NCBI RefSeq assembly: GCF_965363235.1
Contig: NC_134846.1
Span: forward strand, 5,647,001 to 5,711,000
Length of the DNA stretch: 64,000 nt
Reading direction: 5' to 3'
Source of the DNA: Mytilus galloprovincialis
Taxonomy: Eukaryota; Mollusca; Bivalvia; Mytilida; Mytilidae
A program made the translations under genes and the position numbers. Position 1 is the stretch's first letter. Every line of letters starts with the position of its first letter. Below, piece after piece: positions 1 through 64,000 of the stretch. The notes beneath the pieces were generated by a model. It saw nothing but the letters and a program-made list of their open reading frames with translations, was not told the origin of the DNA and ran no database searches.

Positions 1-179
1 AATCGATCAATATCCTTTCGAAATTTTCAATTTTCATATAAAGTAAATGTTTTTTTTATCTTCAAAGAACGCCACAAAACATAGCTTGAATATAGCCGAA
101 AAAAACCCAAAATTATCCGTTTGGAAACGGTCTGTTTAAAAAAAATGTCAAAGAAGATTAAGTGTAAACCAGATGACAT

Positions 180-305
180 ATACGTTAACAATTTATATAG
201 GTCACCTTTTGGCCTTTAACAATGAGCTAAAACCAATACCTTATAGTCAATTATAAAAGACCCCGAAATGACAAAGGTGAAACAATTCAAACGAGATAAC
301 TAAAA
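180..305 (+). repeat. Dispersed mussel repeat, partial copy
   Basis: This is a degraded piece of the repeat family seen more fully at 22711-23000. It keeps the part reading 'caatgagctaaaaccaatacc', the 'ctataaaagaccccgaaatgac' stretch and 'caattcaaacgag', in the same order. The 5' marker 'gatgtggtatgattgcc' is missing. It has no coding content. Confidence 0.7.
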
Positions 306-487
306 TATGTGCAAAATGTTAAAACTCCTTCAAAAATTTGTCTTTATTGTTGCCTGATAAAACATTCCTGTTTTCAAAATTGTAATCAATGAAAACAGTT
401 TTATATCATTCATGTTGGGGTCTTTTAGACCAGCTATACGGTATGGGTTTTCTCATTGTTGAAGGATTACGGTTGCCTCATACTTAT

Positions 488-640
488 CAGTGGCGGATCT
501 AGAAATTTTCATAAGAGGGGGCCCACTGACTGCCTAAGGGGGGATTCCGTCACGCTTCAGCGATTCCCTATATAACCAACCAAAATTTTTCTGAAAAAAA
601 GGGGGGGGGCGGGCACCCTGGCCCCCTACATCCGCCTCTG
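488..640. mobile_element. hAT-like MITE with 5-bp target duplication
   Basis: The element starts 'cagtggcggatct' and ends 'atccgcctctg', so the two ends are inverted repeats. It is flanked on both sides by CTTAT (483-487 and 641-645), a perfect 5-bp target duplication. The interior is short, G-rich and non-coding. Other copies are at 18338-18393 and 23161-23322, with a rearranged pair at 53373-53713. CAGTG-type ends fit the hAT group, and the 5-bp duplication would suggest a short-duplication branch of it. The superfamily assignment is inference. Confidence 0.82.
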
Positions 641-645
641 CTTAT

Positions 646-1204
646 ACTTATATCCACTTCATTTGAACTTTGAATGGATATTTGTTTTATTGGCTATCAT
701 ACCACATCTACAAATGTTTCATGTTTATCTGGTAAGTCCTCTGTCCACGAAGTTAACAAACAGAAAATAAAATAACAAAATTGTAAAATCTCTCCTATTT
801 TAAGTACATTTTAATGTTATTATTTTGTATTTATGTTGTATACATTTAAGTCTTGAGGGACCCGCCATAGGCTGTTACTATTTTTGTTTCATAGTAATGT
901 AAAGCTGCTTTTTACCAAAATCGGCATTTTCACAAAATGATTGTACGAACTTATATAGAACTTACTTTAAAAAAAGTCACGAAACATGATTATTCATTTT
1001 TTATTTTTGATAAAGTGCCTAGAGTAATTCTAACAATTTTGCCTTTGTTTTTCCGAGGCACAATCTATTCAACGCTGTATATGGAATTGTAAACATTTAG
1101 CGGCAATACATATTTATTTATCTAAAAGGTTGAATGTTTGAAAATTTGTAAAATGGATTTACAATTCTCCACAAGGTATTTAAATTTTGCCACTATCTAT
1201 CGGC
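646..1204. other. Intergenic, nothing recognised
   Basis: This is AT-rich sequence without a convincing reading frame, tandem repeat or copy elsewhere in the window. Confidence 0.5.
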
Positions 1205-1480
1205 ACAAATATCAACAAGACGGGTGCCACATGTGACATGTGGAGCAGGATCTGCTCACCCTTACAGAGCGTGACATGAGATCACCCCCAGTTTTTGGTG
1301 GGATTCGTATTGCTTAGTCTTTAGTTTTCCATGTTTTGTCTTCTGTATTATAATTGTCTGTTTGTCTTTTTATTTTTAGCCATGGCGTTGTCAGTTTATT
1401 TTCAATCTCATGAGTTTGTTTACTGTCCCTCTGGTATCTGTCGTCCCTCTTTTATTAAACTATATAGTCTAATAAGAATA
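1205..1480 (+). mobile_element. 3' tail of a retroelement family (sense strand)
   Basis: This is the first of five copies of one dispersed tail. Landmarks in order are a 'cacatgtg..gtggagcaggatctgc' stretch, 'gatcacccccagtttttgg', 'agtctttagtttt', 'agccatggcgttgtcagt' and 'ctggtatctgtcgtccc'. The other copies (14986, 29585, 45886, 60843) are on the minus strand. Two of them are preceded by reverse-transcriptase relics, so the family is read here as the 3' end of an RT-bearing element. This copy keeps only the tail, as expected of 5' truncation. A 63-codon frame starting at 1331 is a by-product of the tail. Confidence 0.6.
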
Positions 1481-1613
1481 CTGAAGACAGTATGTTTGCG
1501 GATAGTTCATTCAAAAACTTAAGACACGAACAGATCGATCAAGTTAACTTTTTTCATATTTCAGGAAAGTATGAGAATTATGATATCGACCAATCACATA
1601 GTTGGAACAGGAA

Positions 1614-2792
1614 CATATATATACTGAGTGCCAATGAAAACGCAACACTTTTGTTTTTCAAAAAAAAAAAAAAAAAAAATATTTATATTAGAACTTTGTA
1701 TAGTTGGTTGAAAATGACTTTTAAGACAATTGTCGACAATTTTACGGTTGAGTGATTTTTGGAACAAATGCGAAGTAAGGGTTATTTTGAACGGACATAA
1801 ACCGAGTTCACCGCTTTTCAACATACCCACCATTTTCACGATTTTGTCATTTAAAGCTTGGCTAATGTCATGAATTTTCCCGCCCTTATTGTTAACAAAC
1901 TGCAATAAACATCTGAGTAAATGCCAGGACTTTATCACAACCAGCGACATGCAGTTTTCGGCATGATCCAATGAAGCCTTTCACAGTATACAATTACGAG
2001 AAGACTGAAGCTGTAGCCTCTACAACAACCCAAATCATCCACAAATTCAACCAAAATGAATCATTTAATGATATTACAGCCACATCCCGGGATACAAAAA
2101 GCAAGAAACGCTCAGCAAGACCGATACATTTGGTCTTTAACATATCCGATATCGACTCTGATGGCTGTTCAAAGGTCACGAGAGTTCAATGGTGGTCACG
2201 GTAGAACCTTTGGAGCAATTTCAGTAAAGCACCATTTGCGCAGAAATTGTTAAAGAGCACCACAGTTTTTCCTTAGTGACATCTAAACGGCCGTCTGGCG
2301 TAAACATCGAATTCTGTACGGTAGACCAAAAAACATTCATTATGTACCAAAAAATATCAGTGGTGGTTACATAGACATTTGGCACGCGCCTTGGCCAAAA
2401 GTCTTGCTTTTCGCCGGATTTTGGTCCAATCGAACAAATTTTGCATCAGATTTAACATGGTTTAGACGATGAAAACCACCACCAATATCATAAAGTCAGC
2501 TTGAGTTTGCTTTGCGGGACAAGTGGAATAAAATTCCTCGGGATCACATTAAACGTCCGGGATGATCAACTCCACGGCGCTGTGGAGATTGCAATGCACC
2601 ACGGGGCTGTAACATTTTGTGTTAGGACTGTGAGTTGATGATTCGACATTGGATGTTTCGTTTACCTATTGCGCACGAAAGATGACAAGGAAACAGTTTT
2701 TGTTTATTTTGAAAGATTATCATTTCTAGTATAAATTTATTTTTGAAAAACAAAGTGTTGCGTTTTCATTGGCACTCAGTATATAATTAGGT
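1614..2792 (+). mobile_element. Decayed Tc1-like DNA transposon
   Basis: The element is bounded by inverted repeats of about 50 bp: 'ctgagtgccaatgaaaacgc' near 1625 and its reverse complement near 2762-2781. Both are next to TA-rich sequence, as expected for TA insertion. In between, broken plus-strand frames give fragments of a Tc1-type transposase. An N-terminal-half piece at about 2090-2250 contains QQDRYI and, further on, F-N-x-GHGRTF. A C-terminal piece near 2520-2580 reads KWNKIPRDHIK followed by a degraded PRRC. Stops and frameshifts separate them, so it encodes no active enzyme. The size, about 1.2 kb, fits a slightly shortened Tc1/mariner element. Confidence 0.75.
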
Positions 2793-3869
2793 ATACTGTT
2801 CCCAGGTTGGACTGATATCCTCACCCGGCCTAACTTGCCGGAAAAAAGACCACAAACAAAACTCATGAAAAAAACAGTAACAAAACATTACAAAAACAAA
2901 GAACAAATAAAATTAACCAAAAAGCGAAACCAATAAAATATTCAATTTAGCTGGGACATAATACATTCATAATAGTCCCAGAATAAACATGTAAAAAAAT
3001 CAACTTCCATGCAAGGACCGTTAAAACCATGTTTTGAGACGACCCTCCGTGATACACACAAAACTGTGACGTATTTCACATTTGGAGTCTGGATGAATAC
3101 AAAATTTATATTTTTAATCTGAAGTACAACACTTTTAAACCAGTAGCCAACAGAGTAGAAATTATCTGAAGAAGAAAAGGTAAAGAAAGAAAAATGCACT
3201 TCAGATGTATATCGAATGTGCTATTTGGGTTTTTTTTTTTCATATCAAAATTATTATATCTGATAATCTGTTTCCAAAAAACAAGAGTTATAAACATTTA
3301 AAAAATATTTGTTAATATGACCAGAGCTCAGTCTGTTTGTTTACTTTAACCTTGTGTGTTTCAAAAATAAAGTTTGGACGGTTTTAAGGTAATTAGTATT
3401 TAAACTCACTTAGACATGTTAGACGTAATCTTTTGATGCATTTCATAACGGGTTTTGTTTTATAGTTGAATATAGTAGAGTCATTGTCGGATACCATTTC
3501 TCTTGCAAGGCTGCTGAGAACCAATTAATCCTCATTGATCCATGTGGTCTGATCTCAGGATAGGAAGGTATATATGTATATATATATATAGGCATTCCAA
3601 GACATGTGCAGGTACAATCATTCAGAATTCATAGGATAAAAAAAAAATCTGATGTAAGGGTTTAAAGGTTTGGGGTAGGACACCTCATGCTGGTTTTTTT
3701 TCTGTTGATAATATGAGGGAGCAAATTTATACAATTAAGTTACAAAATAAAGAGAATGCAAGTGTTGTCCAACCCAAACCCTCTTGCTTTTTATTTTTTC
3801 TGGAATAGTGTATTTGCGAAACAAACAAAAAACACTTTTGATTACAGTAAATGCATAGACAAAACATAC
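2793..3869. other. Intergenic, AT-rich, with a short TA microsatellite
   Basis: No gene is supported. A (TA)n tract lies around 3570-3590, and there are A and T homopolymer runs. Small frames here have no recognisable motif. Confidence 0.5.
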
Positions 3870-4044
3870 ACATATAATTCAAAATTCAAATATTTTATTG
3901 GACAAAGCACATATGATATAATGCGTATTCCAAGATACAAACACATTAAACATGACAATTTATGCAAATATAACATAAAGAAAGCATTTCAAGTACCAAT
4001 TATATATATAATATCACAGTATTTACTATTACACAGTATTATAC

Positions 4045-4611
4045 TTATGGTAGACCAACTGACATTAGATTTTTATTACGAAGTTCAAAAGCTTGACTTA
4101 AATAATTACATATTTGTCTGGTGTCAACCAGATTTACTGGGTTAAGTAAATAAATTGTTGATTTAATATCATCATCATTATTAAGGTTTTTGAAAATATC
4201 AAACTTGTCTCGAATGTCTTTATATAGAGGACAATATAAAAGAAAATGAACTTCATCTTCCACTTTATCTTTACAAAGTTTGCAGTATCTTTCACTTGCT
4301 AAAATTTTTGGTTTGCTATACCTCCCAGTTTCAATTGCAAGTGAATGTGCACTTATTCTAATTTTTGTAAGCAGTGATCTATCATATTTCTTAATATCAA
4401 ATCTTAAGTAAGCTTTTAAGTCAAAGGATGAGCACATTTTACTATAAAATCTTAGTTTACCTGTGTTATTAGATTTGATATGCTCAAGTTGACCCAAAAT
4501 CTTGTATTTATAAAAGTTTTTTAGTGAGTCCTCAAACACATTATGTGATATTTGAAGTGAATCAAAGTTGATTAACTTTTTTAGTTTATATGTAATGATT
4601 GTACCCAGCAA
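4045..4611 (-). pseudogene. LINE ORF2 C-terminal fragment with zinc-knuckle-like region
   Basis: This 188-codon frame contains the cysteine/histidine cluster typical of the C-terminus of many LINE ORF2 proteins: C-K-L-C, then VHFLLYC. Between it and the upstream fragment, 4612-4759 encodes related sequence (RLTDIEVGNNPKFDLL) in another frame. At least one frameshift and one large deletion therefore separate the pieces. Confidence 0.82.
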
Positions 4612-4759
4612 GAGCTCTTCTGTGTATACAATTTTTTATCTTCAATGAATGCAGATTTTAATAAATCAAATTTTGGGTTGTTTCCAACTTCAATGTCAGT
4701 TAATCTAGCATAGTATTTAAACATTAGTTTGTAAGGCATCCACACAGTGTTGCAAGCCA

Positions 4760-6484
4760 TTAGGTGTTCTGATTTAAATTAACCGGATCAGACAAAACAG
4801 GGTTGAAATAGGAATCTATGTCATCAACAAAAATATTAAAAAGGGTGGGGCTAAGACTGTCCCCCTGTTTAACCCCTAAATTAGCATGGAACGATTCACT
4901 AATAAATCCATCTGTTTTACAACAATATAATGTATTACTATACATATGTTTTAACAAGTCATAAAATTTCCCACCTATTCCCTTTTTGAGCAATTTATGT
5001 AGTAATGCCTTTCTTACAACACTGTCGAATGCCTTTTTAAAGTCCACAAAACAAATGTAAAGATTTTTCTTACACTTATTTAAATATTTATTAATTAAAG
5101 TTTTCATTATGAATATATGGTCACTTGTTCTATATCCTTCACGAAAACCACCCTGCTTGACACTCAACAAGTCTTTAGACTCTATGAACACAGTTAATCT
5201 GTTTTGCAGTAATGAAGTAAATAATTTACCTAAACAGCTAGAGACACATATACCTCTATAGTTATTGCAATCATTTGGATCACCTGATTTAAAAATTGAA
5301 GAAATATATGACAGATTCCATGATTTTGGAAATTTTCCACATTGTAGTATTTTATTAAAAAGTTTTACTATAACTAGTACCATGGATGAGGCACTACATT
5401 TAATAAACTCATTCAATATCAAATCAGGACCACCAGACTTACCAGATTTAAGTCTAGTGATACCCTTTTTAACTTCATTACAAGTAAATGGGTAATCCAG
5501 AGAGCAATGATTGTCTTTTGATGTTTCAAGATCATCAGGAAAATTAAGTTCTGAATCAGAGTTTAATAGGGATTTGTAATGTTCTACCCATTCCTGCTTT
5601 GATAATGGACTGGGTGCCTGTTGGTGATTATTTTTTAGATTGTTAATAGATTTCCAAAAGGACTTACAGTCTTTGTGTTCTAGACTATTCAATTTACTAA
5701 TAAATGTCCTATAAAACTCTGCTTTTAAGCTCTTTTTTTGTTTATTATAATGTTTTACACAATTAGAATATGTTTGGCGAAGGTTAGCATTATTTTTATC
5801 CTTTTGGAGTCTTTTACCAAGAGATCTTACTTCTTTCCTCAGCAAAAGACAATCATTGGACATCCATGCTTTTTTTGGTTTAGCTCTTTTTCTCTTATTA
5901 AATGGACGAGAACTTTTCTTTTTTAATACTAAAGTTTCTGATGCTGCATTTACATAAATTTTATTAACTGATGAGACAAGAAAATCAATATCATCACAGT
6001 TTTCATCATCAATATTGTTCATTAGATCTAATATATCATTTACAGACACTTTATGTAATAAAGCATCATGATAATTGTCTGACATGGAATGTTCCCATTG
6101 AAATTTACCAACATCAGAAAGAGACTCAAGAGTTGTCTCTCTTTGAGTACATGATTTAAAGCATACAGATAATAAACAGTGGTCAGACAATTCCACTGGA
6201 GATCTAACAATAAAATGCTGTACACAATAGAATAAATTAGGTGTTGTTAACATAAAATCAACTGTGCTTTGGCCATTAGAATTATAGAAAGTAAAAAATC
6301 CTAAGGAATCGCCTAGAAATCTCCCATTAAGAAGTCTCAACTGCAAATCTTTACAAAGGGACACAAGAAGAGTGCCATGTATGTTTTTTTCTCTATCCAT
6401 TTGACGTCTTACTAAGGGAATATCAGGGGAGTAATTAATAGGGACAGGACAATCAATGAAAAACTCTACAATAATAATATACAT
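4760..6484 (-). pseudogene. LINE ORF2 fragment: endonuclease C-terminus plus N-terminal half of reverse transcriptase
   Basis: This is the 574-residue open part of the LINE. Residues 1 to about 110 are the end of an AP-type endonuclease, including the Ser-Asp-His motif (SDHCLL). About 190-330 is a basic linker. From about 340 the RT fingers and palm begin, with FVDFKKAFDS carrying the motif A aspartate and KQGDSLSPTLF as motif B. The motif C YADD sequence is absent. The listed start codon is not a true start, because the element is 5'-truncated. Confidence 0.88.
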
Positions 6485-6539
6485 ATATACTAAAACAGTT
6501 ATTGGTCTCCTTTCCTAAGGTCTAATGACTTTTTAATAA

Positions 6540-8332
6540 AAGAAACAAAGTTTTTTTATCATTTTGAGCCCATTTAGCTTTTCTCATCACTCAATGTCAC
6601 TTGGCGTCCTTCGTCTGGCATCCGTTGTTGTAACTTTTACAAAAATCTTCTCTGAAACTACTGGGCCAAATTTGACCAAACTTGTCAACAATCATCATTG
6701 GGGTATCTTGTTTAAAAAATGTGTCCGGTGACCCAACCAACCAAGATGGCCGCAATAGCTAAAAATAGACCATAGGGGTAAAATATAGATTTTGGCCTAT
6801 ATCTCTGAAACCAAAGCATTTAGAGCAAATCTGTCATTATAAAATTGTTTATCAGGTCAACATCTAACTGCCCTGAAATTTTCAGATGAATTCTGTGACA
6901 GATGCCCCTGAATTGGTAATTTTTAGGAAATTTTGCCGTTTTTGGTTATTATCTTGAATATTGTTATACAAGTAGATAGAGAGAAAGTGTAACAGCAATT
7001 TTGTTCAGCAAAGTAAGATCTACAAATAAGTCAACAAGACCAAAATTTTCAGTTGACCACTAAAGGGGTTGTTGCCCTTTATAGTCAATTTTTAACATTT
7101 TTTCGTAAATTTTTGTAATCTCTACCAAAAATCTTCTCTGAACAATGCTGAAACTACTAGGAAAATTTAACTAAACTTATCCACAATCATCATTAGGGTA
7201 TTTTGTTTTAAAAATGTGTCCATTGACCCCGCCTGTGAACTAAGATGGCCAACATGACTAAAAATAGTACATAGAGTAAAATGCAGTTTTTGGCTCATAT
7301 CTCTGAAATCAAGGCATTGAGAACAAATCTGATGGGATAAAATTGTTCCTTAGGTCAATTTCTATCTGCCATTAAATTTTCAAATCAATTAGGCAACACT
7401 TTGTTGGGTTGTTGCCCCCTGAATTGGTAATTTTTTGAAAATTTTGCAACTTTTGGTTATTATCTTAAATATTATTATAGATAGAGATAAACTGTAAACA
7501 GCAACAATGTTCAGCCAAGTAAGATCTACAAATAAGTTAGCAAGACCAAAATAGTCAGTTGACCCCATAAGGAGTTATATTGTCCTTTATATAGTCAATT
7601 TTTAACAATTTTTCCTAAATTTTTGTAATCTTTTACAAAAATCTTCTCCTCTAACCACTAAGACAAATTTAACTAAACTTGTCCACAATAATCATTAGGG
7701 TATTTACTTTAAAAAATGTGTCCTAGATGACTCCACCAGCGAAACCAAGACTAAAAATAGTACATAGGGTAAAATGCAGTTTTTGGCTCATATCTCTGAT
7801 ACAATTTGGAGCAAATCTGATGAGGATAAAATTGTTCATTAGGTTTAGATCTATCTGCCCTGAAATTTTTAGACCAATTAAGGCAACCTGTTGTTGGGTT
7901 GCTGCCCCTGAATTGGTAATTTAAGAAAATTTTGCAGCTTAACTGCTTTTGGTTATTATCTTGAATAATATTATAGATAGAGATAAACTGTAAACAGCAA
8001 TAATGTACAGCAAAGTAAGACCTACAAATAAGTCAAAATGATCAAAATGGTCAATTGACCCCTTTTAAGAGTTGTTGCCTTTTAGAGTCAATTTTCATAA
8101 ATTTTGTATACTTTTGTAAATTTTTACAAAATGTTTTCCACTGTAACTACTGGGCCAAGTTAATTATATCTAAAGTTAATTGTAAGAATGTTCATTAAAG
8201 TAATGTCTACAAACACATCACCACCACCAACACACAATTAGAGGTCACAAAGAGTCCATCTGTGTCCTTTGTTTCATAAGCACATACACCAAGTTGAGTG
8301 ACACCGGCTCTTTAGAGCCTCTAGTTTGTTTT
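6540..8332. repeat. Dispersed repeat made of about 480-bp subrepeats
   Basis: Three to four diverged subunits follow one another. Each has the same order: 'aaaaatcttctc...actac', 'cacaatcatcatt.gggta', 'aatgtgtcc', 'ccaagatggcc', 'tttttggc..atatctctga', 'tctgccctgaaattttcag', 'ttggttattatcttgaat' and 'cagcaaagtaagatctaca'. Subunits begin near 6650, 7128, 7636 and 8126. The outer ends are 'cactcaatgtcacttggcgtcc' on the left and 'gagtgacaccggctctttagag' on the right. It is non-coding, and the family is one I recognise from mussel genomes. Confidence 0.72.
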
Positions 8333-8387
8333 ACATGACTTTCATGAATTCTATATACTTTATTACTATTTTTCTATATTACAGATA

Positions 8388-8448
8388 ATGGAATGCAAAG
8401 AAGGAAAGAAACCAAAAAGACCAACAATTCAATACTATAGTATACCTG
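8388..8448 (+). CDS. Gene A exon 1 (coding part)
   Basis: A splice acceptor (ttacag, ending at 8384) precedes ATAATGG, and the exon ends at G|GTAAAT. It codes for 20 residues, lysine-rich (KEGKKPKRP), plus one base of the next codon. Confidence 0.55.
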
Positions 8449-11400
8449 GTAAATACTCAAACCTTGACCTATAGTTCAGTTTTATACCTTTTGATTTTAA
8501 AGGAGAAAATATGATAAGGCTACTTTGTGATTTGAAAATAAAATCTTGTTTATGATTATATCCTTTTATGGTTATATCCTTAAAAGTCTTGTAAGCATGG
8601 TAAGTGGTCAATTAAGTTTTAATTTTGTAACAGATATTTGAAACTATAGTATACATTGTATGTAGTATTTAAACTGGGTTTTTTGAAATTTTGATTTCCT
8701 AGTTCACAAGGTGGAACTCTCAATTAAAATCTTAGGTAAAGATCCCCTTAGATAAACTTATCCATTTGAACAGTTCTACATTTTTTTTAAGTTTATCTCT
8801 AAACAAATTTCAACAGACCAGTTTCTAGAAAAATGGTCAAAACTGTGTCAGATCATTTTTATATAATTAGCCAATAAACAAGTTGTATTCTGACTAGTTC
8901 AAGAAGGCAACATACATAATTTCGCTTGGCTGCCACAAGCAGTTAACTTTTCTGATAACTGCCTGCTATCAAATAATTATTTAAGGAATGACTGTAATAT
9001 TTTTTCTGTCTATGAAAAAATAACATAAAAAATGTGGTGCACACTGAATAACGTGCGTAGCGGGTTATTTAACAGTGTGCACCACATTTTTTATGTTATT
9101 TCGAATAGAGAGAAAAAATATTACAGTCATTTCTTATAATTTAATTCTAAATTCCATTTAAAACCCTAGAAAACCATGAAAAAACGTTGATGACGTCACG
9201 GTCACATGACTAAATTATGTCTATGGGCTGATAACAAAATAACGTTGGCCAATCAGAAGACGCGTTACATCCAAAATTAAATTATATATATAAAATTATG
9301 TTCACTATATTTTTACATAGTATTAACCATATACTGTTGTTTCATTTATTTTCGGTTGTAACAATTTTTTAAGGATAGAGGAAAACTGGCATATTTTCAT
9401 GGATAAACCATTAGGATATTTAATTTCTTTTTTTTTGGCAAAGTTTGCATACATTCTTTAAAAAAATAATATATCGATGAACATTTAAATTTGTGGTTCC
9501 TTTGTTCCCACGAAATCCACAAAAATTGGTATCCAATGAATATGAATGAATTCACAGTAATTAAATCTAAACATGTCTATTTATAGCTTCAAGATCTGGA
9601 CGCACGGTTGCGTTGAAAGAGTCTGATGATGACAACAACAACATTGGTGACCTTGTCATTAGGGTCAACAGAAATCTCTTTGAGGATGCAAACAATAATT
9701 GTATAAACAGAAATATGAGAAAAAAACAAGAAACTCAGGAAAACAATGTACAAAGTAAGTATATATAAGAAGATGTGGTATGAGTGCCAATGAGACAACT
9801 CTCTCATCCAAGTCACAATTGGTAAAAGTAAACCATCATAGGTCAAAGTTTGGTCTTTAACACAGAGCCTTGGCTCACACTGAACAGCAAGCTATAAAGG
9901 GCCTCAAAACTTACATGGGTAAATACCAGATTAATCTAACTTATTTATTAGATGTACAGATTTGGTTTATAGAGATTTATTATGAAGTTGGGGTCACATC
10001 AACTTGAAACTTGGTACACATGAACATTATGTTTGAACTTTTAGAAATATATATATGCAAAATAAGGGCTTTTATATGACCCCCAAAAGTGTTTGGGATC
10101 ATATAATGGTATGATGTTGTTGTCTGCGTCGTTGTCGTCCGAAGACACATTGGTTTCTGGATAATAACTTTAGTTTAAGTGAATAGATCTTCATGAAATT
10201 TTTTCAGAAGGTTTAATACCACATAAGAAAGGTTGGGATTGATTTTGGGGATGATGGTCCCAACCGATTAGGAATTAGGGGCCCAAAAGGGTCCCAAAAC
10301 AATCATTTTTCTAGTTTCAAGATAATAACTTGTGTAGAAGTATTTCAATTGCTCTGAAATCTTACTGCAATGTTTAAAACCACAAGTAGAAGGTTTGGAT
10401 TCATTTTAGGGGTTATGGGTCAAAGTTTAGGAATTAAGGGCCAAAAAGGGGTAAAAAAGGCATTTTTCTAGTTTCAAGACAATAACTTGTGTGTATTTGT
10501 ATGGATCTCTCTGAAATTGTACCACAATGTACCATATAACAAAGGGGAGGCTGGGATTAAGTTTTGGGTTAATTGCCTAAAATATGTAGGAATTAGGGAC
10601 CAAAAAAGGGCCAAAAAGAAGCATGTTTCTAGTTTCCAAACATACATGACAATAACTTGTGTTTAAGTGTATGGATCTCTCTGAAATTGTACTACAAGGT
10701 TCAATACTGCAATGGAAAGAATGGGATTGAGTTTAAGGGTTATTTCTCCAAGGGGGTTTCAAAAAGTTGGGGGGGGGATTTTTGTTTACCATTTTTTGAA
10801 GGGCTTCCTTTTTTTCAAAATTTTTCAAATTTCGAATTTTGAAAAGTTTCAAGAAGAAATCTTCAATTGCACAGTATTGTGCAATAGATTTGTTAGATCT
10901 TTGATCACATAAATTTTGTGACAAAAACCGATATTATGTCAAAAATTTGATCACAATCCAAATTCAGACAGAATCAAGCTTGAATATTGTGACCAAATTT
11001 GCCCCAACTGTTCAGGGTTCAACCACTGGGGTCGTATAAAGCTGCGCCCTACGGAGCACCTGGTTATTCAGATAATGTATGGGTAACATTCTTGTTTTGT
11101 ATTTTATAGATAGACAACATAACAGTGACAAGAAGGTGGAAAAAGATTTAGATCATGATCCCATAAATGTTTGCAACATCAGCTCTGATGAATCACCGAC
11201 AAAAGCCTCCACACCACACAGACAGATTAGTGTGGATTTAAGTTCACTGAAGAATGTAGTACATAGACATATTAATGTAGAAATTTTAAGTCACAGATTA
11301 CAAAGACAGATCCGAGTGAACAAATTTTTAACAGGTCACAAACCATCAGAAGTCAGAGTGCTTTTCAAAGCTTACAGAAATCAAGGTTTGATACACATTT

Positions 11401-14400
11401 AAGAATAGTAATGAATATATATATTGTGAAATATTGACTATAGATTTTAATATTTTTGCAACCATTTGGATTGGACAATGAGACTAGATGGTCCGAGACC
11501 ACAATTGTCGTCCCTTGATTTTCGTTGTTCACGAATATAGTCTCTAGTGTTGACAGTGGGTTACTTGCCATTAATTTTCATACCCCTTCCAAATTTATTT
11601 CTCCATGTTTAATGCCTCAAATTGCAAGAAGGGGTTAAAATTACACTGTAAAAAAATTTGGGTCCCAAATTTTTAAGGAAAGTAGTGAAAAAGCTGAAAA
11701 AGGTTAAAAATTAGCACTTAGGAAGCTGTCAAAAGATTTCAAGACGCCCTATACATAAAATTGTCCATATTTTGAGTTAGAGCCGATGAACTTTTCTATA
11801 AATTTGATATAATTTGTCCCAAAAGTAGTACATGTACAACACACTGTAAAAATTTCATTGAGAAAGCACAGGTTGGATTTTTTTAATTTTCATTTATGTT
11901 CTAAAAGAAATGCACTACGAAATGATTGTGGTCTCGGACCAGATCTGAAAAAAAATAATTTGTGAAAACATTGATATCTTAATAAATCAAACTTTCTATA
12001 AATCTGAAAAAATTTAGATAAAAGAGTCACAATAAGGTTTTAATAATAAGAACTAACTTCATTATATAAATTGATGTTTTCGATATTATGTTGATCATTT
12101 CAGAATGTTCCAGAGAGGAATACTTGAGCATTTTAAAGATTGTCATGAAAGACGTATTGACTGGCAAAGATATATTACTCAGTGCAGAGTTCTGCAGTAT
12201 TTTGTTGAAGGTTAGTTTCATATCTTTATAACACAGCAGGGGTTCGAACGAAGAAGGTCTGATGTCTTGACCTGACCGATTTATTAGTAGAAATTTGTAA
12301 TACATTTTTTAAAGGACCTCTTGATTTTCTCACTGTTCTTCTTTTAGCCATTATTTCACCAAAAATAATTAAAACAAGAACTTGTATCCATAGACCACCA
12401 TGCATACCCTGTACTGTCAAAACGTTAAATTGGATTATTTAAAAGACATGTACATGTCACTGTAAAATGGACATGCATAGTTCATGAGACTACACTACTA
12501 CAAAGAAAACGTTAACCTATTGTGTTGCCATGTTCTTTAAATTGTCAAATCAGGTTAAGCCCCTCATTTGAAATATATTTCAAAGATTTTTTTTATGATG
12601 AACATGTTTGTTTAGTTTTAAAGTCATATGAGCACAACCTGCATTTTAATAAAACTTATTATACCCCACGCAACGAAGTTGCGGAGGGTATAATGTTTTT
12701 AAACCGTCCGTCCGTCAGTCCGTCCGTCAGTCCGTCCGTCAGTCCGTCCGTCAGTCCTGTTTTTTGTCATCGCAACTCCTCTCAAACCACACAACAGAAT
12801 TTCACGAAACCTTTTCAGATAATAAGGACATACTATGTAGTTGTGCATATCGACGGGAAATTGCGATTCAATTTTTTTTCTAGGAGTTTCGCCCCTTTGA
12901 ACTTATTTACTTTAATGTACTACTGCAACAGTTTGTCATCGTAACTCCTCTCAAACCACACAACAGAATTTCACGAAACCTTTTCAGATAATAAGGACAT
13001 ACTACGTAGATGTGCATATCAACAGGAAATTACGATTCAATTTTTTTTCTAGGAGTTATGCCCCTTTGAACTTATTTGCTTCAATGTACTTCTGCAACAG
13101 TTTGTCATCTCAACTCCTCTGAAAACACACAACAGAATTTCATGAAATTTTGTAGATAATAAGGACATACTATGTAGATGTGTATATTGACAGGAATTTA
13201 TTATTCAGTATTTTTTCTTATACAATTTTTTTTTCTTATACTTATTTAATTTCTCCTATGACAATGTGGGGACGTGGGGTATGTGAGCGTGCTCACTAAG
13301 GTTCTTTAATTTTAATATGGGACAGACACAGGACTGTTAAACATAAGTGGTAAATAAATATAAAGTATCAAATGGACAAACGGACAGACAGAGGACTGTT
13401 AAACATAAGTGGTAAATAAATATAAAGTATCAAATGGACAAACAGACAGACAGAGGACAGTTAAACATAAGTGGTAAATAAATATAAAGTATCAAATGGA
13501 CAAACGGACAGACAGAGGACTGTTAAACATAAGTGGTAAGTAAATATAAAGTATCAAATGGACAAGTGGACAGACAGAGGACTGTTAAACATAAGTGGTA
13601 AATAAATATAAAGTATCAAATGGACAAACAGACAGACAGAGGACTGTTAAACAGAAGTGGTAAATAAATATAAAGTATCAAATGGACAAACGGACAGACA
13701 GAGGACTGTTAAACATAAGTGGTAAGTAAATATAAAGTATCAATTGGACAAACAGACAGACAGAGGACAGTTAAACATAAGTGGTAAATAAATATAAAGT
13801 ATCAAATGGACAAACGGACAGACAGAGGACTGTTAAACATAAGTGGTAAATAAATATAAAGTATCAAATTGACAAATGGACAGACAGAGGACTGTTAAAC
13901 ATAAGTGGTAAATAAATATAAAGTATTAAATGGACAAATGGACAGACAGAGGACTGTTAAACATAAGTGGTAAGTAAATATAAAGTATCAAATGGACAAA
14001 CGGACAGACAGAGGACTGTTAAACATAAGTGGTAAATAAATATAAAGTATCAAATGGACAAACGGACAGACAGAGGACTGTTAAACATAAGTGGTAAATA
14101 AATATAAAGTATCAAATGGACAAATGGACAGACAGAGGACTGTTAAACATAAGTGGTAAATAAATATAAAGTATCAAATGGACAAACGGACAGACAGAGG
14201 ACTGTTAAACATAAGTGGTAAATAAATATAAAGTATCAAATGGACAAACGGACAGACAGAGGACTGTTAAACATAAGTGGTAAATAAATATAAAGTATCA
14301 AATGGACAAACGGACAGACAGAGGACTGTTAAACATAAGTGGTAAATGAATATAAAGTATCAAATGGACAAACGGACAGACAGAGGACTGTTAAACATAA

Positions 14401-17400
14401 GTGGTAAATAAATATAAAGTATCAAATGGACAAACGGACAGACAGAGGACTGTTAAACATAAGTGGTAAATAAATATAAAGTATCAAATGGACAAACGGA
14501 CAGACAGAGGACTTTTAAACATAAGTGGTAAGTAAATATAAAGTATCAAATGGACAAACAGACAGACAGAGGACTGTTAAACATAAGTGGTAAATAAATA
14601 TAAAGTATCAAATGGACAAATGGACAGACAGAGGACTGTTAAACATAAGTGGTAAATAAATATAAAGTATCAAATGGACAAACGGACAGACAGAGGACTG
14701 TTTAACATAAGTGGTAAGTAAATATAAAGTATCAAATGGACAAACGGACAGACAGAGGACTTAAACATAAGTGGTAAATAAATATAAAGTATCAAATGGA
14801 CAAATGGACAGACAGAGGACTGTTAAACATAAGTGGTAAATAAATATAAAGTATCAAATGGACAAATGGACAGACAGACGACTGTTAAACATAAGTGGTA
14901 AGTAAATATAAAGTATCAAATGGACAAACGGACAGACAGAGGACTGTTAAACATAAGTGGTAAATAAATATAAAGTATCAAATGAGAGGCAAGAGATACT
15001 AGAGGGACATCTAACTCATAAGTCGAAAACAACTCTCCCTTGACACCATTTGTCAATATGGTCTTGTGAAATTATGATAGTCTGTCGAAAGGGGACGAAA
15101 AAAAGCAGGTTAATGCCGCTACAAGGCAGCACTTGCACTAGCAAAGTGGAAAGGGATTAATATAAGTTGTAATCACTTGTTTCCCAATCCACCATAAATA
15201 AATATGTTGAAACTAAAAACTGACAATGCCATGGCTAAAAATAAAAAAGACCATCAAACAAACAATAGAACACAAACCCACAAGATAGAACCCTGAGCAA
15301 CATGAACCCCACTTAAAACTAGAGGGGGGGGGTCTCCGGTGTAAGCAGATAGTGATCCACATGTGGCAGCCGTAGCATTGCTCATGTAAGTGCAAACCCA
15401 GAAACATGTCTTATTTTTGGAAGGTCAGATTCGGGAAAAGGGGATGGAATTTTAGTTAAGGTGGTACCCAACACTTTAACTAAAATTAATTTGGCTCGTT
15501 TAATTTTCTTAAAATTTTGACAAAGTATTTACTTTGACTCTTTGACAAAAATATAAATATTTCAAAAATTTTGAACCAACCGTTTTATCAGAAAAATTAC
15601 ACTGGTTATATAGCAGTTTGACAAACACTTATTTTGATCATTGAGAAGCTTACAACACAACGTAATCAAAATGTTTAGCTGATTTTACAGAATTATCTCC
15701 CTGTAGTGTTAGGTACCACCTTAAGAACATATCTGTTATCATCTATATTTGAAAGGGATATTCTATAACAGTCAACCAATTTGTGGTGGTGTCCATAAGA
15801 CTAATAAAGAAATGATTTCAACTTCACCACTTGGAAATCTTGGTTTATTAGCTTCCTTGTGTCATGAGCAGCAGCAGCCACCCTTTATTTAAAAATTCAA
15901 ATGCAGTATTAAGTTCAAAACATTATCTACTTAATTTACTGCACTAAGTGATCTTTAAAAAATAATTGCTGATCCTGGCTGAAATCAGTGAAGGAGAAGG
16001 TTCAGTAAGACCCCTTTTTGGCCCCAAAATATGGCAGTTTTATAAAATTGTTTAAATGTCAACTAAACTTTTAGTTAATTTTTAGCCTCTGCTACATAAA
16101 TATGGGCAGTTTTGGCATTACAATGCACATATATCGGGTACTTGCATCATTAAGTCATGTTAAATTACTGAAATCTTCACAATTTCAGCATTTTAGTTAA
16201 ACTTTAGACGGTTTCCGTCTTAAATGAAAGTGGCCGCATTTGTGTTCATTCTTGATATTGAAATGTAAGTTGTGTTTAATGATGATACATATATATAACA
16301 TATATAAAGGTCTAGGATGAACACGGATGCAGCCACATTCATTTTTGGCAAAAACCATATGAAAAGTGACAGTTTTTGGCATATTTGATAGATTTTTCAT
16401 ATTTAGCTAGAATCGGAGCCATTGTAATGAGAGAATCAGTTAAAATCTTTCACAAAAAATAATTGAATCAATTGAAATAGACATTAAAGTGTTCAAAAAG
16501 TGTCCAAAATCTTTCGTCAGATGAACTTGAAATTTGAGGCCAAAACCGGCCCTTACCGGACCTACTCCTTTAAAGAAATAAGATATCATCTTCAAAAAAG
16601 ATTTAAAGAATAAATATTATGAAATTGTCTTACTCTATTCAGCCTACAGTAGGACAACCGGATGTGCCTTTTCGGCCAAAATGTGATTCGGCGGCGCTCA
16701 GTAGTCCTACGCCGAAAATTGGACTATTTTGCGTCGGCCGACGTCAACTGAAAAATGGCGCGCTTTTGTATTTTTTTTTAAATTCGTTTGCGGCAAAGTG
16801 CGGACGATAAATACTGTCGATTTTAAGCATATCTACATGAGAAAAATATATGAGTTTACATATTATTTTCATTTTTTATCATTGAAACATAAGGAAATCT
16901 TATTTTTTTACATCTGAACATAGAATTTCGGATTTTGATTTTCTGCACTATAGGATTAAATGGCTATATCAAAAATGGGAACAAAAAAATACCTATCCTT
17001 CGATTTGCTAAAAAATTTTACAACCTATTCTCGCGAGTTTTTGGCATCGAAATTCGTAAAGAACAGAGGTGTCCAAGCCAGGGCAAAAATTTGTTCCCAT
17101 TTTAAAGTAGGGGTCTCAATCTTTTATAGGTTTTTCCTTGCATGGTCGGTAGATTTGAAAATTGGAAGAATTTCTGTTTTTAAAGTAAATATTTATTCAA
17201 ATATCATGAAAAGGTGAATCATTAGGTATAAAACCACTTTAAATATAGCAGTTTGTGTCACTGAATTGTAAAATTATAGATTTTTTTCGAAATTGAAGAA
17301 GGCGCCATTTTTGGCTATTTTTCCATTACGTCTATTGATATGCTAAAATTATGAGGTGTTTCTAAAAAATCTCCGACTCAATTTTTTTAAAACTTTCATA

Positions 17401-20400
17401 TGCTAATCTTTGGTACAAAATGTATGTGTTTTGAAAAAATTAGGCACTTCTATCGAGTAGAAATTGAGAATGGTCATCTTTACTTTGTATGTCCCCACTA
17501 TGGGGGCCCTGATCCTCCCTTTACCTTGTTTCTGAAGAACACGATAGTAATTCATCTCTCGAAAAAAATATCCACTAAAAATAGTTTAAACATATCAAAT
17601 ATATGTTAATACATCAATAAATTTTACTGGATATGATTTTTTAAGCAGAATTGCCGGAATCGACCTCAACCGAAGTTGTGTCAGTATATAGATAAACGTT
17701 GTCAATTTCCGGCGCCTAAAATGCCAACGTAAAATGTCATTAAAAGTTGGATTCTTTTCTTCTTTGTTAATCTTAATGCCAAGGAAGGCATGCAATATGT
17801 TGAATCCATACCAACGTTATACATATACTTGGTACCCTAGAGTGTTAGGCTTACACATCATGGGACCCCGATTGATTTGTTGAAATCATGATCGTACTTT
17901 AACTAAAAGTTTTCAAAGTAACTTATAAAAAACAAGATTCATTCCGTGAATATTGTTACCTGCCGCTGAGTTTTTAATGAACATTTAATCTGATTAGGTG
18001 ATAGAAAAGCTGTTGATATTCCTTTCGTTAATATAATTATCGTTGTATGTTTTGTTTGGTTTCTTATTTTTAAAAGGGGGGCGTTGGCAGGGGCATGCTC
18101 TTTTTATTTTGTCAGAGGCATGTGTCATTTTTAGGGCTCATGGTTCTCAATCTCTGGTTACAGTGGAGGTTCAAACTCATCATGACTTTAAAAACTTATT
18201 AAAAATTCATTTTGCAGTTTCTTGGGGCATTGACATACTGACTATCAATATATCTATGCATAGGAGGGATGACCAATTCTATTCAAAGTAGGTCGTGGGA
18301 ATTCAAAAGAAATCCTGGTCCGTTCACAATAGTACTTCAGTGGCGGATCCAGAACTTTTCCTAAAGGGGGGGGGGGGGCTGGATCCGCCATTGTACTTGT
18401 TCGCCCTGGGTGCTTTGCCCTTATACCCATTCGCCCTGTTCTTTTTTTTTATTTTGTTGTCCTCTTTAATGTAAATTATTTGAATGAAGTATGTAAAATT
18501 TGGTTGACAATTTTGTGAATAAACCACATACGCCAAAACGTTGCAGATTTTGTCTTGATTGACTATTCATTTGCATCCATTGCTACACATCTTTTATTTC
18601 TAAACATATTTTCACTTTTGCATACAGATGCAGAATATTCCTTTTCAGCCTATCTTGTGTAATTTAACAGGGTCTTTTATACATGTGGCTCACTAACTGC
18701 TTTTTGTTCAAGTTAATCTTTTTAGACATTTGATATCTGGTGGAGAGTTGTCTTATTGGCATTGATCATACCCCAACTTTCTAATTTTCATATTACTGAA
18801 AGGTAACTGTATTTATTACCTTGAATTGAATAAATAACTACTTACAAAAACAATTCCACATGTAAAAAAAATAAATGAAACATAATTTCAAATGATACAA
18901 TGTAGCTAGCCTTATGGAATATTTTGTATGTTGTGCACCTCTTTTCTCCTTTTAGTGACGGGGGGCCTATTTTGTATGGTTGGCTGCTTCATATCTGGTG
19001 ATGGGATATACATTTAGTTATGCAGTGTTGAATACAAGTCCCCACCCCCCTAATTGATAGGAATAAACAAAACAAAAATTCTTTCACTCAATCTCAACAA
19101 CAAGGCAAAAGTGAAGTAAATCAATATAAGCATACTACTGGTTCTGCTCGTTTTCTGCTCTTTGGTTGGGTTGTTATCTCTTTGACACATTGCCCATCTA
19201 TATTCTCAATTTTAAAGATTATTCAAGTATGTGATATGTGATAAATATCCAAAAATGAGCTTATTTGATAGAATTCAGCCTTGATCCACAATTTCTTGAA
19301 AAAGTACCAAAGCAAAATACAACATGTGGGTACATGTCTAATTTACCAGGAAAAAAGTCGAATAATTCTGGAATGGCAAAACTTGAATTTGCCCAAAACT
19401 AAAAGCGAGCTTTTTTTAAATTACACTCATGCAAAATAAAAGGGAAACACTTGAGGCCAGAGGGAAGATATAATATTCGGTTGTCAGAAGTATAAAATAA
19501 ATGTGGAATCTTATTAATTATATAACAGTGAAATTGCTTAAAACAAAATATTCATGAAAACAACCGAGTCAATAATCTGATTTTTTTTAATAAATATGGT
19601 GACATTTCACTTCTGCACTTTTTAATGTTGATGAGTCTCACATATTTAAAAAATCCTCTTGTTACTAAACTTTGGAGCCCATAGTCTGTTAAACTTTCAT
19701 TTATTAAATCCTGCATTAGTTCAACAAAAATGTCCGCTTATAATCACTTGAACCACCTCGGATACCATTCTGTACATGAATATATCTCTCATAACAAATT
19801 TCATATAAATTGCTGATTCCAGGTATCAAAATTTTTATCCTCCAGTAAAATTATTCCTCTGACAGGATGTGTTGTCTACTGAAAATGAAATATTTTGTTA
19901 TTAAATTAAGTTTGTTAATTTAATCAAAAATTAATGAAGAATAATAATTATAATATATTGTATTTCATTGTTATTGCCATCTATGACCTCAATACAGTCT
20001 GCTCAAGTCATTCTCTTATCTAAAAAAAAAACAGATGCTCCGCAGGGCACAGCTTTATACGACCGCAGAGGTTGAACCCTGAACGGTTGGGGCAAGTATG
20101 GACACAACATTCAAGCTGGATTCAGCTCTAAATTTGGATTGTGATTAAATAGTTGACACAGCATAGGTTTCTGACACAGAATGAATGTGGTCTAATGAAC
20201 TTAAAAATTTTTTTTTGCCTTTGAGCAATTCACTATGCTGTTGAATATTAATCCTCTCAAAAAAATGTTTGAAGACATTTTCTTTTTATTTATGAAATCT
20301 GAAATGAAAAAAATTGACCCCCCCCCCAATTTTTTTTTCACATCCCCCTTTCCCTTATTACAAAACTGATCTAAATTCAAATTTCTAATGGAGTTTGCAA

Positions 20401-23400
20401 CAATAACTACTCATTTAAATACATCATAAAATATTATATTAAAACGTAAAGAAAGTGCTTGTAATCACTGAATGGTAAAGATTGTTTTAATTTATCAGTT
20501 GGTAGTAAAAGTGAATATACATTGTATATTGTATAAAACAATGATTTAAGCTGATTCAACTACTATTCTGGACAAAGAAAGATAACTCCAATTGAAAATT
20601 CTTGCTATTGCACAATATTGTGCAATTAGATATTTCTTGCTATTGCGCAATACTGTGCAATTGAAAATATTTGCTATTGCACAATACTGTGCAATTGAAG
20701 ATTTCTTGCTTTTGCGCAATACTGTGCAATTGAAAATTTCTTGCTATTGCACAATACTTAATATAAAAATTTTGGATCCTGATTTGGACCAACTTGGAAA
20801 CTAGGCCCATAATCAAAAATCTAAGTACATGTTTAGATTCAGCATATTAAAGAAGCCCAAGAATTCAATTTTTGTTAAAATCAAACTTAGTTTAATTTTG
20901 GACCCTTTGGACTTTAATGTAGACCAATTTGAAAACGGGACCAAAAATTAAGAATCTACATACACAGTTAGATTTGGCATATCGAAGAACCCCAATTATT
21001 CAATTTTTGATGAAATCAAACAAAGTTTAATTTTGGACCCTTTGGGCCCCTTATTCCTAAACTGTTTGAACCAAAACTTCCAAAATCAATCCCAACCTTC
21101 CTTTTATGGTCATAAACCTTGTGTTTAAATTTCATAGATTTCTATTGACTTATACTAAAGTTATGGTGCGAAAACCAAGAAAAATGCTTATTTGGGCCCC
21201 TTTTTGGCCCCTAATTCCTAAACTGTTCAGACATCAACTCCCAAAATCAATCCCAACCTTCCTTTTGTGGTCATAAACCTTGTGTTTAAATTTCATTGAT
21301 TTCTATTTACTTATACTAAAGTTATTGTGCGAAAAACCAAGAATAAAGCTTATTTGGGCTCTTTTTTGGCCCCTAACTCCTGAACTGTTGAAACCAAAAC
21401 TCTCAAAATCAATCCCAACCTTTCTTTTGTGGTCATAAACCTTGTGTCAAAATTTCATAGATTTATATTTACTTAAACTTAAGTTACAGTACGAAAACCA
21501 TGAAAATGCTTATTTGGGCCCTTTTTGGCCCCTTATTCCTAAAATGGTGGGACCAAAACTTCCAAAATCAATCCCAACCTTCCTTTTGTGGTCATAAACC
21601 TTGTGTTAAAATTTCATAGATTTCTATTCACTTTTACTAAAGTTAGAGTGCGAAAACTAAAAGTATTCGGACGACGACGCCAACGTGATACCAATATACG
21701 ACCAAAAAATTTTCAATTTTTGCGGTCGTATAAAAATGGTCAGATTTATTAAAACGCTTCATTTGCATGGATATGATGCACATCATGTAAGAGTTAATTC
21801 CCTTATATTGTTTTTTTTATCATAAAATAAATTTAAATTATGGTACCCTTCATTCTTGAAATTAGGTTTTAAATCCAAATGTAACTATCTTGACATTTAT
21901 AAGGCATAGATAACAGAATAAAATCTTTAAACTATTAAAAGAATACCATTCGACCTTAAAGTCTGTGTATGATTCTTTTACGTATATCTCATTAATTATA
22001 ATTTCCATCCTCAATTTATTCCATTGGCAACTTTTATATATAAAAAAAAATAATTTAGTATATAATTATGTCTGACTGTTAAATGTAGATATTTTCAGTC
22101 AATTCCCTTATGAAAACAGTCTGCATACCATGTATATTATGTTTTTGTTTCATATTTGTGGGATTGAAATCATAGCACACTGTAAATAACTGACTGTTTT
22201 TACCCTAAACAGACACTTTTGGATTACTTACCCATAATATATTCTAGTCCTATTGTTTTCTATCAAAATCATTTTGCTTTCAACATTACTGGACACTGGT
22301 CGTTGACATTCCATTTGATTACTGTTTTCTTGTTGTATGTATATCACACATACATGACATACACATGCACATGTACAAGTGTTTTTTGTTGATATATAAA
22401 AGTCCTATGTATTGAATTTTTGATTCAAATTGAAAACATCTTTCTCCTTCCTGTAAATATAAAGCAAATGTACATACAATTACTAAATAAATTATATACT
22501 AAATTATTCAAAGCAAAATTAAACTTTGCATTGTTATTATCAACACATTAATACAAATTTGCCATATGAATTACCAAGAAAATACATGTTTTTACTAAGT
22601 ATTATAAATAATTATGCCTCAAGCATTTTGCTCAATACATGAAAGTTAAAGGCAATAATGGGCAAAGAAAATATTTCCAAGTCTTGAAAAATTATTTTTT
22701 ATGTATAATATAAAAAAGAAGATGTGGTATGATTGCCAATGAGACAACTATCCACAAAAGACCAAAATGACACAGACATTAACAACTATAGGTCACTGTA
22801 CAGCCTTCAACAATGAGCAAAGCCCATACCGCATAGTCAGCTATAAAGGGCCCCGATAAGACAATGTAAAACAATTCAAACGAGAAAACTAACGGCCTTA
22901 TTTATGAAAAAACGAAGAACAAATATGTAACACATAATCAAACGACAACCACTGAATTACAGGCTCCTGGCTTGGGACAGGCACATACATAAATAATGTG
23001 GCGGTGTTAAACATGTTAGATAACAATGTTTAATATCATAACATGGAGCAGATTTGTGTGTTAACAATCCTTTCGTTAACATTTTTATATTCAATTATAT
23101 TATAGTGTACATAAATATCATAACATGTACAATACAAGCTAAAATTATATACATTTTGGGCAGTGGCGGATCCAGAAATTTTCATAAGTGGGGGCCCACT
23201 GACTGACCTAAGAGGGGGCCCGCTCCAGTCACGCTTCAGTGATTCCCTATATAAGCAACCAAATTTTTTCCCAAAAAGGGGGGGCCCGGGCCCCCTGGGC
23301 CCCCCCCCTAAATCCGCCTATGTTGGGGGCACTAACAACCCAGTTTTTCTCAATTTAAATCCTGGAACCACCACTGTCATGACTATTGAGACCTTGTTGG

Positions 23401-26400
23401 AAAAAATTTGGTTGATTATATAGGGACTGAAGCATGATTGGAGCCCCCCCCCCCCCCCCCTTTATGAAAAGTTCTGGTTTTGCCACTGAAATTTGTTAGT
23501 TTCTGGTCTGACATGTAAATGTATGTCACTGTGTAAACTCTCAAATGGGTGACGGGTGATTGGTTAATTACAATGGGGATACTACATGTATCTGGTTTAT
23601 TTTTTTATATATGGGAAAGAAGAGTATGGATAGTGAACCCCCATTGTCAGAAACAAGTGCCTATAATCCCTTTCCCTTTGTACTGTATCAATTTGTGTTC
23701 ATAAAAGATTTAATTTTTATAGATAAAATGAGTGTACATGTATTATATAAATGAAATCAGGGACATATAAAAGTTCAAAGTTCTTTATTTTCCAATTAAG
23801 GGCCCCTGACGGCAATAATGACAACAATACACAATACATTCTGATTCTTAACACATAAACAATTAACATATAATGAGTTTTGTCTCTTGCTTGTTCATGT
23901 TGTTATAAGTGTCAAAAGTGTTGGCTGTTATGTTTTGTTTTGTATATGTTTTTATATGTGTTCATATGTTTCAGCAATGATCCTTTTGTACTGGATTTTA
24001 TCCTGAATAAAATTAGTTAGGTGCTCTTTCGCGTCGATCCGGCCCCACGTCGATCCGGCCCAAGTCGATCCGTCCCACGTCGATCCGGCCCCACGTCGAT
24101 CCGGCCCAAATGTAAAGTCGATCCGGCCCCAATAAAAAAAAATATTTATAAGGAATAAAAATAAAGATATATATTAAAGTAATTCATAAATGTTTATGAT
24201 TTTTATTATAATGTTAAAGGTGTACGGTAAAAAAAAAATAAAAAAATATTTTCTTCAGATGAGTATAAAACAACTAGGTTGATTATGTTTTTATTACAAG
24301 TTTTCAAGATTATTGGGTATAATTATATTAAAACAATTCAGACATCAACATTAATCAGCAGTAATTAGCGTTTTCTTTCAATTGACTGTGACCCTAACAA
24401 GTCTTTCATCTTGTGTAATAACAAATAGTTACATACACAACGGTACAAGCCGATGCCCAAGCTGATACGCACAAACTTTGCTTTTCTTTTAAGTTCTTAA
24501 AATTTCTCAAATTGAGAAATTTTGTTTGATTTGCCTTATTTTATTATGGGGCCGGATCGACTTGGGGCCGGATCGACGTGGACCGGATCGACTTTGGGCC
24601 GGATTGACTTGGGGCCGGATCGGTTTGGGGCCGGAACAACCGGATACCTTAGGTAGTTAGTTTATAATGAAGATAAAATTAATTGTTCGCAGATGAAATA
24701 GGAATTTATTTATATAAGACCAGGTATAAAGTAGCCAAGAGTTAAAGTGAATATGTCTTACATTCTAATGATTTAGTACATGGACGTCTTAACTTTGACG
24801 AGCAGCGAAATTCACCCACCCCACCCCCTTTTTTAGAGAACTTACAGTCGGCATGAAACATGATCATCCACGCTTTCATATTTGATTCGTTTTGGTCCGT
24901 ATTTGCAGTTTCATGTTTACAATGTTCACAAAGTGATAGCGTGAATTATTTCGAGGGAGATCGTGAAGAACACTTTTTTAATTTTGTCTGTCCAGTTTGA
25001 AAACGGATGTTGACAGTGGGTATAATATTTCCGGAGACAAGGGCGGATACCCCAGACCGAAATCCGAATGTAGTAAAATAATAAAAGTGATAAATACATG
25101 AAATACTCGGATAAATAGTAAATTCATTACATGAAAAGGAAATGATGAAAACTTGGATTTCAATATTCATGTTTCATAATCATATTATTTTACACTTTAT
25201 TTTTGCCGTTTAAATCATTTCTTGGGATACGACTTCTTTGAAAATAATTACCTGCAATATCTGGAATAAAGCTTTATCTTTTATGTTGTGTGGCACAAAG
25301 TTAAATCATCCAAGAATGTCATAAATGCAACTTTCAACGAGGAATGCTAAATCCGACGTCAAATAATGGCCGCCATTACGTGTTGACAACGTCGTCTAGT
25401 GAACCGTATCACTGAGCGCCGAAATCCTTACTCAGGCGCTTCCGGTTGTCCTACTGCTATTGAAAACCAATGGACATTTTGTTTACATATGATCATCAAG
25501 TCAACAAAGTAGACACTATAACCTCAGTAACATGTACAGGTCTCTAAGAGTGACAAAGTAGACACTATAACCTCAGTAACATGTACAGGTCTATAAGAGT
25601 GACAAAGTAGACACTATAACCTCAGTAACATGTACAGGTCTCTAAGAGTGACAAAGTAGACACTATAACCTCAGTAACATGTACAGGTCTCTAAGAGTGA
25701 CAAAGTAGACACTATAACCTCAGTAACATGTACAGGTCTCTAAGAGTGACAAAGTAGACACTATAACCTCAGTAACATGTACAGGTCTCTAAGAGTGACA
25801 AAGTAGACACTATAACCTCAGTAACATGTACAGGTCTCTAAGAGTGACAAAGTAGACACTATAACCTCAGTAACATGTACAGGTCTCTAAGAGTGACAAA
25901 GTAGACACTATAACCTCAGTAACATGTACAGGTCTCTAAGAGTGACAAAGTAGACACTATAACCTCAGTAACATGTACAGGTCTCTAAGAGTGACAAAGT
26001 AGACACTATAACCTCAGTAACATGTACAGGTCTCTAAGAGTGACAAAGTAGACACTATAACCTCAGTAACATGTACAGGTCTCTAAGAGTGACAAAGTAG
26101 ACACTATAACCTCAGTAACATGTACAGGTCTCTAAGAGTGACAAAGTAGACACTATAACCTCAGTAACATGTACAGGTCTCTAAGAGTGACAAAGTAGAC
26201 ACTATAACCTCAGTAACATGTACAGGTCTCTAAGAGTGACAAAGTAGACACTATAACCTCAGTAACATGTACAGGTCTCTAAGAGTGACAAAGTAGACAC
26301 TATAACCTCAGTAACATGTACAGGTCTCTAAGAGTGACAAAGTAGACACTATAACCTCAGTAACATGTACAGGTCTCTAAGAGTGACAAAGTAGACACTA

Positions 26401-27295
26401 TAACCTCAGTAACATGTACAGGTCTCTAAGAGTGACAAAGTAGACACTATAACCTCAGTAACATGTACAGGTCTCTAAGAGTGACAAAGTAGACACTATA
26501 ACCTCAGTAACATGTACAGGTCTCTAAGAGTGACAAAGTAGACACTATAACCTCAGTAACATGTACAGGTCTCTAAGAGTGACAAATTCATATAAACCTC
26601 TCTGCCATTTACAATGTATTTCTATTTATCAATTTTATTTCTTCTACCATTAAGAAATAAAATAAAAATTTAGGAAACAATTTCTTCTCTGAAATTGCTT
26701 CCCAAAATATTGACTTTATGAGTTTCAATAACAAAAATAACCCAATATATACTCAATCCAACAAATTTTCAACAGGTACAAAGTTAAGTATAAAAAAGAA
26801 GATGTTGTATGATTGCCAATGAGACAACTCTCCACAGGAGACCAAATGACACAGAAATTAACAACTGTAGGTCAATGTACTGCCTTCAACAATGAGCAAA
26901 GCCCATACTGCATAGTCAGCTATAAAAGGCCCCGAAATGACAAATGTAAAACAATTCATTTTGAAACGAAAACATTTTTAATATGTTTATATGACAATAA
27001 AGATTATTATTAAATTATCTGAACAATTCTTTACTTATATTTTACATTTTAGAAAGATGTTTGTAAAGAAAAGGGTGAGAGACTTTGCATTCAGACACTT
27101 CTGATTGGTCTAGAAGATTTGGTTAGAGATTATACTAATCCTTGTGTCAGTGAAGAAATATGGAAGAAGTTTATGACTTTCTTAGTAGAACTTTTCTTCC
27201 TTATTGAGGAAGAAATCAGCATTTGTTCTCTTTACTTGTTACCATTGATTGCACACGCTTTGAATATTACTAGTTTGTTTGTCAAAAACTTTTAG
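8388..27295 (+). CDS. Gene A: probable MIF4G-like domain protein, five joined exons (284 aa)
   Basis: The exons are 8388-8448, 9587-9754, 11110-11385, 12104-12210 and 27053-27295. All junctions use AG/GT sites and the phases match. The protein starts MECKEGKKPKRPTIQYYSIP and has a hydrophilic, Asn/Asp-rich middle. From about residue 150 it is helical, with KPSEVRVLFKAYRNQ, REEYLSILKIVMKDVLTGKD and then WKKFMTFLVELFFLIEEE. That pattern resembles the MIF4G fold of CTIF, MIF4GD and PAIP1, proteins that link mRNA 3' or cap-binding factors to translation initiation. The match is by eye and only the first part of a MIF4G domain is present. Either the domain is shortened or further exons exist. The ATG lies 3 bases after an acceptor, so a 5' UTR exon or more coding sequence upstream is possible. 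AATAAA follows at about 27647. The last intron is 14.8 kb and repeat-filled. The exon structure is well supported; the function is tentative. Confidence 0.6.
8449..9586 (+). other. Gene A intron 1
   Basis: This intron contains the large hairpin at 8987-9132 and, around 9190, a perfect TGACGTCA (CRE-like) sequence inside the same repeat. No coding signal was seen. Confidence 0.5.
8987..9132. repeat. Long near-perfect hairpin repeat
   Basis: The left arm starts 'aatgactgtaatatttttt' and continues into 'aacataaaaaatgtggtgca'. The right arm is its reverse complement, ending 'aaaatattacagtcatt'. The arms are about 60 bp with a short loop containing 'gcgtagcgggtt'. It behaves like a foldback or MITE copy, and I recognise it as recurrent in mussel sequence. 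Confidence 0.75.
9587..9754 (+). CDS. Gene A exon 2
   Basis: This exon has acceptor TATAG and donor A|GTAAGT. It codes for a polar stretch with DDDNNN and VIRVNRNLFEDANNN. A decayed copy of this exon lies at 44155-44240. Confidence 0.6.
9766..9935 (+). repeat. Dispersed 'gatgtggtatgagtgcc' repeat in gene A intron 2
   Basis: It starts 'aagaagatgtggtatgagtgcc' directly after the exon 2 donor region and runs through 'cacagagccttggctcaca' and 'agcaagctataaagggcc'. It is the same subfamily as 29191-29390. Confidence 0.8.
10073..11063 (-). repeat. 'Tatacgaccgc' repeat element with about 190-bp subrepeats
   Basis: The element reads 'ggtcgtataaagctgcgccc' at its right end. Internally it has diverged subrepeats built on 'ataacttgtgt..aagtgta.ggatctctctgaaat' and 'ttaggaattagggacc'. 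It is in the opposite orientation to the larger copy at 20034-21735. A single 'ttgcacagtattgtgcaa' palindrome (about 10867) matches the five in that copy. It lies in gene A intron 2. Confidence 0.75.
11110..11385 (+). CDS. Gene A exon 3
   Basis: The acceptor is TTATAG and the donor G|GTTTGA is weak but in phase. It codes for 91 residues: an acidic N-terminal part (KKVEKDLDHDP), a Ser/Thr stretch (SSDESPTKASTP), and the start of the helical region (ILSHRLQRQIRVNKFLTGHK). Confidence 0.65.
11386..12103 (+). other. Gene A intron 3
   Basis: This is AT-rich sequence with no coding signal and no repeat copy that I can match in the window. Confidence 0.5.
12104..12210 (+). CDS. Gene A exon 4
   Basis: The acceptor is TTTCAG and the donor is AAG|GTTAGT. 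It codes for 35 residues of amphipathic helix (REEYLSILKIVMKDVLTGKD) after a junction codon. It ends in phase 0, matching exon 5. Confidence 0.65.
12660..13285 (+). repeat. 'Taccccacgcaacgaagttgc' element with 169-bp subrepeats and a CCGTCCGTCAGT microsatellite
   Basis: The left end is 'taccccacgcaacgaagttgcgg' and the right end is 'gtggggtatgtgagcgtgctc'. Four units of CCGTCCGTCAGT lie at about 12707-12757. Three subrepeats begin 'gtcatc.caactcctct' at about 12767, 12935 and 13104, a spacing of about 169 bp. A 140-codon frame here is a repeat artefact. It lies inside gene A intron 4. Confidence 0.75.
13319..14985. repeat. 62-bp minisatellite array, about 27 units
   Basis: The unit begins 'gacagacagaggactgttaa' and ends 'tatcaaatggacaaacg', 62 bp by the spacing of successive units. 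About 27 units are present. They vary at few positions (acg/aca/atg before GGACAG, aaataaat/agtaaat, ggactg/ggacag), so variant types recur in a mosaic. The right edge joins the tail of a retroelement copy at about 14986. Confidence 0.92.
14986..15455 (-). mobile_element. Retroelement tail, second copy (3' part)
   Basis: On the minus strand it has the family landmarks in order, starting with 'ccacatgtggatcac' near 15360 and ending at the 'agggacatctaactcataag' end near 15010. It carries about 160 bp of unrelated sequence at about 15040-15195. The upstream part of the same copy lies beyond the TTAA MITE, at 15725-15875. Confidence 0.65.
15460..15720. mobile_element. TTAA-flanked MITE (piggyBac- or Kolobok-type target)
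   Basis: The inverted ends are 'ggtggtacccaacac' and 'gtgttaggtaccacc', flanked by TTAA at 15456-15459 and 15721-15724. The 261-bp interior is non-coding. It sits inside the retroelement copy, splitting its RT relic from its tail, so it inserted later. The TTAA duplication fits piggyBac or Kolobok superfamilies; which one is not known from this sequence. Confidence 0.88.
15725..15875 (-). pseudogene. Reverse-transcriptase relic
   Basis: The minus strand reads TRKLINQDFQVVKLKSFLY, a stop, then SYGHHHKLVDCYRIS. This matches the C-terminal part of the same RT family as 29915-30245, which reads LTRKLINQKFQEMKLKSSLQ there. It is a short remnant, disrupted by an in-frame stop. The family is probably Penelope-like, but this is not settled. 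Confidence 0.6.
15985..16578. mobile_element. TIR MITE, copy 1
   Basis: The left end is 'gaaggagaaggttcagtaag' and the right end 'cttaccggacctactccttt', which are imperfect inverted repeats of about 25 bp. Inside is a second palindrome: 'atgaaagtggccgcattt' near 16225 and its inverted partner near 16315-16345. A second copy in opposite orientation lies at 53857-54432. It is non-coding. Confidence 0.72.
16579..18337. other. Gene A intron 4, unclassified stretch
   Basis: No gene is supported. A 'cagtaggacaaccgga' sequence at 16648 has an inverted match ending at 25456. Short frames around 16619, 16960, 17400 and 18043 have no recognisable motif. Confidence 0.45.
18338..18393. mobile_element. 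56-bp miniature hAT-like element
   Basis: It starts 'cagtggcggatccag' and ends 'ctggatccgccattg', almost nothing but the inverted ends around a G run. It is flanked by a perfect TACTT duplication (18333-18337 and 18394-18398). It is the smallest copy of the family at 488 and 23161. Confidence 0.88.
18399..20033. other. Gene A intron 4 with two partial minus-strand repeats
   Basis: About 18715-18775 is an inverted piece of the 'gccaatgagacaac' family (agagttgtcttattggcat). About 19135-19215 is an inverted piece of the repeat at 46690-47010 (tttctgctctttggttggg). The rest is AT-rich and unrecognised. Confidence 0.5.
20034..21735 (+). repeat. 'Tatacgaccgc' repeat element, long copy
   Basis: The left end reads 'agatgctccgcagggcacag' then 'tttatacgaccgcagagg'. 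The right end is 'ttttgcggtcgtata'. The second half has four tandem subrepeats of about 180 bp built on 'ccaaaatcaatcccaacctt', 'gtcataaaccttgtgt' and 'gcttatttgggcc'. The first half holds the palindromic 35-bp units at 20590-20760. It is non-coding; the 70-codon frame at 20592 is a repeat artefact. Confidence 0.78.
20590..20760. repeat. Five tandem 35-bp units, each with a palindrome
   Basis: Units at about 20608, 20643, 20677, 20712 and 20747 carry an 18-bp near-perfect palindrome, 'ttgcacaatactgtgcaa' or its ttgcgcaat variant. The linker is 'ttgaaaatttcttgcta'. The last unit is truncated. Confidence 0.85.
21736..22710. other. Gene A intron 4, unclassified
   Basis: This is AT-rich sequence without a gene, an array or a matched dispersed repeat. 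Confidence 0.5.
22711..23010 (+). repeat. Dispersed 'gatgtggtatgattgcc' repeat, fullest copy
   Basis: Landmarks in order are 'aagatgtggtatgattgcc', 'gagacaactatccacaaaag', 'aacaatgagcaaagcccata', 'agtcagctataaagggcccc', 'caattcaaacgagaaaac' and 'ggcttgggacaggcacatac', then 'ggcggtgttaaacatgtt'. It is the reference for the partial copies at 180, 26789, 35735, 44035, 45130, 56255, 59147, 61220 and 61605. Confidence 0.85.
23161..23322. mobile_element. hAT-like MITE, copy with TTGGG duplication
   Basis: It starts 'cagtggcggatccagaaatt' and ends 'aaatccgcctatg', with TTGGG on both sides (23156-23160 and 23323-23327). It shares most of its length with 488-640, including 'gtcacgcttcagtgattccc'. Confidence 0.88.
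23770..23885 (-). repeat. Possible LINE 3' end
   Basis: The minus strand ends 'ggaaaataaagaactttgaa', an AATAAA followed by a TTTGAACTTT-type tail like many non-LTR elements. No coding part remains, so this is only a suggestion. Confidence 0.3.
24023..24648. mobile_element. Foldback-like element with ends made of tandem 'gtcgatccggcccc' units
   Basis: The left arm (24031-24131) holds six units of 'gtcgatccggcccca' (15-22 bp spacing). The right arm (24541-24632) holds five to six units in inverted orientation (ggggccggatcgac). The arms converge on 'ggccccaataa' and 'ttattatggggcc'. About 410 bp of AT-rich, non-coding DNA lies between. TTAGGT flanks both sides (24017-24022 and 24649-24654), a possible 6-bp target duplication. 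This architecture is typical of Foldback-type elements; the family is unknown to me. Confidence 0.72.
24655..25502. other. Gene A intron 4, unclassified
   Basis: No gene is supported. It ends with 'tccggttgtcctactg' (25441-25456), the inverse of the sequence at 16648. Overlapping small frames on the minus strand show no motif. Confidence 0.45.
25503..26586. repeat. 49-bp minisatellite array, 22 nearly identical units
   Basis: The unit begins 'gacaaagtagacactataac' and ends 'aggtctctaagagt', 49 bp. There are 22 full units to 26580, then a partial 'gacaaa'. Apart from the first base and one unit with 'tctataag', I see no variation. The array is in gene A intron 4, about 470 bp before exon 5. 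Confidence 0.95.
26789..26965 (+). repeat. Dispersed 'gatgttgtatgattgcc' repeat
   Basis: It matches the 22711 copy up to 'gccccgaaatgacaaatgt' and 'caattcattttg'. It lies just upstream of gene A exon 5. The 66-codon frame here is an artefact. Confidence 0.82.
27053..27295 (+). CDS. Gene A exon 5 (terminal)
   Basis: The acceptor is ATTTTAG. The exon opens in phase 0 and runs 80 residues to TAG. It contains LCIQTLLIGLEDLVRDY and WKKFMTFLVELFFLIEEE, the part that most resembles the middle of a MIF4G domain. It has no start codon of its own at the exon edge and would be missed by an ATG-based search. Confidence 0.62.
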   Translation, partial: KDVCKEKGERLCIQTLLIGLEDLVRDYTNPCVSEEIWKKFMTFLVELFFLIEEEISICSLYLLPLIAHALNITSLFVKNF

Positions 27296-28720
27296 ATTTT
27301 ATAATTTTATTGTCTATCTTTTTGGAGATCAAAAGTTACTGGTTTTATTGTAGTGCAACATTGTTTTTACACATTTTATGTTTAAATAATGATTTTATAA
27401 ATTATGAAAATATTTTAACAAAAATTTCCTAAGAATGTATGACTATTAAAGCATAGTGCTATCAAATTTTGTCTATATTAACAAGATTTGAAAATGTTCA
27501 GAATGATTATAGTAGATTTTTATAACTGAGAACAATTTCAATTTTAAACTTATTATTTCTTCTTAATTATCAGAAGATTCAATTTCCTACATCATTAATT
27601 AGATTTGAAGATACAGAATTTTCCTTTTGCAAATGAAAAAAAACAATAAAATTAATGTGCAAAATCTTATAACAATAAGATGGCTATTTCAACAAGGAAA
27701 TGCATTGTTTGAATGTTTAAAAGTGAATAAATTATATCACTTGCTTAAGTGTGAAAGCTTTGAAATTATCTCAGGGTCCAAAAATGTAATTTTGTCTCAT
27801 CTATGATGAAAGTTGTAGAAGCAAGTCGTTGGCAGGCTATGATCTTTTGGCGTTCAAAGCATCAACAATTGTTAAAATTTGTGATAAAGTTACACAGGAG
27901 ACACATACCTGAAAGTTAAGTTTATTTAAAAAAAAAAAATTAAGGACACATTAATGTAATTTTAAATAATCAGAATAAAAACTATTCAGCAAATTGTCAA
28001 CGATGTTATCTAGTTTTGAAATGAAAGATTAAACATTCAATCAAAATCTATAAAATTTATCCCTTATATTAGTGACTGTTATAAGTATTTACTGTTTTTA
28101 ATCAATTTATTTTACAGCATTCTATTGTTTATACTGAAAAGTATTCTTTTCTCAAAAAAATAAGTCAACTGATATTGACACATTATTGAACTTTTAACTT
28201 GATTTCAATTACATCCCAGCCTTTGCAAATTTGTCCTAATGACTGCAAGTAAAGCTAAAATTAGCCAACCATAAACCATTTATATATATATATATATACC
28301 TTGCAGCCTACTTGGACATGGTACTGTTGTTAATCAGTTAAACAAAATTATGTCAGTTTAATCAAATTTTCACAATTGGTAAATTTTATTTTATACACAG
28401 AATAGCAATTAAAGTGATCAAACAAATAAAGGATCAGGATTAATTTTGTAAATTAAGGGTAAAGTCAGCTGAAAATAACTGAGAGAAGGACTTTTACATA
28501 ATATTTGAAAAATACTGCTTGTTTGAATTTGTGATGTTCTTGATGCTGATTGGTTGAATTGGTGGTGTGACACTTGAAGTTAGCTGCTTTGATTTTGATA
28601 TCTGGTTATGGTTTGAAAATTTAATTGAACTGACGAGCAGCAAGAAAACGAGAAAAGTCCTGTCAAGGTTTGGTGTCATTAAACTGTTGATTTATAAAAG
28701 ACCTTAGAAATTTTGTTTTT
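27296..28720 (+). other. Gene A 3' flank, duplicated at 44285-45885
   Basis: AATAAA at about 27647 is a likely polyadenylation signal. From about 27470 onward the sequence aligns with 44285-45885 (for example 'tctatattaacaagatttga' and 'cttaattatcagaagattc'), with indels and a roughly 260-bp extra block in the second copy. A (TA)n tract lies at about 28280-28300. Confidence 0.7.
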
Positions 28721-28899
28721 AGACAGATCTAATAAATATGTTAACTACCTAGAAGGTGATTTTAATTTGATTTTTTTGAAAGTCTCGTGTATATATTTGT
28801 GTAGGTTCACTTGATACCAGTGCTGGTGTTTTTTGTTAAATTTAAATAAAATAAACATTTTATGTAAGATGTTGATTTGTGTTTGAAAGAGAATGTATT

Positions 28900-29105
28900 T
28901 TAAGCTCACACAGCCTAAAAAGCCATGTGAGCTTTTGATATCCCTTGACATCTGTCGTGGTGGTCCCTGATATCTCAAAACAAAAGCAGATAGAGCAAGT
29001 CTGATTATGGTAAAAATGATCAGTAGGTCAAGGTTGAACTGTTGAATTTTCAGAAAAATAGGACAACCCATTTTGGAGTTATTGCCCATTGAATATTTAG
29101 ATAGT
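28900..29105. repeat. Partial relative of the 6540-8332 repeat
   Basis: It shares 'agagcaagtctgat', 'ggtaaaaatgatcagtaggt', 'tgaattttcag' and 'ggacaacccattttggagtt' with that family, in the same order, but only one subunit. Confidence 0.5.
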
Positions 29106-29190
29106 TAAAATGTTTAACAAAATACAATCCACAAGCCAACATCGATGTTTTGTCAATTGGCACCTTGTTCATGATGTAGGAGTTATTGTA

Positions 29191-29390
29191 AATAAGAAGA
29201 TGTGGTATGAGTGCCAAAGAGACAATTCTCCATCCAAGTTACAATGTATAAAAAGTTAACAATTATAGGTCAAAGTACGTCCTTCAACACAGAGCTTTGG
29301 CTCACAGCGCACAGCAAGCTATATAGGACCCAACAATGATTAGTGGAATACAATTGAAGCAGGAAAACCAACTGGATTATCTATATAAAA
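29191..29390 (+). repeat. Dispersed 'gatgtggtatgagtgcc' repeat
   Basis: It carries 'cacagagctttggctcacag' and 'cagcaagctatataggaccc', matching the copy at 9766-9935 more closely than the 22711 copy. Confidence 0.8.
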
Positions 29391-29584
29391 AGTCTGTCAA
29401 TCTTTACATCTGAAATTTGGATCTTCCAAGGAGAGCACTAACCGAATTTATCCAAAGATTAATTAACTGAAATTTATAGTTGGATTTCTTGTGACTTGTG
29501 TTCATGGACGTTGTATCCACTGTAAATTAAACATATCTTACAGTTAAATTTTATGGCACATTATTCTGTTTTGTTTTAGTTTTC

Positions 29585-29850
29585 GATAAAACCTTTACAA
29601 TGATAGTCGAAACATACCAAAGGGATATTCGAACTCAAAAGTCGAAAACAAATTGACAATTTCATTGCAAGAAAATAAAAATGATCAAAAGACAGTAAAC
29701 AAAATACAAGATAGAAAACTAAAGACGGAGCATCAAAAACCGGGGGTGCTATCATTTTCTCCAGAAGGGTAAGCATAATTATCCTGCTCCACATGTGACA
29801 CTTGTCTTGTTGCTAATGTAAGTATAAGCCCGGTGATGAGTATAATTCAG
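29585..29850 (-). mobile_element. Retroelement tail, third copy
   Basis: The minus strand has 'tgtcacatgtggagcaggat', 'gcacccccggtttttgatg' and 'gtctttagttttctatctt'. It follows the RT relic at 29915-30245 without interruption. Confidence 0.65.
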
Positions 29851-29914
29851 AAGGTCACATTCAATGAAAAGAGGACAGCATCATGGTTACCACAATTGGA
29901 AGATAGCATGTCAT

Positions 29915-30245
29915 CCTGAAGCATATATATACCATAAAGGTCAAACAACTCGTGAAGACGTCTGTAATCTTGAAGGGAGGATTTCAACTTCATCTCTTGG
30001 AACTTTTGGTTGATAAGCTTCCTTGTAAGCTATAACTATCTTTTTATTCTTTATTTCAAGTTCGACGGAACAGATGCGTTGAACATAGTCCCCAAACTTT
30101 GAATTATATTGAAGCTAGAGGATAATGCTTGATTCTTTTCATTCTTCCTAAGAAGCTTCTGTATGAAGTCAGCCTTTTATGAATAACGCAGCAAGTCTGC
30201 AAGAAGAGGACCACAGTTGGTTCCCATGGAAAAGCCGATTGTTTG
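29915..30245 (-). pseudogene. Reverse-transcriptase relic, internally deleted
   Basis: The minus strand reads TIGFSMGTNCGPLLADLLRY, then a stop, then KADFIQKLLRKNEKNQAL. After a deletion it reads LTRKLINQKFQEMKLKSSLQ and DYRRLHELFDLYG. The x-PMGTNC-x-PLLADL motif is an RT segment known to me from many mollusc genomes. The catalytic RYIDD region is missing. It may be Penelope-like; the exact class was not determined. Confidence 0.65.
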
Positions 30246-33200
30246 TTGAAAAAACAGTCCCAAAACGTAACAAATAGTCCGTTTCTGTGTATGTTGGTGT
30301 TTGTTCTTGTAGAATTTCAGTGTTTTGTTGTTCCATTGGTTTCCTCTTATAGTTGATGTGTTTCCCTCGGGTTTTATTTGTGACCGGATTTGTTTTCTCT
30401 TAATCGATTTATGACTATCGAACAGCGGTATACTACTGTTGCCTTTATTTATCTTGATAGTGTCAGTTTCAGAGATTTTTTTTTCAAATTAGGATTTCTC
30501 CCTCCTAAAGACAAGATACAATGGTTTCTTTGATTTATTCAAGTGTTATGCATTAAAATACATGGTCTTTTAGTCAAAAGTGTAACGGAATACATGTTCT
30601 TTTAGTGAAAGATATTACAAATCTTATTTATCACAGATCATTGAGGTGGACATATTAAAGCCATTCAGAAAAATCAGCAAAATTAATCTCTCTTTATCTC
30701 ATTACACAAGGATTCTTGTGACACACTCATAAAGCCTTTCATCTGTGTGTGTATCATGTATTTCTGCAAGTTCAGTTATAAAATTCTAAAAATGTGATTA
30801 AGGATTTTAAGAAGTAACTTGTTATTTCAAACTGGGAGCTGCTTTCTGCTTGTAAATAATAAACATGATTTATCGAAATTTGTAACAATATCTTACTTTC
30901 AGAACTGTACAATTTAAACAAACAGAATCCCACATTTCAGGAAGATTGTTGTATGGAATTCTTGCCAAGTGTTATTAGAAAGCCTTGAAAATTGGTATTT
31001 AATTGCTATGCACATGTCATAAAGGGTGAGAAATAACTGGTCAGCTCGGAGTCATAATTATGTTTCTGCGCAGGATATGTCTTCCTGCGGAACTTGTTAA
31101 GTAGCACTTATAAAATTATCCGGCTCACCTTGTGAACTAGCGCTTATAAAATCATCTGGCTCAGTGTTGCAGTCTAGTACAAAGTATAGGTCTTAATTCA
31201 TATCTCATAATCATCTTCTCGTCCTAAATATGCATTTAAGTTGCTTCGCTCTTGACGTTAAAATATTTATGGTACCAATTTGAATGCTTCAGATTCTCAT
31301 TTCGACTAAAAAAAAGTCCCTTTAGTGATGCTCGAGGCTAAAGAGTTTGAAACACTGAAACGTTACTATACAGACGTTGAATAACAAATCAAAATGGACC
31401 TAAAATATAAACAAATCCGCAAAATGAATACGAGTTTTTCATCACGAAGAGATATTTCGAAAACTGAATTTCCACACTTTTTCAAATACTATTATTCTTA
31501 TTCTTTTCTATGGCAAGTAGGAGTACTGATACAATACCAGTATGATTGACAACCTCAACGATTTAAAATCAATTCCATTCAAGTGAGTGCCATCCAGCAT
31601 CATCACCCTTTCTTTGTAAAAAGGGTGTGACAAGGGTCTTGCTTAGCCTATCGCGGATTCATCGTAGTTCATGGGATACCATTTTTTGTTGATTTCTTGG
31701 GTACAGGTTTACCAACAAAGTACCTATAATCTATAGGCTTGTATGTAGACTTTAACAAAACCACGAAATGAAATATCCACGAAAATACAATTATTTCCTC
31801 AATGATCCACGAATGGTAAAAAATTAAATGAATCCACAGTACTTTTCTTTACTGAAATGAGAATGTTTTATTTTAGATTACTATTTATGTGCCACTGTTT
31901 TAAAAGTTGGGGTAAGAAGTGGCTTTTATCCTTGCCGTCCCATAAAAAGCAGTCATGGAAAAGGCCCTTCGACATGTTTTTGTTTAAATGACATAGATTT
32001 TCCGATTATCTCCTTAAGGATGTTCGCTCCTCTGTTTCAAAATAATAAGCCCTGTAAAAGACTGTTATAGATTGATAGTATATAAATAACGGGACTAAAA
32101 TGACAGAAAAAAGGACCGCGTCCTTGTTCTTGAGATACAATCAATTAAATTGGCGGGAAATGAATCTCTCTAGATTTTTCATGCATTTAACATTGGCACT
32201 TTTTTTCTGTCAAAAACTATGAAAAAAATAACAAGAATTTTATAAGATTTTCAAAAATGGCTTTTTAACTATATGTAAAAAATTATGAAATCAAAAGTAT
32301 GGGTTAGCTGGCAAAATTATCATTGGTACTACATATATTAACCTAGAGGATTCAGGATATTTGACAAAAAGTTAAAAACAAGAGTAAAGAGTAGCAACCA
32401 TCCTTAAATCTCTTCTATTATATAGAACATATAACTACAAATTGTTAAGATGAACAAAATTTTGATTGCACTTTTAAAAGGTCCTGTACAAACGAAAAAG
32501 TTACGCGAGGCTCAGGGGTAGGACGGTTGGTGTTTATAAAGATCTATGGAAATGTTCTGTTTTGTGCATTTACGATTGAGGTAAATCAAGAACTTTTTTG
32601 GATTCGAGCGTCACTGATGAGTCTTTTGTAGACGAAACGCGTGTCTGGCGTATATACAAAATTTAGTTCTGGTATCTATGATGAGTTTATTGCTAATGGT
32701 ATATACCAATTTGTATGGTTTGTATCGGCTGAAACGGCGTAAACTATTTGTTATTAAGCTTTATATTTTAGAAGAAAGCAGCCATGAATGTTTCATAACT
32801 TGTATTCATATACCTTATGTTATGAAGTTTCTGTCCGTCACATAGATATAGGAAGATGTGGTATGAGTGCCCATGAGACAACTCTCTAACCATATTGTGC
32901 TTGAACTCATTTTCATGGTTCAGAGACTGCTTGAAAAAAAACCCACTATTTCACTAGTGAAATATCTACTTATTTTGAGAAATAGGATAACTGTATTTGG
33001 TTTATGGGTTCATTGAAACGTCTACATGTCCGCCAGGGAGGGTTCACCTGACCTCAACCTCGTTTCATGGATCAGTGATTAAGGTTTAAGTTAAGTGGTC
33101 AAGTCTGTATCTCAGATACTATAAGCAATAGGTCGACCATATTTGGTGTTAAAGTGTATGTGATACTTGCAGTAAAACCTTTATACTACATACTTTCAAC

Positions 33201-33432
33201 ATATATTCAATCATAAGTAAAGCAGTCTAGTATTGAGTGACGTCGCTCTCTAAAAGAATTAAATTAAAAAAAATGAAAATTGTATTTTAAAGTGTCTAAC
33301 GGTAGCAAAAACAGGTAAATGTGTATTTTTAGACTTGATTACAAGAAAGGAGTCAACATAACCAACCGAGATCAATCGTCTAAAACAGTTTACTAATTAA
33401 TTTGTTAAACACAAAGATTCACGGTGTTTCAG
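30246..33432. other. Intergenic; part of the segmental duplication from about 31560
   Basis: No gene is supported. Two imperfect 33-bp units (cttataaaatcatctggctc) lie at about 31105-31160. From about 31560 (gggtgtgacaagggtcttgc) the sequence aligns with 46310-48480. About 32598-32700 is the repeat 'tcactgatgagtcttttgta' (related pieces at about 38105, 51685 and 60745). About 32848-32890 is a short piece of the 'gatgtggtatgagtgcc' family. Confidence 0.55.
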
Positions 33433-33443
33433 TTTTATTTTTA
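33433..33443 (-). promoter_or_regulatory. B1 polyadenylation signal
   Basis: AAATAAAAATAAAA occurs on the minus strand about 40 bases after the B1 stop. The same position in B2 (about 48472-48482) and B3 (about 61386-61395) also has AATAAA. Confidence 0.55.
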
Positions 33444-33480
33444 TTTATGGTAGATCAAAATTCATCTAAGGTTCAAGAAA

Positions 33481-33622
33481 TTAAGGACCTCCAATATTGA
33501 ATTTGTGATGCTTGCATATTGTTGTACCATATTCGCTGAGCATATTCGCAACAGCAGATGCATGTTGCTTGTCTCCACACTGCTGGAACATTGAAGCACA
33601 GTTTTTCAGGCCGTCCACAAAC
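33481..33622 (-). CDS. Gene B1 exon 5
   Basis: The acceptor is TTACAG. It codes FVDGLKNCASMFQQCG to the end HHKFNIGGP and TAA. Homologous exons are at 48528-48666 and 61409-61553. Confidence 0.88.
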
Positions 33623-36600
33623 CTGTAATTGAAAATCAAAAATTGCCAAGGGTTTCTACCGGAACATGTGCATTTAATCAGAGAATTCTCTGATTTGATT
33701 TTATTGGTTTGTCATGCAGCCATCTTTGTTTTTCATTTTCGTTTCGTTTCATTTCATCATGGCTGAAACTAAATTAAATCTCAGTACAATAAACGCGTGC
33801 TCCAAAAGGGATATGGTACTGTTTCAGATTATGAGGAATTCCTCTTTAGTTTAAACGTATAACCGTACTAAACATGTGCAAACTTCAGACGTGTATTATC
33901 GGTAGCGGCAGTTAATTTTAAACAAAACAACATAGAATGTTGCTATAATGAAAATGAAAAACTGCAAAAAACTGATCCTATGGTGTCTTTCATGACTGAA
34001 GATAAATATTCTGCCATAGAATATGTTTTTAATTTACAAATTAAAAAAATTGACAAACTGGTCAAATGTTGTATAAAAAGAATTGTTTAAATACAAATTT
34101 GATCGCCTATTGTTGATATAAAACGCTAATTGCCTGGAGTAAAACTTACCCACACGTATTTGGATCATAGCCTGTAAAGGAACCTTGTACACATTCCACG
34201 AACTTTGATCTGAACTCTGGTTCATTGTAGCATGGTGTTAAACCTTGAATGTCTGAAATGTTAACAGCATTATGTGTATAGGATAAACAGTTAATTGGCG
34301 ATTAGTATCTAGTGGAAAATGATAATACACTCCTTTAATCAAAATTGACGAACTGCGTCGGTTTTCCATACCCCTTACTCACAGGATAACGATCAAAAGG
34401 ATGACAAAACAATCCTACAAAAACATATATCATTCTAGTTCAGTCTGAGTCTTCCTTGTTCCTACATTGGCCACGTACTACAACAGACAAGCAGCAATCA
34501 CCTGTAATTTAATATAGTCAACCAGAGAATTCGACAAAAGGAGACTGAGTGGATTGGCTTAAAGAGATGAATTTTTCTCTCTCTGATTGTCTTTAATCAG
34601 GACTCCATATGTATTCGGTATTTTCTCATTCTGAACTGATTTTAACTTTTCCACGCGGATGTCAATCTTATCTGTATTTTTAAACAGCGACTTGTTCCGA
34701 CATTCTCAGCTTAAAAAATCGAAATCCATTCTGAATTAAATTTCCTTTTTGTTCACTGGAACCGTATCTAAAGACATGAAAACATAAATTTCAATACACA
34801 ATAGTAGACAAACGTAAAATCAATGGATATAAAACACTAAATATCAATATTCAGTATTCAATTAGTAATATTTTAGAAAATAAAAGATACACTCATAATT
34901 ATTTTCGACTTCAGTTTAAATTCTACTAGCCATAATTGTATACAAAATGTTACCAAAATCTGTGGCATCGCTCATTTACTGTACATTGACCGTAACATGA
35001 ACATATAAATGTCATAGACTGTATACAAAGATCGTCGATGCCCTACAACAATACTAAAATAACTTAGAAAGACATTCCATTATAAAATCTTTAACAAATA
35101 CAGTACAAAGTGTAAACACATATGTCAAGTTCTAAATAAGACGTTATGAATTACGGTAACGCTGACTACTACAGGTTTAGTCTTTTATCTAATGCAAATG
35201 ATATCCAAACCTTTCTTATACTCAACACAAACAGCTCTTTCTATATCAGCCATCATTTCAGTTACAAAATCCATCACTTTACATTTGTCTGCCTTCTTAC
35301 AAACGGATTGTTTTTTCAAATGTCTGCAATACAATATGAAACATCAACATAAAAGCTAAAGAATATGAGTAATGAAATAATTCTGGAAAATAACTTTTTC
35401 GCAGATACTTTATTTGGCGTTAAACCCGTTTTAGCCGACTTCGTGGCGATTTATTTTTTATGATTTTCTTAGTTCCTTGATGAATTTATAGGGATGATTC
35501 AAATTTTACACAATCGCAACGTTTTATATACCCTTTATTTTTCTACTCGGGGAAAATCTCGTTAATTAGTTGATTTACAGTAAGAATAATTTTCTACTAT
35601 CATACTTATTTTGTTGAAAACTGTAATATTGCAGTGTTGATGTCTAGAGGTTAATGTTTTGTGTTGTTTGGACACGCTTTTCCATTTTCGGATACCGCTC
35701 ATCTTCTTTAATGAATTGCTTCAAAATTAAAAAAAATAACGAGATGAGGTATGATTGCCAATGAGACAGCCATCCACCAAAATTTAAACAAAATGGATAT
35801 AAGCAGTTATAAGCAACAGTACGGTCTTCAACAGTGAAAAAAACTCATAAAGTATAGTCGGCTATAAAAGGCCCGACATGAAAAATATGAAACAATTCAA
35901 AGTAGGAAACTAACGGCCTAACTTATTACAAAACAATTAACGAAAATCACGCTTTAATTGTTCTCTTTAATTTTAAATGGAATGCTTATAAAACATTATT
36001 TAAAGTGTAAAAATGCAGATTAGCTCTTTTGTCAATTACAGCAAAATGATTTGAGTGTGTAGGTAAAGGTAACATCTTTGGTAAGCTTGCTTGCTAGCTG
36101 AACCATGAAATCGTATTTAGCTAAGGTATCATCTTCCTTTGGGCGGGGTCAATTATTACAGTTTTGAATTAAAGTAGATAACCAATTAAAAGTAAGGACT
36201 GTATAAACATTGTGAAGCAAAGTTTATAAATATGTTTTCAATCTAAAGTCAAAATATAGTGTCAACTATAAGCTAAATCACAAGCATGTTGAAGGTGTGT
36301 TTGATTTGTCGATTTTATTTTAATCAAATCGATGCAATACCTTTTCTACAATATCATGTGTGAGAAGAACATCTCAAAGATTTGACCCGACTTAGTTTAT
36401 TTTTACACCTTCTGTAGCACTCCCCCAAAATAAAATAAAAATGCACACCAAGACAATGATAATGATATCAATATTATATATATATATATATATATAAAAT
36501 TTCCTTTTTATAGTTTAAATTGATTTTAAAAACCCCTCGACAAAAGTTCGACGTTGGTTACTGTTCAAATATCAGATAACTTTAAATATCTTATTATATA

Positions 36601-39600
36601 TAAACATATATAAATATAAACATATATAATAAGATATTTTTTTAATCGATTAAATCATAATGTTATGTAGAACTAAACATGTACAACATCTAGCTATAAT
36701 TGAACAGAGGTTATTGATTGAAATGCAATTGACAAATCAAACTCACATACAAACTGCAAACTTGTCTAACTTGCTGTTCCTCCTTTTGATTGGTTCCCTA
36801 CTTAACAATTGAATCCGCCCAAAAGAAGGTAGTACCTTAGCTAATAATGATTTCATTGTTCAGATAGCAAGCAAGCCACACACAAGTCAGTGTGGTATAA
36901 ACTTAAGTTACATTATGCAAGGACTGAAAATAAGTCATAAATTAAATAATCATTTTGATTGACAAAAAATAGCAATCATTTTCGTTAAGTAAGTTATATA
37001 CATGTGTAAACTCAAACATGTCAAATATAGTCAAAGCTTTAAAACGAAAAACATAATGTGTAAACATTAGATAGTCTTTAATGTTGTATCTTTTATATTG
37101 AAACCAACCAGATTAAAATTCACGATATTCTGAATGGGAAAACGCTGATACCTTTATTTATTTCTACGGCTCAACATAATTTAAATACCGATTGTTTAAT
37201 TTGTGACAAGTCAAAGAAATATACACATACTGGCATAGCTCGTCAACAGTTTCTGCATCGACATCCTTTAAAGTATCGCCATCATAAAAGAACTTTTCAA
37301 CGTTAAGAAACCTGTAAGAACATTGGAACACTGGATAGCATTCTTTTGGAACACTCCAGGATGTACCTGCAACTATATGAAAACGTTTTGTTAGAAAATT
37401 AACTGTCTGTCATCACTGAGGTTGTGATTACAAACCCCCACGAGAGAGGTGCGCTCGACTCATATCTTCATATCTTAATTTACTGGGATTGTGAGTTTTC
37501 CTACCGAAGGTCGGTGGTACTCTCCGGGCACTCCGGCTTCCTCAATCTATAACAACTGAACGCCACAAAATAGCACACTAGTAATGAAACACTAACCAAT
37601 CAATCAACCATGTAAGAACATTCTGTAACTTGTTAATGTAGGATTGTAATGATGTTTATAAATTATCTGATATTTGAACAGTAACCAACGTCGAACTTTT
37701 GTCGAGGGGTTTTTAAAAATCAATTTAAACTATAAAAAGGAAATTTTATAAACAGTTACCTTGATTTGTCTCTTGATACTGTAAATTCAGATTTTATTGC
37801 GTGCATTTATTATTGCGATTTTGCCATTTTAGACTTAAATGCGATTTAATTTTTACGATTTTGAGAAAAATCCTGTTAAATTCATATAAAATATTTCAAA
37901 ATGCGAGTTTAAATTATTGCGTTTAGAACTCAGTCGCATTTTTCGCAATAATAAAAACCTCGCATTAATTTCTGAATTTACAGTAATCAAATTACGATAT
38001 TAGAACATCGGTACTTATGTTGCCTTAATTTGTGTTGTCTAATGCTTTGAGTTACAATGTAAACACTCATCAAGCATAACAGTCTAACTATTTTTTATAC
38101 TCGGGTATCGTCAACATACGACTCATCAGTGACATTCGAATCAAAATAGTTGGAACGCCTTATCAAAAACCAAGTTGTAAATCAAACTGAAAATTACATA
38201 AAGTTATGCCAATAATGACATATACCTGGTGTTAAAAAAATTTTGCATTACCAGGAATCTAACATTTTATAAACAGTAAACAGATATTCTGTGTCAACAT
38301 TGAAGTGCGGACTTTTGGGCTGTTGAAACCCTCATGGATGCAACGTTCACCAGCCGTGTCATCGACCTAGTATAAAATCACCAACAGGCAAATAATCAGT
38401 ACCTAGGACATTTGTATACTCTGTTACTAGTATTAGACAGTATAATTTTAGCGGTACTCTTGCTGCTTCATTATGAACTTAAGAGCATACAATACTTTCT
38501 TGTCAAGCGGGAACTTCGTCTTTAATCAAAAGGGATGGCAATATTCTAAAAAATATATAAACATAGACAACTGAACACCATCTTCAAGCGCAAGGAATCA
38601 ACAGCCTATATATACATGTACATGTACTAACGAACCTTTGCAATTCAGTAAATCCCACGGTATACAGAGATACCTAGATTGATTGTTGTTGGTTTAATGT
38701 CTAGTGGCATATATTTCATGTTCAGGACGAACACAAGTCAGTTTCAATAAGTACAAAAGGTAGGTATTGTAAGGAAGGGGTAAAATGGAATAAAGAAATG
38801 GTTTTACTTGTGAATTATAGAGCGAAACAAATACTTTTACGACGAGAGATAACATTATTGACATAAATCAATTTTGCTTGGAAAAATATACGAAGAAACT
38901 GTCTTCTGAAATGGCAGCTACATTGAAATAGTTGCTTTAGTATTTCATGAATCTTCCAAAAATGTATAAAAAATAGAATGTTCCCATTCCAATCTTTAAT
39001 TTGCATTATCGAAGAGCCTGCAATTTTTGTATTGTATTGTATTTATATATTAATATATTTATGATGAACTTACACAAAATTCTTCTGTAGATAAAAAAAA
39101 TGTATCTGGTTATCTGTATATAAAATCGTTTTATGATGTATCTGGTTATCTGTTTATAAAATCGTTTTTTTTTCTCCATCAAGATAACAGTAGAACATGT
39201 TAAGTGAAATTTAAAAAATCTAAAATTTAAAGACTTGATGTTTTTTGTCTATTCATTAGAGAATTTACAAAACGAATGTATTATTCAAAGAAGTTAAAAG
39301 AAGATAATTTTTTAGTTAATGTTAAGAAACATTTATTAGATTGATGTTTTATTTATTAATATAATAGAATTGAAATTTATATGTATTCTTCACAAGGAGC
39401 TTGGACTTGTTGAAGACAATGTAACAAGCAACTGATGGAAATAAAGGAATTTTAAAATAAAAAAAGAATTTAAAGTTGATCTGTTCTAAATAACGGAAGA
39501 AACAAAATAAGATAAAAATATTGATAGGTTATGGAGCTCATTTTGGTGGGAACAGGCATATTGGGACTTTTACCTGATATTTGCATTGGTATTATTCTGG

Positions 39601-41862
39601 TCTAAAATCGAAAGAAAGGAATTCTTGAATCTGCTTAAATTTTGGTAAATGACCTTTCATGAGCTATTGAAGTCTAATGTGAAAATAAAATGGGTGTTAT
39701 GGGGCAAAATATTTACCCTGTAACGTTGGGAAAAAAGAAACATCTGACACAAATTCCTAAACCTGACCTAAGTACATCCTTAATTCAAGTAATGCACCTT
39801 TTATTGGAGATGTTGCAGAACTGATGTATTTAGATACGTATACGTATCGAGGTATCCATATACATGATATACATGCGATATAGTTAAAATGAGTTTCTTT
39901 TATTCTGACCCGATGACTTAATCAATGTACATGTATTAATCAAATCAAAAAGTGGTATTTTTCATGTGTACTTGGTTTCTACTTATTCTTTATTTGTATA
40001 CAAAACATTGAAGTACCGAAGAATGACATTTAAAGATATGAAACAGTTCATAATGTAACTTCTAGATTCGAGTGTATCTTACTACTTTTGAGTGGACGTT
40101 AACTACTAAAGAATAATCCTAAACGTGTGTAGTTAAAAATATATGCAGGTTTCCTTATGTATTAATAATTTAAGTAAGATTATTGAGAACAAGGTCATTT
40201 AGGCATTTTCACAAGAAAAATCTTGGCGAGATGTTAAATTATTCTCTTTTGCTATTCATAATTCACCCAGGTATGCAGGCGTAGGGCATTTCATATCTTG
40301 CAATTCGCTACGGTACATGTTTATGTTTGTTAAACAAGACGTGAGTATTTTGTTTTGCTTATTTATCCCTACATAGTTACTGTACTTTGACGAAATCCAG
40401 ATAAAAAATTAAAATCGTTTTAATGAAAGACAAATTGTCACAAAACTACTGATTTTGGTAGGTTATATAATTTTTTATCTTAAAGATGCATATATAAAAT
40501 TACGTTGAAATAAGTGTCCACATAAATGTAAGAGATTGTTCTGTTAAAAACATTTACCTGCATCTCTGCCCAAGCAACAGTATTCGTAAGAAAATCCTTA
40601 AAATTGGTAACAATCTTATCATGTTAAGAACGTCAGGTACACCATACTTATTCAAGCGAGTTTGGGTCACCTGTTTCGTCCTTTAAATTTATAATACAGG
40701 AACAAAGCTAAATGTTTATATACTAACATTAAATTGTTGTATTACTAGAAAACAATTTATATTGGTCAAGTGAAATATATTTGTAATGAGTCATCATAAC
40801 ATAGTAGGCGTGTTTGAATTTAAAAATAACGTTGTGCTAAATTGTTAAACGTCTTACTGGTCAATGCATTCAATAACATTTGACCAACTATTAAAATAAA
40901 ATTAAGTCATACTAATTATCTTATTCATGAAAATGTACTTTCTATAGAAGCCGGATGTTCGTCCCTTCTTCCCTTTTTATGCCAAAAAACTTGACGAGTC
41001 TTTACGTTTGAATCTTTAAAAACAAATAACGTTTTGATGTGTTCAGTTACGTTTAGCCCTCAACTTCTGAACTTTCTTGTCAACCCTTTCACGGAATATT
41101 TTCATAAAGTTTTTAAGAATAGCAGATTTTTATTGAAATTTCCAAAATACGCCTTGACAAACAATAATACGTTGGGGGCCTCGGTTGGTCAAAGTTGTCC
41201 CCTACTTTCACCTGGAGATCAATCTTCTGATACCTCTCCGGTTTGTCTGTTTCCGCCGAGTGGTCCGGTGGTTCTCTCCGAGTACTTCGGCTTCCTCCAC
41301 CACAACAACAGACTTCCCGGTGTCCTAGCACTCCCTTGTGTTGGGTGGGGATTGATTGTCCTTGTGAAAAATTGTCGTAGTTATACGTTAGTGACACATC
41401 TCCATTAATCCCGATAAGGAGTGTACATGGATGCCTCTGTACCCTCGCAGCTTTCGATGGGTTCTTCTGATAACGGAGGCATTTACCAGTACATACATAC
41501 AATACAATAACTTTACGTATTACAAGGACATACACATATATTAAATGAAAAAAAAAAAACGTTTGCCTTTCCGAATACAACGTTCACGTACGGATCGTAA
41601 TGAAACAATGCGAATACAATTAACGAAAACGTGTCATCTCTAAGTACATCCTTAAGTATTATTTTTATCACATATTGAGGAAAGATAGAAACAATGCGTA
41701 GTGATCTGACTAGATGTTCAATGTCGTCAAAGAGACTATTTTGAAGAAAAAAAAATGCTGACAATATAATATCATTTGTGATGAAATATCAACATTTAGA
41801 AAAAGAAAATTATTTGACTTACCCAAAGCAAGGCCGAACTGAAGGATTACCAAAACCAACAT
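33481..41862 (-). CDS. Gene B1: secreted 12-cysteine protein of unknown function, five joined exons (179 aa)
   Basis: The exons in transcription order are 41862-41823, 37372-37231, 35323-35211, 34252-34150 and 33622-33481, 540 coding bases with every junction in phase and at GT/AG sites. The protein starts with a signal peptide, MLVLVILQFGLALVAG. The mature part has cysteines at 25, 31, 60, 69, 75, 93, 106, 119, 132, 141, 148 and 169, enough for six disulphides. Landmarks are FFYDGDTLKDV, MDFVTEMMADIERAVC, PCYNEPEFRSKFVEC and NCASMFQQC. It is probably secreted and compact. I do not recognise the family; the cysteine spacing vaguely recalls DUF19/T20D4.11-type domains, which is only a suggestion. 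B2 and B3 are paralogues. A TATA box lies at 41926-41933. Intron 1 (4.45 kb) is repeat-rich. Confidence 0.85.
34150..34252 (-). CDS. Gene B1 exon 4
   Basis: The acceptor is ATTTCAG and the donor GG|GTAAGT. It codes IQGLTPCYNEPEFRSKFVEC and then SFTGYDPNTC. Confidence 0.88.
35211..35323 (-). CDS. Gene B1 exon 3
   Basis: The acceptor is TTGCAG and the donor G|GTTTGG. It codes HLKKQSVCKKADKCKVMDFV and then EMMADIERAVCVEYKK. No start codon opens this frame at the exon edge. Confidence 0.87.
35735..35935 (+). repeat. Dispersed 'gatgaggtatgattgcc' repeat in B1 intron 2
   Basis: It has 'gagacagccatccacc', 'gtcggctataaaaggcccga' and 'aaactaacggcctaac', the same subfamily as 59147-59335. It is absent from B2 intron 2, so it inserted after the duplication or was lost from B2. 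Confidence 0.8.
36493..36582. repeat. Left arm of a 90-bp inverted repeat around B1 exon 2
   Basis: It starts 'tataaaatttcctttttata' and ends 'caaatatcagataactt'. Its inverse is at 37661-37750 with only a few differences. A (TA)n tract lies immediately to the left, and an AT-rich hairpin (36584-36639) lies immediately inside. Confidence 0.85.
36584..36639. repeat. AT-rich hairpin
   Basis: 'atatcttattatatata' is followed by its reverse complement 'atatataataagatat', with stems of about 18-24 bp and a loop in 'aaatataaac'. Confidence 0.7.
37231..37372 (-). CDS. Gene B1 exon 2
   Basis: The acceptor is ATATAG and the donor CA|GTATGT. It codes AGTSWSVPKECYPVFQC through FFYDGDTLKDVDAETVDELC. The exon lies between the two arms of a 90-bp inverted repeat. 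Confidence 0.87.
37420..37612 (+). mobile_element. SINE with V-type-like core, B1 intron 1
   Basis: The core 'ctctccgggcactccggctt' followed by 'cctcaa' resembles the central domain of V-type SINEs. It is preceded by a degraded tRNA-like head. A copy in the same place and orientation sits in B2 intron 1 (51345-51540), so it predates the duplication. Confidence 0.6.
37661..37750. repeat. Right arm of the 90-bp inverted repeat around B1 exon 2
   Basis: It is the inverse of 36493-36582 and includes 'aaccaacgtcgaacttttgt' and 'cgaggggttttta'. Neither arm occurs in the B2 copy. Confidence 0.85.
37777..37985. mobile_element. TIR MITE 'tactgtaaattcag'
   Basis: Inverted ends 'tactgtaaattcagattt' and 'atttctgaatttacagta' enclose about 170 bp of 'attattgcg' and 'tcgcattttt' rich, non-coding DNA. 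Terminal TA suggests a Tc1/mariner-type target. It lies in B1 intron 1. Confidence 0.78.
37986..41159 (-). other. B1 intron 1, mostly unclassified
   Basis: Around 38100-38170 is a piece of the 'gactcatcagtgacattcga' repeat. The rest is AT-rich with no gene, array or matched repeat. B2 intron 1 is only 936 bp, so most of this 4.45-kb intron is extra DNA. Confidence 0.5.
41160..41470 (+). mobile_element. SINE with V-type-like core, second type
   Basis: The core 'gtggttctctccgagtactt' followed by 'cggcttcctccaccac' is related to those at 37420 and 51345, with a different 3' part. A 124-codon plus-strand frame across it is a repeat artefact. Confidence 0.55.
41823..41862 (-). CDS. Gene B1 exon 1 (signal peptide)
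   Basis: 40 bases code MLVLVILQFGLAL plus one base, ending G|GTAAGT. It is too short for an ORF scan and was found by comparison with B2 and by joining phases. Confidence 0.82.
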
Positions 41863-41925
41863 AGTCTTACTTGTTGAAACGAGTTTGATCTGAATATTTT
41901 ATGCTGAATATGAAAATGCCATTTA

Positions 41926-41933
41926 TTTATATA
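41926..41933 (-). promoter_or_regulatory. B1 TATA box
   Basis: TATATAAATAAA on the minus strand lies about 65 bases upstream of the B1 start codon, giving room for a short 5' UTR. Its counterpart in B2 is now at about 55455-55465, beyond the Helitron. Confidence 0.6.
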
Positions 41934-42399
41934 AGCACGACAAAGTTTAATAGTTATGAAGATAATTGACAAATTTTGATGTGTTAATTATATGATATTA
42001 TTATCAAGTACAATATCTATGGAGGTGATTGCCAAATTTTGATGTGTTAGTTTGTGTTATGGTATGTATTAAACACGCTGTGATTTATCATAAATACCAG
42101 CACGTTTTATCCATTTAGTCTCATTTGTTTAAATACCAAAGTGTTTTTCTAATAAATGTAAACATGCTTGAGTATACTAATTACAAGGCATTTGATATAC
42201 AAGTATGTTAATTTGTTTTGTCACGATTATCCTAAAATTATCAAAAATATTTATTATTTCTAAATGGGGTTTTTCATGGCTTGAAAATTCACTGCCAAAA
42301 AAAAAAAAACTCTTTATGCTTTGTATTGCTTGACATTTGTGGTTAGCAAGAATTTGATAGTCTTTCAACTTTTATGAATTGTAAATTGGTTAATTTAGG

Positions 42400-42868
42400 T
42401 CGATGTAAAAAAAGTTTGATGAAGTATTATGATTACACGAAAATCGTATGCAAAAATTATTTTTTCCCATTTTTTCTTCTTCTCTTATGATGTAAACGTT
42501 TATCAAAAACCAATCAACAGAACAGTTTAGGTTAAACAATAAACATACACCCAGGCAAAACATAGCAAAAGCTAAGATTGCAATATGATGTTTGCCAATT
42601 CGACCGTATACAATTGCTCCTGCTCTATTTAGAAAAATTTGATTTTGATTCTGCCTTCAAAAGTTTCTGTCACGAACTTATCCGATTAAATTTATTCCTG
42701 AAACAAGCGTTGGCTGCCATTAATACTTTGAACAGAAAATTAAAGAATGAAACTAGATATTTTACATGTTTAAATAAGAAATATTATAGAAAGATCCAAT
42801 TGCTACCAGAATTTTACATAACACTTCTATGGTCTTCATTTAATTCAAGTCATTTGGATACGGGGTGA
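42400..42868 (+). pseudogene. Frame C1, divergent neighbour of B1
   Basis: A 96-codon frame at 42578-42868 contains LEKFDFDSAFKSFCHELIRL and AINTLNRKLKNE. Just upstream (about 42400-42500) is a broken equivalent of the 55938-56168 frame. It is head-to-head with B1 and part of the duplicated block. I do not recognise it. Since each copy keeps a different part open, an ancestral two-exon gene decaying in both copies is the simplest reading, but chance frames are possible. Confidence 0.35.
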
Positions 42869-43079
42869 ACAGAAAATCTAAATTTCGACTGATTTAAAAA
42901 TGCAATTACATATTTCTAAAAAAAAAAAACCGTATAAGGCGGGTTGATTGAAGTTGGGGAGATTGTGCATTGTGTTTAGATATCATTGGATAATTGTACT
43001 TTTCGACAATAAAAACAACAATAGTTTACCGATATTAAAATTCCATCAATTGGTTTATGTATATAAAAAGTAAAATCAC

Positions 43080-43330
43080 AAAAATACTGAACTTAAAGGA
43101 AAATCAATTCGGAAACTCTATAATCACATGGCAAAATCAAATAACAAAACGCATCAAAAACGAATGGGCAAGAACTGTCATATTACTGAGTTGGTAAAGG
43201 CATTTTCAAATGTAGAAAAAATATGAGGGGAATACAAAATAACGAAAATAATTACGTCATGACATACGACAACAACTGATGAGGAACCTGACTTTGGACA
43301 GGCACATGAAAATGTGGTCTGATTATACTA
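43080..43330 (-). repeat. Dispersed 'aaatgcctgtacc' repeat, minus-strand copy
   Basis: It is the reverse complement of the family at 47862-48010: 'gaaaatgcctttaccaactc', 'atgacagttcttgcccattcg' and 'gatttgccatgtgatta'-like order. It is followed by a 'ctgactttggacaggcacat' piece. Confidence 0.6.
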
Positions 43331-44030
43331 GGTTTTTGAAGATCCCAACCCTTACCTTTTATATATCGATCAGGAGATAAACAAAACGTACACATACAAT
43401 TTAAAAACTCATTTAGATAAAACAAAATATCGTCTTAAACGTTGTACATTTATATGTTACATTTCAAATTTGGTTCCAGTACGATCCAGAAATGCAGAAT
43501 ACGTCTGTTTCATTAGTAACACAATGACACGCTAGGTTAATATCCAGCAAGATATTCTAAAGATATAAATACCCTTTTTAATAAACCATTTGATTATTTA
43601 AGGGGAAAGTTTGATAAGGCAACTTTTTTGAACCCGTTATTTGAAAATGAAAAAGTATTATGAATGGTCAGAATCTATTAAATAACACCTTTTAAATGTT
43701 CATAAGTCATACGAAATTAGTTTACAGATATAAATGTTAAATTTTGCCTTAAATATTTGTATTTGGTCTTCAAACTTCAAACTTCTTGCATACATATACT
43801 TGTTTTTTTTTCATGCAAAAATACGAAAAACTGCAAACTGGTCTCATATAAAAGCGAAAATTTATAAAAAAAATATTTTTTTTTATTAATAACATGCACA
43901 TAGCTCAGGTCCTTGGTTTTCTTAATTGATATTTTTTTACCCTAATTATGTCGAGGATAATTATAGCTTACTAGATGCAGTATGGTTTTTGCTCATGTTT
44001 GAATCTGTGAGGTGACCCATAGTTGCTAAC
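43331..44030. other. Intergenic, nothing recognised
   Basis: This is AT-rich sequence with homopolymer runs and no gene or repeat that I can match. Confidence 0.45.
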
Positions 44031-44034
44031 ATAT

Positions 44035-44100
44035 CTGTCAATAGATGGATAGTTGTCTCATTGGCAATCAGACCACTGACATCTTCTTATTCTATATACA
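44035..44100 (-). repeat. Short piece of the 'gccaatgagacaac' family
   Basis: 'ggatagttgtctcattggca' followed by 'acatcttctta' is the 5' end of that repeat, inverted. Confidence 0.7.
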
Positions 44101-44154
44101 TCTGTTAACAAATGTGAGTTAGTTTGAGAAGGAAACCAAAATTTCCTTCTACTA

Positions 44155-44240
44155 TAAAGTGACCTTGTCATTAGGGTCAACAGAAATCTCTTTGAGAACA
44201 CAAATGATAATTAAATAAACAGAAATATCAGAAAAAATAA
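44155..44240 (+). pseudogene. Decayed copy of gene A exon 2
   Basis: 'gtgaccttgtcattagggtc' and 'aacagaaatctctttgag' match gene A exon 2 (9638-9720). In the same frame a TAA replaces the cysteine codon (NTNDN then stop). Exons 3 to 5 of gene A are absent. The next homologous base is about 27470 in gene A's 3' flank, so a large deletion joins the two. Confidence 0.8.
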
Positions 44241-44284
44241 AAATATTTTAGAAAATCAGTAGTAAGTAACGTTACAATAAAGAA

Positions 44285-45885
44285 CAGAAGAATGTCTATA
44301 TTAATAAGATTTGAAAATGATCATAGTTAATTTTTTTAATTGAGAATAATTAAGAAATAATTCATTGGGGCTTGAATTTGTACTGATTTTACCGCGGGTT
44401 TACCATTTATGCTAAATACTTTACCTCGAGCGACAGCGATCTAGGGGTAAACTATCGACATAAACTAGCGTATTTGCTAAAATAAAATGCTTATATTCTT
44501 ACGTTATCGTTGAAAGACGTCGGGTAGCTCATTCATAAAAAAAATCCACATGACGTGGGAGTGTAATCGTAACAGACCAAACAATATATTCATATTTTAC
44601 CACGGGTGTGTACTCAAAGCGTTTGAAGAACGTCATTTTATAATTCCAATTTTAAGCTTATAATTTCTTCTTAATTATCAGAAGATTCAATTTCATTAAT
44701 ATGATTTAAAGATTTAGAAATTTTCCTTTTTCAAATTGGAAAAGTACATTAAATATACAAAAACTAAAACATTATGATGGCTATTTTTTTTTTTTAGAAA
44801 GTCCATTCAACGGGAAAACGATCATGATATTAGACGAAGAACTTTAATCATTCATTTTAGTGTGAAAGCTTTGAAGTTATATAAGGTGTCCAAAACTGTG
44901 TTTCTGGCTAATCCATGATGAGCGTTGTAGAAACAAGTCTTGGAGCTGTTTTAGTGCTTTTATGACCCTGGAAGCATCAACATTTGTTAAATTTGTGATC
45001 AGGTTACACAGGCAGCACGTATCTGAATGTTAGCAGTTTACTAACTAAACATAAAAATATGAAACAATTATGTAATTTTAAGTAATCAGAATTTAAACCT
45101 ATTCAGCAAATTGTCAATAATGTTATCTAGTGTTGAAGGCCGTACTTTGACCTATAATGGTTTACTTTTTACTAATGGTGACTTGAATGGAGAGTTGTCT
45201 CATTGGCACCCATACTATATCTTTATATGTCTATTGAAATGAAAGATTAAACATTCAATCAAAATCTATAAAATTTATGACTTTTATTAGTGGCTGTTAT
45301 AAGTATTAATTATTCTTAATCAATTTATCATTCATTAGTTGTTTATTCTGTATTTTTTTTTAATGTCAACTTATCTAACTTTTAACTTGATTTCAATTAC
45401 ATCCCAACCTTTGTTGACTTGTCATCATGACTGTAAATTAAGCTAAAATTTGTCTACCATTAACCATTATATCGTGCATCCTAGTTAGTATCGTTGTTTA
45501 TCAGCATAAAAAATTTTGTAAGTTAAACAAGTAGTAAATTTCATTTAAATATATACAAAAGCTTTTTAAGTGTTTAAAATTTAGGTAAAGTCAGCTTAAC
45601 ATAACCCAGAAAAGGACAATTGCATAAAAAAATATATTTAAAAAATACTGCTTGTTTGAATATGTCATGTCATTTCTGATTGGTTGAATTGGTGATGTGA
45701 CACTTGAAGATGTTCTTGATGCTGATTGGTTGAATTGGTGGTGTGACACTTGAAGTTAGCTGCTTCTTTGGAGCAGTTTTTGATTTTAATATCGGGTAAC
45801 GGTTTGAAAATATAATTGAACTGACCAGGTGGAAGAAAATGAGAAAACTCTTGTCAATGTTTGGTGTCATTAAATTGTTGATTTA
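44285..45885 (+). repeat. Second copy of the gene A 3' flank
   Basis: It aligns with 27470-28700, with a 260-bp block at about 44352-44640 that the first copy lacks and an inverted 'gccaatgagacaac' piece at about 45130-45235. The 'gattggttgaattggtg.tgtgacacttgaag' motif is doubled at 45672-45754. Confidence 0.75.
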
Positions 45886-46290
45886 TAACAGGAACCCCAC
45901 AAACAGCTTACAAAACACAGTATAGAAAACTAAAGACGGAGCAACAGGAACCCCCACAAACAGCATACAAAACACAGTATAGAAAACTAAAGACGGAGCA
46001 TCAGGAACCCCATAAAACACAGTATAGAAAACTAAAGACGGAGCAACAGGAACCCCACAAAACATTGTATAGAAAACTAAAGACGGAGCAACAGGAACCC
46101 CACAAACAGCATACAAAACACAGTATAGAAAACTAAAGACGGAGCAACAGGAACCCCACAAACAGCATACAAAAACACAGTATTGAAAACTAAAGACGGA
46201 GCAACAGGAACCCCACAAAACATAGTATAGAAAACTAAAGGCGGAGCAACAGGAACCCCACAAAAACCTGGGGTGATATCAGGTGCTTGA
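45886..46290 (-). repeat. Retroelement tail with tandemly amplified 44-56 bp segment
   Basis: Eight occurrences of 'ggaaccccac' are joined by 'agtatagaaaactaaagac' and 'ggagcaa', with or without 'aacagcatac'. This is the middle of the tail family (ctaaagactgagcaacacgaa elsewhere) amplified in place. The minus strand stays open for 126 codons (WGSCCSVFSF repeats), most likely by chance. Confidence 0.78.
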
Positions 46291-46689
46291 AAACTGTCAC
46301 GATTTACAAACGATTCCTCGCGAGTGATGAGTCATTCGGCATCATCATTCTTTCTTGGTTAAAAGAAAAGGGTGTGACAAGGGTCTTGCTTAGCCTATCG
46401 TGGATTCATCAATATCCATGAGATACCTATTTTCGTAGATTCCGCGCGTACAGTTTAACAAACAAAGTACAAATTATATATATGCTTGTACATATACATT
46501 GACAAAACAGAGAAATCAAATACTAGCGAAAGTACAACATTTTTCCCCAATCCACGAATATTTATCAAAGTTCTCAATAAGTATTTGTGGAGGCGAGTCC
46601 AGGGACTTGCCGTTTTCTGCCAATTCTAGTCCAACAGTGAGAAGATAAAATTTTACTGTTATATCATTTATTAATTCAGTTCATCATAA

Positions 46690-47015
46690 CAAAATAGAGC
46701 AATACAATTGAGAATGGAAATGGGGAATGTGTCAAAGAGACAACAACCCGCCCAAATAAAAAACAACAGCAGAGGGTCACCAACAGGTCTTCAATGTAGC
46801 GAGAAATTTCCGCACCCGGAGGCGTCCTTCAGCTGGCCCCTAAACAAATATATACTAGTCCAGTGATAATGAACGCCATACTAATTTCCAAATTGTACAC
46901 AAGAAACTAAAATTAAAATAATACAAGACTAACAAAGGCCAGAGGCTCCTGACTTGGGACAGGCGCAAAAATGCGGCGGGGTTAAACATGTTTGTGAGAT
47001 CTCAACCCTCCCCCT
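46690..47015 (+). repeat. Dispersed 'ggaatgtgtcaaagagacaac' repeat
   Basis: Landmarks are 'aatgtgtcaaagagacaaca', 'gcagagggtcaccaacaggt', 'gaggctcctgacttgggac' and 'ggggttaaacatgtttgtga'. An inverted, diverged copy lies at 58722-59035 and a short piece at 19135-19215. Confidence 0.82.
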
Positions 47016-47861
47016 ATCAGTTTAGATTGTTTTTAATTTTTTGTTATAGAATGATGCTACTATTGATTAGTTGATACAATATTTTACAGGACACACGGAC
47101 ACGTCTTTGTGAGAATCCAGATAAACGAACCACAGTACTTTTTTTACTGAAATTATAACGTTTTATTTTAGATTTCCATTTTTGTTACACTGTTTTAAAA
47201 GTTTAGGTTAGAAGTAGTTTTTATCCATGACGCCCGATTGAATACAGTCATGGAAAAGGCCGTTTCTGATTATCTCCTAAAATGTTTTCTGTTATATAGA
47301 ACATATAAATACAATATATTATTATAAACAGATGCTGTTTGAACTTTTAAAATGTCCTGTACAAACGGAAAAGCTACATGAGTCTATGGGGAGAGGGAGG
47401 GGGGAGGGTTCGAAAAAGATATATACGTGAAAAGATAACCGAAAGCGTAAGCTATTTGTAATAGGCTTTATATTTTAGAAAAGTGGAAGCCATGAATGCT
47501 TACTACCTTGTATGCATATACCTTATGTTACGAAGTTTCCGTCCGTCACATGTACATTGTCATCGACCTCATTTTCATGGTTCAGTGAGTGCTTGAAATA
47601 AAACCCAGTGAGAAATAGAATAACTGTATTTGATATATGGGTTCATTGAAACGTCTATATATCCGTCAGCGAGGTTTCACCTGACCGTGACCTCATTTCA
47701 TGGATAAGTGATCAAGATTAAAATTACGCGGTCAAGTCTGTATTTGAGATAATATAAGCAATAGGTCCACTATATTTGGTATATGGATTGATTGTAAGGT
47801 GTACATGTCCGACTGGTAGGCTTCATCTGACTTTGTATTCATTTTCACCACTTTCAACACA

Positions 47862-48010
47862 AGAAAATGCCTGTACCATAGCCAAGTCAGGACCATGACA
47901 GTTGTTATACATACGTTTGATGCGTTTGAGATTTTGTTTTGCCATTTGATTAGGGACTTTCCGTTTTGAATTTTCCTCTGAGTTCGGAATTTTTGTTATT
48001 TTACTTTTTT
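47862..48010 (+). repeat. Dispersed 'gaaaatgcctgtacc' repeat
   Basis: It reads 'aaaatgcctgtaccatagcc', 'aagtcaggaccatgacag' and 'gggactttccgttttgaatt'. Other pieces are at 43080 (inverted), 57180-57265 and 62480-62605. Confidence 0.78.
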
Positions 48011-48527
48011 CATGGTTCATTTGCCAATGTTCATTTTTTAGGCTTGGACATTTTCCCGGATACTACATGTATAAGTAATAGGTCAGTTATAGCGGTGTAT
48101 GGAATGATTGAAAGGTGTACATGTCTGTCTCTCTGGCATGGGTCATCTGACCGTAACACCGTTTTCATACAATTTTGATGATGTTAAGTTTATGTGATAC
48201 TTGTAGGAAAACCTTTATACTACAGACTTTCAACATAAATCTAATCAAGACTAAAGCAGGCGAGACATTTCAGCGTGTGCACTCTCGTGATGAGTGACGT
48301 CACCCCCAAAAAATAAATGAAAATTGTATTTCAAAGTGTCTAACGGTAGCAAAAGCAGGTAAAATGTGTATTTAAGACTTGATTATGAGTCAACATAACC
48401 AACCGTGATAAATCTTCTAAGATAGTTTACTAATTTATTCGTTGAACACAAAGATTCTCGGCGTTACAAAATGTTTTTTTATTTATGGTAAATTAAAATT
48501 CATCTAAGGTTTAAAATTGTGCTGAAA

Positions 48528-48666
48528 TCAAGCCCCAACATTAAATTCATGATGATTGCATATTGTTGTACCATATTCGCTGAGCATGGTTTCAGCAGTA
48601 TATGCGTGTTGATTGTATCCACACTGCTGTAACATGGAAGCACAGTTTTTCAGGCTGTCCACAAAT
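48528..48666 (-). pseudogene. Gene B2 exon 5
   Basis: It codes FVDSLKNCASMLQQCGYNQH and on to HHEFNVGA and TGA, with acceptor TAACAG. Confidence 0.83.
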
Positions 48667-49213
48667 CTGTTATTCAAAATCAAGAATTTCCAGTACATTT
48701 AATGAGATCATAATGTATCATATGTCCCTGTTTTTGTTATATCGGTTTGTCATGCAGCCACCAATGAGGATTTTTTAATATCAAATTTCCAGAATACTTT
48801 TACTTTTTATTTCGTTTAAATAAGTATGATTTAAAATGAAATTAAATCTCAGTAGAAGAGACACAGGCTCCCAAAGGAATATAGTACTGTTTCAGATTAT
48901 GAGGAATTCCTCTATGGTTTAGACATGTAACCATATTAAACATTGGTAAACTTCACAAGAATATTCACGGTAGCCGACGTTAATCTTAAACAAACCAACG
49001 TTATAACAAAAATAGAATTGTGCTATTATGAAAATTGGCAAATACAATTACGTAAAAGTTTACAAACTGAAGAAAATCTATCTGCCACAAAATATGTCAT
49101 TAATTTACAAATATTTCAAAAATTGACAAGAATTGAAAACATTTCTTTAAAAGAATTGTTGAAATACAAATTTGATCGTAAATCGTTGATATACTGCCTG
49201 AAGTAAAACTTAC

Positions 49214-49316
49214 CCACACGTATTTGGATTATAGTCTGTAAAGGAACCTTGTACACATTCCACGAACTTTGATCTGAACTCTGATTCATTGTAGCATGGT
49301 GTTAAACCTTGAATGT
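49214..49316 (-). pseudogene. Gene B2 exon 4
   Basis: It codes IQGLTPCYNESEFRSKFVEC then SFTDYNPNTC, with acceptor TTTCAG and donor GTAAGT, nearly identical to B1. Confidence 0.83.
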
Positions 49317-50269
49317 CTGAAATGTTCAAATCATTATTTGTATAGAATAAACGGATTACTAGATATGCTTTATTATAACTGGTCGAAAACATAAGTTTTC
49401 ATGACCTTTACATTTCAATGTCATATGATTATACATGGCTATAGTCTTAATCAACGAAATGCATTCTTACTCAAACAGATAACAAAAACATAATATCGAG
49501 GCATATCGTTGAGAGTCAATCCGATTCTTTCTTGTTTCTACATGTGCCATGTATTTTAACAGTCAAACAGCAATATCCTGGTATTACGATTCACCCAACC
49601 AGAGAATTCGACAAAATAATATTGAATAGCTATGCTTAAAGAGGATTTCATTAGAGAGGAAACAAAGTTAATTTGTCTGAAACTTATCTTAAACAGGTTG
49701 CTTTGTACTCTGTCATTCTTAGCGGATTTACATTTTTCCAATCAAATGTTTATTATATTTCTTTTTTTAAGCAACGACTTGTTTTCAGCTTGAATAGTCG
49801 AAATTAAATTCGGATATCAAATTTACTTTTTGTTTACTATTTGCTACTGGGACCATATCAAACAGACAAGAAAATATAGCCTCAATATAAAATAATAGAC
49901 GAACATGAAGTCAATGCATATAAAACACTAGGTATCAATATTCAAAAAAGAGATACATTCATACTTTTTCGATTTCAGATAAAATTCAACTAGCAAAAGT
50001 TGTATGCAAAATTGTACCATCTTTGACGGCATGTGTACTGTACCTCGACCATAACATGGAAATATAAATGTCATTGATTGGATACACAGATTCGTCGATG
50101 CAATACAACAAAACGTAAATCACACAGCAAGACATGCTTAAATATAAAATCTTTAAACAAATAAATATACATGAGTGTATGCACATATGTCGGCTCTAAA
50201 TGAGACGCTATGAATAACCATAGAATATTTCAATTTTATTCGATTATCTAATGCAAATGATATACAAAC

Positions 50270-50382
50270 CTTTTTTATACTCAACACAAACAGCTCTTTC
50301 TATTTCAGCCATCATTTCAGTAACAAAATCCATCTCTTTAGATTTTTCCGCCTCCTTACACACGGATTTTGTCTTCAAATGT
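50270..50382 (-). pseudogene. Gene B2 exon 3
   Basis: It codes HLKTKSVCKEAEKSKEMDFV then EMMAEIERAVCVEYKK. The B1 cysteine 75 is replaced by serine. Confidence 0.83.
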
Positions 50383-51014
50383 CTGCAATGCAATATACAA
50401 TATTAACGTATAAATCTATATAATATGAGAGTGCAATGATTCTGTTAAGAAAACCTGTTTTTGCGGATACTTCATTTCGAGTTTAGACCTTTCTAGCCGA
50501 CTTCACGGATATTTGTTTTTCGCGATTTTCTCATTCAATTGAAGATCCAAGTTTAACACATTCACTTTTTTTGTCCTACCCACGAAAGTCACGCTCTCGA
50601 AATTTAGTGGTCTGTAATCTTCTATTTCCATATTTGTCTGTTTTTGAAAACTGTAATACTATGTCAAATTAGAGGTCAAATTTTGTTTGGACGTTTGCTT
50701 ATTTACGTATACCGCACATATCCGTAAATTTATTGCTTCAAACCCAGTACTATTTTTCCGAATTTACGGTAAGATTTTGCACTAAAACTAGTACTTACAA
50801 TTTCAACATTCTCCTAAATTTAATTCACAGATAGAAAAATCTAGTATTTACAAAAAAACATGTTTTAATTGTTCTTTTTACATTCAATGGAATGCTTGTA
50901 AAACATTATTTTAAGTTTAAACACGCAGGTTAACATTTTAGTCTATTTTACCAAAGTTACATTAGTTTCGTTAAATACCGATGGTTTGCAGTTAATGACA
51001 AAATCTTGGTATAC

Positions 51015-51120
51015 ATATATAATTACTCTAAATATAAGCACAACAATGTTAAATCTGCAAATTTGCGGGAGCAAATTTTTGTTCTTCCATCGCCGGGATT
51101 CGAAATCATGCTATTGGGAT
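51015..51120 (-). mobile_element. Decayed tRNA-derived SINE piece in B2 intron 2
   Basis: The minus strand reads 'ttcgaatcccggcgatgg', 'aagaacaaaaatttgct' and 'agatttaacattgttg', matching the 3' part of the SINEs at 54534 and 54975. Confidence 0.65.
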
Positions 51121-51166
51121 ATCGAGACTGTATTTATACTATTTAATGACAAAAATATACACATAC

Positions 51167-51308
51167 TGACATAGCTCTTCAACTGTTTCTTCGCTGACAT
51201 CTTTTAAAGTATCGCCATCATAGAAGAAGTTTCCAACATCTAGAAACCTGTGAAAACAACTAAACACTGGATAGCATTCTACCGGTATATTCCATGTTGT
51301 ATCTGCAA
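51167..51308 (-). pseudogene. Gene B2 exon 2
   Basis: It codes ADTTWNIPVECYPVFSC through FFYDGDTLKDVSEETVEELC, with sites as in B1. Confidence 0.83.
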
Positions 51309-51344
51309 CTGTAATTATGTTTTGTTAGAAAATTCACTAGCCTA

Positions 51345-51540
51345 TTAACACTGAGGTTATGAGGTCGAATCCCGCACAAGGCAGGTGGGCTCGTCTCCTA
51401 CTATCTTAATTGACTAGGATTGTCAGGTTTTCCTACAGAAGGTTGGTGGTTCTCTCCGGGCACTCCTACTCCATCCAACAATATAAACTGAAATAGCAAA
51501 ATATAGTGTTGAAAGTGGCCTTAAACACCGATCTATCATG
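51345..51540 (+). mobile_element. SINE with V-type-like core, B2 intron 1
   Basis: A box-B-like GGTCGAATCCC lies at 51363-51373, and the core 'tggttctctccgggcactcc' at about 51445. It occupies the same position and orientation as 37420-37612 in B1. Confidence 0.62.
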
Positions 51541-52244
51541 TTAGAATATTCTGTAACTTGTTAATATTGGATTTTTAATGACGATGTTTATGAATTATCC
51601 ATGTTATCTGACATGCTCACAATGTAAAAACTCATCAAGAATACCAGGCTTATAATTTGTTACACGAGACTCGTATGGTCAATAGCAGACTCATCAGTAG
51701 TGACTCTCGAATCAAAATAGTTTGGAGGCCTTATCAGAAACTATAATGAAGTTGTGTCAACTATGACCAATAACTTGTGGTCGAACAAACCCTTGTATTA
51801 CAAGAAATTGAACATTTTGTAAACAGTAAATTTAAGGAAAAAGAGCATATAAATGATGTCAACAAAAACATGCGGACTACTGGGCTGATTTTGTTACGCC
51901 TTTATTTAACTTTTCTTCTAAAGTTGAAAACTCGTCATTATTCATTATATTTTGATATATTCACAGATCTTGAAAACGAAATCACAATCCGCAATTGGTG
52001 TGCAAGAAAAAAAAAACATAACTTATTTGAAGAAGACTCACATTAAGCTTTTTATAACTTGAGTGATAAAAGGTACATAACTTGAGTTAAGTATTATATT
52101 TATCATATATTCAGTAAAAACTAACAAAACAAAAAAAACCGTGGTGATATGATATTGTTGCCATAGAAACTATTCGTTATCAATGCGGAAAATACAATAT
52201 TGTTAGTGAAAAATATTAGTACTAAAAAAAAAGATTTAACTTAC

Positions 52245-52285
52245 CCAAGGCGAAAGCCGACGTGAAAGAGTACCAAAGCCAACAT
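52245..52285 (-). pseudogene. Gene B2 exon 1 with +1 frameshift
   Basis: It reads MLALVLFHVGFRL plus two bases where B1 has one. The extra base lies in the 'ggctttcgccttgg' stretch (B1: ggccttgctttgg). No alternative in-frame start or donor was found nearby. Confidence 0.8.
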
Positions 52286-53159
52286 AGTTGTACTTGTTGA
52301 AACGATTTTGATCAAAATGTGTTGTGCTGAATAGAAAAATCTATACTATTAAACGAGAAGACCTGATTTTGTGTGTCGCTTCTGTTCCTTCCACAATAAA
52401 TTAATCATCATGCCTCTGTGTCTTATAGGTACCATGTATAGTCGCATTTGTCATCCATTCTTATGATTATTCAGTTTGGGTTATTTTGGGAGAAAACGAA
52501 AAATTTAAAAAATGCGTCCGGAGGTTTTTTTCCGTCATTGGACGATTCACTAATGGCACAAAATGGCCTAAAATATCAACTTAATCATAAAACAATTTGG
52601 TTCGTAAATGGGTCTATTTCAAAAGTATATATGCTAAATATATCAGTTCTTTTCATAAGAGTACAAGATATTCGCCAAAAGTAAGCCCATTTTGGACATT
52701 TTGTCAAATATGATGATTTTGTGCATTTTCCAGCCCTAAAAGGTTTTGAAACACATTGGCCGCCACTTACGATCCAAAATGTGTTGTAACCAAAATATTC
52801 CAATTTTGATATAGATTTCATCAATATTAAAACTTTTTGGATCGTAGATGGAGGCCTAGGTTAACTATGCCAAAAAAAAAATATTGAAATTATGGACAAA
52901 AAGTACCAAAATTGACCTTTTAATACAAATTATGCTCATATAAGGGATCACTGCTCCATAAATAGTAAAGGAAAGTGCCAGAAAAAATGTTTTTGTCTTA
53001 GTAGTATTATCACAAGTATTTCTATGTGAAATTCGTAATTTTTTGGCCTGATTTAAAAAACATAAAAAATACAGGGCCAATTTTAACCCTTCGTGAACCT
53101 TCTCCAAATTTTAAGTCAGACTAGACTTCCGGTTTTCGTTTTTCTGTACTTTAATCATA

Positions 53160-53860
53160 CAAAGACTATGCATAAAGTGTATTTGCTATCTATCATTTTC
53201 AAGTTTACTATCCACGGCGGTCACAGAGTTAGTTAAATAGAGAGGGTCTATATGATATGTCAATGACCGCCGTGGATCGATTAGTAAACTGAAAATTGAT
53301 AGTAAAAAGTAAATACACTTTATTATAGTAATATGAATGTTCATAATATACTAAACTACTAAACGTACGTTACAATGGCGGATCCAGGGGGGGGGGGGGA
53401 GGGGTGGGTGGGTGGGTTCCGGGATTTGGAACCCCCTTGTTTGGACGATCAATGCATTTGAATGGGGACATGTAGTTGAAACCCTTTTGCCTGGGTTAGG
53501 AACCTCCCCCTTTTTTAAAATTGCTGGATCCGCCCCTGTTCATAGTATACAGAATCACGCGAAAATAATTGTCCTGTCCCAAGTACTTATGGGTTCCTAA
53601 TCCAGGACAAAAGGGGGGGGGGTCAAACTACATGTCCCAATTCAAATACATTGATCGTCCAAAAAAAGGGGGTTCCAACCCCCGGAACCCCCCTCCCCCT
53701 GGATCCGCCACTGATGAACGAATATGTACACATATACTATAAATAATGTGTATTTGCTATTTACTACCAATTCCAATAGTTTTCTATCCACGGCGGTCAC
53801 TGATATATTTCAGTATACTACATACATATACTATGAATAAATTGTATTTGATAAAAGGAG
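53160..53860. repeat. Internal repeat units of the Helitron ('ccacggcggtcac')
   Basis: Units reading 'gtgtatttgctat', 'caatagttt.ctatccac' and 'ggcggtcac' occur at about 53165-53225, 53735-53800 and (after the MITE) 54430-54487. One inverted unit is at about 53255-53335. The unit at about 53830 is interrupted by the TIR MITE. Confidence 0.65.
53373..53713. mobile_element. Inverted pair of 'ggcggatccag' elements
   Basis: The left arm 53379-53503 and right arm 53592-53705 are inverted copies: 'gatttggaacccccttgttt', 'ggacgatcaatgcatttgaa' and 'gggacatgtagtt' recur inverted on the right. The outer ends are 'caatggcggatccag' and 'ctggatccgccactg'. No matching target duplication was found, so it is a rearranged or nested pair of the family at 488, 18338 and 23161. 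Confidence 0.75.
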
Positions 53861-54432
53861 TAGGTCCGGTAAGGGCTGATTTTGGCCTCAAAGTTCAGGT
53901 TCATCTGACGAAAGATTTTGGACTCTTTTAAAACACTTAAGTGTCTTTTTCAGTTGTTTCAATTAGTTAATGTGAAAGATTGTAACTGATTTACTCATTA
54001 TTTAAAACGCTCCGATTCTAGCTTAAATATGAAAAATCTATCAAATATGCCCAGAAAATGTCACTTTTCAGATGGTTTTTGTCAGAAATGAAAGTGGCCC
54101 CATCCGTGTTCATCCTCAACCTTTATTATCATCAAATACAACTTACATTTCGATATTAAAAATGAACACAAATGGGGCCACTTTCATTTAAGACGGAAAC
54201 CGTCTAAAATTTAACTAAAATGCTAAAATAATGAAGAGTCCTGAAGTTTAGCATGACTTAATGATGCTATTACCCGATATATGTGCATTGCATTATCAAA
54301 AACAGCCCATATTTATGTATCAGAGCATTCTTCTTTCCAATAAATAACTAAAAGTTTACATTTTAACAATGTTGTAAAACTGCTATATTTTGTGGACAAA
54401 AAAGGGTCTTACTGGACCTCCTCTTTTACTAT
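53857..54432. mobile_element. TIR MITE, copy 2, nested in the Helitron
   Basis: The ends are 'aaaggagtaggtccggtaag' and 'cttactggacctcctcttt', flanked by TA on both sides. It interrupts a Helitron repeat unit (ttgtatttg...ctataaattccaatag). It matches 15985-16578 in inverse orientation, including the internal palindrome with 'atgaaagtggcc'. Confidence 0.78.
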
Positions 54433-54482
54433 AAATTCCAATAGTTTACTGGGGGGGGGGGGTTCTTTACTTTTCACGGCGG

Positions 54483-54487
<5 letters not shown>

Positions 54488-54517
<30 letters not shown>

Positions 54518-54530
54518 TATATATATATAT
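54488..54530. repeat. (TA)n microsatellite
   Basis: This is a pure TA tract with one 'tatcatata' interruption, next to a SINE. A similar tract follows the second SINE at 55211-55247. Confidence 0.9.
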
Positions 54531-54533
54531 ATA

Positions 54534-54776
54534 GTACTGTAGTACGCCGCTAGATTAAAACTGACGAGGAAAGGTAACACACGGCCAGCGAAAGCTCTTT
54601 TTTAGAGAGCCCAGGTGGTCGTGTGGTCTAGCGGGACGGCTACAGTGCAGGCGATTTGGTGTCACGATATCATAGTAGCATGGGTTCGAATCCCGGCGAG
54701 GGAAGAACCAAAAATTTGCGAAAGCAAATTTACAGATCTAACATTGTTGGGTTGATGTTTAGACGAGTTGTATATA
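54534..54776 (+). mobile_element. tRNA-derived SINE, copy 1
   Basis: Pol III promoter boxes are present: box A TGGTCTAGCGG (54624-54634) and box B GGTTCGAATCC (54683-54693). Before them is a conserved stretch (gtactgtagtacgccgctag, cacggccagcgaaagctc). The 3' part reads 'tttgcgaaagcaaatttaca' and 'gttgggttgatgtttagacg'. It is nearly identical to the copy 441 bp downstream. Confidence 0.82.
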
Positions 54777-54974
54777 CATTATGTACACAGCCATGTATCA
54801 CTATCATTGATGGCGATCCGATGGATACATCTGTTGTAGAGTTGTCACTGACTCAGACGTACTTATAAATATAATTATTTTCTGTGACTGTATATTACAT
54901 TAATTTGTAGGATCCTTTACTATAGATAATTTAGCTGATCTGTAACAATAACATCTTCATGCCTTATATATCAT

Positions 54975-55209
54975 GTACTGTAGTACGCCGCTAGATTAAA
55001 ACTGACGAGGAAAGGTATCACACGGCCAGCGAAAGCTCTTTTTTAGAGAGCCCAGGTGGTCGTGTGGTCTAGCGGGACGGCTACAGTGCAGGCGATTTGG
55101 TGTCACGATATCATAGTAGCATGGGTTCGAATCCCGGCGAGGGAAGAACCAAAAATTTGCGAAAGCAAATTTACAGATCTAACATTGTTGGGTTGATGTT
55201 TAGACGAGT

Positions 55210-55215
<6 letters not shown>
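54975..55215 (+). mobile_element. tRNA-derived SINE, copy 2
   Basis: It is the same as 54534-54776 with only a base or so different (ggtatcac for ggtaacac), including both promoter boxes. It ends in a long TA tract where the first copy ends 'tatatacattatg'. Confidence 0.82.
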
Positions 55216-55249
<34 letters not shown>

Positions 55250-55937
55250 TGACCAGTTATAGTATATATTTATGTTCATAGTATACAGAAAAACAGAAGG
55301 AATACAAATCGGTATTTCGAAAAAAGGGGGAGGGCAAAACAAATGTGCCCGGTCCCCAAGTACCTTTGACTTTTGATACCTCTCCAGTTATACATTTTTT
55401 ACAGTTTACATACGCTTTATTTCCCCGCGATTTCACCGGTGTGTTCTAGTGTTATTTATTATATATGTGAGCGCGAAATAAGTACAATACTCATAGAGTT
55501 AATTGAGGAATTATGATGTGTTAATTACATAATGAGTTCAATATTTATAGAGATAATTGACAATTAAATGTTTATGTGTTAAATATTGTATAGTAAACAC
55601 GATGCTATCATTATAAATGCATTCACGTTTTTCATCTACTTTTGTCAAATTTGTTTAAATGCCAAGGTTTTCGAATAAAACTTATCTTGCTTGAGTTTAC
55701 TGATTACAATGTATTTAATTTGATATCATGTAAATTTGTTTTGTCACGATTTTCCTAAAAAGCGTAAAAAATAGTTTTCTCAATTGGTTCTTCCAGGGCT
55801 TGAAAAGTTCATTGCTAAAAATACTATTTATGCCTGGTATGGATTGACATTAATTTTATGAATTACTTTGGTTAGTTAGGAATTTGGACGTTAGCAAGAG
55901 TTCGATATACAGTCTTGAAGGTCATACTTACATATAA

Positions 55938-56168
55938 TTGTCTGTGCTATTTGTTTTGTCCAAACTACATGACGGCGCTACCTCTACTGCTAACCTTTTG
56001 AAGTTTTGTGCCTTACAAATTGATTTATATTACAAAAATCTTTCGGAAAATCCTTTAACGGAAGATTTAGACAGAAGAAGAAAAATGTGTATGAATCTTT
56101 ATGATACACAGAAATCGTATGCATTAGAGCGAATACCATTTTATCCAATTTTTTCTTCGTCTTTTTGA
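55938..56168 (+). pseudogene. Frame C2, first part, divergent neighbour of B2
   Basis: A 76-codon frame contains ANLLKFCALQIDLYYKNLSE and RRRKMCMNLYDTQKSYALER. The C1 counterpart near 42400-42500 is shortened and broken. The function is unknown. Confidence 0.35.
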
Positions 56169-56254
56169 TATGGAAAAATGTATTAAAACAATTAATATTA
56201 ATCAAAACAAGTAAGAGTAGTTTGCGTTAAGTAAATAGATATTTATAAAAATAA

Positions 56255-56345
56255 AAAGATGTTGTATGATTTCCAATGAGACAACTCTCCATAAGAGACA
56301 GAATAACACAGAAATTAACAACTATGGGTTACACTACGGCCTTCA
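56255..56345 (+). repeat. Short 'gatgttgtatgatttcc' repeat piece
   Basis: 'aaaagatgttgtatgatttc' through 'gagacaactctccataagag' and 'actacggccttcag' belong to the 22711 family. Confidence 0.75.
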
Positions 56346-56619
56346 GATATATACATAAAATGGATAACAGGAAACACGAAAAATACTGTACATTGTAATA
56401 TACCACATCAACCAACAAATAAAAATCAAGAAACTTCACAAAAGTATAGAAATAAAACCCACAAAGACAAACAACAGCGAACAACACATTGTCAAGAACG
56501 CTTTTGATTATATATATGATTACAGACATACCTGTAACACACCAGAAGATTTCTCTTCGAAGTTGCCGAATTCACATTTTGTTTATTAATTTTCGATTCA
56601 CGTTTAAAAAAGGCTAAAT

Positions 56620-56894
56620 CTGAGATTGCAATGTATAACATCTTGCAATACCATGGACAGATTTGATTGTATGGTCTTCAAAAGTGTCGGACACGAACTA
56701 ACCCGATTAAGCTCATGCCAGTAACAGGTGTAGGTTGCCAAATGCTATCTTTAACAGAAAAATTGACACAAAAAAAAAAAAAAAAAAATAAAAAAATAAA
56801 ACAAACAGATAAGAAAATTAGAAAATTCTTGATAGAACAAAACTTTAGAAGATTATGTAATACATTTATGGTCAGTCAGCTGGATAGGGGTTAA
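56620..56894 (+). pseudogene. Frame C2, second part
   Basis: DRFDCMVFKSVGHELTRLSS matches FDFDSAFKSFCHELIRL of C1 but meets a TAA soon after. An A-rich expansion (56769-56800) also interrupts it. Confidence 0.35.
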
Positions 56895-57019
56895 AAGTAA
56901 ATCTAAAAAAGATTGTATAGATTTAATACCATTTGCAAACTGTCGTTGTTGACAATTAAGGCACAATAGTTTACCAATGTTAAAATATCAATAATTGATT
57001 TATGAGTATAAAAAGAAAT

Positions 57020-57780
57020 GTGGGGTATACACCTTAATAGCAACATACGACAAAAATAACCAAAAACACATATGACGGGCATGAAAAAGTCTGCAACAAT
57101 AGACGCGTGTTTTTACAATATATACACATTCAAACCGTACAGAGTTTACAAACTCTGTCAGTATATTTAACAGAAAAAAATCACAGAGGAGCTTTTGATT
57201 TTGCCATTTGATTATGGACTTTCCGTTTTGAATTTACCGCTGAGTTCAGTATTTTTGTTATTTTTTTTTCCGGTTTCAATGAGAGTTGCCAGGCAAAGTC
57301 GAGACACGACGGAAGAAATTGTATCCCGTCATGAAAAAATCTAGGCAAGAACAGAAAGGAAAGGATTTTAATCACCTGTTTTCAGATGTTAATTTTCAGT
57401 TAAGTTTTTCAATCATAGTTGATGCCATTAATAATGAAAAATTACATGGTCACAACCAAAAAATATTAAACAGAAAACAGACGAGAAAATAAGGTTTATA
57501 GAACGCGTAAGAGTTATTGAAGTACATATTATTAAATATATAGAAACTACTTTGGACGAGGTGCTTTTGAAACTGAATGCATGACAATCTGATATTGATA
57601 CAGTTGTGAATAATTCAGTGAAGTGTTTAAAAAAACATCATCCGATAATGTATTTGGTATGCCATGTTAAATTCATTTGAAAACAACCCTTGATATAATA
57701 CAAAATGTGTATCTAAAAGAAAGATTTTTCAGAGAGCCAAGCGAAAGAAAATATAAGTCATTTGAAAAAAATCTCAATGA
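57020..57780. other. Intergenic with a piece of the 'aaatgcctgtacc' repeat
   Basis: 57180-57265 reads 'gattttgccatttgattatg', 'gactttccgttttgaattta' and 'gctgagttcagtatttttg', the end of that family. The rest is unrecognised. Confidence 0.5.
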
Positions 57781-57786
57781 AGAAGG

Positions 57787-58072
57787 CAAGTACGGAGTAT
57801 AAACGATAGATAAACAAGTACGGAGTATAAACGATAGATAAACAAGTATGGAGTATAAACGATAGATAAACAAGTACGGAGTATAAACGATAGATAAACA
57901 AGTATGGAGTATAAACGATAGATAAACAAGTACGGAGTATAAACGATAGATAAACAAGTACGGAGTATAAACGATAGATAAACAAGTATGGAGTATAAAC
58001 GATAGATAAACAAGTACGGAGTATAAACGATAGATAAACAAGTACGGAGTATAAACGATAGATAAACAAGTA
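57787..58072. repeat. 28-bp minisatellite array, 10 units
   Basis: The unit is 'caagtacggagtataaacga' plus 'tagataaa', 28 bp, with ten full units and tacgg/tatgg variants. The unit has no stop in any minus-strand frame, so three overlapping frames of about 100-120 codons run through it. Since 28 is not a multiple of 3, the protein period is 28 residues. No gene is claimed. Confidence 0.92.
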
Positions 58073-58721
58073 TTTTCAAGATGATCAGATACATACTGCT
58101 AATACATGAAATAATCCCTGAAAAATGTTAGACTGATTTTAAAGGATTATGGAAAATATCAAACAAAGTAAAATAATTTAGGTGTAGTGTCTAATGACAA
58201 GGTTGAAGCTGTTGTCAGGGATGATTTTTTTTTATTGTTAAAAAAAAATAATAAAAAAATCGACAGAATATTGAAAATATTCTCAATTCGTCTATTACCG
58301 AGGAAGAAATTCTGACTAAAGTAAAAAATCTTAAAAACCAATAAAGCCTCTGGGTATTAATGTATTACATTTTTAAAAAAAAAATTAAAAAAAAAATTAA
58401 CTACAGTTCATTTGATGAAGCTAATATATTGTAAACTGATTAATATGATATTAAATTTTGGATAACTATGAACTGAACTACCATATAAAATCTTAAATAC
58501 AGTTTTATTTCCTCATTAAACGTAAGGGTAATTTTATTATGTACTGATGAACACAACTCTGTTATAAAGTAATTTTTATAATCAATAACATATAAACGTC
58601 ATCTTGCTTATTGAAATGACATTAAATGAAAATATATTATTAGAATACCAACAGCTATATTTGTATAGAATAGACTACGTTTTGCTATGTGTTTGTTTAT
58701 TGTACATTGGCTAGAGGTATA
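58073..58721. other. Intergenic, AT-rich
   Basis: Poly-A and poly-T tracts are present; no gene or repeat match was seen. Confidence 0.45.
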
Positions 58722-59035
58722 CTGGGAGGGTTGAGATCTCACAAAACATGTTTGACCCCGCCGCATTTTTTCGCCTGTCACAAGTCAGGAACCTCTGGCC
58801 TTTCTTAGTCTTGTAGGTTTTTTTTAATATTTTGGTTTATTTATATGTTTCGGAGTTTAGTTTGTCTGAACCAGTATATATTTTAGATTAAAGGCCAGCT
58901 AAAGCCCTCCTCCGTGTACGGGATTTTCTGTGTTGAAGACCCATTGATGGCCTTGAGCTGTTTTCTGCTCTTTGGTCGACTTGTTGTCAAATTCCCCGTT
59001 TCCATTCTTAATTTTACAAAAGTTTTAAACTGCGT
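58722..59035 (-). repeat. Dispersed 'gtgtcaaagagacaac' repeat, inverted diverged copy
   Basis: 'gggttgagatctcacaaaac', 'gtttgaccccgccgcatttt' and 'ttttctgctctttggtcgac' are the inverse of the landmarks at 46690-47015. Confidence 0.75.
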
Positions 59036-59146
59036 TAAACATTTAAAACCAACGATTTTACCAAAAAATGGGAGTAACATTTTTGTTTACCTTTGAAAAG
59101 AAAATATTTTGGAAAAACAAAACTAGCTAAACTAATATAAAAATCA

Positions 59147-59340
59147 GGAGATGAGGTATGATTGCCAATGAGACAACTATCCATCAAAGTTCAAATGAAG
59201 TGGATGTAAGCAATTATAGGCAACCGTACGGCCTTCAATAATTAGAAAAACCCATACCGTTCGGTCGGCTATGAAAGGTCCCGACATGAAAAATATGAAA
59301 CATTTCAATTGGAAAAACTAACGGCCTAATTTATAAGCTT
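59147..59340 (+). repeat. Dispersed 'gatgaggtatgattgcc' repeat
   Basis: It is the same subfamily as 35735-35935, with 'ggcaaccgtacggccttcaa', 'ggtcggctatgaaaggtccc' and 'aactaacggcctaat'. Confidence 0.82.
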
Positions 59341-60842
59341 ATTTTCCCATGTTAAGTAAATTGATTTGAAAGTTTGAAAATGTATTAACTAATGGATGTT
59401 TTATACAAAATGTAGGCATACAAAATTCGTAGTACATTAAGTCTGTTTAAGATCTATAGATTTTAAAAAGAATATGATATAAAAATCCAAGTTTCATATG
59501 TTGTTTAGAATTACAAAAGTGTAGGAATAAAAACCTGACCAGTTCCTGTGATCTTCTTTTCATTTTCTCCATTACTTTTCTCATGTTTCTGTTCATTGTG
59601 CATGTTGTGTAGGAAAGTTTAACCTTAGACCAAACGGACAACTTTATATTCTATGGGGTTCCGTTAGATCTATGTTGCATTTTCATTTTTTCGCTTATAG
59701 TTTTGCAGTAAACTTGAATAAGTTTTTCAAGTCTGTGTGTCGCAGAATTATGTTCCTAGTTTGCATGAACTTTGTGAATTACTAGTATTTGAAGAAATTG
59801 TAAATTAAAAAAAAACAATGACTTTTTTTTTCAGTCGCTGCTTTATATAAAACATACTATTTTAAATTGTAACGTACGAACATATTTGAAAGGATAACTA
59901 ATTCTTATAAAGTCAGGCAGTTTACTGCTTTTGAATACGTAAGAATGACACACGAGGAGGAACAATCATATTTCTAGGTGAAAAACAAAAATATCAACAT
60001 GATCAAGTCTGAATTATTTAAGATTACATATGATTCTGCATACGAGACGAAGTCTCTCGGCTATAATTTCAACGAAGTGCTACAACTCTGAAATGAGATA
60101 TAGCCGAGAAATTTTTGAGGTATGAAAGACCATAAATCTCCGTTTATCATTTTACCAAGGGCAATGTCAAAGACGGTAGCTTATAATGAAAACAAATCTC
60201 CGTGGACGGACATATGATTGAAAATGATCACAAAGAGAGATCATAGGATTTGTTTTTTGGAAATAGTGAGCACGGGTGATTAACATGAATAAACATAACA
60301 TTTTACATAACATAAAAAGAATAAAAGAATCACAAGAAAAAAATAACAGTAAAACAGATCACATGTATCACAGATACGGGACTACCCCTGCCCCCCAAAA
60401 AACAACTAACAAACATACAAAAAGACAAACTACAACGAACACGATCAAGATAAATTTGTTGCCTGACTTTTAATAGGCAAAGATCATGTGCGGTATAGAT
60501 TATGAGTTTTTACAACTACTAGGTCGATACTATTGCTGAGGACATCACTAGCCCTGTAGTCAGCACTTTTGTGTTTACATGAAATATCATTTTCTGCAAA
60601 TTTACTGCTCAAAAAAAGTTGAAATATTCGATACATTAGAGTTTTTAACCCCAAGACAGCCCATTCCATATTTTACCTAATTTTGCTGAATTGTTCGAAT
60701 CAGATACATGTACTCTGCAACTTCAAATTTGATTTGGCCTTCCAGCTGTTTGATTCAAGCGCTACTCATGAGTCTTATATAGGCTAAATGTCCATTGACG
60801 TGGATAATTTGGCTAAATTAATACAATGCGTGTACTGTAAAA
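59341..60842. other. Intergenic, unclassified
   Basis: No gene is supported. About 60735-60790 holds a degraded 'ctcatgagtctta' piece of the 32598 repeat. 'tctcggctataa' (60055) and 'tatagccgaga' (60101) form a short inverted pair. Confidence 0.45.
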
Positions 60843-61025
60843 GAGGGACGAAATATACCGGAGGGACAGTCAAACTCATAGATTGAAAATAAACTGACAA
60901 CGCCATGGCTTAAAATAAAAAGACAAACAGACAAATAATAGTACAGAAGACACAACATAGAAAACTAAAGACTAAGCAACACGAACCCCACCAGAAACTG
61001 GGGGTGATCTCAGGTAAAATTCATG
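60843..61025 (-). mobile_element. Retroelement tail, fifth copy
   Basis: On the plus strand it reads 'gagggacagtcaaactcata', 'aactgacaacgccatggctt', 'gaaaactaaagactaagc' and 'actgggggtgatctcaggt', the tail family in minus orientation. No RT relic adjoins. Confidence 0.7.
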
Positions 61026-61218
61026 TATTCTATAATTCTTCATCACAATGAGTTGCAATTACAAATTATTGTCTCTACTGTTAGAACAAACAAGTATAAA
61101 GGTAAGAGCTGGAATAACATTTCAGAATTTTTTATTGTGTTCCAAAGCGTCAGATAGACGCAGGTAAGGTATTTGCTAACCGTCATAATTTTTGAATTGA
61201 TGTTTAAACAGGTAAGCG

Positions 61219-61290
61219 AACATAATTTGAATTGTTTTACATTGTCTTATCGGGGCCTTTTATAGCTGACTATGCAGTATGGGCTTAACC
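61219..61290 (-). repeat. Inverted piece of the 22711 repeat
   Basis: 'gaattgttttacattgtctt', 'atcggggccttttatagctg' and 'gcagtatgggctta' are the reverse complement of that family's second half. Confidence 0.75.
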
Positions 61291-61408
61291 CTGTTACCCT
61301 TATATCATTAGGATTATAATTGGTGACCCTAAAGAAAAAAAAAGAAAACTAAAAAAAAGCAAGATATATCTATGATCGATTTAATCATTTATTTAACGTT
61401 TCAAAGTC

Positions 61409-61553
61409 TCAGAAAGGAGCTCCAATATTAAATTTGTGATGATTGCATATTGTTTTATCATATTCTTCGAGCATAGTTTCTACAGCAGATGCTTGCTGTT
61501 CTTTGTTACAATGATGGAACATCGAAGCACAGTTTTTCAGACGGTCCACAAAC
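61409..61553 (-). CDS. Gene B3 exon 5
   Basis: The acceptor is TTACAG and the frame is open to TGA. AATAAA follows about 15-25 bases after the stop. Confidence 0.8.
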
Positions 61554-62920
61554 CTGTAATTGAAAACAATTAATTTAAAAGAATGGCTATTAATATAAAA
61601 AATAAGGAGATGTGGTATGATTGCCAATGAATCATCTATCCACTAAAGTTCAAATGAAGTGGATTTAAGACTTGCTATCTAATTGGCTAATAATCAGACG
61701 GAAATCACGTAAAATGTCAAATAAAATAAAGCCTATTATATATGTTTCGTTTGAAGCGCCATTTGGAATTTCGAGTATTGTAATAATTGTTTTGATTTTT
61801 TTTAATCTAATAAAAAAAGCAAACTCAATTTTTAAAGAAAAAAAAATGTGATAAAAGCCAAAAGTGTTCTTTGCTTTTCCACAAGTATATTTAGAATTAT
61901 TGTGTTTTAAGATGTCAAACTATACAATAGTCGACGCTCTTGAGTTGCATTTATGCAATCAATATAAATTTCAATTCTAAAAACTTATAATCCAAGCTTT
62001 GCCGAGGATGTTATATTTAAAACTTTAACTATTAATGTTGGATCCTGCTTTTAACCGAGTTAGTGGTTGAACGAGTTTCGCTAGCAATTCAATAAAAAAG
62101 CCGATTGAAATGTTTTCTGAATTGATTAGGTGGAAAAGGGGGGTTGGGGGGTGGGGTGGAAAAACACGAGAAAAATGTAATTTACAATTGCTTTCTCAAA
62201 ATGTATTAAACTGGTCAGAACCGATATAATTACAAACAGAATGAAGGACAATGATATCGGTATATAATATTATGATATGATGTTTGTTCACACACTTTTT
62301 TCTGCAAGATTCTAATTATTGTCACATTAACCAGTTATGTCTAGTTGGGTTGTTCAGCAAAGTTTAACGAATCTATACACCATTGTGCTACAAGGGGGAG
62401 ATTTTAATAGCTATAAAATTGTATAACAAAAATACCGAAGTCCAAGGGTTAAAAACCGGGTTTAATCCACCGTGTCTTTTGGAAAATGCCTGTACCAAGT
62501 CAGGAATATAACAGTAGTTTTTCTATAAATAACTATTGGTTTTGTTAGTTTTTATCGACTTCTCCTTTTTTAATTTACCTTGAAGTTGGGTACTTTTGTT
62601 ATACTTTATTTACTCTAGTGCCTTAGATTGATGGAATGACCAGTTGGAAGCTGAAATGAGCAAAAGTTGGATAGGATTTGTTCTGCCCCAAACAAGTGCT
62701 AAAAGTGTACAACTCTTAAAAGTTTAAATTTTAGCAGGGATAATAAATATTAAAAGAAGTGTTGATTACAAATTATTATATCATTGTGTACATATCGCAC
62801 TAATTGGATAAAGTAAAACTTACACACAGGTATTTTTATCATACCCTACAAAGGAATTCTGGACACATGTTACGAATGATGACCGGAAATCGTTGTAGCA
62901 TGGTATTAAATCTAAAAAGT
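61409..62920 (-). CDS. Gene B3: third paralogue, last two exons only
   Basis: The exons in transcription order are 62920-62824 and 61553-61409. The first codes FLDLIPCYNDFRSSFVTC then VGYDKNTC; the second FVDRLKNCASMFHHCNKEQQ to HHKFNIGAPF and TGA. Phases match B1. The first is two codons shorter than in B1 and B2 (NDF for NEPEF). All cysteines of this part are kept. Exons 1 to 3 were not found before the window ends and should lie beyond 64000. It is more divergent than B1 and B2 are from each other, so it is an older copy. It may be functional. Confidence 0.75.
61605..61670 (+). repeat. Short 'gatgtggtatgattgcc' repeat piece
   Basis: 'gagatgtggtatgattgcc' then 'caaatgaagtggatttaag', the 5' end of the 59147 subfamily, in B3 intron 4. 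Confidence 0.75.
62480..62605 (+). repeat. Dispersed 'gaaaatgcctgtacc' repeat in B3 intron 4
   Basis: It reads 'gaaaatgcctgtaccaagtc' then 'aggaatataacagtagtt', with the following part diverged. Confidence 0.7.
62824..62920 (-). CDS. Gene B3 exon 4
   Basis: The acceptor is TTTCAG and the donor GT|GTAAGT. It is 97 bases against 103 in B1 and B2. Confidence 0.78.
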
Positions 62921-64000
62921 CTGAAATGTTAATATAAGAATCTGTATTGGATTGATTGATGAACGCTTAATATCCAGCACATATTTTACGGATTTTGAGG
63001 ATTACAACATTATATACATTATATACATGTAGATATACACTTGTACCCAATTGACACAATAGGTCGGGGTTTTAGGTAAAAGTTCAAAAGGAGACATATC
63101 ACCCTACATATCATGATGAAAACGAGCGATTCTTTCTTTCTTCTACTCCTTAATTCTTTCTATTCAAAATGTAAGCAAAAATCAAAAAGATCAGTAATAG
63201 ATTTCAAGCAAAACGATTTCCTAGACCGGTTGTTAGCTCGTTTTGTAGCTCAGCGTCTTGTGCCTATACTTTCAGTTTTGATCCGATCAAATTACATTCC
63301 AACATCAAATTTCATTTTCGATTAGGATTTGCTACTAGCCGAGATTGATTACTAGATCTAGATCTCTATCTATATAACTGTCATCAAATGTAAGAAAAAT
63401 TGATGATGTTTTCATCAAAATGAAAACATCAATTGAGACTAAATTGAGCATCTCCTTGCCATGATATGAGACGATGAAAAAGGTGTTTACTGTACAAATG
63501 TAGTTAACAAATTTTACTTACGTCATTTAGTTACATGTTGTTTTTAATTTTATTCTAGAAATTTGCTTACCCTCATATATAGTGCATCACTTAAGATATC
63601 TCATTTATATAAATAAAAGAAGATAAATGTATTCGCCATTCCAATAAACAAACAAACAATATAAAATGTCTATGGTTTATTCTTATGTAGAAACATACCG
63701 AGTAAATAGAAAAAACCTCGTATCATTCAAATTGTTGTTGTAAAGTCCTTCATAAATTAAAAGGCAATTTAACTGGACGAAAGGGGTAATTGTTTTATAA
63801 GTGATAAAAGCATGAGTAAAATTGTGAAAGGAATAAAAAGTAAACTAACAATGTAGACTACATGACTCTTTGTTTATCTTATCAAGCTGATCACTTTTGC
63901 TGTTTAAACTCTCTTCCTATTATATTTTTAAAAAAGTTTTATAGATAATGGCCAAAAATTGCAAAATTGGTACAGAATGTCATTTAAGGGCAATTTCCCC
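62921..64000. other. Probable B3 intron 3, nothing recognised
   Basis: No match to exon 3 of B1 or B2 was found. A short perfect hairpin lies at about 63402-63430 ('gatgttttcat', 4-base loop, inverse). The 70-codon frame at 63113 has no motif. Confidence 0.4.

Follow-up and report, generated by a model that had tools for sequence, protein, structure and literature searches.

A non-autonomous Helitron in the promoter of a duplicated gene of Mytilus galloprovincialis, its high-copy family and a likely autonomous partner

The stretch of DNA analysed here, called the window, comprises 64,000 nucleotides of the Mytilus galloprovincialis genome (G000:C9:5647001-5711000 in a 1.38-Gb assembly) and contains two paralogous genes, B1 and B2, for whose family the best Pfam match, CPG4, falls below its cut-off. 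B2, encoded on the minus strand, has five putative exons. The coding start of its exon 1 lies at 52247-52285 with the ATG at 52285, the span of putative exons 2 to 5 is approximately 48531-51321, as delimited by putative splice sites, and a TATA-like box is found at 55460-55465, all on the minus strand. Between this box and exon 1 sits a 3,110-bp insert (52340-55449, plus strand) that begins with TC, ends with CTAG and has its edge 54 bp from the ATG.

In a self-BLAST of the window, the left flank of the insert (52182-52340) matched 41754-41917 with 76% identity (E 2e-26) and the right flank (55459-55851) matched 41923-42337 with 71% identity (E 2e-47). Upon removal of the insert in silico, the joined flanks of B2 align to B1 continuously over the junction, the exon 1 side (52182-52339) being homologous to B1 41754-41916 and the promoter side (55450-55851) to B1 41917-42337. 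The empty site in B1 is thus A|T at 41916-41917, and in the same alignment the insert lies between A52339 and T55450 with no target duplication. Both comparisons bear out the earlier note on this DNA, which described 3,110 extra bases in B2, from TC to CTAG, between A and T and without duplication. The note also took the ends to be exact from the empty B1 site. The alignment is indeed continuous, but the empty site by itself leaves one edge base undecided, because the insert and the right flank both start with T, and it was the other copies of the element, which carry TCTATACTATTAA at their start on unrelated 5' flanks, that fixed the position.

Comparing two loci alone cannot separate gain from loss, and a block deleted from B1 would leave the same picture as one gained by B2. 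We found 9 matches (8 candidates) in a genome search with the B1 promoter and 6 matches (6 candidates) with the B2 right flank; those not spanning the site (C10:53262768, L055; C9:5965684, L056; and C9:5990527) were left out. All five spanning promoters (B1, L052, L054, L061 and L076) are empty. The best empty site, better than that of B1, is L076 on C10, with about 80-81% identity to B2 on each side, which reads AAAAA|TGTCATTT where B2 reads AAAAA|insert|TGTTATTT. L061 is identical to B2 in 148 of 183 columns, and L052 (G000:C9:5958282), also empty at the site, has 97% identity to B1. No spanning promoter is closer to B2 than L061 and L076, and since both are empty the insertion is placed in the lineage of B2. 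In this sense, no scar of the kind that the earlier note named as a possible refutation was seen in any B1-type promoter, and B1 does not represent a deletion because four further spanning promoters are empty too, L076 near B2 among them. In addition, the block bears family ends that are present on many other flanks. The deletion of B1 is therefore ruled out by the outgroup promoters and keeps practically no probability. A third gene copy lying to the right, with putative exons at positions 61.4-68.0 kb, gave no promoter match within the joined 90 kb and so provides no outgroup. Further copies of the B gene promoter, L052 and its neighbours, are found 270-300 kb away and extend to 5.99 Mb; they may be either recent duplicates or an uncollapsed haplotype.

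The insert is a non-autonomous Helitron enlarged by other repeats. Its family 5' terminus (element positions 1-206; 52340-52545, plus strand) has 87-92% identity over about 200 bp to 19 of the 20 other long copies, the exception being L013, which matches element 1-137 only. A 560-bp segment, nested or captured, follows (element 207-766; 52546-53105) without a match in the remaining long copies, of which most pass straight from position 206 to 767; next comes the family core (element 767-1017; 53106-53356, plus strand), recognized by comparison with the long copies in an alignment from which L011 and L013 were left out. Parts of element 1386-1508 are also common to other copies. Further downstream we found a nested repeat (53845-54430) that recurs in inverted orientation at window 16580-15987 with 82% identity and has ends that by eye resemble inverted repeats, and two plus-strand repeats in direct orientation (54524-54779 and 54965-55220), 98% identical to each other, which we take to be SINE-like. 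TA runs lie by these units at 54487-54533 and 55212-55246.

The family 3' terminal region (element 2883-3110; 55222-55449, plus strand) is a type-2 terminus, one of two variants found in the family; matches to this region begin at various points among the long copies and reach position 3110 in 11 of the other 20. It includes a hairpin (55424-55439, plus strand), with two stem bases changed relative to the family form CCCGCGATTTCGCGGG, and the terminal CTAG (55446-55449, plus strand). With RNA parameters, the folding energy of the hairpin is -1.9 kcal/mol in the window copy versus -11.3 kcal/mol in the family form, and owing to this degradation the copy may no longer be competent for transposition. 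The nested repeats and the hairpin decay, neither of which the earlier note describes, probably postdate the landing of the element. The three frames scanned within 52448-53107 gave no Pfam match at E 1 and were discarded as a Helitron coding sequence. Rfam miRNA-type matches in the insert were likewise rejected, being all far below gathering scores and located on an inverted repeat or on TA runs, and no tRNA genes were found in the window by ARAGORN.

When the genome was searched with the element ends, as the earlier note had proposed, many copies appeared with the same TC and CTAG ends. The exact 24-base 5' end occurs 2,108 times, always beginning with TC and with A immediately before it in 1,861 cases (88%), and the intact 26-base 3' terminus occurs 1,445 times, versus 0 occurrences for the reversed pattern of either. 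The first 101 bases of the element gave 43 matches from the best 40 of 1,840 first-look candidates. In 40 starts on differing flanks, a sample made without L044 (cut at a boundary) and without two inner starts of L041, the preceding base was A in 36, T in 3 and G in 1. At the other side, a 3' end was recovered by homology in 13 of 21 long copies including that of the window (12 of the 20 others, within the approximately 6 kb fetched for each), and 8 gave none; L011, with a possible 3' end by motif scan, was left out of the count. In all 13 the base after the outermost 3' end is T, while the end itself is CTAG in 12 and TTAG in L014. The family hairpin is a 16-nt palindrome, CCCGCGATTTCGCGGG, placed 10 nt before the 3' end and perfect in the 1,445 exact termini. 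The earlier note had named copies with different ends as evidence against its reading: the ends proved common to the family, but the family is not uniform, given the TTAG of L014 and the two forms that the 3' subterminal region takes.

Pairing of the ends was analyzed on C1 from the first listed places; of the 100 3' ends listed, the first 50 were used, the other half lying almost wholly outside the stretch covered by the listed 5' ends. For 36 of 100 5' ends an exact 3' end follows on the same strand, less than 12 kb downstream; 36 of the 50 3' ends used are paired, and none of the 100 5' ends forms an opposite-strand pair within 12 kb; a 3' end just upstream of a 5' end on the same strand was seen twice. 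The paired ends delimit elements of 794 to 8,405 bp, with a median of 1,270 bp. Most sampled long copies differ pairwise by about 10% or more, the best pair reaching 95.5% identity; recent activity is not evident from this divergence alone, in a sample chosen for likeness to the window copy. Taken together with the empty sites, these data make us highly confident that the insert is a non-autonomous element from a high-copy Helitron family and entered the B2 promoter at A|T after B2 diverged from its paralogues. The idea that a single duplicated locus here replaces the many copies normally needed was not sustained: because the family is high-copy, the duplicated locus is unnecessary for defining its ends, and paralogous empty sites are a routine and established boundary test for Helitrons and Helentrons (PMC4067079, PMC6544945).

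The assignment to Helitrons made in the earlier note is supported by the 5'-TC, the 3'-CTRR (here CTAG), the family hairpin before the 3' end, although decayed in the window copy, the insertion at A|T without duplication, and a Rep-helicase encoded on C5, with HUH motif, two tyrosines and PIF1-like helicase, as in autonomous canonical elements. The window element is ordinary in kind. It might instead be thought of as a Helentron or HINE-type element, since HINEs are present in bivalves and oyster elements can combine features (PMC7992393), the window copy holds internal inverted repeats, and Helitron_like_N proteins are encoded at many further places in the genome, several of them by open frames of close to 3,000 aa. 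In the window copy, the one mapped for repeats, the high-scoring arrays are TA runs. Helentrons and HINEs share with our family the rolling-circle class, the lack of target duplication and the definition of boundaries by paralogous empty sites, but differ in their T|T target preference and terminal structure (PMC4067079). Here the target is A|T, with T before only 3 and A before 36 of 40 5' ends, the family hairpin stands just ahead of CTAG, and the partner with family ends encodes a Helraiser-like Rep-helicase. On this evidence a Helentron origin is very improbable, and we retain the canonical Helitron.

The Rep-helicase was found by a PF14214 profile search of the genome, in which the best of 138 matches, C5:47637747, lies inside an element of 9,089 bp with family ends (G000:C5:47632423-47641511; L070, L062, L071, L072). 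This element starts with TCTATACTATTAAACGAGAAGACC after A and ends with CCCGCGATTTCGCGGGTATGTTCTAG before T, the flanks thus being A|TC and CTAG|T. It contains an uninterrupted frame of 1,472 aa with Helitron_like_N (3e-62), PIF1 (8e-77) and Pif1_2B (1e-16) domains, and residues 79-1447 of the predicted protein align with 115-1466 of Helraiser (1,063 bits), keeping the HUH motif and the paired tyrosines. The protein contains GLPHSHILL, KYLYKYVYKGHD and GPGGSGKT, whose roles are well established. Judged from its sequence, the C5 element is the likely autonomous partner of the window family. It resembles the window copy at 85% over about 200 bp of the 5' end, and at the 3' end only in pieces of 26 and 23 bp; its 3' end is nearer that of L024 (83% over 121 columns), a type-1 terminus. 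Because its 3' region is type 1 and that of the window copy is type 2, C5 is supported as a partner of the family and unsupported as direct source of this copy. The window copy would have been moved by the C5 enzyme or by a sister since lost, through single-strand rolling-circle replication that began at TC and ended at the 3' hairpin and CTAG.

Upon comparison of the C5 protein with the whole genome, the C5 copy is the only intact one among the best 32 of 282 candidates, so that one intact coding copy would stand for about 2,000 exact 5' ends, and others may be missed. Among those 32, C4 (59-92%, by piece) and C8 (83-93%) also carry broken relatives, C6 a broken one that is more distant (58-69%) and C9 a fragment (65%). 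The C6 Rep-helicase was rejected as partner: it has 59% protein identity and stops, and its two fetched flank pieces, which exclude 6161394-6163799, hold no family terminus. A different start, TCTATACTA with A before it, was observed at C6:6164910.

The bat element Helraiser/Helibat1 (PMC4778049; PDB 7lcc, by sequence) has the same 5'-TC, CTAG-3' and A|T target. Its palindrome measures 19 nt and lies 11 nt from the end, versus 16 nt and about 10 nt in our family (PMC4778049), and its transposase has 1,496 aa versus 1,472 aa in the nearly end-to-end aligned C5 protein. The hosts are a bat and a mollusc, and Helraiser was reconstructed (PMC4778049) whereas this assembly holds an uninterrupted coding copy. 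Closer in host, the short Helitrons of the Pacific oyster also have TC and CTAG ends, with palindromes of 16-20 bp and a mean length of 1,092 bp versus our median of 1,270 bp for paired C1 ends; 86% of them lie in A|T (PMC7992393), and here A precedes 88% of exact 5' ends. That study reports no autonomous element (PMC7992393); C5 appears to be an intact autonomous animal Helitron with family ends of a kind not detected there. A survey of bivalve transposons exists (PMC10294476). Searching by title the literature on Helitrons in Mytilus, we found no study of this family, and we do not claim its absence from print.

The insertion itself is a clean textbook case; it is the partner element and a set of double terminators that merit specialist attention. 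In 8 of the 20 long copies (L009, L014, L015, L016, L017, L019, L022 and L028) an inner hairpin and CTAG is followed by CATTTATC, and in all of these except L016 an outer terminator was also recovered. The inner palindrome is perfect in L022 and L028, the inner CTAG-CATTTATC junction occurs exactly 40 times genome-wide, and in four copies the sequence after it is 72-76% like family positions 105-204. These structures could have arisen when one element landed in a relative and the copying of later generations continued through the first terminator as far as the second, or else by template switching. The Helraiser hairpin serves as a terminator that is open to bypass (PMC4778049), and if the former reading is true, the sub-lineage would be a natural, amplified product of such bypass. 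A further step would be that a canonical Helitron system is, or was until very recently, alive in this genome, with an intact-looking C5 master serving more than 2,000 exact 5' ends and a chimeric sub-lineage carrying two serial 3' terminators; we put this forward tentatively, as a doubtful proposal. C5 and the double-terminator derivatives may provide material on Helitron termination and DNA capture without resurrecting an extinct element.

Other arrangements of the family ends were also observed. The genome contains 8 exact head-to-tail CTAG|TC joins, at L057-L060 and at four other places. In both comparable dimers, L058 and L060 (L057 and L059 were left out of the comparison), one unit differs from the other, which disfavours rolling-circle multimers, and repeated insertion is therefore preferred; a simple cause may be that each insertion recreates A|T at its own 5' edge. 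Additionally, L041 (C8:8440356-8440478) contains the first 61 bases of the element in three tandem copies, and two element starts lie 61 bp apart at C1:44862729/44862790. In L045 (C3:6646720 and 6646980) two 5' ends face each other at a distance of 260 bp between their starts, forming an inverted 5' duplication, and CTAG stands directly before the plus-strand one.

Regarding B2, transcription usually starts about 30 nt downstream of a TATA box. As the insert parts the TATA-like box from exon 1, transcription driven by this box would start in the Helitron 3' end, and the transcript would run about 3 kb antisense through the element before reaching exon 1. Such a start, together with the 60 ATGs of the antisense strand of the insert, makes it plausible from the sequence that B2 was silenced or re-regulated by the insertion. 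A real insertion may also have left B2 expression unchanged, if the gene uses another start site or had become dispensable beforehand. In favour of this alternative, each of the five putative B2 exons keeps an open reading frame, but the TATA-like box and exon 1 bracket the site in both B1 and B2, and in B2 their spacing is now about 3.1 kb greater; we consider unchanged expression a serious possibility, somewhat short of an even chance. The B gene family offers a built-in control of the effect that such an insertion has on a promoter. Finally, the window contains a tandem array (57787-58073) that is 98-100% identical to itself at offsets that are multiples of 28 bp and is open in three minus-strand frames.
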